DNA of 64,000 nucleotides from Caldilineaceae bacterium (GTDB taxonomy: Bacteria > Chloroflexota > Anaerolineae > Caldilineales > Caldilineaceae). The stretch is from positions 124,001 through 188,000 of the forward strand of contig JAJDTL010000020.1 in assembly GCA_022827195.1 (NCBI GenBank), in the 5' to 3' direction. Positions 1-64,000 of the stretch are shown here, piece by piece (within the stretch, counting starts at the first letter, position 1; the number at the start of each line of letters is the position of its first letter). The translations under genes were made by a program, and so were the position numbers. The notes under the pieces were generated by a model that was given only the letters and a program-made list of their open reading frames with translations, was not told the DNA's origin and made no database searches.

Positions 1-838
1 CGATGAAGACGGTCGCTTCCAGCAGGGGAAGGTCGCGCCGCAGGAGCGCCTGCAGCGTGAGGTAGCCGATGCCGGGCCAGGCGAAGACGGTCTCGACCAG
101 GATTGCGCCGTTGAGCATTGAAGAGAGCATATCGCCGCTGATGGTTACGACGGGGATGGCGGCGTTTCTGAGGGCGTGCACGAAGACGATGCGCGCTTCG
201 CTGAGGCCCTTGGCGCGGGCGACGATGATATGGGGCCGGTTCATCTCTTCGAGCATGGCGCCGCGCGTGATCTGGGCGATGCGCCCCAGCGGGGAGTTCA
301 TCAGGGTCAAGGTGGGCAAGGCCATATACTCGAAGCCGCCGAAGCCGGAAGTCTTGAACCAGCCGAGCTGGACGGCGAAGATGAGGATCAGCATCAGCGC
401 CAGCCAGAAGTCGACCATGGAGACGCCGCCAAGCGAGAGGACGTTGACGACCCGGTCCAGGAAGGTGTTGGGGCGCAGCGCGGCGGCGGCGCCGAGGAGG
501 ATGCCCAGCGGCGCGGCGATCAGGAAGGCGGATGCGGTGAGTCGGAAGGTGGCGGGAAGGCGGCCCATAACGGTGTCAATGGCCGGGGTCTTCTGCCAGA
601 ATGAGTCCTGGAATTTGAACCGTACTGCGCCGGCGGCGAACTTGGCGTATTGGACGATCAGGGGATCGTTCAATCCGAGCTGATCGCGCACCTCTTGGAC
701 GCGTTCTTCGGTGGCTTCGACGCCCAACAGGATGCGGACGGGGTCGCCGACGACGCGGCCGGTTATGAAGACGATGGTGAGAACGGCGAAGGCGACGCCA
801 ATCGAATGGCCGAAGCGTCTGACCAGATAAAGAGTAAT
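1..838 (-). CDS. ABC transporter permease, DppB/OppB type (3' part outside window)
   Basis: Inner-membrane permease of a peptide/nickel/sugar-type ABC importer, working with the family-5 binding lipoproteins encoded upstream on the same strand. About 279 codons are visible. They hold hydrophobic helices and the cytoplasmic EAA loop (ARAKGLSEARIVFVHALRN, about 60 residues before the cut), which is diagnostic of the family. No ATG, GTG or TTG lies in frame near the expected N-terminus; an in-frame TGA is about 18 codons upstream. The best start is ATT at 838, seven bases after an AAAGGA ribosome site, giving ITLYLVRRFGHSIG, which matches how DppB proteins begin. The family call is firm; the start codon is inferred. 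Confidence 0.85.
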   Translation of the reverse strand, partial: MTLYLVRRFGHSIGVAFAVLTIVFITGRVVGDPVRILLGVEATEERVQEVRDQLGLNDPLIVQYAKFAAGAVRFKFQDSFWQKTPAIDTVMGRLPATFRLTASAFLIAAPLGILLGAAAALRPNTFLDRVVNVLSLGGVSMVDFWLALMLILIFAVQLGWFKTSGFGGFEYMALPTLTLMNSPLGRIAQITRGAMLEEMNRPHIIVARAKGLSEARIVFVHALRNAAIPVVTISGDMLSSMLNGAILVETVFAWPGIGYLTLQALLRRDLPLLEATVFI

Positions 839-876
839 TTCAGCGTCCTTTGGCTCGCGTAGCGGGATGTGGGGAG

Positions 877-905
877 AGAGGAGTGAGAAACAGTCTCACT
901 CCTCT
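877..905. promoter_or_regulatory. perfect 12-bp hairpin before the permease
   Basis: AGAGGAGTGAGA at 877-888 pairs with its exact complement at 894-905 around a five-base loop. It lies just upstream of the permease start on the minus strand, between the binding-protein gene and the permease. A run of six T follows on the plus strand only, so for the minus-strand operon it looks like a processing or stabilising stem rather than a terminator. Confidence 0.65.
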
Positions 906-924
906 GCTCTTTTTTCCACGGTGA

Positions 925-998
925 GGAGATGGTCGACGGCGGAGGCAGCCCTATATCTTCTCTGATTCGGGGCGGTCGCCGGCGCGGTCACCATCTCC
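925..998. repeat. inverted repeat GGAGATGGT / ACCATCTCC
   Basis: A 9-bp perfect inverted repeat with a 56-base interior lies in the spacer between the binding-protein gene and the permease. It is one of three stem-forming elements packed into this 262-base spacer. Confidence 0.4.
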
Positions 999-1006
999 GG
1001 TCAAGG

Positions 1007-1059
1007 CGCATCTCGCAGCGCCTGTTACTGCCGGGGGTCTGCGCTGCACGCGAGATGCG
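1007..1059. promoter_or_regulatory. intercistronic hairpin after binding-protein gene
   Basis: CGCATCTCGC at 1007-1016 pairs with GCGAGATGCG at 1050-1059. Inside it AGCGC at 1017-1021 pairs with GCGCT at 1041-1045, with three unpaired bases on one side. This gives about 15 bp starting 42 bases beyond the binding-protein stop codon. No T-run follows on the minus strand, so transcript protection is more likely than termination. Confidence 0.6.
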
Positions 1060-1100
1060 TTCGAACCGGTCGCGTCAACCGGATTGACGACTGCGGCCTC

Positions 1101-2696
1101 TTACTTGGGAGCCATCTCCTTGGCCTGCAGGCGGTGGTCCAGTTTGGCGGTCCATTCCAGGTCTTCGCTGACCAGGTAGGCCAGGTCCATGTGTGCAATC
1201 AGGCCGTAGGCAACATCGTCATAGGCGAGCTGTCCGGCCTCCTGCAGCTTCATGTCGCGGGCCTCGCCAGAGAGGGCGCCTCCTTCTCCCACCAACACGT
1301 CCATCTCGTCGTTGCAGTAGAGAGACACTGCGCCGCCGCAGACGAAGTAGTTGGCGTAGGAGTACCAGACGTCGAGGATCTCATTCCCGTGCAGGTGAAT
1401 GGCGACCCAGTGGGGCTGGCCCTCCAGCTCCGACCAGTTGTGGCTGAAGGCAGGGTTGAAGGTATCCGGCGGCATGACGGCGACGGTGGGGTTGAAACCG
1501 ACGTCGCTAAGCATGCCTGCGACGGCCTGGACGACCTCGACGTGGCCGGCATGGAGACCCTGGCGTGAGGAGAGGGTGAACTCCTGGCCGACGTCTACGC
1601 CGTCAGCGGCGGCTGCTTCGAGCAGGGCGCGCGCCTCGTCCGGGTCGTAGGGATAGGGCTCAAGGCTCGGGTTGTGCCCGGTGGCGGTCGCATTGACGAT
1701 CTGGCCGGTGATGGTTGCGGCGCCGCCCAGAATCGTATCGATGATCGACGCCTTGTCGATCGCCAGGTTGAGGGCCAGGCGTACGCGTCTGTCGGAGAAG
1801 AGGCCCTGGTTGCCCATGCGAACGAACATGGTTTCAACGCTGGCTGCGGCCTCACAGCGCAGGTTGGGATCATCGGCGGCGGACTTGCACTGGTCGGGGG
1901 TGACAAACTGCGCGACATCGACCTCACCGGCCTGCGCCGCCGCTGCGCGCACTGTGTCTTCGGGCAGGAAGCGATAGATCAGCTTGTCGAAGGAGATCTT
2001 GCCTCCGGCGGCTTCGGGGTCGTCATTTCCCCACCAGTCCGGGTTGGCGACCATGATGAGCGATTCGCCGCGGCGCCACTCTTCCATCATGTAGGGGCCG
2101 GTGCCGATCAACTTGCTCGCATAGGTTTCCGGCGCTTCGTTGATCTGCTTGGGGGAGGAGATGACGACGAAGTACAGCTTCTCCAGCAGGATCTGGTCGG
2201 GAGCGGCGGCCGCGACGTTGACGGTGTATTCGTCCACAACTTCGGCGGTGAGCTCCGCGCCGATCGTTCCGGTCAGCGTCTGGCTCAGGTCGGCCGTCCA
2301 CATGTAGTTGATGCTGGTGGCGACGGCTTCGGCGTTGAAGGGAGCGCCGTCGTGGAAGGTTACGCCCTCGCGCAGGGTAAACTGGAGCGTCCTGTCATCG
2401 AGCCTTTCCCAGCTGGTGGCCAGCATGGGGAGGACTTCACCGGTCTCGTAGTTGCGCCTGACCAGCATCTCCATAATGTTGCGGCAGCCGTTGCAGTTGG
2501 TCTCACCGGCGACCCAGGTTGCCTCGAGGTGCGTGGGCTCCTGGCCGACTGCGACGGTGAGCACGCTCATCTCTTCTTCCATCATGCCCGTGTCGGCCGG
2601 TGCAACCGGCGCGACGCAGGCGGCGGCAATGAGCGCCATGAGCAGCAGTGCCGCCAGGGGCACGACTGTTCGCGTCAATGTCTTGCGCAGTGTCAT
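1101..2696 (-). CDS. ABC transporter substrate-binding lipoprotein, family 5 (copy A)
   Basis: Extracytoplasmic solute receptor of the DppA/OppA type, 531 residues. The N-terminus MTLRKTLTR precedes a hydrophobic stretch ending IAAACVAP, a lipoprotein signal with Cys at about residue 28. The mature part has the family signature (VLPMLATSWE, TLREGVTFHDGAPFNAEAV). The ATG at 2696 is chosen over an upstream in-frame start because a GAGGGAG ribosome site precedes it and the signal peptide then starts correctly. It is closely similar to the next gene upstream over its whole length and is followed by hairpins and the permease. The neighbouring isomerases and oxidoreductase suggest a sugar ligand, but the ligand cannot be read from the sequence. 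Confidence 0.93.
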   Translation of the reverse strand: MTLRKTLTRTVVPLAALLLMALIAAACVAPVAPADTGMMEEEMSVLTVAVGQEPTHLEATWVAGETNCNGCRNIMEMLVRRNYETGEVLPMLATSWERLDDRTLQFTLREGVTFHDGAPFNAEAVATSINYMWTADLSQTLTGTIGAELTAEVVDEYTVNVAAAAPDQILLEKLYFVVISSPKQINEAPETYASKLIGTGPYMMEEWRRGESLIMVANPDWWGNDDPEAAGGKISFDKLIYRFLPEDTVRAAAAQAGEVDVAQFVTPDQCKSAADDPNLRCEAAASVETMFVRMGNQGLFSDRRVRLALNLAIDKASIIDTILGGAATITGQIVNATATGHNPSLEPYPYDPDEARALLEAAAADGVDVGQEFTLSSRQGLHAGHVEVVQAVAGMLSDVGFNPTVAVMPPDTFNPAFSHNWSELEGQPHWVAIHLHGNEILDVWYSYANYFVCGGAVSLYCNDEMDVLVGEGGALSGEARDMKLQEAGQLAYDDVAYGLIAHMDLAYLVSEDLEWTAKLDHRLQAKEMAPK

Positions 2697-2736
2697 TGTT
2701 GCGTTTCTCCCTCTCGGTGATTGATAAACGACGGTC

Positions 2737-2768
2737 ACCTATTGACTGAGCTTTATCAGTCAATAGGT
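2737..2768. promoter_or_regulatory. perfect 13-bp hairpin between two binding-protein genes
   Basis: ACCTATTGACTGA at 2737-2749 pairs exactly with 2756-2768 around a six-base loop. It lies between copy B (upstream) and copy A (downstream), about 40 bases before the copy A start. No T-run follows on the minus strand. It could stabilise the 3' end of the copy B message. Confidence 0.65.
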
Positions 2769-2872
2769 AACCCTTGCTGTTTTTCACATCGGGCGTTCAG
2801 TGGTCCCGCCGGGTGTTCAGCAGCGCGGGCATTGGACCCTGGCGCATTAACCGTCGGGACAGCTGTAGGTTC

Positions 2873-4465
2873 TTACCTGGGGGCCATTTCCTTGGCCTGC
2901 AGGCGGTGGTCCAGTTTCACAGTCCATTCCAGGTCTTCGCTGACCAGGTAGGCGAGGTCCATGTGGGCGATCAGGCCGTGTGCATAGTCATCGTAGGCTA
3001 CCTGGGCGGCTTCCTGCAGTTTCAGGTCGCGGGCCTCACCCGAGAGGGTGCGGGCCTCTTCCCACAGCATGTCCACTTCCTCGTTGCAGTATTGGGAGAC
3101 GGGCCCGTCGCAGACGAAGTAGTTGACGTAGGAGAACCAGAGGTCGAGGATCTCATTGCCGTGCAGGTGGACGGCGACCCAGCGCGGCTGGCCTTCCATC
3201 TCGGCCCAATTGTGGCCGAAGGAGGGGTTGAAGGTGTCCGGGGGCATGACAGCGACGGTGGGGTTGAAGCCTACCTCGCTGAGCATCCCGCCAATGGCCT
3301 GAATGACCTCTACGTGGCCGGCGTGGAGGCCCTGGCGTGAGGCGAGGGTGAACTCCTCGCCGACGTCTACGCCGTCAGCGGCGGCGGCTTCGAGCAGGGC
3401 GCGCGCTGCGTCGGCATCGTAGGGATAGGGCTCAAGGTTTGGGTTGTGCCCGGTGGCGGTCGCGTTAACGATCTGTCCGGTGGTGGTGGCGGCGCCGCCC
3501 AGGATCGTATTGACGATCAAGTCTTTGTCGATCGCAAGGTTGAAGGCCTGGCGCACGCGAATGTCCTCGAAGAGGCCCTTATTGCCCATGCGTGCGAACA
3601 TGGTTTCAACGCTGGCTGCGGACTCGCAGCGCAGGTTGGGGTCGGCGGCGGCGGACTGGCACTGGTCGGGGGTGACAAACTGCGAGATGTCGACCTCACC
3701 GGCCTGTGCGGCTGCTGCGCGCACTGTGTCTTCGGGCAGGAAGCGATAGACCAACTTGTCGAAGGTGACCTTGCCGCCGGCCGCTTCGGGGTCGCCATGT
3801 CCCCACCAGTCCGGGTTGACGACGTAGGTGATCGACTCGCCGCGGCGCCACTCATCCATCATGTAGGGGCCGGTGCCGACCAGCTTGGTGGCATAGGTTT
3901 CCGGCTCTTCGTTGATCTGCTTGGCGGAGGAGATGACGACGAAGTACAACTTCTCCAGCAGGATCGGGTCGGGGTCCTGGGCGGAGACGTTGACGACGTA
4001 CTCGCTCACAGCTTCGGAGCTGAGGACACCGCCGACGAAGCCGGTCAGAACGTTGACCAGTTCAGCCTCCCACATGTAGTTGATGCTGGTGGCGACGGCT
4101 TCGGCGTTCAGGGGTGAGCCGTCGTGGAAGGTTACGCCCTCGCGCAGCGTGAACTGGATCGTGTAGTCATCAACTCGTTCCCAACTGGTGGCCAGCATGG
4201 GGATGACTTCGCCGGTCTCGTAGTTGCGCCTGACCAGCATCTCCATGACGTTGCGGCAGCCGTTGCAGTTGGTTTCACCGGCGGCCAGTGTTGCCTCCAG
4301 GGCCGTCGGCTCCTGGGCAACGGCGACGGTGAGCACCTTCATCTCTTCTTCCATCATGTCCCCACTCGTGTCGACCGGCGCCACGCATGCGGCGGCCAGG
4401 ATCGCTACGAGCAGCAGAGCTGCCAGGGGCACAGCGGTTCGTATCAGTGCCTTACGGAGTGCCAT
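2873..4465 (-). CDS. ABC transporter substrate-binding lipoprotein, family 5 (copy B)
   Basis: Tandem paralogue of the preceding gene, 530 residues, with the same lipoprotein signal (MALRKALIR, then ILAAACVAP) and the same family-5 core. Differences from copy A are scattered substitutions, including parts of the middle and late ligand-binding regions (for example LVNVLTGFVGGVL against LSQTLTGTIGAEL), so the two may bind related but different ligands. The start at 4465 is supported by AAAGGAG about 10 bases upstream; an earlier in-frame start would bury the signal peptide. A strong sigma-70-like promoter lies about 100 bases upstream, so copy B probably heads the transporter transcript. Confidence 0.93.
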   Translation of the reverse strand: MALRKALIRTAVPLAALLLVAILAAACVAPVDTSGDMMEEEMKVLTVAVAQEPTALEATLAAGETNCNGCRNVMEMLVRRNYETGEVIPMLATSWERVDDYTIQFTLREGVTFHDGSPLNAEAVATSINYMWEAELVNVLTGFVGGVLSSEAVSEYVVNVSAQDPDPILLEKLYFVVISSAKQINEEPETYATKLVGTGPYMMDEWRRGESITYVVNPDWWGHGDPEAAGGKVTFDKLVYRFLPEDTVRAAAAQAGEVDISQFVTPDQCQSAAADPNLRCESAASVETMFARMGNKGLFEDIRVRQAFNLAIDKDLIVNTILGGAATTTGQIVNATATGHNPNLEPYPYDADAARALLEAAAADGVDVGEEFTLASRQGLHAGHVEVIQAIGGMLSEVGFNPTVAVMPPDTFNPSFGHNWAEMEGQPRWVAVHLHGNEILDLWFSYVNYFVCDGPVSQYCNEEVDMLWEEARTLSGEARDLKLQEAAQVAYDDYAHGLIAHMDLAYLVSEDLEWTVKLDHRLQAKEMAPR

Positions 4466-4568
4466 CGTTTCGAGTCTCCTTTTGTCTGAGTTTTTCGAAT
4501 TGAGGATGAGGAACGGATTGATCCAATGCACCGGCGGTCGAACCTGCGGGCGCAGTCGGAATGACCCT

Positions 4569-4596
4569 ATTCTACAGAGAATTCATCTGGTGTCAA
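4569..4596 (-). promoter_or_regulatory. sigma-70-type promoter for the transporter operon
   Basis: Read on the minus strand, TTGACA (4596-4591) and TAGAAT (4574-4569) are separated by 16 bases, a perfect -35 and a near-perfect -10. It lies in the 209-base gap between the isomerase gene and binding protein copy B and points at copy B. Confidence 0.6.
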
Positions 4597-4674
4597 ACGC
4601 ACGTTATCGTGATCGGTCAGCGAAGAAAGGGCAGCGGGGCGAGAACAAGAATTCGGGAACGGAATTCGCCCTCT

Positions 4675-5490
4675 TTACGCCACTTCGATGGTGGTCAGGT
4701 AGCCGAGGCTTTCGCGGGCGGTGCGCTCGGCGCCGGGTGTGAAGTCGAAGACCTCGACGGAGAGCCAGCGCGTGTAGTCGAGGTCGGTCAGGGTCTGCAA
4801 TATGGGGCCGAAATCGAGCTCACCCATGCCTGGCCCGCGCAGGTTGGGGTCGTTGAGATGGACATGGTGGAAGAGGGGGTGCGCATTGCGGATCTGCTGC
4901 GGGATGGGGCGGACGTCGCTGCTCATTGCCTTGACATCGACCATCATCTGCAGGCCTGGGTGGTCGACCTGTCGCACCAGCTCTGCGGCCTCATCCACGT
5001 TGACGATGAAGTTGGTCTCGTTGCGGCTGAGGGGTTCGATGCAGAAGAGGACGCCCTGCTGCTGGGCGCGCTCGCCGCAGCGGCGCATGATCTCGGCGGT
5101 CGATTTCCAGGCCTCGGCGGGCGCGCGGCCGGGAGGGATGTCGCGCTGTTGGGGTGAGCCGAAGATGAGGACACCGCCGCCGAGCTCGGCGCAGCAATCG
5201 ATCAGGTCGATCAGGTATTGGGCGGTGCGGGCGCGGACGGCCGGGTCGGGATCGTTCAGCTGGAAGCCGTTGGTGTGCGCGAGCAGCCAGTGGAGGCCGA
5301 CCACGGACAGCCCGGCGTCCTCGATTGTGCGGCGGATTGTGCGCCGCTGGCCGCTGGAGAGGTCGGTTACAAGGTCGCAGAGGGTAAAGGGCGCCAGTTC
5401 GAGGCCGTGGTAACCGAGTTCGGCGACGAAGGCCGCGGTCTTGTCCAGGGGCCAGCCCTCGAAGAGCTCGTTGCAGATGGCATATTTCAT
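4675..5490 (-). CDS. sugar phosphate isomerase/epimerase (xylose isomerase-like TIM barrel)
   Basis: Cytoplasmic TIM-barrel enzyme of the AP-endonuclease-2/xylose isomerase-like fold, 271 residues, which in this family interconverts keto sugars or inosose-type compounds using a divalent metal. Metal-ligand positions are visible as Glu in FCIEPLSR, Asp in MMVDVKAM, His in HHVHLNDPN and Glu in LSVEVFDF. Length is normal. The ATG at 5490 has an AGGAC sequence upstream. It follows a second isomerase after 30 bases and belongs to the same minus-strand block. The exact substrate is unknown. Confidence 0.88.
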   Translation of the reverse strand: MKYAICNELFEGWPLDKTAAFVAELGYHGLELAPFTLCDLVTDLSSGQRRTIRRTIEDAGLSVVGLHWLLAHTNGFQLNDPDPAVRARTAQYLIDLIDCCAELGGGVLIFGSPQQRDIPPGRAPAEAWKSTAEIMRRCGERAQQQGVLFCIEPLSRNETNFIVNVDEAAELVRQVDHPGLQMMVDVKAMSSDVRPIPQQIRNAHPLFHHVHLNDPNLRGPGMGELDFGPILQTLTDLDYTRWLSVEVFDFTPGAERTARESLGYLTTIEVA

Positions 5491-5520
5491 CGCAATTCAG
5501 TCCTGAAGCTGTGCGGTGGG

Positions 5521-6396
5521 TCAGGCGCGCTCCATCAACGTGCGGAGGTAGGCCCCTTCCGACTTGACGATCTCGTCATCGTTGCCGGCGGCGAAGTTTT
5601 CGGGTGTGAACAGCTCAAGAGAGACCGCGCCCTCATAGCCCACGGTTTTGAGGTCGCTCATCAATTGGGGAATGTCGGCCAGACCCTCTCCCAGGCGTGC
5701 GCCGCGCCAATTCCAGGCGATATTGCCGGCGTCGGTGCGACCGGCAGCCTCGGGCACACGGTTGCCGACATGGCAGTGGGCCAGGTAGGGGCCGAGCAGG
5801 TCCAGGCCCATGCGGGTATCCTCGATGCCCACTTCGACCATGTTCTGAATATCGTATATGGCGCCGATGTGGTCCGGGTCGAGGTCGCGCAGCAGTTCGA
5901 GCGTACGCGAGGCGGTGACGGCGATTGTGCCGGTGTGGATTTCGTAGATCACCTTGACCCCGTGTGTGCGCGCCAGTTCGGTCAGGCTGGCAAAGCCGGC
6001 GCGGGCGGCGTGGAACTGGGGCCAGTAGGGTCTGGTGCGGTCGTGACCGGGCGCGCCGATGCGGATCAGCGGTGGCCGGTCGGGGTCGATGGCCAGAGCG
6101 CCCTTGAAGAGTTTCACAATCACTTCCGTTTCGCTATACACAAAGTTTGGCGCCAGCGCGGCGACGCGCAGACCGGTGCGCTGCGCTGCGGCGCGAATCC
6201 GCGGAGCCTTGTCGACGATGTTGTCGGGGCTTACGTCGGAGAGGTGGCGGCCCCAAAAGGAGGGTTCTGCGTTGGGATCTTCTGGGTTGTAGCGGCAGCG
6301 GAGCTCGACGGCGTCGTAGCCGTAGGTTTGCAGCTTGTCGAAGGTCTCGTCCAGGCCCCAGCGGGGCAGCATGACGGAGGTGCAACTCAGTTCCAT
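5521..6396 (-). CDS. sugar phosphate isomerase/epimerase (second family member)
   Basis: TIM-barrel isomerase/epimerase-like protein of 291 residues beginning MELSCTSVMLPRWGLDETFD. Candidate metal ligands are Glu in VIYEIHTGT, Asp in GAIYDIQNM, His in AHCHVGNRVP and Glu in VSLELFTPE. It is not a close copy of the neighbouring isomerase, so this is a functional pair rather than a recent duplication. The start at 6396 has AAAGGGAG upstream. Co-transcription with a Gfo/Idh/MocA oxidoreductase is a common arrangement in inositol and rare-sugar catabolism; the specific pathway is inferred only at that level. Confidence 0.88.
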   Translation of the reverse strand: MELSCTSVMLPRWGLDETFDKLQTYGYDAVELRCRYNPEDPNAEPSFWGRHLSDVSPDNIVDKAPRIRAAAQRTGLRVAALAPNFVYSETEVIVKLFKGALAIDPDRPPLIRIGAPGHDRTRPYWPQFHAARAGFASLTELARTHGVKVIYEIHTGTIAVTASRTLELLRDLDPDHIGAIYDIQNMVEVGIEDTRMGLDLLGPYLAHCHVGNRVPEAAGRTDAGNIAWNWRGARLGEGLADIPQLMSDLKTVGYEGAVSLELFTPENFAAGNDDEIVKSEGAYLRTLMERA

Positions 6397-6462
6397 GCGA
6401 TACTCCCTTTATTGTTGAAAGCGGTTGCGGCTATTCAATGTGCGGCGGTGAACTCCGACGAA

Positions 6463-7512
6463 TTATACGCCGGGGTTGAGCTCACGGCACTTTTCGAGGA
6501 CGGCGATCTGGGCGCGCACGCTTTCCGGCGTGATCTCCGGCTCGGCTCCTGCGCGGATGGCGGCGTAGAGGGAGCGGTAGAGTGCCTGTACATTGCCGGC
6601 GCCGTCGTAGTCGAGGGTCGCGCGCTCCTCTTTCCATGGGAGCTGCTCGCGATTGTAGGTGCGGTCGCGGGCGATGGGCGCTTCGTCCAGGACGAGGGGA
6701 GGCGCGTCGGCGGGGTCGAAATAGCGCCAGTGGGCCTCGTTGTGGTCGCAGACGAGGGAGCCTTGGGTGCCCAGCACGAGGAAGTTGGGCTGTGGAAAGG
6801 CACAGGCGGTGATGATGTTGATCTCGACGAGCGGTCCGCGTTTGGGCCTGAGGATGACCTTGACGTGGCTGTCGGCGTCGCCGGCGTAGAGAGGGGTGGT
6901 CTCCATGTGGCAGAAGACCTCCGGTTCGGGGTCGTCGATTAGGAGCATGCCCATGTCGACAAAGTGGGGCCCGCTGTTGTTGAGCATGCCGCCGCCGAAG
7001 CGCTTGGAAGTTTGCCAGTCCCAGCGGCGGTCGAAGCGGCCGTTGTGGATGCGGATTTCGATGATACGCCCGAGAACGCCGGAGGCGATGACCTCTCTGA
7101 CTTTGACGAAGTCGGCGGCGTAGCGCAGATTCTGGTGGACGGTGAGGATGCGGCCGGTCTCCTCGGCGACGGCGATCATGGCATCTGCGCCGGCGAGGTC
7201 GCTGGCCATCGGCTTTTCGACGATGACGTGCTGGCCGGCGCGCATGGCCGCGATCGACTGTTCGGCGTGGAGATTGCTGGGCGTGGCTACGACCATGAGC
7301 TCGACGGCCTCATCGGCCACCAGCTCGTCGTAGGTGGCGTAGGCGAGGCAGTCGAAGCGTTCGATGGCTTCGGCCTGGCGTTCGGGGTCGGGGTCGCAGA
7401 CGGCGACGACGCGGAACTGTTCGGGGAGGTGGGCGAAAGCGTTGGCGTGGTTGTTCCAGCCGGTGCGTCCGAGGCCGGCGATGCCTACGTTGATTGGGGT
7501 CTGGTCTGTCAT
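6463..7512 (-). CDS. Gfo/Idh/MocA family NAD(P)-dependent oxidoreductase
   Basis: 349-residue sugar or cyclitol dehydrogenase. The N-terminal Rossmann domain begins INVGIAGLGRTGWNNHANAF with the glycine-rich dinucleotide motif. The family EKP motif is present (HVIVEKPMASD, about residue 97), followed by the C-terminal alpha/beta substrate domain with GGGMLNNSGPHFVDMGMLL around residue 180. The start at 7512 is ATG; an upstream in-frame TTG would add a tail that does not fit the family. It sits between the deacetylase-like gene (16-base gap) and the isomerases, so it probably oxidises the sugar that the isomerases process. Confidence 0.92.
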   Translation of the reverse strand: MTDQTPINVGIAGLGRTGWNNHANAFAHLPEQFRVVAVCDPDPERQAEAIERFDCLAYATYDELVADEAVELMVVATPSNLHAEQSIAAMRAGQHVIVEKPMASDLAGADAMIAVAEETGRILTVHQNLRYAADFVKVREVIASGVLGRIIEIRIHNGRFDRRWDWQTSKRFGGGMLNNSGPHFVDMGMLLIDDPEPEVFCHMETTPLYAGDADSHVKVILRPKRGPLVEINIITACAFPQPNFLVLGTQGSLVCDHNEAHWRYFDPADAPPLVLDEAPIARDRTYNREQLPWKEERATLDYDGAGNVQALYRSLYAAIRAGAEPEITPESVRAQIAVLEKCRELNPGV

Positions 7513-7528
7513 GTCGGTGTCTTTCGAT

Positions 7529-8404
7529 TCACATTTTGTCAGCCGCAAGGGCGGGATGCCGGTGGATGTGATGGTAGATAGGTGTGCAGGAGGTTATCTC
7601 CATTTTGGCACCGGCGTCGTCGAGCAGCATGGTTATCTGCGCGGCCTGTTTGTCGACGCGGTAGATGGACCAGGGGTGGAAGATAGGCATGTAGTAGATA
7701 AGACCGTGCCGGACAGCGTAGTCGATGCCGGGCGCGTAGGCTCGGTAGACGCCCTGTGCGTCATGGGGCATTTTATCGGGATACGGCCAAGGCAGGAGCG
7801 GCGGCCAATGAACTTGGGCCGGCTGGCCGGTCAGGATGTTGTCGTGCCAGGCGTGGGAGGGCGTTTCGAGCAGTTCGGGGAATCCGTCCTGGGTATACCA
7901 GAAGGGCTGGTCGAGCAGGGCGGGCAGGGTGCCATTGGGACCCTTGCCTACGCTGCGCACATAACGGTAACCGGCCTCCCACATGACTTCGAGAACGGTG
8001 GGATGGCCGCGAAAGCCGTCGGTGTAACCGCCGGGCGCGGTCAGGCCGATCACTGGACGGCCGAAGGTATCTTCGATCAGCTTTTTTGCGTCGGCCAGCT
8101 CATATTGGAGCGCGTTTTTGTCGTCGCGCAGGGCGATCAGGTTGGGATGGGTGAAGGTGTGGCACTGGATATCGAAGAGCGGCTGGTCGAGGATAGCGCG
8201 CAGCTGCGGGCCGGCGAGCTCGAGCATTTTGGCGACGAGGAAGAAGGAGGCGGGTGCGTTGCGTTCCAGGTGAACGCCGGCGACCGCATCCACGCCTTCC
8301 AGGAACTCGGCGATATGCTCGGGCGTGTAGCTAAAGCCGTCCTGCGGTCTATCCCACCAGGGGTACACGGCCTCGGTGTCGTAGGCGGCTACATAGTAGG
8401 ACAC
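7529..8404 (-). CDS. polysaccharide deacetylase family protein (NodB-like)
   Basis: 291-residue protein of the NodB carbohydrate esterase fold. The zinc-binding His pair appears in FDIQCHTFTHPNL, the catalytic Asp candidate in AYDTEAVYPWWD near the N-terminus, and the arginine-loop equivalent in GLTAPGGYTDGF. Family members remove N- or O-acetyl groups from polysaccharides or hydrolyse related amides. No signal peptide is seen, so it is probably cytoplasmic and acts on an imported compound. The start is GTG at 8404, seven bases after AGAGAGG; a longer in-frame extension lacks a ribosome site. First gene of the minus-strand block. Confidence 0.8.
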   Translation of the reverse strand: MSYYVAAYDTEAVYPWWDRPQDGFSYTPEHIAEFLEGVDAVAGVHLERNAPASFFLVAKMLELAGPQLRAILDQPLFDIQCHTFTHPNLIALRDDKNALQYELADAKKLIEDTFGRPVIGLTAPGGYTDGFRGHPTVLEVMWEAGYRYVRSVGKGPNGTLPALLDQPFWYTQDGFPELLETPSHAWHDNILTGQPAQVHWPPLLPWPYPDKMPHDAQGVYRAYAPGIDYAVRHGLIYYMPIFHPWSIYRVDKQAAQITMLLDDAGAKMEITSCTPIYHHIHRHPALAADKM

Positions 8405-8459
8405 AGTGTGCCTCTCTTGGTATGAGGAGCATTCGAAGAGAGTCTCATTCCTCAGGACT

Positions 8460-8487
8460 TTGGCTTTGCAAACAGAAGTTGCATAAT
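8460..8487 (+). promoter_or_regulatory. candidate promoter of the toxin-antitoxin operon
   Basis: TTGGCT at 8460-8465 and CATAAT at 8482-8487 are 16 bases apart, a fair -35 and a good -10. Two small hairpins lie directly downstream of the expected transcription start. Confidence 0.45.
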
Positions 8488-8497
8488 GTAAAATCAG

Positions 8498-8530
8498 CAC
8501 GCAAAAGCGTGTAGCACACTTTCGTGTGCT
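8498..8530 (+). promoter_or_regulatory. two adjacent small palindromes, likely VapB operator
   Basis: CACGC-AAAA-GCGTG at 8498-8511 is followed by AGCACAC-TTTC-GTGTGCT at 8513-8530. The half-sites resemble each other (CACGC, CACAC). The position between the -10 box and the antitoxin start is where ribbon-helix-helix antitoxins bind to repress their own operon. Confidence 0.5.
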
Positions 8531-8553
8531 AACTAACGATAGGACTAATGCGC

Positions 8554-8796
8554 ATGGACAAACAGAATGTTACGCTCTCGCTTCCTCGCTCAATACTACG
8601 TAAGGCAAAGAAAATAGCGATAGATCAGGATCGGTCCCTGTCGGCATTGATGGTTGAACTCTTAACCGAACTGGTTGAACGAGAAGATCAATATGCAATC
8701 GCAATGCGAAAGCATCTTGCTCTTCTGGACCAGGAGACGGATTTGGGTACCAACGGCTCTATCGGTTGGACGCGTGCGGACCTGCATGATCGCTGA
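8554..8796 (+). CDS. ribbon-helix-helix antitoxin (VapB-like)
   Basis: Small DNA-binding antitoxin of 80 residues, starting MDKQNVTLSLPRSILRKAKK. This is an amphipathic beta strand followed by a Lys/Arg-rich helix, then RSLSALMVELLTELVERE as the second helix, typical of RHH antitoxins. The C-terminal half (after residue 50) is the part expected to wrap the toxin. The second of two ATGs is chosen because AGGA lies at proper distance from it. The PIN toxin follows after 20 bases. The AT-rich base use differs from the surrounding genes, consistent with acquisition. Confidence 0.8.
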   Translation: MDKQNVTLSLPRSILRKAKKIAIDQDRSLSALMVELLTELVEREDQYAIAMRKHLALLDQETDLGTNGSIGWTRADLHDR

Positions 8797-8816
8797 GATT
8801 CAAAATCGGTGCTCAT

Positions 8817-9233
8817 ATGACAGGGCAGTTCGTTGATACAAATGTGTTGGTCTATGCTCATGACAGGTCGGCCGGTTACAAGCGGGTAGAGGCGCAGAAT
8901 CTACTTCGCACGTTGTGGCAGGCCCGTCAGGGCTGTCTGAGCATCCAAGTGCTGCAAGAGTATTACGTTACAGTCACCCGCAAAATCGCTAATCCGTTGC
9001 TTCCAGATCAGGCCCAAGATATACTATCGCATCTTGGCCGATGGAGATTGCATAGTCCAGTTGTATCCGACATACAGGAAGCTATCGAAATTCAGACCAG
9101 CTATGGCATCTCATTCTGGGATGCAATGATCATTCAGAGCGCGGTCCGCCTACAATGTGACACGATTTGGTCCGAAGATTTGAATGCAGGGCAAGGGTAC
9201 GCCGGTGTGATGGTGGTCAACCCCTTCGACTGA
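8817..9233 (+). CDS. PIN-domain ribonuclease toxin (VapC-like)
   Basis: Endoribonuclease toxin of 138 residues. The PIN acidic residues are seen as Asp7 in FVDTNVLVYAHD, Glu in LQEYYVTV (about residue 47), Asp in GISFWDAMIIQSA (about 102) and Asp in IWSEDLNAG. The length is typical. It is encoded 20 bases after the antitoxin with only a weak ribosome site, as is usual for coupled toxin translation. All catalytic positions are present, so it is probably active. It converges on the glycosidase-like gene. Confidence 0.9.
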   Translation: MTGQFVDTNVLVYAHDRSAGYKRVEAQNLLRTLWQARQGCLSIQVLQEYYVTVTRKIANPLLPDQAQDILSHLGRWRLHSPVVSDIQEAIEIQTSYGISFWDAMIIQSAVRLQCDTIWSEDLNAGQGYAGVMVVNPFD

Positions 9234-9258
9234 ATTCGGACTCAGATTTCCCTTTTGT

Positions 9259-9319
9259 CCTTCGGCCCTGTAGACGCGGCAGTGCTTGCATTCCACGCTA
9301 GCACTCTTCTGGTCGAAGG
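9259..9319. terminator. nested hairpin between convergent genes
   Basis: CCTTCG (9259-9264) pairs with CGAAGG (9314-9319), and inside it AGTGCT (9281-9286) pairs with AGCACT (9300-9305). It sits in the 92-base gap between the convergent toxin gene and the glycosidase-like gene and may terminate both; no strong T-run is present. Confidence 0.35.
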
Positions 9320-9325
9320 CCCCAT

Positions 9326-10414
9326 TTAAAGTTTGCCCATCTTCTCCAACACGGACCAGAAATCCAACTGTGCGACTGCGTGGGTGCGGTAGATGCCGAC
9401 GCCGTCGGCGCCGCAGCCCATGGCCACCTCGGCCGCGCGCAGCATGAGGTCGGGCTGCTGGAAGCTGCCCGGGTGGTAGCAGGACAGCTCGGCGATGACG
9501 GGTGTGCGCCCGGCGGCGACGTCGACGGCGTGGCCCAGCTGGCGTTCGAGCGCGTCCAGGTCCGAGTTGGTGCGGAACCAGATGTAGAACTCGTCGATCA
9601 GTCCCTGTTCGATCCAAGCGGGCCAGTCGTGCAGGAGTTTGAGATAGTCGTCCTTTTCGCCGGCGATCAGGGTGGTTGAGAAGACGGCGTCCGGGTTCTC
9701 CTGTTTGACTGCGGCGCGCATCTCGGTCAATGCGAGCGTGACATAGTCGGCGCGGAACTGCAGCCAGTCGCGGTCGTCGTTAGGCAGGTCGAAGGGGTCC
9801 TCGCCGTGTTTGGCCTGGAATTCGGCGACGGTGCGGTCTTCGTAGCCGTAGGTCACGGCGCCGTTTTCGTCTTCGTTTCCGAGTACGAATTCTACCTGAA
9901 TGCCATCGCCCTGGGTCTGGGCCAGTGTCTCAACGAAGAGCTGTGTCTGTTCGGCGCGCACTTCGGGGAAGGCAGGGCTGAGGTAGAGGTCCTCGCCGGG
10001 CTGGAGCGTATAGGACCGGTCCCGCGTGAAGCTGCGGTACTGTGGATTCTGGCGGGCGAAGTCGGTCATGGAGGTGCCCACCTGCGGGTTGTCGAAGATG
10101 GGGCGGTGACGGTCCATGATGGCGCGCGCCTCGTCGGCGGTCACGGGTGGGCGCAGGAAGTCGAGCGACCAGCCGTAGCGCACGCGGGCGCTGCCGTGGC
10201 GAGGAAAAGAGTTGTAGTTGACATAGGGATCGACCTTGATTCCGACGGCGTGGGCGGCCTCGGTCAGCGCGAGCGTTTTATCCCCGCCGATGATTTTGGC
10301 CACCCCGACATCGGCGCACTTCTGCACCCAGCCGGGCAGGAATTCGGCATAGTCGGGGTCGGCGGGAACTCTCTCCACAACGGGCGGCCCCCAGAGTACC
10401 AGACGTTCAGGCAT
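9326..10414 (-). CDS. TIM-barrel glycoside hydrolase-like protein
   Basis: 362-residue protein without signal peptide. It has barrel-type segments such as CADVGVAKIIGGDKTLALTE, GIKVDPYVNYNS, GDGIQVEFVLGNEDENG and LIDEFYIWFRT, and a late ADGVGIYRTHAV strand. These resemble the family-10-like glycosidase (GHL10) class, with Glu in VEFVLGNED and the acidic pair in LIDEFYIW as possible catalytic residues. The start at 10414 has AAGGAT eight bases upstream. It follows a class V aminotransferase after 69 bases. The assignment rests on fold pattern, so the reaction is not claimed. Confidence 0.6.
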   Translation of the reverse strand: MPERLVLWGPPVVERVPADPDYAEFLPGWVQKCADVGVAKIIGGDKTLALTEAAHAVGIKVDPYVNYNSFPRHGSARVRYGWSLDFLRPPVTADEARAIMDRHRPIFDNPQVGTSMTDFARQNPQYRSFTRDRSYTLQPGEDLYLSPAFPEVRAEQTQLFVETLAQTQGDGIQVEFVLGNEDENGAVTYGYEDRTVAEFQAKHGEDPFDLPNDDRDWLQFRADYVTLALTEMRAAVKQENPDAVFSTTLIAGEKDDYLKLLHDWPAWIEQGLIDEFYIWFRTNSDLDALERQLGHAVDVAAGRTPVIAELSCYHPGSFQQPDLMLRAAEVAMGCGADGVGIYRTHAVAQLDFWSVLEKMGKL

Positions 10415-10483
10415 TTTGTTTATCCTTGTGACGGTGGGAAGTTATGGGTTGCAGGTCCTGGCAGTCATCTTCTGCGGCTGCCG

Positions 10484-11674
10484 TTACAGTTCTTCGTCGA
10501 TGCCCTCCAGCAGGCGGTCCACCTCACCTTCGTCGTTGAAGGCGGCGACGGAGATTCGCATGGCGATTTTGACCGGGTCGGGCGGAGCGGTCAACCACTG
10601 GGACTTGACGAGCGCCTGATGGCGGTCCTGTAGCCGTGCAGCCAAGCCGTCCATGTCGGTCTTGGCGAAGCCGTCAAACATCACCGAGGTGATGCCGGCG
10701 GACTTTTCCGGTTCGAGCGGGGTGATGATGCGGGCGCGGTCGATCTGCTCGACGCCGCGCCGCAGCCGGCGGGTCAGGTCGGCTATGCGGGTCCGGATAT
10801 TGTCGAGCCCGATACTTTCCAAGATTTCGACGGCGCGGCCGAGGCCGACGACAAGGGCATGATTGTAGGTGCCGATTTCGGTGCGGGAGCGGGCGGTAGG
10901 CGGGGGTGTCGGGTCGCCGGCCAGCGTCCACGGGCTGCGGTCGGGGATGAAGTTGGGACGAAAGCCGGATAACTGGTGTTCGGCGACGAAGATATATCCT
11001 GTTCCCATGGGTCCCAGCAGCCATTTGTGGCCGGAGCCGACGGCAAAATCACAGTCGAGTTCCTGGAGGTCGACAGGCATCGTGCCGACGGACTGGGCAA
11101 GGTCGAGCATGACGGGAACACCCGCGGCATGGGCGATGGCAGCTGCTTCTTTGACCGGAAGCAGGCGTCCGTTGGGGGAGGCGACATGGCTGAGGCAGAT
11201 GAGGCGTGTGCGGTCGGTCAGCGCGCCGGCGAGTTCGGCGAGCAGTTCTTCGTCGGTGAGGCGTTCGGCCTCGATCACCTTGACCGTGACGCCGTGTTCC
11301 TCGGTCAGAGAGTAGGAGAGGCCGTATGTGCTGACGTGTTCGAGTGAGGTCATGACGAACTCGTCGCCCGGTTGCCAGCTGAGGCCGCGCACGATCTGCT
11401 GCATGGCGCGCGAGGTGTTGGTGTCGATGCTCAACTCCTCCTCTTTGACGTTGAGCATGCGGGCCAGTCCGCTGCGAGCGGCAGCCTCTCCGTCCCTGTG
11501 CGCCAGTCTGCCTGCGGTCGTGGCCGGGCCGTGGCGTGCTTCGGTCTCCAATGTCTCGCGTACTGCTTGGAGAACGGAGTCGCTGGCCGGGCCGTAGGTT
11601 CCGGTCTGAAAGTAGGCTATTTCCCCGGTCATGGGAAGGTCCTGCCGGAGCTGTTCGACTGTCATGCGTGTCAT
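10484..11674 (-). CDS. class V aminotransferase (isopenicillin N epimerase/cysteine desulfurase-like)
   Basis: PLP-dependent enzyme of 396 residues. The Schiff-base lysine lies in VGSGHKWLLGPMGTG, the PLP ring-contacting His in TSLEHVSTY and the pyridine-binding Asp in VMLDLAQSVG. The N-terminus (AYFQTGTYGP) and the phosphate-anchoring NTSRAMQQI are family features. Members act as epimerases, desulfurases or lyases, so the substrate is open. No Cys is seen in the loop used by desulfurases, which argues against that role. The ATG at 11674 is preceded by AGGA at good distance. Confidence 0.85.
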   Translation of the reverse strand: MTRMTVEQLRQDLPMTGEIAYFQTGTYGPASDSVLQAVRETLETEARHGPATTAGRLAHRDGEAAARSGLARMLNVKEEELSIDTNTSRAMQQIVRGLSWQPGDEFVMTSLEHVSTYGLSYSLTEEHGVTVKVIEAERLTDEELLAELAGALTDRTRLICLSHVASPNGRLLPVKEAAAIAHAAGVPVMLDLAQSVGTMPVDLQELDCDFAVGSGHKWLLGPMGTGYIFVAEHQLSGFRPNFIPDRSPWTLAGDPTPPPTARSRTEIGTYNHALVVGLGRAVEILESIGLDNIRTRIADLTRRLRRGVEQIDRARIITPLEPEKSAGITSVMFDGFAKTDMDGLAARLQDRHQALVKSQWLTAPPDPVKIAMRISVAAFNDEGEVDRLLEGIDEEL

Positions 11675-11822
11675 GAGTTGGATCCTAAGCTGGATGGCGT
11701 CTGAGAGAAGACTTTGGTGAGCCGACTTTGTCGTTTACAGACGACGGAAAAAGCCCGCTCGGATTATACAGCGAATGATAGCCGACAATGGCGAATTCTG
11801 TCTAAGAGGGGGCGTGCTGGTT

Positions 11823-14800
11823 TTACCGGAGTTCGGCGAGTCGGAGGCGGGCGAGGGTTAATTCCGGTTCCCAGACATCTATCTGGACGGTGGGGAGCTG
11901 CGTTTCGAAGTCGTAGACGACCATACGCAGTTCGTAGTCGCCGGGGGGAAGGTCGGGAGGGAAGTGGAGCAGGATCATCGATTCGACTGGTGAATTGGCT
12001 GACCAGTAGCTGGTAGGCCAGTGGTCTGGGTTCCAGAGGACAGTGTCCTCCTGGAATTCTCTTTCGCCATCAGTATTGTAGAGGCGCAAGGAAATCACAA
12101 GGTCTGTATCCAGTCCGTGTTCGGTTCGCCACTGCATTACGCCCCAAAGAGAGCGCTCGGGTCCCAGGTTGAGCGGTTGTCCGAAGGAGAGTTGCTCTAC
12201 ATCGTGGCCGAGGGCGAGTCCGGTGAGAGAGATGCCGCCGTCGTATTCGATTGTCAGGGGTTCCAACTGTTCGTAGAGGATCCAGGGGCGGTCGAAGGAG
12301 AGGTCGGTGTAGGAGTAGACACGGAAGTCGTCGTAGTCGTCGGTGTCCAGGTAACGGCCGTACTTGGTCAGGAGGAAGGCCAGGGGTTCGGCGTCATCGC
12401 TGATCCAGGGGCTTTCGGATTTCCATTCCACGATCTCTATTGAGTCAGCCTCGCTCGATCTTGAGAGTTCGGTTTCGACGGTCCGCGCCAGATCAGTGGC
12501 TTCCATGGGGATGACATGTGCTGGGGCAATACCCTGTGAGACGAGGTGTAGTCTGACGGAGCGATAATTCTGGAAGCCGGGGAAGAGATATACGGTGTCG
12601 TTGTCTGGTGTTTCTTGGTCTAGAAATTGGGCCAGAGCTGGCGGCTCTGACGGGCAGACTTCGCAAGTAACCAGGATTATATGGTCAAGCATGATGTGAC
12701 CATTGGGTCCGAGTTCGTAGTCGAAGAGTTGCAGCTGCAGGGTTTTGCCGGTGACGTAGCCGAGCGGATGGACGGTCAGTTCGAAGCGTTCTGAGTTTTG
12801 GCCGCGCCAGACGGCGGCTTCTTCGCCGTTGGCGAGGAGGCGGAGGCCGACGCCATGGAGGTTACCGCCGGCGATGAGGAAGGCGAGGTACTGGCTGTTG
12901 GAGGCGGTGAAGGTTGGAGAGAGGGCTTCACCGGTGACGTGGTTTCCTTTGGAGGGGTGGTAGCTGGTGAGGAAGCCGGAGTCGGCACGGTTCCAGACCA
13001 GTCCTTGTCCTGAGTAATTGTCATGCTGGTTGAAGTTGGTGAGTGCCTGACCAGACATTTGCCAGCCGTCGAAGCCGTTCTCGAAGTGAGCGAGGATTTG
13101 TTGGCCTACGTAGGTGTGACTGCCGACGAGGAAGCGGTTGTGGTCGGGTAGGCTGGTTGAGAACGTATTTCTGGCTCTCAGGTCGCGGTCGGCGAAGCGG
13201 AGGGTAGCCCACTGTGCGTTGACGGCGTTGAAGGGCATCCAGAGGTCTGGGCCGACTTTGACAGCGTAGTCTGCGTGTTGCAGTGCCGAGTCTGCGCTGG
13301 AGGCCGGAGCCCGAACTTTGATGTTGACGCCTCGTTGTTTGAGGTATTCGAGTGTAGGCTTGCGGTCATGCGCAATGATGCGTTCGGCGTTGGCATGGAT
13401 TACTGGTGTGCGGGCTACCGTTGCGTCGGTCAAGCCGTCCTGGTCAAGTATTTTGAGATCCGGCAGGAAATAGAAACGTCCGATGCCGGTGTCGGTCATT
13501 AGGGCGTCGTCGGGAATGAGTTCACGCTCCATCTGTTCGTATGGTTTCCAGGTTGGTACCTGATGTGAGGCGTAGTTACGATGTACGAAGATGGGGTCGG
13601 CGACCCAGTTTTGGCTAGCCAGCCAGCGTAGGTCGTAGGAGATGGAGACGAGCATAGGCATCCCAGGCGCATTCAGCAGCCACCCAGCGAAGTCTTCACG
13701 GGGTATGCCGCGGGAGAGGAGCAAGGCACCCTGAATTGTGTTTGCGTAGAAGAGCGCGAGCAGGAAAAGCATAGTGGCAAAAGGCGCGCCGCTGGTCAAC
13801 CATTTGGGGGTTTTTGAGGGTCCTTTCAGGCGGGTCGCCAAGCTGGAGCCGAGGATGGCGATACCTTCGGCTGTGGGAAGGGCGAGGAGAGGCCAGTAGA
13901 AGTCGAGGGGGCGGTACTCGAAGTAGTCGCCACCTATCGGCAGCAGATAGGCTGCGTGAGCCACGACACAGAGCAGGGAAAGTGCATAGATGCAATCACC
14001 ATGGTTCTGCCAGCGTGTGCGCAGGGCGACGTAGGCCAGCGGTAGGAGGAGATAGAGGCCGGTCTCAATACCGGCGGCGACAAGATAACGGAAGCCGGAC
14101 TCGTACCAGGGGCGGATGTGCTTGGCGTAGTAGGTGTTGGGAAGCCATTCGCCGTAGTAGGCGTAGCGGAAGAGGAAGTGGGCGGCGACGAGCAGCGCGA
14201 AGGGAGCAACCAGGTAGAGAATCTGGCGTAGTAGGGTAGTGTTGACTCTTTTCTCTGCCAGGAGGCGCTGGAGTGCGAACCAGGCAAAGCAGCAGAAGGC
14301 GAGGAGGAGGCCCTCTGGCCGTGTGAGTTCGGCGGCGGCGAGGCAGAACGAGGCAACGAGGAGGCCGCGGGTGTTGTTTGAGTAGAGGCTGAGGCAGACG
14401 ACGGTGGCCAAGATGAAGAAGGTGAACTGGCGCGTCTCGAGACCGCCGCCTGATGTCCAGGCAGCGAAGGTGGCGCTGGAGCAGAGCAGGCCGAGTGTCA
14501 TCCAGCTGGTCAGACCGCGATATTGTAGAGAAGGAAGGCGAGCGACCCACCACAGGATGGCGGCGATTGTGGCGACGGTGTAAGCGACGGAGAGCCAAGG
14601 AGCGGCGTGCTCTGGGCGGATACCGAAGAGGCCCCAGATTGCGGCGAGTTCGAGGATCCAGAGGAAGTTGGAGTAGCCTTCGACGCGCTCGCCGGGGTTG
14701 AAGACGAGGCCGTGGCCTTCGAGTAGGTTGCGAGTGTAGCGGAAGCTGATGAAGGCGTCGTCGGTGAGGAACCAGGCGACGGAGGAGAGCCAAGCCAGGA

Positions 14801-14882
14801 GAACGAGCCATGGCAGGAGGGAGAGGAGGGCGAGGGGAGATAGGTTCAGGTGAGCTAAGGGTCTCGTCAGCGATTTCGTCAT
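11823..14882 (-). CDS. large GT-C-type membrane glycosyltransferase, AftB-like N-terminus
   Basis: 1019-residue integral membrane protein. The first 450 residues hold about ten hydrophobic helices and the motif TDDAFISFRYTRNLLEGHG followed by FNPGERVEGYSNFLW. This pattern is typical of the GT-C polyprenyl-phosphate-sugar transferases related to mycobacterial AftB; the Asp pair is the expected catalytic centre. The C-terminal half (about 550-1019) is soluble and beta-rich, with a carbohydrate-binding-like segment (ILAHFENGFDGWQMSGQAL) and a terminal Ig-like part. It probably adds sugars to an envelope polymer outside the membrane. ATG 14882 is preferred; ATG 14927 is possible. Confidence 0.75.
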   Translation of the reverse strand: MTKSLTRPLAHLNLSPLALLSLLPWLVLLAWLSSVAWFLTDDAFISFRYTRNLLEGHGLVFNPGERVEGYSNFLWILELAAIWGLFGIRPEHAAPWLSVAYTVATIAAILWWVARLPSLQYRGLTSWMTLGLLCSSATFAAWTSGGGLETRQFTFFILATVVCLSLYSNNTRGLLVASFCLAAAELTRPEGLLLAFCCFAWFALQRLLAEKRVNTTLLRQILYLVAPFALLVAAHFLFRYAYYGEWLPNTYYAKHIRPWYESGFRYLVAAGIETGLYLLLPLAYVALRTRWQNHGDCIYALSLLCVVAHAAYLLPIGGDYFEYRPLDFYWPLLALPTAEGIAILGSSLATRLKGPSKTPKWLTSGAPFATMLFLLALFYANTIQGALLLSRGIPREDFAGWLLNAPGMPMLVSISYDLRWLASQNWVADPIFVHRNYASHQVPTWKPYEQMERELIPDDALMTDTGIGRFYFLPDLKILDQDGLTDATVARTPVIHANAERIIAHDRKPTLEYLKQRGVNIKVRAPASSADSALQHADYAVKVGPDLWMPFNAVNAQWATLRFADRDLRARNTFSTSLPDHNRFLVGSHTYVGQQILAHFENGFDGWQMSGQALTNFNQHDNYSGQGLVWNRADSGFLTSYHPSKGNHVTGEALSPTFTASNSQYLAFLIAGGNLHGVGLRLLANGEEAAVWRGQNSERFELTVHPLGYVTGKTLQLQLFDYELGPNGHIMLDHIILVTCEVCPSEPPALAQFLDQETPDNDTVYLFPGFQNYRSVRLHLVSQGIAPAHVIPMEATDLARTVETELSRSSEADSIEIVEWKSESPWISDDAEPLAFLLTKYGRYLDTDDYDDFRVYSYTDLSFDRPWILYEQLEPLTIEYDGGISLTGLALGHDVEQLSFGQPLNLGPERSLWGVMQWRTEHGLDTDLVISLRLYNTDGEREFQEDTVLWNPDHWPTSYWSANSPVESMILLHFPPDLPPGDYELRMVVYDFETQLPTVQIDVWEPELTLARLRLAELR

Positions 14883-14969
14883 GTTGAAGAGGCTCAATCG
14901 CGCATGTTGAATCTCTCGCAGCGCCATGGGACCACGTGTGTTACAAAAGCAAGTGAGAATCCACGGGCT

Positions 14970-15125
14970 TTTGCTAAATCAGACTGTGATAAGGATCTGG
15001 TTCCATGCGGAGTTCGTATGAACTTGCCATCGTCGGTCGCGTCGCCACTGTAAACTCGACCAAAGACTGGAACCTGACGGACGATTTCTCTCAAAGTAGC
15101 TAGGATACCTGAATGATCTGCATCT
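14970..15125 (+). ncRNA. probable cobalamin (B12) riboswitch
   Basis: Upstream of the permease gene the sequence carries CGCCACTGTAA at 15043-15053 and the B12-box form AGCTAGGATACCTG at 15098-15111, in the order and orientation of cobalamin riboswitches (consensus C-ACTGTAA, then AGCCAGGAGACCTGCC). A hairpin AGTTC-GTAT-GAACT at 15011-15024 lies where the preceding core stem is expected. The spacing between the two boxes is shorter than in many class I members, so a peripheral arm is reduced. An 81-codon open frame on the opposite strand is explained by this element. Confidence 0.65.
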
Positions 15126-15189
15126 AACAAACCATGCACAGGTAGATTCCCGCCGGTTCCGCTTGGGTGTGGATTTTCCGTCGCGGTTT

Positions 15190-15222
15190 ACAGCAGTTGA
15201 CTATGTTGCAACTGGCTGTGTT
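15190..15222 (+). promoter_or_regulatory. hairpin in the leader after the riboswitch
   Basis: ACAGC-AGTTG pairs with CAACT-GGCTGT with one bulged base around a short loop, within 120 bases upstream of the permease start. It could be part of the riboswitch expression platform, although no T-run follows. Confidence 0.35.
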
Positions 15223-15333
15223 AACTCAGGCGGACAGCGCAATCATTCAGAGTTGGCAGAAGTTAGTGCTACAATTGAAGACCGATGATTGTTTCTTAGC
15301 GCGTTTAGGCCAGGAAAGCAACTGAGGGTTGTT

Positions 15334-16416
15334 ATGGGCCAGGCATCGCCGTTGCCGCAGGCAACCTCGGACAGTATAGAGGGCCATCCAGCCGCAAAAG
15401 GTTTGCGCCGCCCGCGCTGGGGCATCGCGGCGTTTCTGGTATTTGCTCTGGCCGTGGTCCTAATCAGCAGTCTCAGCACGCCGCAGGCGCGTTTCTTCGC
15501 GGCCGAGCGTTTGCAGACGTTCGTGACCATCTTTCTCAGCCTTTTTATCGAGGCTGCGCCGTTTCTGCTGGCCGGTTCGATTGTGTCGGGCATCATTGCG
15601 GTGTACGTGGACCAGGCGATGGTTGAGCGGTACATACCGGACCATCCGCTGCTGGCGGCGCTGGCCGGCGCCGGGCTGGGCTTTGTCTTTCCGGTCTGCG
15701 AATGCGGGGTGGTGCCGGTCACGCGGCGGCTGTATGGCAAGGGGTTGCCGCTGCCGGTTGGGATCGCCTTTCTGCTGGCGGCGCCGGTGATCAATCCGGT
15801 TGTGATATTCAGCACATTTGCGGCTTTCGGCTGGGGTCCGGTGCTGTGGGGCCGGGTGGTATTCAGCGTGCTGGTTGCGTTTGTGGTCGGGCTGATTTTC
15901 CACCTGGCCCGCCCGCGGGAGATCCTGTTGCCGCAGACCCTTAGCGCTCGGGGCGGTGGCGATCAGGGCGACGACCATGATCACGATCATACTCATCCCG
16001 ATCCGCGGCCGCGCATCTGGCAGGCTCTCTCCCTGGCGGGCGACGACTTTTTGGATATGGGGCGCTATCTCATTGCCGGGGCGCTGCTGGCGGCAGCGAT
16101 GCAGACTCTCGTTCCCCAGTCCACACTTCTTGCAGTCGGACAGGGACCTGTCATTTCGGTTTTTGTTATGATGGTGGTGGCGTTTGTCCTCTCGGTTTGC
16201 TCGACGGTTGATGCCTTCATTGCGCTGGCCTTCAGCAGTGCATTCACGACAGGGTCGCTGCTGGGATTCCTGGTTTTCGGCCCAATGGTCGATATCAAGA
16301 GCTCGCTGCTTTTCCTGGGCGTGTTTCGTCGGCGGACGGTCCTCTATCTGATCCTGTTGCCGCTGGCGCTGGTGGCCGTAATCGGCGTGTTCTGGAACGT
16401 ACAGGTGGGCGTATGA
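15334..16416 (+). CDS. putative permease of the YraQ/DUF318 family
   Basis: 360-residue polytopic membrane protein, about eight to ten helices. The hallmark [21 protein letters not shown] occurs around residue 110, with a second half that includes [16 protein letters not shown] and [10 protein letters not shown] cytoplasmic loop rich in His and Asp ([12 protein letters not shown], about residue 210) suggests metal handling. ATG 15334 is used because GAGGG precedes it; a TTG start 45 bases earlier is less likely. The stop overlaps the next start (ATGA). It stands behind a cobalamin riboswitch, so the inferred cargo is a cobalt- or corrinoid-linked metal; family members are otherwise poorly characterised. 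Confidence 0.85.
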
Positions 16417-17204
16417 GGGTGTTACGACTGCCGACTGTACAGGCCGCTGTCAAAGGGATGCTGATATTTGCGATGGGCATTTTCTTGCTCACGCGCATCA
16501 CATCGGGCACCCTGAATTATTACATCAGCGATCGTTTCGGTTGGCTGACGCTGGCGGCGGTTCTCGGTCTCTTCGTGGTGGGGGGAAGCTACCGCTATCT
16601 ATTCAGCGATGGGGAGCGAATGCCCGCCGATGATGACCACGCCCGTGATTCGCATTCCGACCATCATCACGGTCATGCACTGGGTTGGACCGGGATACTA
16701 CTTGTCTCTCTGCCGATCTTACTGGGTCTGTTTGTGCCGCCCCGTCCTCTGGGCGTGGCAGCATTACAGAACCGCGAGATCAGCGTCGGAGGCGTGGATT
16801 CGGTATTGCCGGCGGCTGTACGATCGGCGCAGATTAAGGAGAGCGAAGAGCGCACGATCCTGGATTGGGTGCTCTCCTTTCACGAGGGCGAATGGCCGGA
16901 CGGGAACGATGTCGCTGATGTGACTGGCTTCGTCTACCTCGACGACGCAGCGGACGGCAGTCATCTTACCGTTACCCGGTTTGTCGTCGGATGTTGTGCG
17001 GCCGACGCGATGGCTGTGGGCCTTCCGGTCAGACTGGGCCCTGAGGGCAGCAGCGACCTGCAGACTGTGGATGAACTTGAAGAAGGGCAGTGGGTGCGGG
17101 TCGTCGGACGCTTTGCGGCTCCTGTCGGGGATGGTTTACCGGTGCTTGTGGCGGAGCAGCTGAACGTTGTTCCGGAACCAAACCAGCCCTATCTATATCC
17201 CTGA
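16413..17204 (+). CDS. TIGR03943/DUF1980 (YcgQ-like) membrane protein
   Basis: 263-residue partner protein usually encoded beside YraQ-type permeases. Two or three N-terminal helices ([29 protein letters not shown]) are followed by a His/Asp-rich loop ([17 protein letters not shown]), another helix and a soluble C-terminal domain with [18 protein letters not shown]. The Cys pair is a likely metal or redox site. The 4-base ATGA overlap with the permease gene shows translational coupling. The two His-rich loops on both partners support a joint role in divalent metal movement, but the metal is not known. Confidence 0.85.
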
Positions 17205-18348
17205 GCGTTTTGTGCAACGTTCGTTTTTCGCCTCTCGAACGAGTCGTTTCGATGTGACCGTGCTGTCCACGCTCAGCGTGTGCGCGCTCCTCCTGATGGG
17301 CCTGTGGGGGCAGAGCCGCAGTGCCTCCGGCGATGACGGCATCTCCTTCCTGCTGTACAAAACGGTCGATGAAGCCGGGCGGGCGCAACTGCACGCGCTG
17401 CCGTTCGCCGATGGCGAGTTTGATTTGGAGAGCCAACCCCGCGCTGTGAGCCCTGATGATGAAAGTGTGTGGGACTTTGCTGCGTCGCCGGACGGGGAGA
17501 GGGTCGTCTATGCGGCGCTGGGGGAGATGGGCTTCAGCGACCTGCGGCTGGCGGAGTTGTCGACCGGCAAGGCAAGACCGTTGCTGAACTGCGAGAACGG
17601 CTCGTGCAGCGGGCCGAGCTGGTCATCTGACGGCGAATTCCTGGCTTATACGCGGCGCAATGTCAACGCGTTTGCCTCCGGCCTGCTCAGCCCGCCGCGC
17701 ATTTGGATCCTGGACGTGGCGAGTGGGGAAACGGCGCCGATCTACAGCGACAGCCAGCGGCTCGGGCTGGAGGCGCGCTGGTCCGCCGACGGTGAGTGGC
17801 TCTGTTTCGTATCTCCAGATGAACAGAAGCTGGGCGTTTTCAATCTTACGGGCGGCGAGACCGTTTTCTATCCGACAGGGACCGGGGAGACATGCGCGTG
17901 GGACCGCTCTCGCCCGCGGCTATACACGACGGACCTGTGGCAGAGCGACGATGAATGGATGACCCATCTGATTGCGATCGACGCGGCGAGCGGAGAGAAG
18001 GTTGATCTGAGCGGGGCCGGCAATGCGGTGCATGACAGTGCGGCGGCCCCATCTCCCGACGGCGACTGGATTGCCTTTAAGCGCAAAGAGTTGGAAGGGC
18101 CGGGCGCGACGCGCGGCAGCCAGATCTGGCGGATGCAACCGGATGGATCGCGGGCCGAGGCGCTGACGGCGGACCCGGCCTATGATCACGGACCGCCGGT
18201 TTGGAGCCCTGACGGTCGTTTTGTGATTACGCGGCGCTATCCACTGAGCGGGCCGGGGGTCGTGCCGTCGCTGTGGCTGATTGACCTGGCGACGGGGGCG
18301 CTGCGTCTTCTGGTCGAGCCGGGAGATTTTCCGGCCATGGCACGTTGA
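17167..18348 (+). CDS. membrane-anchored TolB/WD40-like beta-propeller protein
   Basis: 393 residues. A basic N-terminus and one hydrophobic segment (VTVLSTLSVCALLLMGLWG, about residues 30-48) anchor a propeller of repeated PD40 blades with SPDGERVVY, SSDGEFLAY, SADGEWLCF, SPDGDWIAF and SPDGRFVIT. Such proteins are usually periplasmic or extracytoplasmic scaffolds that bind other proteins. The proposed TTG start at 17167 overlaps the previous gene and has GGAG 10 bases upstream; GTG at 17212 or 17254 are alternatives. It is the third gene of the riboswitch operon by position; a link to metal transport is not evident. Confidence 0.75.
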   Translation: MFRNQTSPIYIPERFVQRSFFASRTSRFDVTVLSTLSVCALLLMGLWGQSRSASGDDGISFLLYKTVDEAGRAQLHALPFADGEFDLESQPRAVSPDDESVWDFAASPDGERVVYAALGEMGFSDLRLAELSTGKARPLLNCENGSCSGPSWSSDGEFLAYTRRNVNAFASGLLSPPRIWILDVASGETAPIYSDSQRLGLEARWSADGEWLCFVSPDEQKLGVFNLTGGETVFYPTGTGETCAWDRSRPRLYTTDLWQSDDEWMTHLIAIDAASGEKVDLSGAGNAVHDSAAAPSPDGDWIAFKRKELEGPGATRGSQIWRMQPDGSRAEALTADPAYDHGPPVWSPDGRFVITRRYPLSGPGVVPSLWLIDLATGALRLLVEPGDFPAMAR

Positions 18349-18390
18349 GCGGGCTGTGGACAAAGAGTTGCGATCAGCCGTTGGCGGCCA

Positions 18391-21090
18391 TCAGGTCGAG
18401 ATTCCCAGCAGGCCGCGCGTGAGCTGGAAGTCGACGTTGCTGTGGACCATGTTCTGCGGCTGGTATTCGCCGTCCAGCGTGAGAGCGGCCAGGTTCAGGA
18501 TCCGCTGTGGCCATGCTGAAGGGTCGCCGCCCAGAATCAGGTCGGGCGTGACAGGCGCGCGCTCGCCGGCAAGTTGAAGCAGCGGTACAAGTGGATGTCC
18601 GGCCTTCAGGCCGTCGGAATAGGCGATGATCAGGTGAGCGCCGCCGGCGCCTAGCCCGGTCAGAGTCTCGGACCAGTGGGGCGTGGGCATTTCCATCAGG
18701 TGGAAGCCAGTCGTAACCGCAGTCTGCCCGTAAGCGAGAGAAGGCTGCAGTGCGGCAGTATCTAACCCCAACACTGAGCGGAAAACGGACGTCTCTATCA
18801 GCGCGCCGGTGGCGGGCGTAATCACGCTGCCCCCGGCGGCCAAGACCGTTTGCGTGATGCGGGCGAGGCATTCGGCCGCATCACGCGGCGGCGCGTCGTC
18901 GCTGAGCAGCGCCAATGAAAAGTGCTGCCTGTTGTGGTCATGTTGCCCAGGCGCGGCTGAGCGCTGGGCAAAGTAGCTGTCGATCTTGTCGAGGACGGAG
19001 GCGATACCGCCGTCCAACTGCACGCTGGCCCAACCGAAATCTTTCTCCTCTAGACCGGCATCGCGCAGCAATGAATGGATGTAGTCGTTGTGGGCCTTTT
19101 CGCAGCCATGCTCGAGGAAGAGGCAGCCGTCCACCAATGGATGGGTGGCGTATCCGATCATTGTGCGGGCGTAGATCTCACTGGTCGAGGCGAAGGCGAC
19201 GCCGCAGCCCTCTGTATGCGGCAGCGCGGCAAAGCGGAGACGTCCGGATTCAACATGCGCTGTTTCTGAGCGATTGAGTCGCTGGGCCGCCATGCTTGCA
19301 ATCTGACCCGAGCAAAGGCTTGTAGGAAGGATCAGACCGACGCGCGCGCAGGCAGGCTTGGGCAGGTTTAGCGCCATCCCGCCAGGAAGCGTTTCGAGTT
19401 CGATCGGCCGTCCGTCCGGTCGCGGACGCGTCAGGATCGTTTGCAGCTGGCTTTCGTCCCGCTGTTGCCAGTTGCGCCAGATCGATATCTGCGAGTGGCC
19501 GGCGAGTTCGCCCTTGCTATGGCGTCCGGAGGCGATTTCCACGAGAAGATCAAGGCTCTCGTCGCGCAATTGGGCCATCGGCATGCCGTCGAGGTAGGCG
19601 CCGGCGTTGACGTCCATTTCCTGAGACAGCAACTCGAAGCGCGGCGTCGTCGTCATCACCTTGATCGTGGGTACAAATGGGAAATTGGTGATCGAGCCGT
19701 TGCCGGTAACGAAGATGATAAGATTCGATCCACCCGCCACCTGGCCGGCGATGCTTTCCAGGTCATTGCCCGGGGTGTTCATGAAGTAGAAACCGGGCGC
19801 CTGCATGCGTTCGGCGTAGTCCACGACCCAGTCAAGGCGAACATGGGGGTGCTTTTTCATGGCGGCGCCGATCGATTTGAGGGCGATGTTGTACAGCCCG
19901 CGGAGCTTGTTGCCGCCGGTGGGATTGCCCTCTGCCGTCTGGCCGTGCCACGCCAAGCGTTCCTTGAACTCTTCTACGAAGTCGAGGAAGGCGCGCGCGG
20001 TCGCCAGATCGCGCACATTCTGCAGCATGTAGGCTTCGGCACCGATCAACTCGTCGGTTTCGGCCAGGTTGGCGCGGCCGCCGCAGCGAATGATCTCCTG
20101 GGCGACGGCGGCCGCAAGAGGGTTGCCGGATACGCCGGAGAAGGCATCCGAGCCGCCGCACTGGAGGGCGATGTTGAGGTGGGCCAGTGAGTGCGGTGTG
20201 CGCTGGAGGGCGGCGATGTCGGGCAGCCAGCGACTGACGATTGCTTTCCCTTGGGCCAGGTCGGCCTGCCAATCGCCCGAGAGGGTGAAGAAGCGGAGGG
20301 GCAGATCGTCGAGGGGGTAGCCGCGTGCCCGCATCCAGGCTTCCAACTCAGCGTTGCTGACGGGTCGGTCCGCGGTGGGGGATATTTCCGGCGCGTCGAC
20401 GGCAAGCACGGCGCCTACATTGGGGTGTACGATCAGTCCGGCCAGGGTACGGAGGACAAAGTCGCGGTTGTTCAATTGCTCGTAGCCGCTGCCCTCGGTA
20501 TGGGCGATGGCGACGACGCCGTCAAAGTCGGTGAAAGATTGCGCGGCCGGCTGGAGTAACTGTGCGAGTTTTCTGGCAAAGGCGCCGGAGTTGGAGGTCG
20601 TGCCCAAGACAATGATCATATTGCGGGTGCCCACGCCCCGCCCGCGGCCGCGGCGGTAACCCAGGAAAACTCGCTCCTCGGCATATCGTTCCACCTGCTG
20701 GCCGGGCGTGAAGCCGGTCTTATCCAACTCGTGTGGGATGATGCGATCGCGAAAATTCGCCTGCTGCGGAAGGCTGAAATCGAGGGTGCGCTGATTGAGA
20801 GCTTCGATCATGCCGGCGTTTCGCACGTATTCGCCCGGTTCGATCGGCCGTGTGGCGGCGCCGAAGGGAATGCCCCAGGAGAGAAGCGGCGCGCCAGACG
20901 CGACCGGTTCGATGGCGAAGCGGTGGCCGACCATCACTGTGGTATCGAGCGCAAATGTGGTCCCGTTACGCTTGATAGTCAATCCTGCTTCCAGTCGACG
21001 CGTAGCGATGGCGACATTGTCGCCGGCATCAGCCAAGCGTGCGATTTCATCGAGAGCGATCGGGTTTACAGATGTTCCTAAAGGCGTCAT
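18391..21090 (-). CDS. UxaA/GarD-family hydrolase with an internal second copy
   Basis: 899-residue relative of altronate and galactarate dehydratases, which remove water from sugar acids. Residues about 1-100 form the SAF domain. Residues 150-560 are a complete UxaA unit with IAHTEGSGYEQ, CGGSDAFSGVSGNPLAAA, ETDELIGAEAYM and GNDLESIAGQVAGGSNLI. Residues 570-899 repeat this plan in degenerate form (ALPHTEGCGVAF, THPLVDGCLFLEHGCEKAHN, then HWSETLTGLGAGGAHLII) but lack the CGGSD block. Normal family length is about 500. ATG 21090 follows AAGGAA. It lies downstream of an MFS transporter gene on the same strand. Confidence 0.85.
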   Translation of the reverse strand: MTPLGTSVNPIALDEIARLADAGDNVAIATRRLEAGLTIKRNGTTFALDTTVMVGHRFAIEPVASGAPLLSWGIPFGAATRPIEPGEYVRNAGMIEALNQRTLDFSLPQQANFRDRIIPHELDKTGFTPGQQVERYAEERVFLGYRRGRGRGVGTRNMIIVLGTTSNSGAFARKLAQLLQPAAQSFTDFDGVVAIAHTEGSGYEQLNNRDFVLRTLAGLIVHPNVGAVLAVDAPEISPTADRPVSNAELEAWMRARGYPLDDLPLRFFTLSGDWQADLAQGKAIVSRWLPDIAALQRTPHSLAHLNIALQCGGSDAFSGVSGNPLAAAVAQEIIRCGGRANLAETDELIGAEAYMLQNVRDLATARAFLDFVEEFKERLAWHGQTAEGNPTGGNKLRGLYNIALKSIGAAMKKHPHVRLDWVVDYAERMQAPGFYFMNTPGNDLESIAGQVAGGSNLIIFVTGNGSITNFPFVPTIKVMTTTPRFELLSQEMDVNAGAYLDGMPMAQLRDESLDLLVEIASGRHSKGELAGHSQISIWRNWQQRDESQLQTILTRPRPDGRPIELETLPGGMALNLPKPACARVGLILPTSLCSGQIASMAAQRLNRSETAHVESGRLRFAALPHTEGCGVAFASTSEIYARTMIGYATHPLVDGCLFLEHGCEKAHNDYIHSLLRDAGLEEKDFGWASVQLDGGIASVLDKIDSYFAQRSAAPGQHDHNRQHFSLALLSDDAPPRDAAECLARITQTVLAAGGSVITPATGALIETSVFRSVLGLDTAALQPSLAYGQTAVTTGFHLMEMPTPHWSETLTGLGAGGAHLIIAYSDGLKAGHPLVPLLQLAGERAPVTPDLILGGDPSAWPQRILNLAALTLDGEYQPQNMVHSNVDFQLTRGLLGIST

Positions 21091-21120
21091 GAGCACGTTC
21101 CTTAGTGCGCTAGTGGTGGC

Positions 21121-21128
21121 AAGCGCTT
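21121..21128. promoter_or_regulatory. LacI-type operator core AAGCGCTT
   Basis: The 8-bp palindrome AAGCGCTT with central CG, the usual core of LacI-family operators, lies in the 40-base gap before the UxaA-type gene. The flanks are not symmetrical beyond the core and no regulator gene is adjacent. Confidence 0.25.
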
Positions 21129-21130
21129 TA

Positions 21131-22363
21131 TCACCTCGGTAAAGGAGGACCCTCCTGGACGGGCTGGCCCGGTATTTTGCTCATCACTCCTATCACGGCA
21201 AAGACGACGGCCAGCGACGCGGCCGCCCCGACCCAGTAGGGTGTCTGCGGCGCGTGGGCGAAGAGTACGCCGGCGATGGCTGTGCTGACAATGGTAGACA
21301 GATTAATGCTCGATTGAAACATGCCGAGCACGCCGCCGCGGTCCTGTTCCCCTACGCAAGAGGTAGAGATGGACTGGAGAGGCGGATGGGCGATGCCATA
21401 GCCGAAGGCGAAAAAGAGTGAGCCGAAGGCCCCGAGCCAGGGTGACGCGACGACAGCATAGATCGCCATGCCTATCATGCGTAAAACGCTGCCCATCACC
21501 ACGAGTTGGGCTTCGCTGAAGCGACGCGCCAACCGCCGCAGAAGGTATGCCTGCGTGAATAGCTGGGATGCGCCGACGACGGTCAGTAACAGGCCGATGC
21601 CGATATCGGTCGCCGCCTTGCTTTCACCCTGGAACAGCACGGCTTCGCCGTACAAGGCAAAAGTGGCCTGCAAGAGTCCCAGTGGGAATTGGCCGAAAAA
21701 GGCGACAAATAGGATCGTCATCAGGGGCAGGTTGCGTAGTGCACTGGTGACGGTGAGGCTGCCGGCGCGGCGGGCGCGGGCGTTATTTCGCTCTTCGGCG
21801 GTGAGCGTTTCATCGAGCGCGTACCAGGTGAGGAGGACAACGATAGCGGCCGCGGCCGCGGCGATTAGGAGCGGTGTGCTCGGGCCGTAGGCTGCGGCCA
21901 GCACGCCGCCCAGCGCCGGGCCGAAGAGGAAACCAAGACCAAATACGCCATATATGTAGCCAAGGCTCTCGGCGCGTTTTTCGCGTGGTGTAATGTCGGT
22001 AATGTAGGCTTGGGCGACGATGATGTTGCCGCCGGTGATACCATCGAGGGTGCGGGCGAAGAAGAGCCAGCTGAAGCTGGGGGCAAAGGCGAGGATCACA
22101 AAGCTGATGACTGTGCCTATCTGGCTGACGATCAGTACGGGGATTCGGCCGTAATGGTCGGAGATCCGGCCAATGTAGGGGCCGGCGAGGAATTGGGCGG
22201 CGAAGAAGGAGGAGGTGAGAAGCGCGATCATCTCCGCCGACATCTGGAATTCCCGTTGGGCATAGAGTGGGAGGACGGGGAGGATCAGGGAGGCGCCCAA
22301 CATCTGAACAAAGACGACAAGCAGGATTGTCAGCAGCCGTTTGTCAATTGTGGCGGTTTTCAT
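21131..22363 (-). CDS. MFS transporter, TetA-like drug/metabolite exporter family
   Basis: 410-residue 12-helix major facilitator. The loop 2-3 motif appears as GRISDHYGRIPVLIVSQ (about residues 65-81) and the TM5 motif as GFLFGPALGGVLAAAYG, both typical of the TCR/Tet proton-antiport branch. Substrate could be a drug or a sugar-acid-related metabolite given the downstream UxaA-type enzyme. ATG 22363 fits the family N-terminus (MKTATIDKRLLTILLVVFVQ); an in-frame GTG 54 bases earlier is an alternative. Confidence 0.9.
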   Translation of the reverse strand: MKTATIDKRLLTILLVVFVQMLGASLILPVLPLYAQREFQMSAEMIALLTSSFFAAQFLAGPYIGRISDHYGRIPVLIVSQIGTVISFVILAFAPSFSWLFFARTLDGITGGNIIVAQAYITDITPREKRAESLGYIYGVFGLGFLFGPALGGVLAAAYGPSTPLLIAAAAAAIVVLLTWYALDETLTAEERNNARARRAGSLTVTSALRNLPLMTILFVAFFGQFPLGLLQATFALYGEAVLFQGESKAATDIGIGLLLTVVGASQLFTQAYLLRRLARRFSEAQLVVMGSVLRMIGMAIYAVVASPWLGAFGSLFFAFGYGIAHPPLQSISTSCVGEQDRGGVLGMFQSSINLSTIVSTAIAGVLFAHAPQTPYWVGAAASLAVVFAVIGVMSKIPGQPVQEGPPLPR

Positions 22364-22508
22364 ACGGTCCGGTGCGGCTTTCCGTCCGTATGGCCAGGCA
22401 GGCCGTAAGGCACGCACGGGCGGTCGAAATGTCGGTGCTGGGGCAGTGATGCGGCGGCGGGGCGCTGTCGCGGACGGGGTATCGAAAACGAGCGTTCGGG
22501 GGCGGGGC

Positions 22509-23834
22509 TCATTGCTGGATCAGTATCTCCGGCGTCTCTTCCTCTCTGGGCACGGTCAGAGAGAGGCCGACCCAAAGGTTGTTGGGGTCCTCTCCGATCA
22601 GGTCCTGGTTCGCTTCGTAGATTTCGGACCAACGGTCCGGGTCGCCGTACAGTCGGTTGGCGATCTGGCGGAGGTTTTCGCCCGCCTGGACAAGGTAAGT
22701 CTCGGGCAGCTCCACCATAAGTTCGCCGTGGTTTATCGAGGTAACGCCCTCGATCTGCGCGGCCAGTTCCAATAGATCATTCTTGTCAGAGGCAAAGGAA
22801 GTGGTTCCTGCCAGAGTCAGCTCGCCGGGGGGTGCGCCTGCGGCCCACGAGGCGCGCACCTCTAGCGCGGCCAAGTCCGGGCGTGCCCTTTCGTTGAGGA
22901 AGTCGGCCAGGTTGAAAGATTGGGCGCGTGCGACCGCGACGATTGTCGCGGCCACGTCAGGCGTTTCGCTTTGGGCAACCGTGGGTGTCGGCTCGGGCGC
23001 CAGCGTCGGTGCCGGCGTCGCGGCTGTTGACTGCTGCACCGCTTGAGCGGTGGGCGGAGAGGTTGCGGTCGGCTGGGCTGGCGGGAGTGTCGGCGTGACT
23101 TCAACTGCGGCCGCGCTGACCTCTTCGCCGGTGTCGGGGGCGATGGCCGGGTTGGTCTCCACTTCCGGCTCACTCCGGCTAAAGCTTTCAAAAAGGGCGT
23201 TCAGTTCAGCAGGTACTGCGCGAAGTTGGCGCAACGCGAATGAAAGCGAGTCGCCCGTGCCCTGTGCGAAAAAGATTACGGCCAGGAGCGCGAGTGCGAT
23301 AGGAACTGCCCAAGGTAGACGATTGCGTCTCGACTTGACCGCGCCCTTCTTGGCGATCTGTTTATCGGTCAAAGGGGCGGGGTAGTACTCGGTGCTGAAC
23401 TGCCGGCTGGCTTTGCCGACAGCGAGCTGGGTGCCTTTGGCCTTGCCCCGCCGGCGTGCCTCTTCCCGCCGTCCCAGCTGCAACTGTTCCTGATGCGAGC
23501 GCAGGAGCCATTCGCCCTCGCCGCGTAGGACATCATCGGCGGGGATAGCGGCCACGTGTTCGCGCATCTCCTTGAAATCGCCCCGTTTGCGGTAGATGAG
23601 CGCGGCCAGGAGGTACAGTTCGGGGGCTTCCAGCGCCTCGATGCCCTGTTGGATTCCCTCCAGAGCGGCCTCATCATTTCCCATCGAGTAGTGTTCGAGG
23701 GCGCGGTGGTAGACGGTGCGGGTCATTTCCGCTGCCGTATAGTGCGAGGCGACATCTGCGTCACAGGCGGGGCAATTCGCGAACGGCGAGGTAACTTCCA
23801 CCGGGGCGCCGCAATTGGGGCAAGCGAGGTGCAT
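22509..23834 (-). CDS. zinc-ribbon, membrane-anchored LysM protein
   Basis: 441 residues in clear modules: an N-terminal zinc ribbon (CPNC at residues 5-8 and CPAC at 21-24), a TPR-like helical region (about 35-130), one transmembrane helix (WAVPIALALLAVIFFAQ, about 175-191), a Pro/Thr/Ala-rich linker (240-300), a BON-like alpha/beta segment (about 300-370) and a C-terminal LysM domain beginning TYLVQAGENLRQIANRLYGD. The predicted topology puts the ribbon and TPR in the cytoplasm and LysM outside, where LysM binds glycan. A structural or envelope-sensing role is inferred. A long structured palindrome lies upstream. Confidence 0.85.
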   Translation of the reverse strand: MHLACPNCGAPVEVTSPFANCPACDADVASHYTAAEMTRTVYHRALEHYSMGNDEAALEGIQQGIEALEAPELYLLAALIYRKRGDFKEMREHVAAIPADDVLRGEGEWLLRSHQEQLQLGRREEARRRGKAKGTQLAVGKASRQFSTEYYPAPLTDKQIAKKGAVKSRRNRLPWAVPIALALLAVIFFAQGTGDSLSFALRQLRAVPAELNALFESFSRSEPEVETNPAIAPDTGEEVSAAAVEVTPTLPPAQPTATSPPTAQAVQQSTAATPAPTLAPEPTPTVAQSETPDVAATIVAVARAQSFNLADFLNERARPDLAALEVRASWAAGAPPGELTLAGTTSFASDKNDLLELAAQIEGVTSINHGELMVELPETYLVQAGENLRQIANRLYGDPDRWSEIYEANQDLIGEDPNNLWVGLSLTVPREEETPEILIQQ

Positions 23835-23889
23835 ACTGTTTTTTTCCAGACCGCTCTCTGCGTCGTGAAGGGGTTTTGGGTAAAAGAAC

Positions 23890-23996
23890 GATCAGAGGTT
23901 TTCAGGCGTCGGATTTCCGTTCCTAGCTACACCGTGGATCGAGCCCGGTGTCGCGGCTAAGAGTCGGAACCCGAGAACTGCAAACCTCTCAGGATC
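23890..23996. ncRNA. 107-nt nested palindrome, possible structured RNA
   Basis: Six nested helices can be read: GATC/GATC at the ends, AGAGGTTT (23894-23901) with AAACCTCT (23982-23989), TCGG/CCGA, TTCCG/CGGAA, TAGC/GCTA and CACCG/CGGTG around an 11-base loop, about 30 bp in total. It lies between the divergent LysM gene and tRNA-Sec. It could be a leader RNA for the LysM gene (minus strand), an independent RNA, or a mobile palindromic element. No known family is recognised. The rest of the 344-base gap holds only the tRNA promoter. Confidence 0.5.
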
Positions 23997-24142
23997 AGGA
24001 TAGATGATTGCGGCAAGCTGATCGGATGAAGACTGGCTTGCGTGCCCGGAAAAAAGGAGTATGAAGTCTTCGAAAACTCCACAATCTCAGCCGGGCGAAG
24101 TGGAAGAAGACTGGAAAACTATTTTGAACGCAGCCGCATCAT

Positions 24143-24171
24143 TTGACCGCGCTCTGGTCTGTCGATACAAT
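24143..24171 (+). promoter_or_regulatory. sigma-70 promoter of tRNA-Sec
   Basis: TTGACC at 24143-24148 and TACAAT at 24166-24171 are exactly 17 bases apart. The -10 box ends seven bases before the mature tRNA 5' end, as expected for a tRNA transcribed with almost no leader. Confidence 0.75.
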
Positions 24172-24178
24172 AGCCAGC

Positions 24179-24274
<96 letters not shown>

Positions 24275-24364
24275 ATTCCGCTTTCGTCAAGCTCCCAAAC
24301 AGTTTACAGACGAAAAGCCTGCAGGTTTACGTCCCAAGGTCCTTCTCAGCGCCATGCTAGTTCT

Positions 24365-25231
24365 TCAGCACTCGGCGCCCAGTCCCTCGCCGCCGAAGAG
24401 TGCCAACCGCTCCTCCTGGCTGGTGAGGGGTGCGCTCTGCGGCCGGTAGTGGAACTGGAGGGCCCGGCGTCGCTGCGCGCTGAGATTGGGCGGCGTGCCG
24501 TGATGGAGCAGGCTCTGGAAGATCAGCAGCCCGCCCGGTTTGAGCGGGACGGCAAGCGCGTCGCTGTTGTCCACATCCGTATCACAGATCTGCCAATCAC
24601 GTCTTTGAAAGTGAACGACCGGCCCTTTCAGATGGCTGCCCGGCGCGATAACCATGCAGCCGTTTTCGATCGTGGCCTCGTCCAAGGCGATCCAGCAGCC
24701 GACGACTCTTGCTTCCAGGTCGACACGAAAGTAGGCATGATCCTGATGCCAAGGCTTTTCTCGGCCCATCCGGGGCGGTTTGAGCAGCGCCATATCCTGG
24801 AACAGGAGCGGGATGTCTCCGATGAGACGCTGGACGAGCGTCAGCAACTGCGGGTGATGGGCTAGGCCGTGCAGGCGGTCGTCGTAGTCGACGAAGTGCA
24901 TGAACTTGCGCACATAGTCCTGCTTTTGCAGCGGGGAAAGCTCCTCAACAGCTATGCCCGCGGATGCTCGCTCATAGTGAATGCCGTCGAACCCGGCCAC
25001 TTTACCGGAAAGCAGGTGGTCCAACCCGTCCAGACCGTTCTGCACCTCCTGGGTAGAGAAGGCGTTCTCGACGACCAGGAAGCCCTGCGCGTGAAATCGG
25101 GCCACGTGCGCGTCCGTCACATTTGCAAAGCCGTCGACACCTGTTGTGATCCCTTTCGGATCATAGAGGTCTGGTGGGTAGTCGCCGGAGACGCCGTCGT
25201 CGAAGAGGCGTTCAGGGGCCGCAATCGTCAA
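24365..25231 (-). CDS. phytanoyl-CoA dioxygenase family protein
   Basis: Fe(II)/2-oxoglutarate-dependent oxygenase of 288 residues. The iron ligands are His-x-Asp in PWHQDHAYFRVD (about residue 160) and the distal His in LLHHGTPPNLS, with the 2-oxoglutarate-binding Arg following in SAQRRRAL. The GCWIALDEATIENGCMVIAPGSH strand is a family signature. The start is TTG at 25231, placed by a strong AGGAG eight bases upstream. Family members hydroxylate lipids, small metabolites or natural products; the substrate is unknown. It is convergent with tRNA-Sec and transcribed alone. Confidence 0.9.
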   Translation of the reverse strand: MTIAAPERLFDDGVSGDYPPDLYDPKGITTGVDGFANVTDAHVARFHAQGFLVVENAFSTQEVQNGLDGLDHLLSGKVAGFDGIHYERASAGIAVEELSPLQKQDYVRKFMHFVDYDDRLHGLAHHPQLLTLVQRLIGDIPLLFQDMALLKPPRMGREKPWHQDHAYFRVDLEARVVGCWIALDEATIENGCMVIAPGSHLKGPVVHFQRRDWQICDTDVDNSDALAVPLKPGGLLIFQSLLHHGTPPNLSAQRRRALQFHYRPQSAPLTSQEERLALFGGEGLGAEC

Positions 25232-25560
25232 GATTCGTTCTCCTGGAAACGCGATGGATTGGCTGCCGAAATGTCTATGTTGGCGTCAAAATCATACCTG
25301 TCGAACCGAATAAAATAGACGGCTGTTAGACCGTCCATTCCGATAGTAGCATACAACACTTCAATCATAAAATACAAGAAAAAAGAAGTGCCTACAAGTC
25401 GCAGAATTCGATGGCAAACTCTGGACTTCTGCATCTAGAGGTCAGCGGCCGAAGGCGTAACGAGGACTGACCGAAAAGGGACTATTCAGCAAGCACAGAA
25501 GGTATTTGCAGCGAGTACAGTACCTGTATTCGGCCACGCGCCACGGACCACTGAGGTCCT
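25232..25560. other. 329-base intergenic stretch without a gene
   Basis: An AT-richer stretch between the PfkB gene end and the dioxygenase start. It must hold the dioxygenase promoter, but no convincing -35/-10 pair was found. A weak stem (GACGG/CCGTC, 25318-25335) is the only structure seen. Confidence 0.5.
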
Positions 25561-26526
25561 TTACTGGCAGTCGAGAAACGCGGCAACCTCAGCGCCGGTG
25601 GGTATGCCGAGACGGGCGCCTTTCCTGGTGCAGCAGAGTGCGCCCACTGCCGAAGCGAAACGCAGCAGCTCCTCCCACGCCATGCCGCGCGCAAGACCGG
25701 CGGCGAACGCGCCGTGGAAGGCGTCGCCGGCGCCGGTTGTGTCTTCGACTTCGACGGCGAAGGCCGGGTAGCTGCCCGCGCCGGCGCCGAAGCGGCTGTC
25801 GGCGCGGTTGCGCCAGCACAACCCCCTGGCGCCGAGGGTGATGACGGTTGAAGGCGCGAAGTGACTGAGTTGCTCCAGTGCGGTCGCCGGGTCGGACTGT
25901 TGTGAATAGTCCTGGGCGAAGTGTTCTGACACAACCAGAAACTCCACTTTTTCCATTAGCGTCTTCGTGCCGGCGTGGAGCATGTCTCCATCCAGCACGG
26001 TGGGGACGTTTTGCGATCGCGCGCTTTCGACCAGATGATTGGCCGCGTCAATGTGATACCCGTCCACCAGTACGGCGCGCGGGCGGCAGCGCTCCAGCTG
26101 GAACTCGGTTGCACCCGGCAGTTCCTGGCTGGCCTGGCCCGCGTCCTGCGGCAACGTGGTTTCGCGGCCAGGCCATGTGCCGTAGTTGACGAGTGCGCGG
26201 GTGCCGTCCGGCTTGACGAGAATGGCGGAGAGGGAAGTCGGCCTTCCACCGCGGACGACCAGTTCGGTGTTGACGCCGGCCGCGCGCAGTTCATCGACGT
26301 GGCTGTCGCCATACATGTCCTGGCCCAGGTAGCCGGCGAATGCCACGGAGGAGCCGAGTCGGGCGACGGTCATGGCCGCGTTGGACGCAATACCCCCGCC
26401 GCACGCGGTCAACTCGGACGCACGGATCTTTTCGTCCGGGCCGAAGTGACGGTCGACGGAGAAGATCAGATCGTAGCAGGCGATGCCCAGGCAGAGCACG
26501 TCGACGGAGAAAGGAGATCCATTCAC
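25561..26526 (-). CDS. PfkB-family carbohydrate kinase
   Basis: Ribokinase-fold sugar kinase of 321 residues. The N-terminal Gly-Gly substrate motif is in ACGGGIASNAAMTVARLG (about residues 42-59) and the C-terminal catalytic and anion-hole motif is VEDTTGAGDAFHGAFAAGLA with the catalytic Asp in GAGDAF. It phosphorylates a sugar or nucleoside with ATP. The start is GTG 26526. It is the last gene of a tight four-gene operon with a PHP enzyme, an alkaline-phosphatase-fold enzyme and a DUF1638 protein, which suggests a dedicated catabolic or salvage route. Confidence 0.9.
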   Translation of the reverse strand: MNGSPFSVDVLCLGIACYDLIFSVDRHFGPDEKIRASELTACGGGIASNAAMTVARLGSSVAFAGYLGQDMYGDSHVDELRAAGVNTELVVRGGRPTSLSAILVKPDGTRALVNYGTWPGRETTLPQDAGQASQELPGATEFQLERCRPRAVLVDGYHIDAANHLVESARSQNVPTVLDGDMLHAGTKTLMEKVEFLVVSEHFAQDYSQQSDPATALEQLSHFAPSTVITLGARGLCWRNRADSRFGAGAGSYPAFAVEVEDTTGAGDAFHGAFAAGLARGMAWEELLRFASAVGALCCTRKGARLGIPTGAEVAAFLDCQ

Positions 26527-26566
26527 GGTTGCGTTCTTGGGGCGAGATGGCAGTTCGGGTTACGGA

Positions 26567-27469
26567 TTACAACCAGATTGGATTTGACCATGCTTTGCCG
26601 CCGCGGCGATCGCGCACGGTCAGCCGACAATAGTGGCTGCCCCAGTCTGACAGGTCGAATTCGGCGTCGGTGAGGCCGTTGCCCCATGCGCGCTGGACGG
26701 CGCTGCCGACGCCGGTGAGAAAGATGCGTTCGGCGGGCGAGCAGTGGACGGTGAGTTTTTGGCCGGCGGCGAGGGCGATGTCGTAGATCTGCGGGCCTGT
26801 GCTGGAATAGAATGCGCCGGTCTTGAGCGCGGTCAGCAGGGCTTCCGGCGAGAGCTCCTCGGCCTTCACATGCACCCAGCCGCGACGAAAGTCGTGGTAG
26901 CTGTCGGTGAAGTGGGCATCGTCGGCGGCGTAGGCGAAGTAGCGCTGGCGCCTGTCCAGCAGCAGGTCCATGATGTGCCAACTTTCGGGGCGGTCGTTGG
27001 CGTCCGCGGCGATGCCGTTGAAGACCTCGACCGCGTGCGCCGGCCCGAGTGCGTCGACGTCGGCAGCGGAAAGTGTGTACCAGTGCGGGTGGGCGATGCC
27101 GATGAATGCGCCGGCCTGCATCGCCCGGGCTGCGATCTGGGCGCCGCTTTCGTCGTCAGCCGGCGGCGCGAAATCGGTCGGCAGGCCGGCGGCCACGATG
27201 TGCCAGGCGGAGCCGTTTTCGATCGCGCCGGCGTGCAGTTCCGCGCCCAGGATTGTCGTGAAACCGTCCGAGCGGTAGGGCAGCGTGTCGGTGATGGGAA
27301 AGTCGTACTGCGGCAGGAAATGGTCGGTCAGGGCGATAAAATCGTACCCGGCCTGTTCATAGAGGCGGCAGACTTCCTGCGGTGACTTCGTCCCGTCCGA
27401 GCGAGTCGAGTGTGTGTGCAGATTTCCTTTCCAGAACTGGCCGGGCTTGGCAAAAGGCAGGGACTCCAT
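26567..27469 (-). CDS. PHP-domain metal-dependent phosphoesterase
   Basis: 300-residue PHP-fold hydrolase. Metal ligands are visible in NLHTHSTRSDG (residues about 16-26), FIALTDHF and IGIAHPHWY, with a later HxD-like YAADDAHFTDSYHDF. Family members cleave phosphoesters of small molecules or nucleotides. ATG 27469 has GGAG six bases upstream. The 40-base gap to the PfkB gene and 21-base gap to the upstream gene support one transcript. The substrate may be a phosphate ester made or used by its operon partners. Confidence 0.87.
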   Translation of the reverse strand: MESLPFAKPGQFWKGNLHTHSTRSDGTKSPQEVCRLYEQAGYDFIALTDHFLPQYDFPITDTLPYRSDGFTTILGAELHAGAIENGSAWHIVAAGLPTDFAPPADDESGAQIAARAMQAGAFIGIAHPHWYTLSAADVDALGPAHAVEVFNGIAADANDRPESWHIMDLLLDRRQRYFAYAADDAHFTDSYHDFRRGWVHVKAEELSPEALLTALKTGAFYSSTGPQIYDIALAAGQKLTVHCSPAERIFLTGVGSAVQRAWGNGLTDAEFDLSDWGSHYCRLTVRDRRGGKAWSNPIWL

Positions 27470-27490
27470 GGCTTCTCCAATCTTTGGTGG

Positions 27491-28423
27491 TTAGGAAGGC
27501 GGCGGTATGTCTTCGTTCAGAAATCCAGCTATGAGAGCGGCGAAATCGTCGAGCCGGCGAATGCGTTGGGCGTAGCCGTCGCTGTGCGCGCCGATGAGAA
27601 CGGTCATGGCCGGGTTCTCGGTATGTTTGCGGGTGGAGCAGTCCTCCACGTTGCCGTGATCGCTGGCGACAACGAGAAGCGTGTCCTGCCAGTCCATCGC
27701 ATCGAGCAGCCCGGCAAGGAAGCCGTCGATGCGTTTGAAGTCTTTGATGGCGCCGCGCAGGTCCCGGTAGTGGCCCAGAATGTCGGTTTGCCAGTGTTCT
27801 AAGAAAGCGAAACGCACTGGCTGGGCAAGGCGCCAGAACTGTGCGCCGGCTTCCTGCGGTGTGTAGACCGGTACATCGGGATAGCCCAGTTGCGTGCGCC
27901 AGCCCTGGCCGGTGAAATTGGCGGACAATGCCTGCCGTGCCTGCATTTCTTTCCATGTCCGCAACCGCAGTCCCCCGCGCCGGGCCGCGTACGGGACTGC
28001 GCTCAACAGGCGTTTGCCCCGGTTGACCGCGTCGAAGTAGCGCTGCGGATAGGCGTTGACGAAAGCGGTCGCATGACCCGCCGCTTGCAGGCGGGCGAAA
28101 ATGCCGGCCTCGTCGAGAATGTCGCGCACGCGCTGGTCCGGGCGGGGACCGTAGTGCTCCCCCAGGCGCGCCGGCGCGTTGACGCCGGTCAGGATGGCCG
28201 CCTGGCCGGTAGCGCTCTGCGGGCGGCCCTGCACGCCCAGATGGGCGTCGGTCGGTATCAGGTGCGCGTCGCCGCGGCTGTAGCGCCCGGTGGAGGCGGT
28301 GAGCGGCTTTCCGCCGAAGAGCCCGGTCAGCGTGGGCAGCGCGGCCGCAGCCAGCGGATTCGTCTGCGGGTCATCCCGGCCCAGGCCGACGCCGTCAAGG
28401 AAAAGGAAGAGGACACGGCGCAT
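27491..28423 (-). CDS. alkaline phosphatase-fold metalloenzyme (phosphomutase-like)
   Basis: 310-residue member of the alkaline phosphatase/phosphopentomutase/phosphoglycerate mutase superfamily. It starts MRRVLFLFLDGVGLGRDDP, where the Asp binds metal. The active nucleophile region is QSATGQAAILTG (about residue 70), and the late metal-binding blocks are VVASDHGNVED and KHTENPAM. It probably moves or removes a phosphate on a small metabolite. ATG 28423 is preferred to an in-frame GTG nine bases earlier. It overlaps or abuts the DUF1638 gene, implying coupled translation. Confidence 0.85.
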   Translation of the reverse strand: MRRVLFLFLDGVGLGRDDPQTNPLAAAALPTLTGLFGGKPLTASTGRYSRGDAHLIPTDAHLGVQGRPQSATGQAAILTGVNAPARLGEHYGPRPDQRVRDILDEAGIFARLQAAGHATAFVNAYPQRYFDAVNRGKRLLSAVPYAARRGGLRLRTWKEMQARQALSANFTGQGWRTQLGYPDVPVYTPQEAGAQFWRLAQPVRFAFLEHWQTDILGHYRDLRGAIKDFKRIDGFLAGLLDAMDWQDTLLVVASDHGNVEDCSTRKHTENPAMTVLIGAHSDGYAQRIRRLDDFAALIAGFLNEDIPPPS

Positions 28424-28435
28424 GGCGGCCACTTG

Positions 28436-29029
28436 TCAAGCGCTGTCCTTTTCGATGATGTCAGCCAGCCGCTCTTCCAGGACCTCCAGTCCGGAGTCGA
28501 CTTCCTTGTACGCCAACCCGAGCCGCGCAGAAGCTGCGCGGGCGCGTTCGCTCTCGTCCTGGTCAGGTAGTTGGCGCAGATAGAGCAACTCTTTGTAGTT
28601 GCCGAAATAGGTGTCGCGCAGTTCAGGGTGGCGGTCGAGGCCCAGTGATTCGATGACGAGGCCTTCGTAATGGTGGGAGAGGAAATCGGTCAGGTAAAAG
28701 GTACCCGGCTGGCGTTCGGCCTGTTCCGCAAAGCGTGCACCACCGTAGAATTCGTAGCAGTGGGGGCCGGGGATGCGAACGGCGTGGGGATAGCGGGCCA
28801 ACAGCGAATCCAGCGCGCCGAGCGTGCCGCAGTCGCCGTAGCCGACGAGGATGCGGTCGAAGCGTCCGGCCCAGGCGTCCAGTTTTTTGGCCACCGCCGG
28901 GGCGATGCGTTCGGGGCGGTTATGCAGTTGCGCTGGAACGGCGGTCAGTTCATAGTCCCAGCCGCGGCGGTTGGCGATGGCGACGAGTTCGCGCACGATG
29001 GCGCCGCAGGCGATGATTCCGACTTTCAC
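28436..29029 (-). CDS. DUF1638 family protein
   Basis: 197-residue protein of the DUF1638 family, with the typical start VKVGIIACGAIVRELVAIA and the GYGDCGTLGALDSLL motif, plus a conserved His/Cys segment PGPHCYEFYGG. Its function is not established; from family knowledge such proteins are often found near corrinoid-dependent methyltransferase systems. The start is GTG 29029. It is the first gene of the operon with the metalloenzyme, PHP enzyme and PfkB kinase. The two conserved Cys and His make a metal site plausible. Confidence 0.8.
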   Translation of the reverse strand: MKVGIIACGAIVRELVAIANRRGWDYELTAVPAQLHNRPERIAPAVAKKLDAWAGRFDRILVGYGDCGTLGALDSLLARYPHAVRIPGPHCYEFYGGARFAEQAERQPGTFYLTDFLSHHYEGLVIESLGLDRHPELRDTYFGNYKELLYLRQLPDQDESERARAASARLGLAYKEVDSGLEVLEERLADIIEKDSA

Positions 29030-29112
29030 GATGGGTCGCTTTTGGCTGCAAATTGGCGTTCTAATGGACTAATGGAAAGCAAGACTGCGGCTTTGGGCTA
29101 TTTCGGCTTTCC

Positions 29113-29340
29113 AGTCAAACAACCGTCAAACAACTGTCAAGCAAATTCTCTGCTTCGAATCCCTGCAATTGTCGAAGAAACCGACCATTTGAGGCTGTTT
29201 TGGGCTTTCTAGTCAAACAACCGTCAAACAACTGTCAAACAATTTCCTGCTCCAGTTCCCCCTTAAGAACCGGTGGGACTGGCCAATTGTGCTTGTTTCA
29301 GGCCATTCAGTCAAACAACCGTCAAACAACTGTCAAACAA
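29113..29340. repeat. three clustered repeats at exact 98-bp spacing
   Basis: A 32-base block made of three GTCAAACAA units 11 bases apart starts at 29113, 29211 and 29309, so the block recurs with a period of exactly 98 bases. About 17 bases before each block are also partly conserved (GGCTGTTTTGGGCTTTC and variants), while the rest of each interval differs. The nine units face the same way. The array fills the gap between the DUF1638 gene and the 3' end of the AlbA_2 gene. It is not a normal CRISPR: the intervals are 66 bases and no cas gene is present. Confidence 0.85.
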
Positions 29341-29361
29341 GCAACGCTCGTTGAGGAACTT

Positions 29362-30828
29362 TCAAGCCCAGTAGGGCAAATACGTCCGGCTCCTGGCACC
29401 AACTTCGGGATCCCGTAAGATGACAAGCCCTGCATCTACAGATTCTTTGAGAAGCCTCGATGCCTGGGATGCGCTCTTTTCGGCGATGCCAAACCGCTCC
29501 CGAATCGATGCATTATTCATGGGAAGTTTCATCACATAGCGCAAACACGCGTGCAGGTAGCAGGCCCGTACGCGTTCCGTTTTGTCCATGTCGTTTAGAG
29601 GCTTCTGAGCAAAGAGAGTTGCCCTTGTAAAGCCATTGGGAGATTCGAACAGAGGGGCCGGCAGTTGATACGCCTCGGCCAGTTCAACAACCTTGTCAAT
29701 TCCACTACCGCGTTCTTCGCAGAAGTTAAACCGGCGCATCATGGAGGCCAAGGTTTCGTTGAGGGATCGCGGCGGTGAATCTACAAAGCGGTCCGTTTCC
29801 ACAAGTGGACTGCCCGGATTGGTAATCCCGATACGGCTGTCGAAAATCTCCACCGTTGGACCAGCACCGCTGACATTGAAGTCTTGGTGGATCAAAGCGT
29901 TGGCGACCAGTTCGCGTACCGCAATATCGGGAAACATCGGTACCGACCGCCGCAAGGAACGTTCGATGACTTCGTTTGCGGGTACGAGCGCCATAATATA
30001 CTCAACCACTCTTGGGAATCCGACAGCATATCCCAATACGCCTTCCTGTTCTCTTACAGTTTCGGTTCGGCCTGCACCGCGATATTGAATAACGCGTATA
30101 GCTTTGCGCCTGATCTGTGGAAAGTCATTCAGATTGCGGGCAAACAGAACAGCACCCAGATTGCTGATGTTCCAGCCCCCTGCGTCGCAGCGCGCAATCA
30201 GCCTGTCATCTTTGAGCGCGTTGAGAATCGCAGCGCGTCCGTCAGGGATAGGCCTGTCAAGTAGATCGAAGTAGGCGGGGTAGTAGAGCTTGTGCAGAGT
30301 GTCTTCATCACCGACCTGTTCTACGGCAACACGATTTTCGAATGTGATTTGGTCGAAGACACGCCAAAGAGTATGCTGCCTTTCAGGGTAATCTTTGAGT
30401 CTTCTCGTGCTGCCGCCCATACGGACAAACTCCTCACCGCCGAAGGACACGGGCTGATGCGATGCTGGTTCGATTTCCAGGAGTACAAGCCGTTTTCCAT
30501 CGACTTGGAGCTCGTTGAAACGAAACTCAATGCGCGGACTTATCTGACTGTAAAGCCAAGTCTCTAGCGGCTCGTTGCCTTTTCTTGAAATTGACGGGGA
30601 AAAGGTAGTACCGACAATTGCATGCGTTTCGTCTTCTATTCCCCAAATGGCTGAGGCAGAGGTCTTTCCGTTGACGGCTGCGCCGTTCGCCAGGGCAGAG
30701 ATATTTTGACCGATGGTTTCCGGATTTCTGTTGTCGCCCTTGAATTCTACCCACTCTGTTTCGCTCGGCAAGCGGCGCAACTCGCGCACCATGCCAGCGA
30801 GGTATTCGGGGCTACGGGCCGGAATCAT
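29362..30828 (-). CDS. AlbA_2/Schlafen-type ATP-binding transcriptional regulator
   Basis: 488 residues. The N-terminal AlbA_2 (Schlafen AAA_4) domain shows SETEWVEFKGDNRNPETIGQ and ISALANGAAVNG. The middle has a GHKL-type ATP-binding domain with VRELVANALIHQDF and the glycine pair FCEERGSGIDKVVELAE. The C-terminal part is a winged helix (MNNASIRERFGIAEKSASQA). Such proteins act as DNA-binding regulators, often near mobile or defence loci. The start at 30828 has a GGTGA site. Codon and base use are less GC-rich than in the neighbours. The repeat array lies 21 bases past its stop. Confidence 0.85.
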   Translation of the reverse strand: MIPARSPEYLAGMVRELRRLPSETEWVEFKGDNRNPETIGQNISALANGAAVNGKTSASAIWGIEDETHAIVGTTFSPSISRKGNEPLETWLYSQISPRIEFRFNELQVDGKRLVLLEIEPASHQPVSFGGEEFVRMGGSTRRLKDYPERQHTLWRVFDQITFENRVAVEQVGDEDTLHKLYYPAYFDLLDRPIPDGRAAILNALKDDRLIARCDAGGWNISNLGAVLFARNLNDFPQIRRKAIRVIQYRGAGRTETVREQEGVLGYAVGFPRVVEYIMALVPANEVIERSLRRSVPMFPDIAVRELVANALIHQDFNVSGAGPTVEIFDSRIGITNPGSPLVETDRFVDSPPRSLNETLASMMRRFNFCEERGSGIDKVVELAEAYQLPAPLFESPNGFTRATLFAQKPLNDMDKTERVRACYLHACLRYVMKLPMNNASIRERFGIAEKSASQASRLLKESVDAGLVILRDPEVGARSRTYLPYWA

Positions 30829-31003
30829 ATCTTCACCGTCCCGGATACATTAACGGAGCCACGGCAGGAGTCCATCTGCTCTTGTTTCGATCGAATGTGG
30901 AGCGATTCGCGGCATAAAACATTTGCAGAATACCTTACAATCGTGATGTCTTCATGCCGGTCGCTTTGTCGACAAGATGAAACACAGATTGTTCCCGCCT
31001 CTC

Positions 31004-32212
31004 TTACTGCAGTGCCTCGCGCATTGCACGCAGGTGGGTCGGCGTCGTGCCGCAGCAGCCGGCGATTACGTCTACGCCGAGGGCCTTCATCTGGCGGGCG
31101 TATTCGGCCATGACTTCCGGCGTGCCATCGTAGATGACATCGTCACCCTGCAGAACCGGCAGGCCCGCGTTGCTCTGGGCGTACAGCACTACGCCAGGGG
31201 GACGGTTCGCAACCATCTCGGTCATCACGGTCTGGATCTCGTCGGGGCCGTTGCCGCAGTTGGCGCCGATTACCTGAACGCCCCAGCTGGCCATTGTTTC
31301 CACCGCCTGTTTGGGACTGACGCCCATCATGGTGTGCAGGTTGGTGTCGAAAGTGAGCATGGAGACGACGGGCAGTTCGGTCGCTTCATCAACGGCGCGC
31401 ACGACGGCTTCCACCTCCTGCAGGTCGCTCATGGTCTCGGTGAGGATGAAGTCGGCGCCGGCTTCGGCCATAACAGCGACCTGTTCGGCGAAGAGCTCCG
31501 TGGCCTCGTCCATGGTCATCACGCCGAGGGGATCGAGCAGTTCGCCGGTCGGGCCGACCGATGCCCCCACCAGTACGCCGCCGGCCACGTCGGCGACTTT
31601 GCGCGCCAACCGAACGCCGGCTGCATTGAGTTCAGCCAGTCTGTTCTCCAGGTCATGCATTTTGAGCCGGGCGGTGGTGCCGCCGAAGGTGTTGGTGGTA
31701 ATGATGTGGGAGCCGGCCTCGACATAGCCGCGGTAGACCGCCTCCACGGCGTCAGGGTTCTCCACATTCCACAGTTCAGGCGCGGCGCCGCCGGTGAGGC
31801 CGGCTTCCTGCAGCATCGTGGCCATGGCACCGTCGCCCAGGAGGGGGCCGCTGTGCCGGTGCAGGCGCTCGATCACCGGATGGGGGCGCGGTGTCAGCCA
31901 TCCGCCGGAGGAAGAGTCGGGAGTTATCGAGGACAGGAGCTTGCGTATTCGTTGGGGGGGATAGTCGGCTTCCAATTGCGCGGCGACGGATTGGGCCACT
32001 TCCTCAGGATTCCCCTCCTGCTCCTGCCAGTCTGTACGGAGCCAGCCGTCCAGGTATTCGTCGGTGCCGGTTGCGCCGGCGCGCATGGCGGCTTCGTCGA
32101 TTGCGACCTGGAAGCGGGCCGGCAGTTGGACCTTGTGGCGGTCGCGGGCGCCGGCTCTGGCCACGACCATCGATGGAAAGTCGCGCCAGTATGTGATCTG
32201 ATATTCTGTCAT
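31004..32212 (-). CDS. homocysteine S-methyltransferase-like protein with N-terminal Virulence_fact domain
   Basis: 402 residues in two parts. Residues 1-95 (TEYQITYWRDFPSMVVARAG onward) match the small Virulence_fact domain. Residues 115-402 are a homocysteine S-methyltransferase barrel with zinc ligands in QVIGANCGNGPDE and IAGCCGTTPTHL, and the opening GPLLGDGAMATML. The enzyme class moves a methyl group from betaine, S-methylmethionine or similar donors to a thiol. ATG 32212 fits the ribosome site GAGG better than ATG 32221. A TATAAT box lies about 60 bases upstream. The fused small domain may receive or sense the methyl donor; this is inferred. Confidence 0.85.
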   Translation of the reverse strand: MTEYQITYWRDFPSMVVARAGARDRHKVQLPARFQVAIDEAAMRAGATGTDEYLDGWLRTDWQEQEGNPEEVAQSVAAQLEADYPPQRIRKLLSSITPDSSSGGWLTPRPHPVIERLHRHSGPLLGDGAMATMLQEAGLTGGAAPELWNVENPDAVEAVYRGYVEAGSHIITTNTFGGTTARLKMHDLENRLAELNAAGVRLARKVADVAGGVLVGASVGPTGELLDPLGVMTMDEATELFAEQVAVMAEAGADFILTETMSDLQEVEAVVRAVDEATELPVVSMLTFDTNLHTMMGVSPKQAVETMASWGVQVIGANCGNGPDEIQTVMTEMVANRPPGVVLYAQSNAGLPVLQGDDVIYDGTPEVMAEYARQMKALGVDVIAGCCGTTPTHLRAMREALQ

Positions 32213-32270
32213 CGTTGACATACCTCAATGGTCTCGAAGTCAGCGGCCAGTTGCCGCCGTCCATCGTCGA

Positions 32271-32276
32271 ATTATA
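32271..32276 (-). promoter_or_regulatory. TATAAT -10 box for the methyltransferase gene
   Basis: A perfect TATAAT on the minus strand lies about 60 bases before the start codon at 32212. The matching -35 region is poor. The remaining gap up to 32513 holds a short frame on the minus strand and the ribosome site of the plus-strand BMP gene. Confidence 0.4.
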
Positions 32277-32359
32277 CCGACTGGCGCGCCGGAATGCCTA
32301 ACAGTTGCCTCTATGCGGGTTTGCGCTCTTTTCCCAGTTGGATTTTGGTCATCTTTGCG

Positions 32360-32446
32360 TTACCATGCGAAGGACTCGGGTATGTCATTAGTTGAAATAC
32401 TCATCATCCCGGCGCGGAAACGGCTGTCCCCCGACCAGTGTGTCAT
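32360..32446 (-). CDS. possible 28-codon peptide with strong ribosome site
   Basis: An ATG at 32446 is preceded by AGGAGG at seven bases, the consensus site. The short frame begins MTHWSGDSRFRAGMM and ends at a TAA after 28 codons. It lies in the divergent region upstream of the homocysteine methyltransferase gene and could be a leader peptide or a chance frame. No homologue is recognised. Confidence 0.25.
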   Translation of the reverse strand: MTHWSGDSRFRAGMMSISTNDIPESFAW

Positions 32447-32513
32447 TTCAATTTCCTCCTGTACCCACTGAAATAATGCGCGGACCCATTTTCTAAGAAA
32501 AGGAGACAGTTTC

Positions 32514-33662
32514 ATGAGAACTCGACATTCGTGGACAGTGGTGGGCCTCATGCTCATCCTGGCGCTGCTGATCGGCGCATGCCAGCCGGTCGCACAGGCG
32601 CCTGCCGCTGAAGAGATGGCAGACGACGAGGAGATGGCGGCGGCGCTGAAAGTCGCTTTCGTCTATGTCGCGCCGATTGGCGACCTGGGTTGGACGTATG
32701 CGCACGACCAGGGGCGGCTCTACCTGGAAGAGAATCTGGAGGGCGGCGCGGAGACGGCCTTCATCGAGAATGTGCCTGAAGGTCCGGACGCAGAGCGGGT
32801 CATTCGCGACTTTGCGCAGAAGGGCTACGACCTTGTCATCACTACCAGTTTTGGCTACATGGACCCGACGCTGACGGTTGCGCAGGAGTTTCCGGATGCA
32901 CACTTTGTGCATGTATCCGGCTTCAAGACTGCCGACAACATGAGCACATTGTTCGGGCGCATGTACCAGCCCCGCTATCTGAGCGGCCTGGTGGCCGGCA
33001 GTATGACAGAGAGTAACGTCATTGGTTATGTGGCGGCTTTTCCGATTCCGGAGGTGATTCGCGGCATCAACGCCTTTACACTGGGTGTGCGCGAGGCGAA
33101 TCCGGACGCGGAGGTGCGGGTTGTGTGGACGAACACCTGGTTTGGCCCGCCCGAAGAGAAAGAGGCAGCCGAAGCGTTGCTGGACCAGGGCGCGGACATC
33201 ATCGCTCAGCATCAGGACACGACCGAGCCGCAGAAGGCTGCCGCCGAGCGGGGCGGGACCAGCATCGGCTATAACAGCGACATGCGCGCATTCGTTGGTG
33301 ATTCGGTCCTTACAGGCCCGGTCTGGAATTGGGGCCCGGCCTTCCAGAGGTTCGCCGAGCAGGCACGCGACGACAGCTGGGAGACCACGCAGTACTGGGG
33401 CGGCATGGATGATGGGATCGTGGGCCTGGCAGAGATGAGCCCGATGGTGCCCGACGACGTTGCCGCGATGGTCGCGGAGAAGCAGGCGATGATCGTTTCC
33501 GGTGAGACGGACGTGTTCTGCGGCGCGATGAGCGGCCAGAACGGCGTCCAATTCCTGGATGACGGCCAGTGCATGAATGACGGCCAGATGCTTGGGATGG
33601 ACTGGTTTGTGGAAGGCGTCGTCGGTGAGGCGCCGGGTGAGGCTGCGCCGCTCGGAAACTAG
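32514..33662 (+). CDS. BMP-family ABC transporter substrate-binding lipoprotein (copy 1)
   Basis: 382-residue lipoprotein of the basic membrane protein (PnrA-like) family that binds nucleosides or related small molecules for ABC import. The signal ends LLIGACQPV with the lipidated Cys near residue 23. Core family segments are VAFVYVAPIGDLGWTYAHDQG, GYDLVITTSFGYMD and ESNVIGYVAAFPIPEVIRGINAF. The ribosome site AAGGAG precedes the ATG. A close paralogue follows, then a double ATPase gene; permease genes are absent here. Confidence 0.93.
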   Translation: MRTRHSWTVVGLMLILALLIGACQPVAQAPAAEEMADDEEMAAALKVAFVYVAPIGDLGWTYAHDQGRLYLEENLEGGAETAFIENVPEGPDAERVIRDFAQKGYDLVITTSFGYMDPTLTVAQEFPDAHFVHVSGFKTADNMSTLFGRMYQPRYLSGLVAGSMTESNVIGYVAAFPIPEVIRGINAFTLGVREANPDAEVRVVWTNTWFGPPEEKEAAEALLDQGADIIAQHQDTTEPQKAAAERGGTSIGYNSDMRAFVGDSVLTGPVWNWGPAFQRFAEQARDDSWETTQYWGGMDDGIVGLAEMSPMVPDDVAAMVAEKQAMIVSGETDVFCGAMSGQNGVQFLDDGQCMNDGQMLGMDWFVEGVVGEAPGEAAPLGN

Positions 33663-33767
33663 CCTGCACCTTGGATTGCCATTGTGAGTTGGTGCGTGCC
33701 GCCTGTTGAACCGGCTCGTTTGCATGTCGGAACTTGCTGCCTGAACTGAATCGATCGTGAGTATCTG

Positions 33768-33814
33768 AGATTGCTCCTCTCTTACCGTACAGCTTCAAAA
33801 GAGAGGAGCAATCT
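33768..33814. promoter_or_regulatory. perfect 16-bp hairpin between the two BMP genes
   Basis: AGATTGCTCCTCTCTT at 33768-33783 pairs exactly with 33799-33814 around a 15-base loop. It lies between the two BMP lipoprotein genes on the plus strand and is followed by only a short GTTTC. It may stabilise or separate the two messages. Confidence 0.65.
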
Positions 33815-33879
33815 GTTTCGCACGACCTGAAGGGAGAATGAGCGAGTCCCTCTGGATGATTGCTGAAAGGGAGGATCAC

Positions 33880-34998
33880 ATGAGGATTCGAAATTGGTCG
33901 ACTGTGTGGACCGTATCACTCATTCTGGCATTGCTGATCAGCGCCTGTCAGCCGATCGGCGAGGCGCCAGCGGTTGAAGAGCCGGTTGGCTCCGCAGATA
34001 CGGTTGCAGATGTGAAGGTCGCCTTCGTATATGTTGGCCCGGTAGGCGATCTCGGCTGGAGCTATGCGCATGATCAGGGTCGGTTGGCGCTGGAGGAGCT
34101 CGGCGTGGAGACGGCCTACAGCGAGCTCGTCGCTGAGGGACCGGACGCGGCGCGGGTGCTGCAGAGCTACGCTGCCCAAGGCTATGACCTGATCTTTGCC
34201 ACCAGTTTCGGTTACATGGATAGTGTCATCGAAGTGGCGGAGGGATTTCCGGAGGTGATGTTTGAACATGCCACCGGGTATAAGACCGCCGAGAATGTCG
34301 GCATATATGACGGGCGCGGTTACCAGGGGTGGTACCTTGCCGGCATGGTTGCCGCGGCGATGACGGAGTCCAATGTCCTCGGGTATATTGCGCCTTACCC
34401 CATTCCGGAAGTGGTCCGGAATCTGAACGCCTTCGCATTGGGCGCCCAGTCTATCAATCCACATGTAGAGGTACGGCCGGTATGGATCTTTGCCTGGTTT
34501 GATCCTCCTGCCGAGCGTGAAGCCGCCCAGGCCCTGATTGATGCGGGCGCGGATGTTGTTGCCCGTGAAAGCGACAGTGTCGAGCCGGACAAACTGGCCC
34601 AGGAGCAGGGCGTCTACGCCATCGGCTACAACGCGATCAATCCGGAGATCGCACCGGACGCAGTTCTGACCGCACCTATCTGGAACTGGCGGGTGATCTA
34701 CGAAAAGAAGGTTCGGGACGTAGCTGCCGGGACGTGGACCAATGAGCCGATCTGGTGGGGTATGGCTGAAGGCGTGCTGGAACTGGCGCCGGTCGCCGAT
34801 TTTGTGCCGGAGGATGTGAGATCGGCGGTCGAGGAGGCCAAGGCAGGCATTCTCGATGGAAGTTTCCTGCTTTTCTGCGGTCCGATCAACGACAATACCG
34901 GCGCGGAACGTGTCGCCGATGGCGAATGTATGGACGACCCCGCTCTGCTCAGCTATGATTGGCTCGTAGAAGGTGTGACAGGCGAAATTCCGCAGTAG
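33880..34998 (+). CDS. BMP-family ABC transporter substrate-binding lipoprotein (copy 2)
   Basis: 372-residue paralogue of the preceding gene, with lipoprotein signal MRIRNWSTVWTVSLI ending ALLISACQPIG. Family blocks are conserved (VAFVYVGPVGDLGWSYAHDQG, GYDLIFATSFGYMD, ESNVLGYIAPYPIPEVVRNL). ATG 33880 is chosen because AGGGAGG precedes it directly; an earlier in-frame start would add a non-signal tail. Sequence divergence from copy 1 is moderate, so ligand ranges may differ. It precedes the ATPase gene by 123 bases. Confidence 0.93.
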   Translation: MRIRNWSTVWTVSLILALLISACQPIGEAPAVEEPVGSADTVADVKVAFVYVGPVGDLGWSYAHDQGRLALEELGVETAYSELVAEGPDAARVLQSYAAQGYDLIFATSFGYMDSVIEVAEGFPEVMFEHATGYKTAENVGIYDGRGYQGWYLAGMVAAAMTESNVLGYIAPYPIPEVVRNLNAFALGAQSINPHVEVRPVWIFAWFDPPAEREAAQALIDAGADVVARESDSVEPDKLAQEQGVYAIGYNAINPEIAPDAVLTAPIWNWRVIYEKKVRDVAAGTWTNEPIWWGMAEGVLELAPVADFVPEDVRSAVEEAKAGILDGSFLLFCGPINDNTGAERVADGECMDDPALLSYDWLVEGVTGEIPQ

Positions 34999-35121
34999 CG
35001 ACCGGAGTACACAGCAGGTCGAGACAGGGGAGCGTCAGAGACAGGGACAGCAGCCGGGGTCTCCGTTCTCTGGCGCCAGCCCGTTTCCGATATCGGCCCA
35101 CACATACACTCCTGACGTCCC

Positions 35122-36669
35122 ATGTCTGATTCCAACCTTTTGGCCGTGGAAATGCTGGGAATCACCAAACGCTTTCCCGGCGTATTGGCGAACGACAGCG
35201 TCGACCTGACGATTCACAAGGGCGAGATTCACGCGCTGCTGGGTGAGAACGGCGCGGGGAAGTCCACTCTTATGAACGTCCTTGCGGGGCTGTATCTGCC
35301 TGAACAGGGCAGCGTTAATCTACACGGCCTCCCCGTGCACATTGATTCGCCGCGAACCGCGTTCGAACTGGGCATCGCGATGGTCCACCAGCATTTCAAA
35401 CTGGTGATGAATCAGACCGTCGCCGAAAACATCATTCTGGGGCTGGATGATCCCTACTGCGCGCCATCTGAGCGGGGGCGTTTCCGGCCCCTGCGGCTGG
35501 ACATGCAGCGGGTGCAGCGGCGGATCGTGGAGGTGAGCGAACAGTACGATCTGTTTGTGGACCCTGACGCTTTCATATGGCAGTTGAGCGTTGGCGAGCA
35601 GCAGCGGGTCGAGATACTGAAGGCGCTGTATCGCGGCGCGGACATTCTGATTTTCGATGAGCCGACCGCGGTCCTGACGCCGCAGGAGGCCGACGCGCTG
35701 GGCCAGACGATGAAGCGCATGGTGCAGGAGGGCAAGACGATCATCTTCATCAGCCATAAGCTCGATGAGGTGACGCGCTTTGCCGACCGCGTGACCGTGC
35801 TGCGCGGGGGAAAGGTGGTCGCGACCGAGGAGGTGATGGCCGACACGAGCGCCTCGCATTTGGCCCGGCTGATGGTTGGCCGTGCGGTCATTTTCCGTAT
35901 TGACAAAGAGGAGCAGGCCTTCGGCGAAGTCTGCCTGGAGGTGGAAGAGGTCTGCTGCCTTAACGAGAAGCGGTTGCCCGCGCTGCATGATGTATCGCTG
36001 CATATCCGCAGCGGTGAGATTCTTGGCATTGCCGGCGTGGCCGGCAATGGGCAGAGGGAGCTGGCAGAACTGTTGACCGGTCTACGGCGTGCGACCGAGG
36101 GCCGTGTGCGTCTGTTGGGGCGGGACATTACCAATCACTCGCCGCGGGCGATCATCGACGCCGGCATTGCCCATATTCCCGAAAGCCGAATCCACGTGGC
36201 GACGGTCGGATCGATGAATGTGGCGGACAACATTGCGCTTAAACATTACCGCAACAGACCAGGGCTGTTCCTTGACCGCGGTGGGCTGGACAATATGAGC
36301 ACCGAACTGGTGGCCGAATTCAACGTGGATACGCCGGGTATCACAACGAACGCCGGCGCGCTGTCCGGCGGCAATCTGCAGAAGTTGATTCTGGCCCGGG
36401 AGCTGACGACCGATCCGAAGTTGATCATCGCGGCCCATCCAACCCAGGGATTGGACGTCGGCGCGACCGAGGCGGTGCGCAACCGACTGCTGGAGCAGCA
36501 GGCGGCCGGCGTGGCGGTGCTTCTGATCAGCGAGGACCTGGATGAGCTGTTCAGCCTCGCCGACCGCATCGCGGTGCTCAACGGCGGGCGCGTAATGGGC
36601 GTTGTCGAAATCGGTGCGACCACGCGTGAACAGATCGGTTTGATGATGGCCGGCAAGCAGACGGCTTGA
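35122..36669 (+). CDS. ABC transporter ATPase with two nucleotide-binding domains (BMP/sugar type)
   Basis: 515-residue double ATPase of the RbsA/YufO kind. The first domain has Walker A GENGAGKST (about residue 40), signature LSVGEQQRVEI and Walker B LIFDEPTAVLT. The second has a degenerate P-loop GVAGNGQRELAEL (about residue 300), signature LSGGNLQKLILARE and a Walker-B-like IIAAHPTQGLDVGA. Such ATPases power BMP-type nucleoside importers together with two membrane permeases. Those permeases are not next to it, which is unusual. No strong ribosome site is seen before the ATG. Confidence 0.93.
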   Translation: MSDSNLLAVEMLGITKRFPGVLANDSVDLTIHKGEIHALLGENGAGKSTLMNVLAGLYLPEQGSVNLHGLPVHIDSPRTAFELGIAMVHQHFKLVMNQTVAENIILGLDDPYCAPSERGRFRPLRLDMQRVQRRIVEVSEQYDLFVDPDAFIWQLSVGEQQRVEILKALYRGADILIFDEPTAVLTPQEADALGQTMKRMVQEGKTIIFISHKLDEVTRFADRVTVLRGGKVVATEEVMADTSASHLARLMVGRAVIFRIDKEEQAFGEVCLEVEEVCCLNEKRLPALHDVSLHIRSGEILGIAGVAGNGQRELAELLTGLRRATEGRVRLLGRDITNHSPRAIIDAGIAHIPESRIHVATVGSMNVADNIALKHYRNRPGLFLDRGGLDNMSTELVAEFNVDTPGITTNAGALSGGNLQKLILARELTTDPKLIIAAHPTQGLDVGATEAVRNRLLEQQAAGVAVLLISEDLDELFSLADRIAVLNGGRVMGVVEIGATTREQIGLMMAGKQTA

Positions 36670-36686
36670 CCCGATACGCAACGCGC

Positions 36687-37010
36687 ATGGAGATTCTGCA
36701 GAAGGCCGGCTCGGTTGTTCTCCTGCTGGTAGGGGCGCTTTACCCGCTGGCATCGATCTACGTGATTATGAAGTTCCTCGCGCGCGGGGACGCGCCCCGG
36801 CCCTCGCTTTCCTTCTTTTTGCTTAACTTTGTCCTGATAGCGACCGTACCGCTGGCCGGGATACTGGGCGGTTTTGCCGGCTTCGCGCCCACGCTATGGG
36901 AAAGCCAGGTCATTCGCGTGATCGTCTACGGCGCCGGCTTTCTCTCGCTGGTCGCGCTGGCAGCGCTGTTCATCAGCATGCGCGCACGGCAGCCGGACGG
37001 CGGCGGATAA
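36687..37010 (+). CDS. small membrane protein, unknown
   Basis: 107 residues with three hydrophobic segments (VVLLLVGALYPLASIYVIMKF, FFLLNFVLIATVPLAGILGG, VIVYGAGFLSLVALAALFIS) and charged ends. No motif or family is recognised. ATG 36687 is used; a TTG at 36666 overlaps the ATPase stop codon and would give seven more residues, which would be consistent with coupled translation. It occupies the place where a BMP operon normally has permease genes but is far too short to be one. Confidence 0.6.
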   Translation: MEILQKAGSVVLLLVGALYPLASIYVIMKFLARGDAPRPSLSFFLLNFVLIATVPLAGILGGFAGFAPTLWESQVIRVIVYGAGFLSLVALAALFISMRARQPDGGG

Positions 37011-37073
37011 CGAGTATGCACGCTCGCACTCGAGGAGCGCGACGTACCGTAGCCGCCGCGAGCCGCAAATCCG

Positions 37074-37496
37074 ATGAATGAGACTCCGGTCTACCTCCCC
37101 CGTCCGGTTTATCGTCTTTTCGCTGCCGGCGGCGCGGCTGTAGCAGCCCTCTTTGCCTGGGATGTTGTGCGGGAATACAGTTTGCCCACCCTCTTTTTCC
37201 TGCTGGCGGCGACCGGCTTCGCGGTCGTCTATCTGCGCTGGACGCTGATGCGACTGGAGTTGACCGTGGACGGTGTGACCGTTCACGCGCCGCTGCAATC
37301 GTCGCGGCAGATCCTCTATCGCCAGATCATTGCCTGTGACGAGGCCGGCCGGATCGCTCCCGGCCTGAGTCTCGTCTACTGGCCTGTTAGCGCTGAAGGT
37401 TTCGTCGAAATGGAGACGCCGCGCACACTGTTTCTGCCCGCGGTGGCGCGCCAGGAGGAACTGCTGGCCGCACTGGAAGAGCGGATACCGGCCTGA
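37074..37496 (+). CDS. membrane protein with bacterial PH-like domain
   Basis: 140 residues. Two N-terminal helices (AAGGAAVAALFAWDV, TLFFLLAATGFAVVYLRW) are followed by a small beta-rich domain (LELTVDGVTVHAPLQSSRQILYRQIIACDE) that resembles the bacterial PH domain of YdbS/DUF304-type proteins. The role is probably membrane-associated and structural. The start is ATG 37074. It lies directly upstream of the glycosyltransferase gene. Confidence 0.6.
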   Translation: MNETPVYLPRPVYRLFAAGGAAVAALFAWDVVREYSLPTLFFLLAATGFAVVYLRWTLMRLELTVDGVTVHAPLQSSRQILYRQIIACDEAGRIAPGLSLVYWPVSAEGFVEMETPRTLFLPAVARQEELLAALEERIPA

Positions 37497-37530
37497 CCAG
37501 GTTGGCTATTGTGATAAGGGCTTGAGCGAA

Positions 37531-38697
37531 GTGGCGTCTGAGCGAGCGAGCGTGTTGTTTGTCACTGGCGAATATCCGCCGATGGTGGGCGGCGTGGGCA
37601 GATTTACGGCGGAGCTGGCGCAGGCCCTGCAGGCAGGGGGTGCGCAGGTCGCCGTGTTGACCGATGCGCAGGTCCCCGCGTCCGGAGGGCCAGATGCGGT
37701 GCGCGTTCTGGCACAGCGTGGAGGCTGGGGATGGCGGCTGCTGCGCGATGTTCCCGTTTGTGCGCGTGCGGTTGGCGCCGACTGGGTCCACGTTCAATAC
37801 CAGACTGCGGCCTACGGCATGCACCCGGCAATCAATGCGCTGCCCCGCTTTTTGCGGCGGCACGGGCTGCACTCGGCGTGGACGTACCATGATCTACGCG
37901 TTCCCTATCTCTTCCCCAAGGCCGGCAACCGGCTGCGCAGTTGGGTCACGCGCCTGCCGCTGCGGGCGGCGGAGGCGGTCGTGGTGACGAATCAGAGCGA
38001 CTGGGAGTCGGTGCGGGCGCAGACGCGGCCAGGGCAGCTTCACCGCATCCCGATCGGCAGCGACATCGAGAGCGTTCAATTTTCAGATGGGGAGCGGAGG
38101 GAACGCCGGTCGATGCGCGGTTATGGCGGCGATCAGCTTGTGCTCGGTTATTTCGGGTTTCTGAACGCCAGTAAGGGCGGGCTGACGTTGGTGGAGACGC
38201 TTGAGGCACTTGTGCAGGACGGGCGAGACGCGCATCTGTTGATGATCGGCGAGCGGGTCGGTGCGAGCGACGAGACGAATTTCAAGTATCTGCAGAGGGT
38301 GGAGGCCGGCATCGCCCAACGGGGCCTGGAGGGTCGCGTGCAGTGGACCGGCCACCAGGCGGATGCCGAGGTCTCGGCCGATTTCAACGCCATTGACGTG
38401 CTGGTGATGCCCTATGAGGATGGCATGAGCCTGCGTCGCAGCACGCTGACCGCGGCGCTTGCCAACGGTTGCGCAATTGTTACCACGCATCCGCAGGTGC
38501 CAACGCCGGAGCTGGAGGCGGACTCCGATCTGCTGCTCGTTCCCGCGAGGGACCCGGGGGCGGCGGCCGCGGCTGTAACGCGTATCGCCGAGGATGCCGA
38601 CCTGGCCGCGAACCTGAGGGCCAATGCGCGGCAGGCCGCGCGCCAGTTCAGCTGGGATGTGATTGCGGCGCGGCACCTGGAGATCTACAGAGGCTGA
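37531..38697 (+). CDS. GT4-family glycosyltransferase
   Basis: 388-residue GT-B-fold transferase. The N-terminal acceptor domain begins SVLFVTGEYPPMVGGVGRFTAEL, with the Gly-rich loop. The C-terminal nucleotide-sugar domain has LGYFGFLNASKGGLTLVETLEALV and the ADFNAIDVLVMPYEDGMSLRRSTL region, where the family's E-x7-E motif is replaced around MSLRRS, so donor binding may differ. GTG 37531 is preferred because AAGGG sits about 10 bases upstream; TTG 37522 is possible. The product is probably a cell-surface glycan or glycolipid. Confidence 0.85.
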   Translation: MASERASVLFVTGEYPPMVGGVGRFTAELAQALQAGGAQVAVLTDAQVPASGGPDAVRVLAQRGGWGWRLLRDVPVCARAVGADWVHVQYQTAAYGMHPAINALPRFLRRHGLHSAWTYHDLRVPYLFPKAGNRLRSWVTRLPLRAAEAVVVTNQSDWESVRAQTRPGQLHRIPIGSDIESVQFSDGERRERRSMRGYGGDQLVLGYFGFLNASKGGLTLVETLEALVQDGRDAHLLMIGERVGASDETNFKYLQRVEAGIAQRGLEGRVQWTGHQADAEVSADFNAIDVLVMPYEDGMSLRRSTLTAALANGCAIVTTHPQVPTPELEADSDLLLVPARDPGAAAAAVTRIAEDADLAANLRANARQAARQFSWDVIAARHLEIYRG

Positions 38698-38815
38698 GCC
38701 CAGTCCTATGAGGGCGATCATTTCATTCCCATTGACCCGACAACTGTCGCGTTGTACACTTTCGGCAGCGCAATAGCGAGGCAGATACCACGAGCAGATG
38801 CACGGAGGACTACAG

Positions 38816-39799
38816 ATGGAATATCGCGCATTTGGACGTACCGGACTGGACGTATCGGCGATCGGCTATGGCTGCTGGGAGATTGGCGGCGGATACGGTC
38901 ATTTTGATGAAAACGAGGTCGTGGCCGCGGTGCAGCGCGCGCTCGACCTGGGGATAAATCTCTTCGACACGGCGGAAGGTTATGGATATGGGCAGTCTGA
39001 GCGGCTACTGGGCAAGGCGCTGGGCGCGCGGCGCAAGGAGGCGATCGTCGTCACCAAGTTCGGCATCTACCGGCCGGAAGGAGAATGGCAGCGAGACAGC
39101 CGCCGAGAAATGGCGCTGGCGGCGATCGATCGCAGTCTGAAGGCTCTCGGGACCGACTATGTGGATGTCTATCTGATCCACTGGCCGGACAGAGAGACGC
39201 CGCTGGAGGAGTCGATGGGCGCGCTGGAGGAGATCGTGCAGGCCGGCAAGGCGCGTTTCGTGGGCGTCTCCAACTTTACGCCGGACCAGATCGAGACCTG
39301 CATGGCGACGCGTCGCGTGGATATCGCCCAGTACGGCTTTCACATGTTTGACAGGCGCCTGGAGCGGGAGATATTCCCGACGATTGCAGAGCATGGGATC
39401 GGGCTGATGACCTACGGCTCGCTGGCGCATGGGCTGCTGGCCGGCGCGTTCACACCTGAGACGACGTTCGACGAAGATGACTGGCGCTCTAACGGCATCG
39501 CGTTCAACATCCCGCTCTTTACTGAGGAGGTCTTTGCCAGGAATGTGGCTGCTGTTGAAGATCTCAAGCCGATCGCGGCCCGTCACGGCAAGACGATGGC
39601 GCATCTGGCGCTGCGCTGGGTGCTGTCGAACCCGGTGGTGAGCGTGGCGCTGGTCGGGTTTCGCCGCCCCGCAGAGGTCGAGGAAGGCGCGGCCAGTCTC
39701 GACTGGTCACTCGACGAGGAGACGCTGGAGGAGATCGATGCGGTCTTCGCCAAGCACGGGGTCGATACGGCGCCGTCCGCCTGGGTAGAGGCGCTGTAG
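38816..39799 (+). CDS. aldo/keto reductase
   Basis: NADPH-dependent TIM-barrel oxidoreductase of 327 residues. The family catalytic residues are Asp in INLFDTAEGYGYGQSE with Tyr in the same segment, Lys in AIVVTKFGIY and His in VYLIHWPDRETP. The ATG at 38816 follows GGAGGA by six bases, an excellent ribosome site. It reduces aldehydes or ketones, or oxidises a sugar. It is followed 52 bases later by a dioxygenase gene on the same strand, and both may act on one small metabolite. Confidence 0.93.
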   Translation: MEYRAFGRTGLDVSAIGYGCWEIGGGYGHFDENEVVAAVQRALDLGINLFDTAEGYGYGQSERLLGKALGARRKEAIVVTKFGIYRPEGEWQRDSRREMALAAIDRSLKALGTDYVDVYLIHWPDRETPLEESMGALEEIVQAGKARFVGVSNFTPDQIETCMATRRVDIAQYGFHMFDRRLEREIFPTIAEHGIGLMTYGSLAHGLLAGAFTPETTFDEDDWRSNGIAFNIPLFTEEVFARNVAAVEDLKPIAARHGKTMAHLALRWVLSNPVVSVALVGFRRPAEVEEGAASLDWSLDEETLEEIDAVFAKHGVDTAPSAWVEAL

Positions 39800-39851
39800 G
39801 CGCCCACGCCCACAGATTTCGACTATGGCAAGCAGAGAAAAGGAATCGTGT

Positions 39852-40646
39852 ATGGCAGCGCCGCGGCTGCGTGTACTTACTGAGGAGCAGGTTGATCAGT
39901 TCAGGCTCAATGGATTTCTGACTGTCGAGAACGTTCTCTCAGCGGAGGAAGTAGAGGTCCTGGCCGCGCACACCGACCTGATCGCGGCGGGCAAGGCCGC
40001 GAACATCCCGGCAACGAGCATTCAGCTTGAGAAGGTCTTTCGCGAGGGTGAACGGGAGGTTACCGACCGGGTGCTTTCGGTGCGCAAGCTGTACAATCTG
40101 GCCGTCTATGACGAGGTCATGTGGGGTCATGCCACCCATCCCCGCATCGTCGATATCATCGCCGACCTGCTGGGCAGCGAAGACATCAAGATGTACGGCG
40201 ACCAGCTCTTCATGAAGGCGCCGGTCACGGGCACGGCGCAGCCCTGGCACCAGGATTCGGCGTCATGGCGGGACATCTACCCGATGGACCTGGTGTCGGC
40301 TTGGACGGCGATCGACGCGGCGACTGTCGAGAACGGCTGCCTGAATTTTGTGCCCGGCACGCACCGCTGGGGGATGATGCGCAAGCCGCAGCTGGACTGG
40401 TTCCTGGAAGACTTAGGGAGCGAGGCGTGGCCGGTCGTGCCCGCGCCTCTGAGCGCAGGCAGCGTCAGTTTCCACCACAGCCTGGTCCTGCACCAGAGCA
40501 ACGCCAACCTGTCGGGCCGGCGGCGGCGCGGTTACGCGGTCCACTACATGCGCGCCTCGTCGCAGCGTGACGAATCGGTTACGGATGCGCCCAAGATGCC
40601 GCCTTTCAAGCAGGTCAGAGGTCGTTCGTACGCCGGGCGGGTGTGA
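39852..40646 (+). CDS. phytanoyl-CoA dioxygenase family protein (second)
   Basis: 264-residue Fe(II)/2-oxoglutarate oxygenase. The iron-binding triad is His-x-Asp in QPWHQDSASWRDI and His in LVLHQSNANLSG, followed by RRRRGYAVHYM, which supplies the 2-oxoglutarate Arg. The strand AWTAIDAATVENGCLNFVPGTH is diagnostic. It is only distantly related to the dioxygenase at 24.4 kb. ATG 39852 has AAGGA eight bases upstream; an in-frame ATG 27 bases earlier lacks a site. The substrate is unknown. Confidence 0.92.
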   Translation: MAAPRLRVLTEEQVDQFRLNGFLTVENVLSAEEVEVLAAHTDLIAAGKAANIPATSIQLEKVFREGEREVTDRVLSVRKLYNLAVYDEVMWGHATHPRIVDIIADLLGSEDIKMYGDQLFMKAPVTGTAQPWHQDSASWRDIYPMDLVSAWTAIDAATVENGCLNFVPGTHRWGMMRKPQLDWFLEDLGSEAWPVVPAPLSAGSVSFHHSLVLHQSNANLSGRRRRGYAVHYMRASSQRDESVTDAPKMPPFKQVRGRSYAGRV

Positions 40647-40678
40647 GGGTGGGCGGGGGTAGACTTTTCTGAATGCAA

Positions 40679-40705
40679 AGCCGGCGAGGACGTCTCGGCC
40701 GGGCT
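40679..40705. terminator. hairpin between convergent genes
   Basis: AGCCGGCGAG at 40679-40688 pairs with CTCGGCCGGGCT (two bulged bases) around GACGT. It sits in the 88-base gap between the dioxygenase gene and the oppositely oriented oxidoreductase gene, a usual place for a two-way terminator, although T-runs are weak. Confidence 0.45.
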
Positions 40706-40734
40706 AATTCCTCTTCAATTACAAACTGAATTGG

Positions 40735-41766
40735 CTACACTAGTGCAGGCGCGCCGAGCGGATGCGGGCCGTTGGTGTTCGGATTGGCGCGGGCGTGGGC
40801 GTAGACGGCGTCCTGGACCTCGAGGATGCGGACGGCATCGGTGATGTCGGGTTTGAAGCTGTGTCCTTCCTCGATCGCGGCCAGCGCGCGCCGGATCATC
40901 TCGCGCATCAGGCTGCCGTAGCCGCTGTCGGGGTGAAAGGCAACGCCCTGCGTGGTGTGGACCTCGACGACCGGCTCTCCCTGCTGGTTGTAGCGCTGCA
41001 GGACGGTCGCCTTTGTGCCGACGAAGCGGAAGCTGTGGTCTCCGCTGCGTGCGCCCGATGGGTAGCTGTAGCCCGATTCGACGATTCCCGTTATGCCGTC
41101 ATCTGTGCGCAGCACGCCCAGCGCCACATCCTCTATTACCCGCGCGAACATCGTATTGGAGATGACGCCGCCGACCACGCTGACCGGCCGGTCGCCGACG
41201 AACTGTAAGAATGTATCGATGCCGTGCGCGGCTTCGGTCGCCCAGCAGCCGCCGCCGGAGACTTTCGGGTCGTTGTGCCAGGCGGAGGGGGTCGGGTAGT
41301 AGCGCGATGGCGGCCCGTTGTTGAGACGGCTGTTGTAGAGGACCAGATCGCCGAAGCTGCCGTCGTCGATCATCTGTTGGACGAGGGCGACGAGGTAGGT
41401 TGCGCGGTTGGGCAGGGTCATAGCGCTGAAGACGCCGCGTTCTGCGCACAGCTCGGCTGCGGGTCTCAAGCGGGCGGCGCAGTCGGCGAAGGGTTTGTCG
41501 AGCAGAAAGGGGATGTCGCGCTGGGCGCAGGCGAGGACGTGCTGCGGCATCTCGGTGTGCTTGCCGGCGACCAGTGCGGCGTCGGGCCGGGATGCATCGA
41601 GACATTCGCCCGCGGCACTGTAGGCAGGGCAGCTGAATTCATCCGCCAGCTGCTGGCGCGGGCCCTGTTCGGCGTCCATGACGGCGACGATTTCGTGGCC
41701 GAGGTCGCGTGTCGTGGTGCCCATGCCGCGCCCGTGATGGCTGTAGGAAAGTAGAGCGATACGCAT
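40735..41766 (-). CDS. Gfo/Idh/MocA family oxidoreductase (divergent member)
   Basis: 343-residue protein beginning MRIALLSYSHHGRGMGTTTR, an unusual Rossmann start without the normal GxGxxG. The EKP-loop equivalent is LLDKPFADCAARL, and the substrate-domain block is GGGCWATEAAHGIDTFLQFV. These keep the Lys and His positions of the family but with altered cofactor loop, so cofactor preference may differ. ATG 41766 follows GAGGGG; a longer open frame upstream only reads through the neighbour. The gap to the upstream homologue is 11 bases. Confidence 0.85.
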   Translation of the reverse strand: MRIALLSYSHHGRGMGTTTRDLGHEIVAVMDAEQGPRQQLADEFSCPAYSAAGECLDASRPDAALVAGKHTEMPQHVLACAQRDIPFLLDKPFADCAARLRPAAELCAERGVFSAMTLPNRATYLVALVQQMIDDGSFGDLVLYNSRLNNGPPSRYYPTPSAWHNDPKVSGGGCWATEAAHGIDTFLQFVGDRPVSVVGGVISNTMFARVIEDVALGVLRTDDGITGIVESGYSYPSGARSGDHSFRFVGTKATVLQRYNQQGEPVVEVHTTQGVAFHPDSGYGSLMREMIRRALAAIEEGHSFKPDITDAVRILEVQDAVYAHARANPNTNGPHPLGAPALV

Positions 41767-41777
41767 CGTTTTGCCCC

Positions 41778-42830
41778 TCAAATCCAACCGTGGTTGCGGG
41801 TGACGGGTATGCCGTGGCGCTGGTGGGTCCACGACAGACCGCTCTCCAGGATGACCTCGCGTCCGCTGATGGCCGAACTCTCGGCCGCGAAGAGGATCTC
41901 CATGATGTGACGGCCCCATTCGCCGGAGGTGGGCGGCTCGATATCCTGTTCGATCGATTCCACGAACGACCTCCATTCATGGTGCATCTCGACCGGCGGA
42001 TCGTCGAAGGGGATCTCCTTCCACTCGTCGCCCTGCCCAATCCTGACGAACTTCTCGCCGTGCTGGCTGAAGCGCAGCGTGCCGTTGGCGCAGATGACCT
42101 GGCTTTCGTAGTTGGGCGCGCCGTCGGCGAATCCGATTGAAACGGCGACGCCGGCGAGGCCGTTCTTGTAGCGGACGAGGGCGGTGGCGGTGTCGTCGCT
42201 GGCCTGGTAGTGGGCGCGGGTGCCCATGCTGGCGGAGACGGAGACGGCCTGCGAGGCCATCAGCCAGGTAAGGCGGTCGACGACGTGGACGCCGTTGGCG
42301 AGCCACATGCCGCCGCCGTGGAAGCGGCTGCGGTACTGGGGCGGGCGGCTGGCGTAGTTCCAGTTCTTGGACATGTAGCAGATGATCGTCATCAGCGGGC
42401 CGAGCTGGCCGGAGTCAAGGATCTCCTTGGCCTTGAGGCTGGTTCCGTAGTAGTGCTGGGTCTGGCCGACCATGAGCTTGACGTTGTTGCCGGCGGCGGC
42501 CTCGATCATGTCGTCGCACTGCTGGAGGCTGAGCGCCATCGGTTTTTCGACGAGGACGTGCTTGCCGGCGTTGCAGGCGTCGACTGTGAGGCGGTGGTGG
42601 AGCTGGTGGCCGAGGACGACGGCGACGGCGTCAATTTCGTCATCCTTGAGGAGCTCGGTGTGAGTAGGGTAGCCCTTGGGGATGTCGTACTTCTGCATGT
42701 ATTCATGGCGCTTCTCCTCGAAGAGATCGGCGACGGCGACGACTTCGACGTTATCTAGTGTGTCTATAGCGCTGCAGTGGGCGCGGGCGATGCCGCCCAG
42801 CCCGATGATTCCGACTTTCAGTTTTGCCAT
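41778..42830 (-). CDS. Gfo/Idh/MocA family oxidoreductase (tandem copy 1)
   Basis: 350-residue NAD(P)-dependent dehydrogenase. It has VGIIGLGGIARAHC at the N-terminus, VLVEKPMALSL (about residue 95) and GGGMWLANGVHVVDRLTWL (about 180). It is nearly identical over long stretches to the next gene upstream, both ending in NHGWI, with differences concentrated in the 130-165 and 240-265 regions. The start is ATG 42830 with AGGAG at a rather long distance. The pair probably arose by duplication, and the two variable patches may tune substrate choice. Confidence 0.93.
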   Translation of the reverse strand: MAKLKVGIIGLGGIARAHCSAIDTLDNVEVVAVADLFEEKRHEYMQKYDIPKGYPTHTELLKDDEIDAVAVVLGHQLHHRLTVDACNAGKHVLVEKPMALSLQQCDDMIEAAAGNNVKLMVGQTQHYYGTSLKAKEILDSGQLGPLMTIICYMSKNWNYASRPPQYRSRFHGGGMWLANGVHVVDRLTWLMASQAVSVSASMGTRAHYQASDDTATALVRYKNGLAGVAVSIGFADGAPNYESQVICANGTLRFSQHGEKFVRIGQGDEWKEIPFDDPPVEMHHEWRSFVESIEQDIEPPTSGEWGRHIMEILFAAESSAISGREVILESGLSWTHQRHGIPVTRNHGWI

Positions 42831-42976
42831 GTCTGTCTATTTCGCTCCTGTGGGTTGTCGCAGTTGGTACGATCTATTGATGTATCGGGAAGGCGTGTTC
42901 GGTTCGCGGCTGGGATTGCAGGTTTCGTTTGCCATGCCGTATCGGAGGATTGAAGCGGCCCACGCGGCTATGCGCC

Positions 42977-44029
42977 TCAGATCCAGCCGTGATTGCGGGT
43001 GACGGGCGTGCCGGATCGCTGGTGCGTCCAGGAGAGGCCGCTTTCGAGGACGACGTCGCTCCCGCTGATGGCCGAGGTCTCGGCGGCGAAGAGGATTTCC
43101 ATGATGTGGCGGCTCCACTCGCCGGAGGTGGGCGGCTCGATGTCCTGTTCGATCGACTGGACGAATGATTTCCACTCGTAGTGCATTACGGCAGGCGGAT
43201 TTTCAAAGGGAATATCCTGCCACTCATTCCCTTGGCCGACCTGAAGGACCGGTTGTCTGCCGCCGATGATGCGCACGGTGCCGTTGGCGCAGATGACCTG
43301 GGTATCCATAGTGGGCGGCCCGTCGGCGAAGGCGATCGAGACAGCGACGCCGGCGAGGCCGTTCTTGTAGCGGATGAGGGCGGTGGCGGTATCGTCGGCG
43401 GCCTGGTAGTGGGCGCGTGTGCCGATGCTGGCGGATACGGATGAGGCCTGGGAGGCCATGAGCCAAGTGAGGCGGTCGACGACGTGGACGCCGTTAGTGA
43501 GCCACATGCCGCCGCCATGGAAACGGCTGCGGTACTGGGGCGCGCGGTTGGCGTAGGTCCAGTTTTTGCACCCAAAGCAGACGATGGTCATCAGCGGGCC
43601 CAGCCGGCCGGAATCGAGGACCTCCTTCATTTTGAGGAGGGGGCCGGAGAAGTGCGGAGTATGGCCGACCATGAGCTTGACGTTGTTACTGGCGGCGGCA
43701 TCGATCATGTTGTCGCACTGTTCGAGGCTGAGCGCCATCGGCTTTTCGACGAGGACGTGCTTGCCGGCGTTGCAGGCGTCGACGGTGAGGCGGTGGTGGA
43801 GCTGGTGGCCGAGGACGACGGCGACGGCGTCGATTTCGTCATCCTTTAGAAGCTCGGTGTGGGTGGGGTAGCCCTTGGGGATGTCGTACTTCTGCATGTA
43901 TTCGCGGCGCTTCTCTTCGAAGAGATCGGCGACTGCGATGACTTCGGCGCTGTCGAGGGTGGCGATGGCGTCGCAGTGGGCGCGGGCGATGCCGCCAAGC
44001 CCGATGATTCCGACTTTGAGAGTGGCCAT
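42977..44029 (-). CDS. Gfo/Idh/MocA family oxidoreductase (tandem copy 2)
   Basis: 350-residue homologue of the downstream gene with the same motifs (VGIIGLGGIARAHC, VLVEKPMALSL, GGGMWLTNGVHVVDRLTWL). Its start codon comes one base after the stop of a truncated sugar-permease frame, and its AAAGGAG site lies inside that frame. The gene was therefore once translationally coupled to a carbohydrate ABC importer. That context supports a role in breaking down the imported sugar. Confidence 0.93.
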   Translation of the reverse strand: MATLKVGIIGLGGIARAHCDAIATLDSAEVIAVADLFEEKRREYMQKYDIPKGYPTHTELLKDDEIDAVAVVLGHQLHHRLTVDACNAGKHVLVEKPMALSLEQCDNMIDAAASNNVKLMVGHTPHFSGPLLKMKEVLDSGRLGPLMTIVCFGCKNWTYANRAPQYRSRFHGGGMWLTNGVHVVDRLTWLMASQASSVSASIGTRAHYQAADDTATALIRYKNGLAGVAVSIAFADGPPTMDTQVICANGTVRIIGGRQPVLQVGQGNEWQDIPFENPPAVMHYEWKSFVQSIEQDIEPPTSGEWSRHIMEILFAAETSAISGSDVVLESGLSWTHQRSGTPVTRNHGWI

Positions 44030-44030
44030 A

Positions 44031-44155
44031 TCAGCTTGTCGCTCCTTTGGGGTGCGATTTGAAGACGCTGCTGGCAGTGCCCTCGGCGATTTGACGCTGG
44101 AAGATCAGGGTGATGATGAATGCCGGTATCGTCGCGAGGATAACGATTGCATTAT
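44031..44155 (-). pseudogene. C-terminal remnant of a MalG-type sugar permease
   Basis: The minus-strand frame ends with about 40 codons that read as a MalG-like permease tail: NAIVILATIPAFIITLIFQR, then QIAEGTASSVFK. This matches the tail of the intact MalG-type gene in this window (TLLVFVLMQRYIIRGI, ending SGVKG). Upstream of this the frame has no permease sequence, so the gene has lost its 5' part by deletion. Its stop is one base from the next start codon. Confidence 0.65.
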
Positions 44156-44282
44156 AGCGGAAAGAGCAGATGGCCTGGAAATGCCGCGATCTGCTACGGG
44201 CGCAGCCGGGCACGTAGGGAGGGTGGAGAAGATTGGCGTGGAAGAGCGCCCGATTGCCCATCCCGTCCGGTCTGTGGGTTTC

Positions 44283-44291
44283 TGGTACAAT
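44283..44291 (+). promoter_or_regulatory. extended -10 promoter for the plus-strand oxidoreductase
   Basis: TGG-TACAAT at 44283-44291 fits an extended -10 element about 100 bases upstream of the start at 44394. No clear -35 is present, which is usual for this promoter type. Apart from the permease remnant and this box, nothing else is seen in the 364-base gap. Confidence 0.4.
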
Positions 44292-44393
44292 ACGGCCCGG
44301 AGCGAGTGCACTGTGGCCGTTGCAATCAAATGAGCTGATCGTTGCCCCTTCCGGTTTTAATGTCGGGGGACGGAACCGAACGGAGATGACGGG

Positions 44394-45374
44394 ATGACAA
44401 TGAAGATCGCTGTAATTGGGACCGGCGGCGTTGCGGTGAGGAACTATCTGCCCCATATCGCGGAGCGGGGGGATGTCGAGCTCAGCTATCTGAACCGCAC
44501 GCGCAGCAAGGCGGCGGCGGCGGCGGAGCAGTTTGGCGGGCGCGTGGCGGCGGACTCGGCCGACCTGATGTCAGACGAGCCGGACGCCTGTCTCATTTTC
44601 ACCAAGGAGATGGACCGCGTGGAGGCGGCCAATGCGTTGCTGCCTTACAGGCCGAAGCGGCTTTTTTTCGAGAAACCGCTGGCGGCGCGGCACGGGCAGG
44701 CGAACGTGGTGGAGGAGGACTTCTTCGACGCGCGCGATATGCTGCAGGCGGTGCATGGCGCGGGCGTGGAGACGGCGATGGTCTTCAACTACCGTTTCTT
44801 CGACCAAACGCAACTGGCGCGCGAGATTGTCGAGCGGGAGGCGTTCGGGCGTCCTGTGCATTTTACGGGCCTGGTGCACTACAACTGCTGGAGCCATTGC
44901 ATCGACCTGGTGCTGCAGTTTATGGGGCCGGCCGCCAGCATCAGCGCGCAAGCAACGGAGGACTCGGGCAATGTGACGGTGGCGGCGCGCATGACAAACG
45001 ACGCGACCGGCACGCTGATCGGTACCTCCGCCATTGATCTGAAGTTGCCGCTCTACGAGCTGACCTTCGCGTTCGAGCATGGACGGCTGAGCATGCGCGA
45101 CCTGGACGGCGAGATGGAGGTGATCAACTACCGTACGGGCCGGCACGAACGGCACAATCTGACCTTTGACATCTCGCGCTGGGACCAGTACAGGGCTTCG
45201 TTCGGCAAGGCAATCAACGCGTACCTGGACAGTGTGCGCGACGGCGCGCCGCCGCCGATTCCGGGATTAGCGGGCTTGCAGGAACTGCAGTTCGAGGCGG
45301 GGATCAAGCGGGCGATTGCGAGCGGCGCGACGGTGGTGCTGGAGGAGGCGTTTGGGCTCGAAGGCGCCTCCTGA
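44394..45374 (+). CDS. Gfo/Idh/MocA family oxidoreductase (plus strand)
   Basis: 326-residue dehydrogenase with N-terminal KIAVIGTGGVAVRNYLPHIA. The EKP motif is LFFEKPLAARHG (about residue 93) and the substrate domain has VFNYRFFDQTQLAREIVERE and HYNCWSHCIDLVLQFMG. The family His near residue 165 is replaced in context by SHCID, which keeps a His. It is transcribed divergently from the tandem pair and convergent with the DmdA-like gene. GGAG lies nine bases before the ATG. Confidence 0.9.
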   Translation: MTMKIAVIGTGGVAVRNYLPHIAERGDVELSYLNRTRSKAAAAAEQFGGRVAADSADLMSDEPDACLIFTKEMDRVEAANALLPYRPKRLFFEKPLAARHGQANVVEEDFFDARDMLQAVHGAGVETAMVFNYRFFDQTQLAREIVEREAFGRPVHFTGLVHYNCWSHCIDLVLQFMGPAASISAQATEDSGNVTVAARMTNDATGTLIGTSAIDLKLPLYELTFAFEHGRLSMRDLDGEMEVINYRTGRHERHNLTFDISRWDQYRASFGKAINAYLDSVRDGAPPPIPGLAGLQELQFEAGIKRAIASGATVVLEEAFGLEGAS

Positions 45375-45382
45375 GTTCACAG

Positions 45383-45413
45383 TTCAGCCGGCAAGTGTGC
45401 CGCCCTCTGAACG
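45383..45413. terminator. nested hairpin between convergent genes
   Basis: GTTCAG (45383-45388) pairs with CTGAAC (45408-45413), enclosing CGGCA-AGTG-TGCCG. It lies in the 101-base gap between two convergent genes and probably helps end transcription from one or both sides. Confidence 0.45.
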
Positions 45414-45475
45414 GTCCCTTAGGCGGTTCCACCAGATGACGGCGCAATGGGCTTGTCTCAGACAGCCGCAACAAA

Positions 45476-46729
45476 CTAACCCGACTGTTGTAGCTCCGTC
45501 TTGGGCAGCTCCTTCTCCGGATCAACAAACGGTACGCGCACGACTTCGGCGTCGACGATGCCGTCGGCGGGGAGCTGGACTTTGACCTGGGTGCCGCGTT
45601 TCCAGTGGGTGCGCGGCATGACGGTCAGGGCGATGTTGGAACCCTGGGCCGGAGACCAGAAGGCGCTGGTGACGTAGCCGACGTCCTCGCCGGAGTCGCT
45701 GTCCTTGACCAGGTAAAAGTCCTCGTTGTACCAGACGATTGGCTGGCCGCCGACGCGCAGACCGACGAGCCGCTGCTGCACCCCCTCCTGCTTGATCCTC
45801 ACCAACGCCTCTTTGCCGATGAAGTCGCCTTTGTCTAGGTCCACCTGCCAGCCGAGGCGGACTTCGTAGGGGTTGTTCTCGATGTCCATATCCTGGCCGT
45901 AGGAGAGGATGCCTGCCTCGATGCGGCGGATGTGGCTGGGGGCGATGACGCCGAGGTTGAACTCTTCGCCCTGTTCGAGGATGTATGGCCAGACGTCGTC
46001 GGCGTGGAGCATGGCGTCGTGCAGGTAGATCTCGAAGCCGAGCTCGGCGGAGAAGCCGGTGCGCGAGATGGTGACGCGATGGCCGTTGACGGTGTCGTGG
46101 ATCAGGCCGTAGTAGGGGATCTCGCGCACGTGGGAGCCAACCATCTTCTCCAGCAGATCGGCCGACTTGGGGCCCTGGATCTGGACCGGTGAGACGTCAA
46201 GCTCGTGGATGTCGACGTTGAAGCGGCCGGTGGCGTTGACGCCCTGCGCCCAGAGCAGCACGTCCGAGTCGGAGATGCTGAACCAGAACTCGTCATCGGC
46301 GACGTGCAGGAGTACGGGGTCGTTGATGATGCCGCCGTACTGGTTGCAGAGGATGACATAACGGGCCTGCATGGTGGGCAGGAGCGTGTGGACGTCGCGG
46401 GTGATGAGGTAGTCGACGAAGGCGGCGGCGTCGGGTCCTTTGACGCAGATTTGCCGTTCGACGGCGACGTCCCACATGCTGACGTGCTCGGTCAAGAACT
46501 TGTATTCCGCCAGCATGCCACCGTCTTCGGGCTTGATGTAGGCGCGGGGGTGGTACTGGTGGTTGTAGGTCGTGTAGGCCCAGCAGCCGGCGGCCTTGGA
46601 GAGGTGCCACCAGGGCGACTTGCGGATGCGGGTGGAGATGAGCATGCGGGCGTCGCTGTTGCCGCTCTGGCGGAGGTTTATGGGCAGGCGGCGGCGCTTG
46701 AGGCCGTCGATGCGTAGGTTTTGATTCAT
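45476..46729 (-). CDS. aminomethyltransferase-family protein, DmdA-like
   Basis: 417-residue folate-binding GcvT-fold protein. Blocks such as YHPRAYIKPEDGGMLAEY, VSMWDVAVERQICVKG, FWFSISDSDVLLWAQG and DVSPVQIQGPKSADLLEKM resemble dimethylsulfoniopropionate demethylase DmdA more than glycine-cleavage GcvT. The C-terminal part has DKGDFIGKEALVRIK, the usual end domain. Family enzymes pass a methyl or methylene group to tetrahydrofolate. The upstream neighbour is a dimethylglycine dehydrogenase-like flavoprotein, so the substrate could equally be a methylated amine. The start is ATG 46729, with GGAG nine bases upstream. Confidence 0.8.
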   Translation of the reverse strand: MNQNLRIDGLKRRRLPINLRQSGNSDARMLISTRIRKSPWWHLSKAAGCWAYTTYNHQYHPRAYIKPEDGGMLAEYKFLTEHVSMWDVAVERQICVKGPDAAAFVDYLITRDVHTLLPTMQARYVILCNQYGGIINDPVLLHVADDEFWFSISDSDVLLWAQGVNATGRFNVDIHELDVSPVQIQGPKSADLLEKMVGSHVREIPYYGLIHDTVNGHRVTISRTGFSAELGFEIYLHDAMLHADDVWPYILEQGEEFNLGVIAPSHIRRIEAGILSYGQDMDIENNPYEVRLGWQVDLDKGDFIGKEALVRIKQEGVQQRLVGLRVGGQPIVWYNEDFYLVKDSDSGEDVGYVTSAFWSPAQGSNIALTVMPRTHWKRGTQVKVQLPADGIVDAEVVRVPFVDPEKELPKTELQQSG

Positions 46730-46753
46730 GTGGAGAAGCTCCGTGGTTGCTGG

Positions 46754-46781
46754 TTTTCAGTTTTGAGTTTCTAGTTTTTAG
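46754..46781 (-). repeat. heptanucleotide repeats (CTNRAAA) before the DmdA-like gene
   Basis: Read on the minus strand, four heptads in phase, CTAAAAA, CTAGAAA, CTCAAAA and CTGAAAA, occupy the gap upstream of the DmdA-like gene. They match the short tandem heptamer type seen in several bacterial groups and recur before the neighbouring flavoprotein gene. Confidence 0.75.
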
Positions 46782-46802
46782 TGGCTGTTGGCCGGCAGGA
46801 TC

Positions 46803-49262
46803 TTATGCCTTCATCCTTTTACCGTGCGGGTCGTATAGGGGCTCTTTTGCGACCGTTGCGGGAAGACGTTCGCCGAAGTAGAGGATATCGACGGTTGTCC
46901 CGATTGCGGCGAAGGCGATTGGCAGGTAGCCATAGACGATGCCGCGGCCGATGGTGTGGCCGTAGTTGGCGCTGGTCACATAGCCCAGCACGCGCTCGCC
47001 GTCCATGATCGGTTCTTTGCCCATGACGACGGCGTCGGGGTTGTCGAGGGTCATGCAGCAGAGCTGGCGCGTGTTGCCCTGCGCGCGAAGACATGCCAGT
47101 GCATCGCGGCCGATGAAGCTGTCCTTTTCCATGCGCACGGCGAAGCCGATGCGCGCTTCGTAGGGATTGTACTCGGTGTGGATGTCCTGGCCCCAGAGGC
47201 GGTAGCCCTTTTCGAGGCGGAGCGAGTCGAAGGCGCCGCCGCCGGCTGCGATCAGGCCGAGGGGCCGGCCAGCCTCCCAGAGGATGTCCCATAAACGCAG
47301 GCCCTGGTCGACCGGCGTGTAGAGCTCCCAGCCGAGCTCGCCGACGTAGGAGATGCGCAGCGCCAGGACCGGCAGCTCGGCGACGGTGATGTGCTGCGCG
47401 GTCAGGTAGGGGAAGGCGGCGTTGCCCAGGTCGTCTTCGCAGACGCGGTTGAGCAGGTCGCGGGCGCGCGGCCCCCAGAGGCCGAGGCAGGACAATCCAG
47501 CTGAGAAGTCGCTCAGGCTGACCGAGCCGTCGTGCGGCAGGTGTGTTTCGATCCAGTCCAGGTCGTGGAGGCCCATGGCGCCGCCGGTGACGATCATGAA
47601 GCGGTCCTCGCCCAAGCGGGTGACGGTCAGGTCGCACTTGATGCCGCCGTTGGGCGTCAGCATGGCGGTGTAGGTGATGGCGCGGTCCGGCCTGTCAATT
47701 TGATTGGAGGCGAGGCGTTGGAGCGCGGGCAGCGCGCCGGGGCCGGTCAGCTCGAATATGGCGAAGGGGGTGAGGTCGAAGAGGGCCGCCCGTTCACGCG
47801 TGGCAGCGTGTTCGGCGGCGACGGCAGGCGACCATTCCTGTGCGGTCCAGCCGTCGCGGGCTGCGCCGTTTACGGTCAAGTCGTCGAGTAAAGCGCGGTT
47901 CGTGTCGTACCACTGGGGGCGTTCCCAGCCGGCGTCTTCGAAGAAGACCGCGCCCAGCTCCCGCTGGCGTGGATGGTAGGGCGAAAGGCGCAGGTTGCGG
48001 GGATGGGTCATCTGCTGGCGGGGGTGGATGATGTCGTAGACTTCGCGGTACTGCTGGGCGGCACGGGCGCGGACATAGGGGCGGCTGAGGGCGTGCGGGT
48101 GGAAGCGTCGGATGTCGCATTCGTGCAGGTCGACGCCGGGGTCGCCGGTGGCAATCCATTGGGCGACGGCCTGACCGACGCCGCCGGCGTGCGTGATCCA
48201 GACGGCCTGGGCCGACCAGAAGCCGGGCAGCTGGGGGGACTCGCCCAGCACGGGGAAGCCGTCGTTGGTGAAGGAGAAGATGCCGTTGAGTTTGCTTGCC
48301 AGGGTCGCGTTTCTGAGGCAAGGCATCAGATCGCCGGCCGCGGTCATGGCTGGCTGGAAGTGTTGCGGGGGAAAGGGCATTTCAGCCGGCGGCATGCCCG
48401 CGACGGCATCGTCGGGGAGGTCGTCGGCGTCGAGAAGAAGGGGTTCGTGCAGGTAGGAGCCGATGCCGATGCTTTCGCCGACCTGGCGGAAGTACATGGC
48501 CTTGTCCTGATGGCGCAGGAGGGGGAGGGAGACCTCTTCGGTCGCGCCGGCCAGCTCGGGCAGCGGGTCGGTTACGGCGTAGAGGTGCTGCATCGGCGAC
48601 AGGGGGATGAGCACGTCCGCCATGCCGCCGACTTTTGGCGCCCAGATGCCGGCGGCGGCAACCACGAGGTCGGTCTTGATTTCGCCCTGGCTTGTATGCA
48701 CGGCGGTTACGCGGCCGTTGTCGATGCCGAAGCCGGTGACTCTGGTATGGCCGAAGAATTGTGCGCCGTTCTGTTCGGCCGCGCGCGCCATGGCCGCGGC
48801 GGGCCTGGTCGCCTTCGTGTGGATGTCGGAGGGGACGTAGAGGGCGCCGAGGATTCGGTTGGAGAGGAGGGGGAAGCGGGCGCGCGCCTCTTCCGGGTTG
48901 AGCAGGTGGCATTCGACGCCCCAGGCGAGGCCGTAGCCTTGCTTTCGTTTTAGGTCGATGAGGCGTTCGGGGGTCCAGGCTACCTCGAGGCTGCCGACCG
49001 TTTTGGCGCAGGGCTGGCCGTCGAGTTGCATGCTTGTCCAGAGCTCGACGGTGCGGCGCGCGAATCCGGTCATGGTCTTGGAGGCATTGACCTGGAAGAC
49101 GAGGCCGGGCGCGTGGGAGGTCGAGCCGCCGGTCTCAAAGAGCGGCCCCTGGTCGACGACGACGATTTCGCGCCAGCCGAGTTTCGACAGGTGGTATGCG
49201 ACGCTGCAGCCGGCGATGCCGGCGCCGATGATTACCGCGCGGGCGCGGGTTGGCAAGGACAT
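46803..49262 (-). CDS. dimethylglycine/sarcosine dehydrogenase-like flavoprotein
   Basis: 819-residue two-part enzyme. Residues 1-390 are an FAD-dependent oxidase domain with ARAVIIGAGIAGCSVAYHLS and STSHAPGLVFQV, where the His corresponds to the covalent flavin attachment site of dimethylglycine and sarcosine dehydrogenases. Residues 430-819 are the folate-binding GcvT-like part (FDLTPFAIFELTGPGALPAL, GELGWELYTP, KDSFIGRDALACL). It demethylates an N-methyl amine and passes the one-carbon unit to tetrahydrofolate. Together with the homocysteine methyltransferase-like gene at 31 kb it suggests glycine betaine use. The start is ATG 49262 with no clear ribosome site because heptad repeats fill the leader. 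Confidence 0.88.
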   Translation of the reverse strand: MSLPTRARAVIIGAGIAGCSVAYHLSKLGWREIVVVDQGPLFETGGSTSHAPGLVFQVNASKTMTGFARRTVELWTSMQLDGQPCAKTVGSLEVAWTPERLIDLKRKQGYGLAWGVECHLLNPEEARARFPLLSNRILGALYVPSDIHTKATRPAAAMARAAEQNGAQFFGHTRVTGFGIDNGRVTAVHTSQGEIKTDLVVAAAGIWAPKVGGMADVLIPLSPMQHLYAVTDPLPELAGATEEVSLPLLRHQDKAMYFRQVGESIGIGSYLHEPLLLDADDLPDDAVAGMPPAEMPFPPQHFQPAMTAAGDLMPCLRNATLASKLNGIFSFTNDGFPVLGESPQLPGFWSAQAVWITHAGGVGQAVAQWIATGDPGVDLHECDIRRFHPHALSRPYVRARAAQQYREVYDIIHPRQQMTHPRNLRLSPYHPRQRELGAVFFEDAGWERPQWYDTNRALLDDLTVNGAARDGWTAQEWSPAVAAEHAATRERAALFDLTPFAIFELTGPGALPALQRLASNQIDRPDRAITYTAMLTPNGGIKCDLTVTRLGEDRFMIVTGGAMGLHDLDWIETHLPHDGSVSLSDFSAGLSCLGLWGPRARDLLNRVCEDDLGNAAFPYLTAQHITVAELPVLALRISYVGELGWELYTPVDQGLRLWDILWEAGRPLGLIAAGGGAFDSLRLEKGYRLWGQDIHTEYNPYEARIGFAVRMEKDSFIGRDALACLRAQGNTRQLCCMTLDNPDAVVMGKEPIMDGERVLGYVTSANYGHTIGRGIVYGYLPIAFAAIGTTVDILYFGERLPATVAKEPLYDPHGKRMKA

Positions 49263-49267
49263 GGGAG

Positions 49268-49302
49268 TTTCTAGTATTGCGTTTTCAGTTTCTAGTTTTC
49301 AA
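49268..49302 (-). repeat. heptanucleotide repeats at the flavoprotein gene start
   Basis: Five heptads in phase on the minus strand (TTGAAAA, CTAGAAA, CTGAAAA, CGCAATA, CTAGAAA) end six bases before the ATG at 49262. They replace a normal ribosome-binding region. Confidence 0.75.
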
Positions 49303-49582
49303 ACCAGGGTGTTTTCCTGAAGGGATCAAGGATTTCGTACTGTAGAGCGCTCGGCCGAAATGCCGGTGAATCCTTTGTGTCGTCTTTCCGAGACGTCGGG
49401 GTTTCAAATGGAATCTACTGCATTTCCCTTTAGAAACCGAGAGTTTCGATTTCTTTACCTCTCAGATCGATCCTGGTATGTGTGGCGGTTGGTCCCATGT
49501 TTTGCATGTTTGTGAGGCTGACATGGCGGTTGTCCGGCCAGTCTTCCTTATGGGACCGAAATCTTCGCGTTTTGGCGTGAAA

Positions 49583-49600
49583 GGGGGACATATGTCCCCC
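49583..49600. repeat. perfect 18-bp palindrome
   Basis: GGGGGACATATGTCCCCC reads the same on both strands. Its right half starts the adjoining 10-base tandem repeat. It could be a protein-binding site or part of a mobile repeat. Confidence 0.7.
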
Positions 49601-49632
49601 AATGTCCCCCAATGTCGTCCAATGTCGCCCTA
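49593..49632. repeat. 10-bp tandem repeat, four units
   Basis: TGTCCCCCAA occurs twice, then TGTCGTCCAA and TGTCGCCCTA, all in phase. The first unit overlaps the right arm of the palindrome. A run of T follows the array on the plus strand. Confidence 0.8.
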
Positions 49633-49718
49633 AATTTTTTTTCCGAAGGGGGATGTTCGGTGCCGGAATTGGCGGTATTTCGGGTGTATTCCGGGCATAT
49701 TTCGGCGGTTGGAATCGC

Positions 49719-49819
49719 ATGACATTTACAGAGTAGCAGGTTTTTCGGGCTCCCGCAGGAAACTGCGCGCAATTGGTTGGTAGCGTCGGGTTGATAGGCA
49801 TGACAGTTACAGCGTAGCA
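49719..49819. repeat. pair of 20-bp direct repeats 81 bases apart
   Basis: ATGACATTTACAGAGTAGCA at 49719-49738 recurs as ATGACAGTTACAGCGTAGCA at 49800-49819 with two changes. Both are preceded by GGTTG-like sequence. No gene explains them. Confidence 0.7.
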
Positions 49820-50067
49820 CGGTTGGAACGCTTTTGCACGCGATTTCACTTTTTTGGCCAATTTTCGTTGTTCGTCCCTGGTGTCTCATAGGGTCCCTCT
49901 TCAGGCGGCGGATAGTCGGAAGAGGGGCAGCCTGGATTGATCGGCGATCCGGCGGCATGGCCGTAGAGCAAAGCCTCCCGGCTTCATTGGGGAAGCGGTC
50001 CGGTTCTCAGTTGGAGTCGGTTGCAAGCAGCCACTGGGGCGCTGAATGCGTCAAGGTGAATCTGCAT

Positions 50068-51075
50068 TCAGGCCATGATGCTGAGCTTCTCGTAGGGGAC
50101 GGCGAGTCGCAGCGGCTGGTCGTTGAAGAAGCGCTGGATGTCGCGGGCGATCTCTTCAACCAGACGCAGGCGGCTCTCGGAAGTATGGCCGGAGACGTGG
50201 GGGGAGAGAAAGACGTTGTCGAGATCGCGCAGGCGATGGTCGGCGGGCAGGGGTTCGGGCTCGAATACGTCGATGAAGGCGTTGAAGCGGTTTTTCTGCA
50301 GCTCGGCTGTCAGGGCGTCCTGGTCGAGCACCCAGGTACGGGCGGTGTGAACGAAGAGGGCGCCGTCGCGAATCGACTCGAAATGGGCGCGGGTGATCAT
50401 GCGCCTGGTTTCGGGTGTGATCGGCGCATGGACCGAGATGATGTCGGCGGCTGCGAAGAGTTCCTCCAGCGTAACGGGACGCACGTCGAGCAGGCGGGCG
50501 TCTTCGTCGCTCAGATAGGGGTCGTAAACCATGACGTCGCAGCCGAACGGTTTGAGGAGGCCGATGACGCGGCGGCCGACCATGCTGGCAGAGACGATGC
50601 CGATTTTTTTGGCGTAGAGGGAGTGGCCAAAATGCTCATCTGCGCTTTTCCAGCCGCGCTCCTGTTTCATCACCCGCTCGTAGCGGAGGAGGTTGCGCTG
50701 TCCGCTGAGCATGGCCCAGAGGGTGTATTCGGCGACGGATTCTGCGATTACGTCGGCGGCGCTGAGGAGGACGATACCGCGTTCGTGGCCGGCGGGGGCG
50801 AGACGGGTCTTGACCGAGCCGGCGGCGTGGCCGACGATCTGAAGTTCGTCTGCCGCGGCGACGTGCTCCTCGGTGATCTGGGGCGAGCCCCAGGAGGTGA
50901 TGACGGCGGCGGCGCCGGGGAGCATTTCGAGGAGCTCGTCGCAGGTGTAGTTGCGGCCCGTTTCGTTCCAGAATACGGTGCCGAGGCTCTCCAGGATGGC
51001 GACAGCCTGCGGGGAGAGGATGTTTTCGGAGAGGCCGGCCGGGGGCAGGTATAGGATTTTGCGATTCTGTGCCAT
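50068..51075 (-). CDS. D-isomer-specific 2-hydroxyacid dehydrogenase
   Basis: 335-residue NAD-dependent dehydrogenase. The nucleotide-binding domain has KKIGIVSASMVGRRVIGLLKPFG, where the usual GxGxxG is altered to SASMVG. Family residues include Arg in VHTARTWVLDQDAL, Glu in FEPEPLPADH and His in LSPHVSGHT. It reduces or oxidises a 2-hydroxy acid. The changed glycine motif may alter cofactor choice. It is the last gene after the sugar permeases, with a nine-base gap, so it probably acts on a product of the imported sugar. Confidence 0.87.
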   Translation of the reverse strand: MAQNRKILYLPPAGLSENILSPQAVAILESLGTVFWNETGRNYTCDELLEMLPGAAAVITSWGSPQITEEHVAAADELQIVGHAAGSVKTRLAPAGHERGIVLLSAADVIAESVAEYTLWAMLSGQRNLLRYERVMKQERGWKSADEHFGHSLYAKKIGIVSASMVGRRVIGLLKPFGCDVMVYDPYLSDEDARLLDVRPVTLEELFAAADIISVHAPITPETRRMITRAHFESIRDGALFVHTARTWVLDQDALTAELQKNRFNAFIDVFEPEPLPADHRLRDLDNVFLSPHVSGHTSESRLRLVEEIARDIQRFFNDQPLRLAVPYEKLSIMA

Positions 51076-51084
51076 GCGAGTGTA

Positions 51085-51939
51085 TCAGCCTTTCACGCCG
51101 CTCAGGGAGATGCCGCGTATAATGTAGCGCTGCATGAGGACAAAGACGAGCAGGGTCGGCAGGAAGCCGATAACGGCGCCCGACATATCCAGTCCAGCGT
51201 CGCCGCCGGCGCGGGCCACGGTGCCAAGCCCGACGGTGAGGGTGCGCATATCTGACTTGGAAGTGACGATCATTGGATAGAAGAAGGAGTTCCAGTTGCC
51301 CATGAAGCGGAGGACAGCCAGCGTCGCCATGGTGGGTACGACCTGCGGCATCAGTACGTGCCACCAGTTCTGCCAGAGATTGGCGCCATCGATGGTTCCG
51401 GCATCGTCATAGTCGCGGGGGATGCTCAAATAGGCCTGGCGCAGCAGGAAGGTCCCGAAAATGGATGCGAACCAAGGTCCGATCAGGGCTGTATAGGTGT
51501 TCACAAGCCCCAGCTGCGAGAGAACGACGAACTGCGGCACAATCAGAGCTGTATCCGGCATGATTAGAATGCCCAGAAACAGTACAAAGATAACGTTCTT
51601 GCCCCAGAATTCCCCCCTGGCAAAGGCGAAGCCGGCCATACTCGAGGTGATCACCCCGCCCAGGGTTGAAATGACCGCGACATAGACACTGTTGAACAGC
51701 CAGCGTAGTGCGTCTGTCCTGGCAAAAAGTGTCTGGAAGTTCTCCAGAGTGATCGGCGTTGGGATCAGTTCGATTGGGAAGGTGATAAAGCGGATGTTCT
51801 GGGTGAGAGAAACCGACAGCATTATGAGAAAGGGCCCAACGGTTGTGACCGCCACCGCGGCCATGAGCAAGTAGATGATCGTCTCTCGAATCGGGTTGGG
51901 TTTTTCGACTGAGGCGCTGCTGGTTTCGGAAACAGACAT
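51085..51939 (-). CDS. carbohydrate ABC transporter permease, MalG type
   Basis: 284-residue inner-membrane permease with about six helices. The EAA loop is ARAGG-proximal in position: IPRDYDDAGTIDGANLWQNWW, the diagnostic MalG sequence around residue 180. The C-terminus (LLVFVLMQRYIIRGI) is typical. It pairs with the MalF-type permease encoded 102 bases upstream and the binding lipoprotein beyond. The ligand is a sugar or sugar-like compound of unknown identity. The ATPase subunit is not encoded here, as is common for this transporter class. Confidence 0.93.
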   Translation of the reverse strand: MSVSETSSASVEKPNPIRETIIYLLMAAVAVTTVGPFLIMLSVSLTQNIRFITFPIELIPTPITLENFQTLFARTDALRWLFNSVYVAVISTLGGVITSSMAGFAFARGEFWGKNVIFVLFLGILIMPDTALIVPQFVVLSQLGLVNTYTALIGPWFASIFGTFLLRQAYLSIPRDYDDAGTIDGANLWQNWWHVLMPQVVPTMATLAVLRFMGNWNSFFYPMIVTSKSDMRTLTVGLGTVARAGGDAGLDMSGAVIGFLPTLLVFVLMQRYIIRGISLSGVKG

Positions 51940-52041
51940 CTGGAGAGCTCCAAGGCGATCGGTCCAGGGTTAAAGAGTCAGGCGCCGGCCTATTCCGACG
52001 AGGGCTATCCCCGATGACCGGCGATTCTCCTTACAAATCAG

Positions 52042-52959
52042 CTAATACACGTCCTCACCAAAACGCAGATATCGGGACTGAATCAGTGCGATTATCAGAA
52101 TTATCAGGAAGAAGAGTATTGAGAGGGCGGACGCGTAACCGAAGCGGCCGAAGTTAAAGGCTTCGTTATAGATCTGGTAGACCACGGTCGTTGTGGAATT
52201 TACAGGTCCGCCGCCTGTCAGAATGAAGATTGAACCGAAGACTTGCAGTGCGCCGATGGTGGCGATCACGATGATAAAGGCCGCGGTCGGGCGCAGCAGT
52301 GGAATGGTTACGTAGCGGTGAAGACGCCATCCGTTGGCGCCATCCACTTTGGCGGCATCATAGAGTTCATTGGGTATCGCTTGCAGCCCGGCCAGCCAGA
52401 TGACCATGAAGTAACCGAACGCCTCCCACAGACTGATCCCGACAATGCTGGGCATGGCCTGGTACACGTCGATCAGCCATCGCTGGGGCGGGATGCCGAC
52501 AAGCCCAATCAGAAAGTTGAGGGGGCCATCGGGGCGCGGTGAAAGGAAGCGGCGAAAGATCAGGGCAAGGACCGCGACCGACGTAATGTTGGGGAGAAAG
52601 TAGATTGCGCGGAAGGCTTTCATACCCCGCAGCGGCCGGTTTACGAGCACAGCAACACCTAGAGAAATCCCCACCAGGAGGGGGATATACATCAGGGTGA
52701 ACCAGGCCGTGTTGAGCATGGCCTTGTGGAGCTTGGCATCGGTCAGCATCGTGATGAAATGCGCGAATCCGACGAATTCACGTGTCGAGAGCAGATCGGT
52801 CTTCAAGACACTGTAGCGGAACATCGATAGCCAAGGTACCAGGTTGAAGACCAGGAAGACAACGGCGTTGATGATGATAAAGGGATACCAGGGCAGGGAA
52901 CGCCGAAGTCGTCTGAGGAATTGGGAGGTTGCGCGCTGGGATGGGCTCGCAACAGCCAT
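52042..52959 (-). CDS. carbohydrate ABC transporter permease, MalF type
   Basis: 305-residue permease with about six helices. The EAA-type loop appears as IPNELYDAAKVDGANGWRLH (about residue 195) with LPNITSVAVLALIFRRF earlier. ATG 52959 has GGAG nine bases upstream. It lies downstream of the binding-protein gene, from which it is separated by a strong hairpin with a T-run, so its transcript is expected to be less abundant than that of the binding protein. Confidence 0.93.
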   Translation of the reverse strand: MAVASPSQRATSQFLRRLRRSLPWYPFIIINAVVFLVFNLVPWLSMFRYSVLKTDLLSTREFVGFAHFITMLTDAKLHKAMLNTAWFTLMYIPLLVGISLGVAVLVNRPLRGMKAFRAIYFLPNITSVAVLALIFRRFLSPRPDGPLNFLIGLVGIPPQRWLIDVYQAMPSIVGISLWEAFGYFMVIWLAGLQAIPNELYDAAKVDGANGWRLHRYVTIPLLRPTAAFIIVIATIGALQVFGSIFILTGGGPVNSTTTVVYQIYNEAFNFGRFGYASALSILFFLIILIIALIQSRYLRFGEDVY

Positions 52960-52981
52960 GATCAGTTTCTCCATTCGGAAC

Positions 52982-53036
52982 AAAAAAACGCAGAGTTGTT
53001 GAGACGGGGGCCATCCCGTTTCTCAACAACTCTGCG
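52982..53036 (-). terminator. strong hairpin with T-run between binding protein and permease
   Basis: On the minus strand CGCAGAGTTGTTGAGA at 53036-53021 pairs with its exact complement 52989-53004, extended by a CGGG pair after a two-base bulge, and is followed by seven T (52988-52982). This is an intrinsic-terminator layout inside the operon, so partial readthrough would set permease levels below binding-protein levels. Confidence 0.8.
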
Positions 53037-53072
53037 ATCTATGCTGGGCTTATCCTGGCGGAGATGGCTCCG

Positions 53073-54389
53073 CTAGCCATATTGTTCCACCAGAAGCGTA
53101 TCGATCTCCGTCTTGATGTTTTCCAACGCTTCTTCTACTGTGGCCTGACCCAGAATGGCGGCCTGGAACTGCGGGCCGGCGATAACCTTGCTCTCCTGCC
53201 AGAGGGTATTGGTGTCGACACCGGCGAACAGCAGCGGTCCGAAGCGGTCTACGTACTCGGCCGTGCAGGGGGCAGGATTCCAGAATCCCCTGGCTTTGTT
53301 GCCGACGGGGGTCGTGCCTGCCAGGTTGGCGCGTGTCCCGACCTGTTCCGGCGCAAGCATGTACTTGACCCAGGTGACGGCAGCATCGACCGCGTCGCTT
53401 TGACTGGTGACGGCCCATCCCTGGCCCGAGACGATGCCGGAAACCGGGGTGACTGAGCTGTCAATGCTGCGCGGATGGCCGATCACGAACTCCAGGTCCG
53501 GGTTTGCTTCAACGTCCTGAACGCAGGCTGCATCTTCTCTGCGTCCTGTCACCTGTTCCAATGAGCTCCAGTAGTCGGGGAGGCCGCCTTGTTCATCGAC
53601 GCTGCCGATGGCGTACTCCAGCGGGACCCAGCCATTTTCATACTCTTTGACCCAGCGGGTCAGGGCATCGATGACGGGCTGCTCCAGGAAATTGGAGGTG
53701 GTGCGGTCGTCGGCATACACTTGCCCGCCTGCTTCATGGACGGTTACCAGGAATTCACCCCAGTTAAAGGTGCTGAGGTTTTCCAGATACCAGTTTCTTT
53801 CTGCGGCCTTTTCAGCCAGGGCATGGAGCTCGTCCCAGGTCCCGAATGCTGCGGTGGCCGGGTCATAGCCCAGTTCTGAAAGCAGGCCGCCGTTGTAGGC
53901 GATGCCGTTGACTTCCGCCTCGAACAGCGGCATGTAGAGGACACCGTCCATACTGGCCGCGTCGACCTCGGCAGAGGTATAGTCGGCCAGGTCGTCGGCG
54001 GTGAGATGGTCGTCAAGACCAAGGATCACGCCTTTCGTGATATAGGCTGGCACCGTATCGGTGGTTGCATCCCAGATATCGGGCGCCTCTCCGGCCGCGG
54101 CCGCGGCGTAGAGTTTTTCGCGACGCCCGCCCCAAGGCTGTACCTCGACCTCCGCGGTGATGTCAGGATGGGCTGCATGGAATCCCTCATTCAAGGGGGC
54201 ATAGACAATGTCCCCATCGTTTTCTGTGCGGGGATAGGCCCAGATGTCGATGGTTACGGAGGCCATGCTGCCCGTGTCACCGCTGTCTGCGGGCGCGGCT
54301 GGGGCTACACAGGCCGCCAGGACCGAGGTGGTGGCCACGCCGGCTGACAGCTGCAAGAATTGACGTCGACTCAAAACCGAATGCTTCAT
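53073..54389 (-). CDS. ABC transporter substrate-binding lipoprotein, family 1 (sugar)
   Basis: 438-residue extracellular sugar-binding protein. The N-terminus MKHSVLSRRQFLQLSAGVAT carries a twin-arginine signal (SRRQFLQ) and then LAACVAP, so it is a Tat-exported lipoprotein with Cys near residue 29. The mature part has the family-1 pattern (VEVQPWGGRREKLYAAAAAGEAPDIWDA). ATG 54389 follows GAGGAGG, an excellent site. It is the first gene of the importer operon and has its own promoter. Confidence 0.92.
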   Translation of the reverse strand: MKHSVLSRRQFLQLSAGVATTSVLAACVAPAAPADSGDTGSMASVTIDIWAYPRTENDGDIVYAPLNEGFHAAHPDITAEVEVQPWGGRREKLYAAAAAGEAPDIWDATTDTVPAYITKGVILGLDDHLTADDLADYTSAEVDAASMDGVLYMPLFEAEVNGIAYNGGLLSELGYDPATAAFGTWDELHALAEKAAERNWYLENLSTFNWGEFLVTVHEAGGQVYADDRTTSNFLEQPVIDALTRWVKEYENGWVPLEYAIGSVDEQGGLPDYWSSLEQVTGRREDAACVQDVEANPDLEFVIGHPRSIDSSVTPVSGIVSGQGWAVTSQSDAVDAAVTWVKYMLAPEQVGTRANLAGTTPVGNKARGFWNPAPCTAEYVDRFGPLLFAGVDTNTLWQESKVIAGPQFQAAILGQATVEEALENIKTEIDTLLVEQYG

Positions 54390-54495
54390 TGTTTCCTCCT
54401 CGATGGAAAGTATGGGAGATACGGACGACAAATTCGGAGAATTTGCCGCATTGGATTTGGGTATGGTCCTCGTGTGTTTGCGGAAATTCCGAACG

Positions 54496-54524
54496 ATACT
54501 ATCACGTGGCTCGTGCGACGGCAA
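54496..54524 (-). promoter_or_regulatory. promoter of the sugar importer operon
   Basis: TTGCCG (54524-54519) and TAGTAT (54501-54496) on the minus strand are exactly 17 bases apart, about 110 bases before the binding-protein start. It lies in the 185-base gap after hisS. Confidence 0.5.
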
Positions 54525-54574
54525 AAAACCGCAGGAGGCGATACGGTCCTTGTCGAAGAAGAGTATCCCAAGCG

Positions 54575-55951
54575 CTATCGGAGTCGCTGGCTCAAGTTGT
54601 CGACCGCATCCGCTCGCGCTACCGAAGTCTGTTCGCCGCTGATTAGGTCCTTTATTGTGACGGTTCCGGCGGCAAGCTCGTTGCCGCCGAGCAGGAGGGC
54701 GAAGGGGATGTTGCGCTCTTCGGCGTACCGGAACTGGCGGCCCAGGTTGTCTAGGTCCGGGTAGAAGTCGACGCGCAGGCCGGCGCTGCGCAATGCGTGC
54801 GCCAGCTCGACGTTGGCGCCCAGTGTGTCCGGGTCGAAGTTGGTGATCAGCGCCTGTGGCTGGCCGGCCAGTTTGTGGGGGAAGAGGCCGCGCTCCTCCA
54901 TGATCAGGAGGATGCGTTCCAGGCCGAAACTGAAGCCGCAGGCGGGGATGGAGCGGTTGCTGAACATGCCGATCAGGTCGTCGTAGCGTCCGCCGCCGCC
55001 GCCGGAGCCGCTCAGGGTCGGGAACTCGACCTCGTAGGTCGGTCCGGTGTAGTAGCTGAGGCCGCGTGCAAGGTAGGGGTCGATGCGGATGTGTTCGCCG
55101 GCGGGGCCCGACTGCGTCAGCGTCACGATCTCTTCAAGTTCATTCACCGCCTGCGCGCCGCCGGCGGAGCCTGTCAGTATTTGGCGCAGCCAGGCGAGGA
55201 CGGCGCAGGTCTCATCGGGCGCGGCGGCCATCAGTTCCAGCAAGGCGGAGGCGGCGCTCTGCTCGATGCCGCGGGCGCGCAGCTCCTTTGCGACGCCTTC
55301 CAGGCCGATCTTGTCCAGTTTGTCGACGGCGACGAGCGCGTCCGATTCCAGCGCCCCCGGCACACCGCTCACTTCCATCAGTCCGCGCAGGACGCCGCGG
55401 TGGTTGAGGCGCAGCCGGAATCCCGACGCGTCGCGGCCGTGGAAGCCCAACTCCTGCAGGACCTGGGCGCCGGCGTTGAGCACCTCGGCTTCGACCAGCC
55501 GGCTGGAGGAGCCAACCACGTCGAGATCGCATTGGTAGAACTCGCGATAGCGCCCTTTGGCGGGCCGGTCGGCGCGGTAGACGGGCGCGATCTGGTACCG
55601 TTTGAAGTAGCGCGGCAGCTGATTGCTGTATTCGGCGACGATGCGGGCGAGCGGCACGGTGAGGTCGTAGCGCAGGCCGGCGTCGGCGATCTCGTCTTCG
55701 GTCGGGGTCTCGACGAGGGCGCGCTGCAGCTTGGCGCCGCGTTTGGCGACGCGGAAGATGAGCTGGTCGCCCTCTTCGCCGTATTTGCCAAGCAGGGTAT
55801 CGAGCCGTTCCATTACCGGCGTTTCGAGCGGTTCGAAGCCGTAACTCTGGTAGACGCGTTCGATCACGTCGATGACATACTGGCGGCGCAGGACGTCCAA
55901 GGGCAGGAAGTCGCGTGCGCCGCTGATCGGCTTTGTTTGGAATCGTGCCAC
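54575..55951 (-). CDS. hisS: histidyl-tRNA synthetase
   Basis: 458-residue class II synthetase that charges tRNA-His. Motif 2 is seen in LPRYFKRYQIAPVYRADRP with the class II Arg and the following REFYQCDLDVVG. The histidine-binding loop LARGLSYYTGPTYEVEF is diagnostic, and motif 3 is GFSFGLERILLIM. The C-terminal anticodon-binding domain begins QALITNFDPDTLGANVEL. The GTG at 55951 follows AGGAG by eight bases. It is an essential gene and gives the region its chromosomal character. Confidence 0.97.
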   Translation of the reverse strand: MARFQTKPISGARDFLPLDVLRRQYVIDVIERVYQSYGFEPLETPVMERLDTLLGKYGEEGDQLIFRVAKRGAKLQRALVETPTEDEIADAGLRYDLTVPLARIVAEYSNQLPRYFKRYQIAPVYRADRPAKGRYREFYQCDLDVVGSSSRLVEAEVLNAGAQVLQELGFHGRDASGFRLRLNHRGVLRGLMEVSGVPGALESDALVAVDKLDKIGLEGVAKELRARGIEQSAASALLELMAAAPDETCAVLAWLRQILTGSAGGAQAVNELEEIVTLTQSGPAGEHIRIDPYLARGLSYYTGPTYEVEFPTLSGSGGGGGRYDDLIGMFSNRSIPACGFSFGLERILLIMEERGLFPHKLAGQPQALITNFDPDTLGANVELAHALRSAGLRVDFYPDLDNLGRQFRYAEERNIPFALLLGGNELAAGTVTIKDLISGEQTSVARADAVDNLSQRLR

Positions 55952-56062
55952 TGAAGTGTCTCCTGATAGGTTGCGCCGTCAGTGATGAAGAGGCAGCGCG
56001 TTGAGGAGCATCTTACACGAAGAGACGCGGGGACAGAAAGAATCGAGGGGAAGGAAGGCAGG

Positions 56063-57265
56063 CTAGTCCAAACTGCTCCTGAGCACATCGCGGTAGGCGG
56101 CGATGCGGTCGCGGCGCAGGTCGCGTCTGTGGCCGAGGAAGGCTTTGAGGGACTCGCAGGCAATCTGAAGGCGGAATTCGGCGAGGAGATAGCACCGCAG
56201 CAGGGCTGCCCAGAGGGGGCCGTGCCACTTGCGCGCGTAGCGTACTTTGCTGCGGTTGAAGAGGATATGGCGTCTGGCGCTCACCTGGCCGCTGCTGCGG
56301 CCCTCGGCGTGGATGACGATGGCGGCCGGGTCGTAGACGACGCGCCAGCCGGCCCTCCTGATGCGGCGGCAGAGGTCGGTCTCTTCGCTGTACATGAAGA
56401 ACTGGGGATCGAATCCGCCGAGCGCGGTCAGTGCTTCGCCGCGCACGAGCAGCGCTGCGCCGACGAGCCAGTCCACATCCTGGCGGGCGTCCGCGGGCCA
56501 GTCGGCTAGGTGATAGTGCCGGGTCCACGGGTTGCGGGGCCAGGTACGCTCAAGCCAGGTGCTCTCGAAGAAGCCGGTCAGCGGGCCGGGGAAACGCCGG
56601 CGGCTGCTTTGCAGCGCACCATCCGCGTAGCGCAGCTGCGGCCCGATCGCGCCGATCGTCCCGTCCTGGTCGATGCCCCGGTAGAGCGCCCACAGGCTGC
56701 CGGGCAGGAGTTCGGTGTCCGGGTTGAGGAAGTAGATGAAGCGCGCCGGCGCGGCCGGGGACGGCTGATGGCCTGCCTGCCCGTTGTCCGGGGCGGGTTT
56801 CTCGTCGATACGCACATCTAGCCCCATGGCCTCCAGTGCCCGGTTGTTGCCGCCGGTGAAGCCCAGGTTTTCGTCGCTGAAGATCGTTTGCACCCAGGGG
56901 AATCGGTTTGTGAGCAGGGTTGTGGTGGCGTCTTCGCTGGCGTTGTCAAGTACAACGACCTGGAGCGTGGCCTCGTTGTGCGGGCCGAAGCGGCGTACGA
57001 ACGTCGATGACGCCAACGCACTTTTCGTGCTGGCGTGCGACTCGTCAATTGGCTGGCTCTGGTTTTGAATCGAGGTGAGGCAGGCGCGCAGATGGTCCCA
57101 AACGTTCCAGGAGACGATCACGATAACGATGTCGGTCAGGGAGCGTGCTTCGCTCGCCAAATCTTGTTCGAATTGGCCTGAGAGTGCGGTCGTGTAGTGG
57201 GACGCGCCGTCATGTCGAGCCTTGTCGCCGCGGCTGTCCACTCGACTGCGAAGTTGGCTGAACAT
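56063..57265 (-). CDS. GT2-family glycosyltransferase
   Basis: 400-residue inverting GT-A transferase. The N-terminal fold has IVIVIVSWNVWDHLRACLTSI, then VVVLDNASEDATTTLL, LGFTGGNNRALEAMG and the metal-binding region YFLNPDTELLPGSLW. The acceptor loop FDPQFFMYSEETDLCRRIRRAGW (about residue 320) is typical of rhamnosyltransferase-like members. It probably extends a surface glycan. It lies downstream of the polyprenyl synthase gene, which could supply the lipid carrier. Confidence 0.92.
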   Translation of the reverse strand: MFSQLRSRVDSRGDKARHDGASHYTTALSGQFEQDLASEARSLTDIVIVIVSWNVWDHLRACLTSIQNQSQPIDESHASTKSALASSTFVRRFGPHNEATLQVVVLDNASEDATTTLLTNRFPWVQTIFSDENLGFTGGNNRALEAMGLDVRIDEKPAPDNGQAGHQPSPAAPARFIYFLNPDTELLPGSLWALYRGIDQDGTIGAIGPQLRYADGALQSSRRRFPGPLTGFFESTWLERTWPRNPWTRHYHLADWPADARQDVDWLVGAALLVRGEALTALGGFDPQFFMYSEETDLCRRIRRAGWRVVYDPAAIVIHAEGRSSGQVSARRHILFNRSKVRYARKWHGPLWAALLRCYLLAEFRLQIACESLKAFLGHRRDLRRDRIAAYRDVLRSSLD

Positions 57266-57286
57266 CGCGTTTACAGATGGGTGCGT

Positions 57287-58471
57287 TCAACTGCTGCGTT
57301 GCACAACAAAGGCGCACAGCCCCAAGAGAGAGCGTTGACAGAGGCTGTCGTCGAAGGATGACAGGTTGTGGACGGCGTGGTCGAGGAAGCCGAGCGCTTC
57401 CTGGTGCGCGGCCTCGATGGCGCCGCTGGCGGGCACGGCCTTGACGATTTCCTGCACCGTCGCTGACAGGGCGCGGGAATCGCCTGCGTCGGCGCGCTCG
57501 CGTGCCTGGAGGAGGCGGTCCACCAGTTTCTGCGGATGGGGCAGATCCTGCAGGTAGTAGAGGAAGGGCAGGGTCAACGTACCCTGTAGCAGGTCGCTGC
57601 CTGCAGGTTTGCCGAGGGCGGCGTCGGTGCCGATGAAATCGAGAATGTCGTCTACAATCTGGAAAGCCATGCCGAACTGATATCCGAAGGATTTCAGCGC
57701 CTGAACCTGTGCGGACGGCAGGCCGACCAGGACGGCGGCGGCTTCGGTGGCCGCGCTATAGAGGCTGGCCGTCTTGGCGTAGATACGTTGGTAGTAGGCC
57801 TGGCGGTCCTGGTCAAAGTCGTTGCGGTCGGCGAGCTGGCGCATTTCGCCATCGACGATCACGCGCAGTGTATCGCTGAAAATGGTAATCACGCGAGTAT
57901 TTTCGGTTTCGGCCGCGAACTGGGCGGAGCGGGCGAACATATAGTCTCCGGCCAGGACGGTTGCCCCCGGGCTCCAGGAGGCGTTAAGCGTTGGGGCATC
58001 GCGGCGCAGCAGGGAACCGTCGATCACGTCGTCGTGGACGAGCGTGGCGGTGTGCAGCATTTCGACCGCGGCTGCCAGGGCGATGATCGGATGCGGGGTT
58101 AGGGTCATGCCTGCTTTGGCGTTGATTGATTCTGAGACGTGTCCGTCTTGCAGCCCCGCGGCCAGAAGCGCAAGCGCCGGCCGCAGCCGTTTCCCGCCCT
58201 GACCGATCAGTTCGATGAAGGCGTTTGCAAGGGGCGCAAATACGTCGGCGTCAACGCTCTTCATCTTGTCTTCGACTTGTGCAAGCGCGGCGCGCACCGG
58301 CTCCAGCAGCGCCGGCGCATCCTGCGGCATGAGCAATGCGCGGCGGAATTTCTCACGTATGGCGGCTTCGCGTGGGCTGTGCGCGCCCGAGGGCGGCTTA
58401 TGAGGCGTGTCAGGCGCAATGGGTCTGGCATCGGTTTTGGTAAACTTATCGACCTGCACCTGATCAACCAT
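57287..58471 (-). CDS. polyprenyl diphosphate synthase
   Basis: 394-residue trans-isoprenyl synthase making a long-chain polyprenyl diphosphate. The substrate-binding motif is LVHDDVIDGSLLRRDAP (FARM variant DDxxD, about residue 145), the second Asp-rich motif is QIVDDILDFIGTDAALGKP, and GGKRLRPALALLA precedes both. The N-terminal extension of about 50 residues is unusual in composition. The ATG overlaps the end of the TatD gene, so the two are coupled. The product chain length cannot be read from sequence alone. Confidence 0.93.
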   Translation of the reverse strand: MVDQVQVDKFTKTDARPIAPDTPHKPPSGAHSPREAAIREKFRRALLMPQDAPALLEPVRAALAQVEDKMKSVDADVFAPLANAFIELIGQGGKRLRPALALLAAGLQDGHVSESINAKAGMTLTPHPIIALAAAVEMLHTATLVHDDVIDGSLLRRDAPTLNASWSPGATVLAGDYMFARSAQFAAETENTRVITIFSDTLRVIVDGEMRQLADRNDFDQDRQAYYQRIYAKTASLYSAATEAAAVLVGLPSAQVQALKSFGYQFGMAFQIVDDILDFIGTDAALGKPAGSDLLQGTLTLPFLYYLQDLPHPQKLVDRLLQARERADAGDSRALSATVQEIVKAVPASGAIEAAHQEALGFLDHAVHNLSSFDDSLCQRSLLGLCAFVVQRSS

Positions 58472-59375
58472 AAGACGTTGCCGATTCGCGCGGCTGAGGA
58501 GTTGATTCGGAAAGTATGTCTGCGGTCAACGGGAGCCCGTCTGCCGGTGCGGGCAGCTCGCCTGCGTCAATGCCAAAGAGGGCGCAGGCCACTGCGGTTG
58601 TGCGAGCGGCCACCTCTTCCACCGTTGCGGCCAGAAGTTCTGCCAGCCGTTGCGCCACCAGCGCAGCATTGGCCGGCTCGTTGCGTTTCCCGCGCATTGG
58701 GTGCGGCGTCAGCCAGGGGGCATCGGTTTCGAGCATCAGCCGGTCCAGGCAGAGCTGGCTGGCCAGCTTGTGCAACGACCGCGCGTTTTTGAACGTCAAC
58801 GCGCCGCCGAGCCCCAGGGTGAATTGCCAGTCCATTGCCGCTAGCGCCAGCGCAGCATCGCCGGAGAACGCGTGCAGGACACCCCAAAGCTCTCGTTGGG
58901 CGAGGGGTGAGCTGCGGGTGCGTTCGCTCGCCGTCCACTCGCCAAGGATTTGGGCCACATCGGCGGACGCGTTGCGGTTGTGGATGATCACCGGCAGGCC
59001 GGTTTCGGCGGCCAGTTCGAGCTGGCCGCGAAAGGCACGGGCCTGCTCCTGGGGGGAGACAAGGTCCCAGTGGTAGTCCAGCCCGATCTCGCCGATGGCG
59101 ACAACCTTGGGGTGCTCGGCCAGCGCGGCCAGTTGTGTGAGCGCGCGCTCATTGAAGTCCCCGCTGCTGTTGGGATGGATGCCCACCGCCGCGTACACCT
59201 GCGGATGCCGTTCTGCCAACTCGATGGCCCGCCGGCTGTGGGCCAGATCGATGCCGGGGTTTACGATCCGGCGCACGCCCTGCGCCCCCGCCCGCTTCAG
59301 CACCGCCGCGCGGTCGGTGTCGAATTGCTCCATATCCAGATGGCAGTGGCTGTCGACCATCGTCGGAACAGTCAT
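58464..59375 (-). CDS. TatD-family metal-dependent DNase
   Basis: 303-residue TIM-barrel hydrolase. Metal ligands are in MVDSHCHLDMEQFD (residues about 6-19), GEIGLDYHWD (the Glu), VIIHNRNASAD, GVLHAFSGDAAL and LETDAPWLTPHP. Family members are 3'-5' exonucleases or deoxyribonucleases. Its end overlaps the polyprenyl synthase start (TGA and ATG share bases). A weak promoter-like TAAAAT box lies about 115 bases upstream of its ATG. Confidence 0.93.
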   Translation of the reverse strand: MTVPTMVDSHCHLDMEQFDTDRAAVLKRAGAQGVRRIVNPGIDLAHSRRAIELAERHPQVYAAVGIHPNSSGDFNERALTQLAALAEHPKVVAIGEIGLDYHWDLVSPQEQARAFRGQLELAAETGLPVIIHNRNASADVAQILGEWTASERTRSSPLAQRELWGVLHAFSGDAALALAAMDWQFTLGLGGALTFKNARSLHKLASQLCLDRLMLETDAPWLTPHPMRGKRNEPANAALVAQRLAELLAATVEEVAARTTAVACALFGIDAGELPAPADGLPLTADILSESTPQPRESATSYG

Positions 59376-59579
59376 TTGCGCTCAACTATGGAGATGGCAG
59401 CGTATCGGTGCTCACGCCCAATGCGGTCTGATAAAGCGTTACCAGTGTTGTATCCAACTGTATACTGACAAGGGCTGATTGTTAATTTTATCACATAGTA
59501 CCGCCGCATGAAAGAGCGATTGGCAACTGAAGGGAGGGCCGCGGCAGGGCGGAGCGGGCGGTGTTTTCTCTTCTCGCCG

Positions 59580-61040
59580 CTATAGGCCCACCAGTTTCCG
59601 GCCGTCGGCAAGGATCGCGGCCACACTCTCCTTGCGGGTCGTCTCGGTATAGATTCGGATCAACGGTTCGGTGCCGGAGAAGCGCACCAGAAGCCAGCCG
59701 CCGTCCTCCATCAGGAATTTGTAGCCGTCGACGGTGATTCGTTCGGTGACGGCGAGGCCGCCCAGCGTGCAGCCGCCGATGTCGACGTTTTCGAGTTCGA
59801 GCTGGGCCGCGGCCTTCATCTCCTCGCCGGTCAACCGGATGTCGATGCGGTCGTAGTAGTGCTCGCCGACCCGCTCGAAGAGAAGCTGTAGCAGCTCGGT
59901 CGGCCTTTTGCCCGTACGCACCATCAGGTCCAGCAGGTAGAGATTAGAGAGGATGCCGTCGCGTTCGGGTACGTGGCCGCGGAAGGCGTAGCCGCCGCTC
60001 TCCTCGCCGCCGATGAGCGCGTTGTGCTCCAGCATCGCCGGGGCCACGTATTTGAAGCCGACGCCCGTCTCCACGATCGGAACATCGTAGGCGGCGCACA
60101 GCTTGTCGAGCATCGAGGTCGTGCTGAGGGTTTTGACAATCGGCCCGCGTTCACCTCGCACATCCAGCAGGTAGTAGGCAAGCAGCCCGTAGACCCGCAA
60201 TTGGTCGACGAACTGCCCGTTTTCGTCGCCGAAGCCGCAGCGGTCGGCGTCGCCGTCGAGGATGCAGATGCAATCGGCTTCGACGGAGCGAGCGACGGCG
60301 AGGCCGGCGTCCACATTTGGGGGGATTGGCTCAGGGCGGGCCATTTCGGGGAATATCGGATTGCGCTGGGCGTGGACCTCGATGACATCGGTCTTGCCGC
60401 CCGCCAGGATTTCGCTCAGCCAGCCGGCGCCGTTGCCCCACATGCTGTCGACGACGATCTTCAGGCCGGCGTCGCGGATGCGCGCAACGTCGATCAGTTC
60501 GTTCAGGCGGGCCAGATAGGCGGCCTGCGGCTGGATATAGCGGACCGCGCCACTGGCCAGGGCCGCGTCAAGCGGGGTGCGGCACACGCCCTCCGTACCG
60601 GGGATGCGGGCTTCGATTTCGGCCAACCCTTCCGGGGGCACCGCGCCGCCGCTGGCGTCGCGCACCTTAAAGCCGTTGTCTTCGGGCGGATTGTGGCTGG
60701 CGGTTATGTTCACCGCGCCGACCGCGTTGTTGTCGACGGCGGCGAAGCTGATTACCGGCGTCGGCGCGGCGTCGTCAACCAGCAGAACGCGGAAGCCGTT
60801 GCCGGCCAGTACCTCGGCCACGGCAGCTGCGAAATGCTCTCCCTGGAAGCGTTTGTCGTGGCCGACGACGACCGCGTTGGCTGTGTGGCCCTCGTCCGTC
60901 AGCCAGTTGGCGAAGCCCTGTGCGCAGCGGCGGACATTTGCAAAGGTGTAGTCTTCGGCCATGCGTCCTCGCCAACCGTCCGTGCCGAAGCGAATGGGCA
61001 TTTGTGCAATCGTTTCGCCAATTGAACCCTGATTTGTCAT
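59580..61040 (-). CDS. phosphoglucomutase/phosphomannomutase
   Basis: 486-residue phosphohexomutase. The active-site serine is in [18 protein letters not shown] (about residue 105), the metal-binding loop is [16 protein letters not shown], the sugar-binding loop is [10 protein letters not shown] and the phosphate-binding end is [16 protein letters not shown]. It interconverts hexose 1- and 6-phosphates, feeding glycan synthesis. ATG 61040 gives the normal N-terminus ([18 protein letters not shown] soon after); an upstream in-frame start adds 48 unlikely residues. Confidence 0.94.
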
Positions 61041-61249
61041 GCAGTTTTCTCTCTGTGCGGACGTCTGTTTCAGCTTGGCGCTCGCTCGCGCCGCTGTTGG
61101 GAATCCGGCAGGGTCGGGGACATCGCAAGCCGGGAGCGGGTTTTCTGGAAAGGTAAGCCTACTCCAAGAAGTGTGAACGGGCAATGCCCGACAAAAATCC
61201 TGGATACGCTCCTGTTGAGTGCCGGCAGGGATGCACCTGCCAAAGTGAA

Positions 61250-62002
61250 CTATTTGCGACCGGTAAAGAGCCCCTCCTGCAAGTGAAAGAGCGTCTGGTC
61301 GTCCTGCTTGAGCGGATTCAGGAATGCCTGCGCCGCGGGCGGACCGTGCCAGAGGAGCGCCTGCAGGTAGGACTGCATCACCGGATCGTGGCGCGCCGCC
61401 CAGTTTTCGAAGACCATCTGTTTTTCGAGGACTTCATTGTGCAGCAGCTCCAGCCCCGCGTTTGTGTAGCCGTCGAGCCACTCCTCGATGCTGAGGCAGC
61501 GGCCGTGGCTGGGGTCGCGCAGCTTTTCGAAGGCATTGACGAAGTCGCCGGCGACGTCGGCGGGCACGACGTTGTCCACCACTGCGAGGATGCCGCCAGG
61601 ACGGAGCACGCGCACCGATTCCCGCAGAAAGGCGTCGACGTCGGGGAAATGATGGGGGGCGATGCGGCAGGTAAGCAGGTCGAACCGGCCGTCCGGGTAG
61701 GGCAGATTGTCGGCGTCGGCGTACTCGACGGTTACGTTGGCGATGCCGCGCGCTTCCGCCTGTTCGCGGGCTACGGTCAGCATCTGCGCCGTGATATCAG
61801 TTGCGTGCACGTGGGCGACGTGAGGGGCGAAGGCGAAGGCTGTGTGGCCGGCGGCCGTGGCGATATCGAGCGCGTGCCAGTGCGGCTGCGGCCGGACCAC
61901 TTCGACCAGACGTTGCAGACTGGCGCCCTTGGCGTGGGGCCGGCTGGTGACGTATTCGCGGGCGTTGACGCCGAACTGTTCCTGCACCAGTCTCTTGTCC
62001 AT
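61250..62002 (-). CDS. SAM-dependent methyltransferase (class I, UbiE-like)
   Basis: 250-residue Rossmann-fold methyltransferase. Motif I is [19 protein letters not shown] (the Gly-rich loop is partly replaced, AAGHT), the acidic post-I residue lies in [11 protein letters not shown], and the motif II/III region has [20 protein letters not shown] and [16 protein letters not shown]. The substrate is unknown. It is encoded three bases after the inositol-monophosphatase-like gene, so the two share a message. Confidence 0.9.
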
Positions 62003-62005
62003 CGG

Positions 62006-62890
62006 TCACTTCTCTTTCGCCGAATCCGGGTCAAACTTGCCCGCGCGGCTCTCCTGGATGGCGCGCAACAGCGCCGCGTGGACGCCCGGCTGTCCGTTGC
62101 TGGCGACGATTTGGCGGTCGCCCAGGCCGAAGGGGGCGCCATCGTAGTTGGTGACAAGGCCGCCCGCTTCCCGCACGAGGAGGGTCCCGGGGGCAACATC
62201 CCACGGCTGGATCGATCCTTCCCAGTAGCCCGAAAAAGCGCCGCTGGACAGATAGGCCATATCAGCCGAGGAGGCGCCCATCCGGCGCACGCCGCGACAG
62301 ATTGGCATGAGACGGGCGAATTCGGCCGCGTTGTTGTCGTCGCCCTCGGCGCGGTGGTAAGGGAAACCGGTGACGAGCAGCGCGTCGGACAGCGAGGAGA
62401 CGCGGCTGACGTGCAGAGGCTCCTCGGTGCCGTCTCGATGCCTCAGCGCGGCGCCATGCCCGGCCTGCGCCCAGAAGAGTTCGAACTGGGGCAGGACCAG
62501 CGAGAGGCCCCAAACGGCTTCCCCTCGATGGATGAGCGCGATGTTGATGCCGAACCAGGGCACGCCGGCGGCGTAATTGATTGTGCCGTCGATCGGATCG
62601 ACGAGCCAGAAGTACTCGTCATGCGGCTGCTCATCGCTTTCTTCGCCCCAAAAACCGAATCCGGGCGTCAGTGCGGCCAGCCCGTCGCGGATCAGCGCCT
62701 CGCAGGCGAAATCGGCTTCGGTGACCAGGTCGTGCTCGGTCGATTTGGAACGGACGGCGCGCAGGCCGTCGCGCTGCATGTCCAACGCCAGCTCACCCGC
62801 CCGATAGGCGAGCTCAAAGAGGACCGATTTCGGGACCGGCAACGCTTCCTGGACGCGCGGCGGCTGATTGGAGGCCGTCGGGAGTTTCAC
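62006..62890 (-). CDS. inositol monophosphatase family protein
   Basis: 294-residue magnesium-dependent phosphatase. The metal-binding signature occurs as FWGEESDEQ with VDPIDGTINYAAGVP (about residues 90-125), the catalytic Thr following in DGT. The late Asp is in WEGSIQPWDVAPGTLLVREAGG. It removes phosphate from inositol, histidinol or sulfur-nucleotide substrates. The start is GTG 62890. It sits between a PH protein and a methyltransferase with two- and three-base gaps. Confidence 0.93.
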   Translation of the reverse strand: MKLPTASNQPPRVQEALPVPKSVLFELAYRAGELALDMQRDGLRAVRSKSTEHDLVTEADFACEALIRDGLAALTPGFGFWGEESDEQPHDEYFWLVDPIDGTINYAAGVPWFGINIALIHRGEAVWGLSLVLPQFELFWAQAGHGAALRHRDGTEEPLHVSRVSSLSDALLVTGFPYHRAEGDDNNAAEFARLMPICRGVRRMGASSADMAYLSSGAFSGYWEGSIQPWDVAPGTLLVREAGGLVTNYDGAPFGLGDRQIVASNGQPGVHAALLRAIQESRAGKFDPDSAKEK

Positions 62891-62892
62891 GG

Positions 62893-63462
62893 CTACATTT
62901 CCTCGCGGAAGTGGAGGCCGCGCCGCTCTTTTTCGCGAATGGTGGCCTTACGGATCATTTCGCGCAGCTCCATCGGATTCTTGACGTTGTGGAGCGTGAC
63001 CTCAGGGTGGGAAGGGTCGTTGCTGACGATCGCAACGTCGCCCACGTTAAGCGCGCGTTCGCCCAGATGCTGGGTCACCGACGTATCGCGAACGCGCACC
63101 AGTTCAATTTCGTGGTAGCTGCGTCCCAGCAGGCCGCGGATGAGCCGGAGCCGCTGTGTTGTCAGTTCGTAGCGGACGCCGATAGAAAGGTAGGGCCGGC
63201 CGGACCAGAGCAGTTCTTCGGTTTCGGCGTGGTCGGTGATTGCATCGGCGGGGTATGTTGCCGGAGCCGGCGCTCTGGCTGCAGTAGCGGACAGCTCGGC
63301 CTCGGATTCCATTGCATCCAGCGCGGCAAAGAGGCCATCCGCCAGCCCGTTTACGATGGCCTGCAGTTGGGCTTGGGGAATGGCGCTGACTTCGACTTCG
63401 CTCTCGGACAGCGACTGATAGAAGCGGGCCGTGACGACTTGACGTATCTGTTGTTCGTCCAT
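62893..63462 (-). CDS. PH-domain-containing protein
   Basis: 189 residues. The N-terminal half is helical and acidic (MDEQQIRQVVTARFYQSL). The C-terminal half is a bacterial PH domain (TEELLWSGRPYLSIGVRYEL, TLHNVKNPMELREMIRKA), the same fold as in YdbS-type proteins. No transmembrane helix is seen. ATG 63462 follows AGGGA by eight bases; a longer frame upstream is unlikely. It heads a three-gene operon with the phosphatase and methyltransferase. Confidence 0.75.
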   Translation of the reverse strand: MDEQQIRQVVTARFYQSLSESEVEVSAIPQAQLQAIVNGLADGLFAALDAMESEAELSATAARAPAPATYPADAITDHAETEELLWSGRPYLSIGVRYELTTQRLRLIRGLLGRSYHEIELVRVRDTSVTQHLGERALNVGDVAIVSNDPSHPEVTLHNVKNPMELREMIRKATIREKERRGLHFREEM

Positions 63463-63637
63463 TGAGCGTTTCCCTGCACTGCGCGCCCGGGCCTGACGCA
63501 AGTCCGACCGGCAACCCGTCACGGAAGGTGGAGACAAAGTAGCGATGAGGGTAGCGATTCACCTTCCCCGGTCGTGCGATCGGCCGGCGTCCGGGACGTT
63601 GCATGTAACACACTGCTGGCAGCAACAACCTGCTTTA

Positions 63638-63666
63638 ATGATAGTGCCAGCACAGCCAATTCGCAA
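63638..63666 (-). promoter_or_regulatory. promoter of the PH-phosphatase-methyltransferase operon
   Basis: TTGCGA (63666-63661) and TATCAT (63643-63638) on the minus strand are exactly 17 bases apart. It lies in the 384-base divergent gap and gives a leader of about 170 bases. Confidence 0.45.
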
Positions 63667-63690
63667 TTGCAGCGCTGATTGGCGGCGCCT

Positions 63691-63719
63691 TTGCGGGCGA
63701 CGCGCGTGTAATGTATCAT
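63691..63719 (+). promoter_or_regulatory. candidate promoter of the MBL-fold gene
   Basis: TTGCGG (63691-63696) and TATCAT (63714-63719) are 17 bases apart on the plus strand, almost the same boxes as the divergent promoter. The leader would be about 120 bases. Nothing else is recognised in this gap. Confidence 0.35.
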
Positions 63720-63846
63720 CGCGATAGAGCGTGAGCGGGGTCGATGGCTGTGGAAGCGCGGTTCGCTGTGACAAACCCAGGCATTGTTCGCGGAAGCGTT
63801 CGTGCGAGATCAACCTGTAAGCTGGCAGTTGAGAAAGGACTCCACA

Positions 63847-64000
63847 GTGGACATTGACTGGTACGGTCATTCCTGCTTTCGATTGCGGGAACGCGGCGTC
63901 ACGGTGGTCTGCGACCCTTTCAGCAAGGAGTCGACGGGCCTGGCGCTGCCGAGGATACGCGCCGATATTGTTACCATCAGCCGCGCCTCTCCTGACGGCG
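63847..64000 (+). CDS. metallo-beta-lactamase-fold hydrolase, UlaG/UPF0173-like (5' part)
   Basis: Only the first 51 codons are inside the window. They begin VDIDWYGHSCFRLRERGVTV, with the GHSCFRL opening typical of UlaG-like and UPF0173 metal-dependent hydrolases, followed by VVCDPFSKESTG, which carries the Asp of that strand, and ADIVTISRASPDG, where the family's HxHxDH would normally start with THxHxDH. Here the region reads SRASPDG, so a His may be replaced; the cut prevents a check. The GTG start has AAAGGA seven bases upstream. Confidence 0.8.
   Translation, partial: MDIDWYGHSCFRLRERGVTVVCDPFSKESTGLALPRIRADIVTISRASPDG

Follow-up and report, generated by a model that had tools for sequence, protein, structure and literature searches.

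An array of 11-bp direct repeats precedes a DUF1638 operon in a Caldilineaceae genus and may act as its promoter-operator region

The window analysed here, a stretch of 64,000 nucleotides from a member of the Caldilineaceae (Chloroflexota), carries nine short repeated units. These lie between two minus-strand features, an AlbA_2 gene and the beginning of a DUF1638-metalloenzyme-PHP-PfkB run of genes. From sequence comparisons, and with about even confidence, we propose that this array is the cis-regulatory promoter-operator region of the DUF1638-metalloenzyme-PHP-PfkB operon and consists of duplicated modules of ~88-100 bp with cooperatively bound direct-repeat sites. The array is probably an iterated switch for this operon and not an AlbA_2-specific target, because it is kept where AlbA_2 is missing and precedes the operon in 16 of the 17 genomes surveyed. 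Protein-binding direct repeats are the best reading of the units because the units are under strong constraint, their spacing is conserved and no RNA structure was found.

The initial annotation had described nine GTCAAACAA units in this region. Nine sites in three clusters are present, but eight are exact copies of GTCAAACAA and one is a variant, GTCAAGCAA (29136-29144). The units start at positions 29114, 29125 and 29136, 29212, 29223 and 29234, and 29310, 29321 and 29332, which bears out both the 11-bp spacing within clusters and the recurrence of clusters every 98 bp exactly. The sequence preceding each cluster was rightly described as partly conserved, the three 63-nt blocks that end in a cluster being 73-81% alike. 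By chance, 0.22 copies of GTCAAACAA are expected in the window, and at least eight copies were obtained in none of 100 shuffles. Because they precede a minus-strand gene, the units are better written as TTGTTTGACNG, the orientation used in Table 1. A common DNA face had been proposed for all units; this is so for the units of one cluster, but at 10.5 bp per turn it fails from cluster to cluster, since 98 bp then makes 9.33 turns and rotates successive clusters by ~120 degrees. All three clusters share a face only if the helix has about 11 bp per turn. A coding repeat was rejected, as the plus-strand open reading frames over the array (28670-29212 and 29200-29418) cannot hold their frame at a 98-bp period.

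Table 1. Positions in the window of the array, its promoter-like elements and the surrounding genes
Feature	Position	Strand	Description
Homocysteine S-methyltransferase	31004-32221	-	
AlbA_2 gene	29362-30828	-	Schlafen AlbA_2 (PF04326) and HATPase_c_4 (PF13749); upstream of the array
Cluster 1	29308-29340	-	Three 11-bp units, TTGTTTGACAG-TTGTTTGACGG-TTGTTTGACTG; upstream-most for the DUF1638 operon
Promoter-like pair, module 1	29286-29314	-	TTGACT (within the last unit), 17 nt, CACAAT; 9 of 12 sigma-70 consensus matches (consensus scan)
Spacer, clusters 1/2	29243-29307	-	65 nt
Cluster 2	29210-29242	-	Three 11-bp units, TTGTTTGACAG-TTGTTTGACGG-TTGTTTGACTA
Weaker promoter-like pair, module 2	29187-29216	-	TTGACT, 18 nt, TCAAAT
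Spacer, clusters 2/3	29145-29209	-	65 nt
Cluster 3	29112-29144	-	TTGCTTGACAG-TTGTTTGACGG-TTGTTTGACTG; nearest the gene
Leader	29030-29111	-	Separates the array from the DUF1638 start codon, which lies 93 nt after the start of the last unit
DUF1638 gene	28436-29029	-	PF07796; leads the presumed target operon
Metalloenzyme	27491-28432	-	Presumed operon
CehA/McbA-type PHP metallohydrolase	26567-27469	-	Presumed operon
PfkB/ribokinase-like kinase	25561-26526	-	Presumed operon

Along the minus strand, homocysteine S-methyltransferase is followed by AlbA_2, the array, DUF1638, metalloenzyme, PHP, PfkB and a PhyH-type dioxygenase; the array thus does abut an AlbA_2/GHKL gene, as had been noted. The S-methyltransferase carries an N-terminal 'Virulence factor' domain (PF13769), and its gene is divergent from two PnrA-like (Bmp) binding protein genes and an ABC ATPase gene.

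The conservation of this arrangement was analyzed in 17 genomes of the genus, that of the window being G000; the named relatives carrying the array are Caldilineaceae metagenome-assembled genomes. DUF1638 is present as a single copy in all 17 and the array lies directly before it in every genome except G004. The last unit starts 84-86 nt ahead of the DUF1638 start codon in 14 of the 16 genomes (93 nt in G000 and 75 nt in G012). The number of modules varies from one (G003 and G005) to two (most genomes), three (G000), four (G012) and five (G010), and the modules within G010 and within G012 are nearly identical. There are three or two units to a cluster, and in some cases a single one, resulting in periods of 98-100 or 87-88 bp, whereas the spacer between clusters is 65-67 nt throughout, so that the last unit of one cluster and the first of the next are 76-78 bp apart (about 7 x 11). 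Spacer sequences differ between genomes (mean identity 62%, minimum 48%); a CRISPR-like array was rejected, as these spacers are related and the repeats are composites of 11-bp units.

A scattering of the blocks over the genome would have spoken against the initial annotation, but a single locus was found: across the 5.2 Mb of the genome, no second locus matched the 31-base cluster when up to 3 mismatches were allowed, and the two-unit pattern searched genome-wide at up to 2 mismatches returned the same array only. Beyond the genus, no array was detected in other genera among 396 genomes of the class, and matches in other phyla and in viral contigs were mostly single two-unit sites. In G004, the region upstream of DUF1638 (L159) contains a 12-bp-periodic coding-like repeat (GAGGTCAAAGCAGAGCTGCAG...).

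To compare the evolution of units and flanks, the alignment was anchored at the last unit and parsimony changes were counted. Over the last two units (22 bases), 0.64 changes per site were required, compared to 2.83 in the following 47 bases, and units therefore change about four times less than their flanks. Position 10 of the penultimate unit alone accounts for 6 changes, nearly half of the unit total, the other unit positions having 0-3. A similar difference was observed in the nine genomes in which the array has no adjacent AlbA_2 gene (0.29 changes per site, with the free position 10 left out, compared to 1.23; permutation p = 0.00025), whilst in the six-genome clade without AlbA_2 taken alone it was not significant (p = 0.2). 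Averaged over genome pairs, the two units are 92% identical, compared to 71% in the 30 nt that follow and 74% at DUF1638 third codon positions. These values bear on the view that the array is a neutral minisatellite, in which an 11-bp slippage repeat grew as a unit of ~98 bp was duplicated in tandem, the period being a by-product. The range of one to five copies, the near identity of modules inside G010 and G012 and the irregular spacing of a copy elsewhere in G004 (see below) are all in line with such an origin. However, neutrality is hard to reconcile with units that evolve about four times slower than flanks even in the absence of AlbA_2, with a spacing that is held while the spacer sequence diverges and with the near-fixed distance to the DUF1638 start, and we consider the minisatellite unlikely.

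In most copies, the last unit provides a TTGACT that is followed about 17 nt downstream by CANAAT, a configuration resembling a sigma-70 promoter, and this 17-nt spacing is common to the copies in relatives. The last unit of the final cluster reads TTGACT or TTGATT, with position 10, although free in the penultimate unit, fixed as T; in the other clusters the last unit does so too, with one exception, TAGACT in G001. Among 15 dissimilar copies and over spacings of 5-29 nt, the match to TATAAT peaks exactly 17 nt past TTGACT (2.93 of 6, compared to 0.7-2.6 elsewhere). The best TATAAT score at 16-18 nt exceeded all of 2000 shuffles, a p value that is optimistic as related copies were treated as independent. 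The module nearest the gene has a weaker -10 in several genomes. A structured RNA or riboswitch was rejected, with 0 covarying pairs, -0.5 kcal/mol and only a sub-threshold chance match in Rfam.

Combined, these features suggest how the array might work. Tandem duplication of modules of ~88-100 bp would build the promoter-operator region, each module providing one to three head-to-tail 11-bp sites, reading TTGTTTGACNG on the operon strand, to which a candidate protein recognising direct repeats would bind cooperatively. With a -35-like TTGACT in the last site and, in most modules, a -10-like CANAAT about 17 nt downstream, occupancy of the sites would control the access of RNA polymerase at each module. 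Promoter activity, the binder and the sign of control are parts of this scheme that we infer. Several observations argue against the promoter-operator reading: the -10 is often poor in the copy closest to the gene (the best match in cluster 3 of G000 is 2/6), the constraint is not significant in the six-genome clade without AlbA_2 taken alone, a single-locus site is unusual for a regulator with a regulon, and G004 has DUF1638 but no array before it.

AlbA_2 had been put forward as the natural binder, and we also analyzed how far the array and this gene go together. Firstly, AlbA_2 adjoins the array in 6 of the 17 genomes only (G000, G002, where it is interrupted, G008, G009, G010 and G012, where it has one internal stop), and in G013 a 3' remnant lies next to the array. 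Secondly, nine genomes have an intact array with no AlbA_2 adjacent to it, DUF1638 being beside the array in all 16. Two of these, G011 and G015, are single-contig genomes, and their best genome-wide matches to AlbA_2 are weak ones to the GHKL domain only. AlbA_2 as the sole partner of the array is ruled out by this survey, and the protein cannot maintain the array in the nine genomes without an adjacent copy, unless a distant paralogue acts in trans. The expected association in relatives thus holds in part: adjacency is restricted to the six genomes, but wherever AlbA_2 or a remnant survives the offset is constant, the first unit beginning 25 nt past the same point of the AlbA_2 3' end in 7 of 7 loci compared, G004 included, and likewise, by eye, in the window.

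An operator or 3' element of the AlbA_2/GHKL protein, whose C-terminus is winged-helix-like, maintained by the binding of this protein, would account for that offset, which is found even in the relic of G004, where the surrounding type I restriction locus is unrelated. The C-terminal helices 416-465 are predicted to be HTH-like, in a weak model obtained from a shallow alignment (mean pLDDT 54.5). However, the constrained arrays of the nine genomes without adjacent AlbA_2 do not fit, no 11-bp array was found in the neighbourhood of AlbA_2 homologues of 41-45% identity and the sequence downstream of the 49% ortholog in G039 shows none. We therefore regard an AlbA_2 operator as distinctly improbable, and AlbA_2 binding is unsupported as the reason for the persistence of the array. 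The broader suggestion of cooperative binding or an unusual array fares better: with AlbA_2 set aside, protein-binding direct repeats are retained.

The relic in G004 (L197:5810-6380) consists of a broken AlbA_2 gene between hsdS-like and hsdR-like sequence (by eye); downstream of it come twelve TTGTTTGATG units, spaced by either 11 or 13 bp, and a sequence that by eye is a BrnA-like remnant. Phase is thus lost in this copy, whereas it is kept beside DUF1638. In G001, G003, G005, G006, G007, G014 and G016, the slot between the S-methyltransferase and the array resembles an insertion hotspot by eye, containing AlbA_2, BrnT/BrnA-type toxin-antitoxin-like pairs or their remains and ribbon-helix-helix genes, several of them degraded.

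At homologous loci in other genera, the S-methyltransferase is just upstream of DUF1638 in 10 of 13 cases, and the array is present in 0 of the 13 examined. From this comparative evidence, the array probably entered the site with an AlbA_2 cassette whose insertion separated S-methyltransferase and DUF1638 genes that were ancestrally a pair. The pattern of AlbA_2 presence requires five changes on the operon tree, and the simplest history is an insertion of the AlbA_2 cassette with its repeats between the two genes followed by repeated loss of AlbA_2; horizontal replacement is a less simple alternative. The AlbA_2 copies of G002 and G000 are about 92% similar, more than the 83% between G012 and G000, although G012 is the sister genome of G000 on the tree, which indicates that AlbA_2 moved or recombined. 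After loss of AlbA_2 in several lineages, the array would have been kept as the operon's own control region. A more specific version, in which repeats first carried on a mobile AlbA_2 cassette were captured as the operon control, tuned between species by gain or loss of ~99-bp modules (1 to 5) and bound by a protein of undescribed specificity, is tentative and, taken as a whole, unlikely.

Known operators offer several comparisons. CarH operators of Thermus, Bacillus and myxobacteria consist of 3-4 tandem head-to-tail 11-bp direct repeats, one of them containing the -35 (PMC9304148, PMC8156234), and the array shares this architecture, down to the -35-like element inside a repeat. It could thus be the operator of a CarH/LitR-type B12-dependent MerR repressor, and one MerR + B12-binding protein (474 aa, L172:685-2109, the MerR part assigned by eye) is encoded in the window's genome. 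However, the consensus nAnnTnnACAn is not matched: T instead of A occupies position 2 in nearly all units and the free position 10 of the penultimate unit coincides with the last A of ACA. CarH also has one operator per promoter, compared to the one to five duplicated modules found here. Orthologs of the MerR + B12-binding protein in 14 other genomes of the genus are only about 50% identical, and none was found in G004 or in G012, the latter having four clean modules and an assembly about 96% complete. A CarH operator was rejected on these grounds and has very little probability left.

The sites might also belong to a response regulator of the OmpR/PhoB type, a family that likewise binds 11-bp direct repeats. 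The units have a TGTCA-like core, and their reverse complement, CTGTCAAACAA, is reminiscent of a Pho-box half-site. PHO boxes of PhoP-type response regulators with 11-bp direct repeat units are documented in promoter regions (PMC9019756). Such boxes form a multi-locus regulon, whereas a single locus per genome was found here even at two mismatches, and the orientation of the sites is opposite to the gene. A Pho-type regulon is disfavoured, as is CarH, and we assign the response regulator a low probability; as the identity of the binder, however, it is compatible with the promoter-operator explanation. Finally, BldC binds cooperatively, head-to-tail, to varying numbers of direct repeats (PMC5859096); the variation in repeat number is alike but the BldC unit is the 9-bp AATTXXXX(C) rather than the 11-bp TTGTTTGACNG.

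If the promoter-operator reading is right, the genus would supply closely related uncultured bacteria whose promoters vary naturally in how many near-identical operator modules they contain, and thereby material on how tandem duplication of a whole promoter-operator affects gene control. It would also be a case of a cassette-borne element turned into a host control region, here of the DUF1638 operon. Elsewhere in the window, positions 49592-49630 are occupied by 3.9 copies of a 10-bp short tandem repeat, ATGTCCCCCA.
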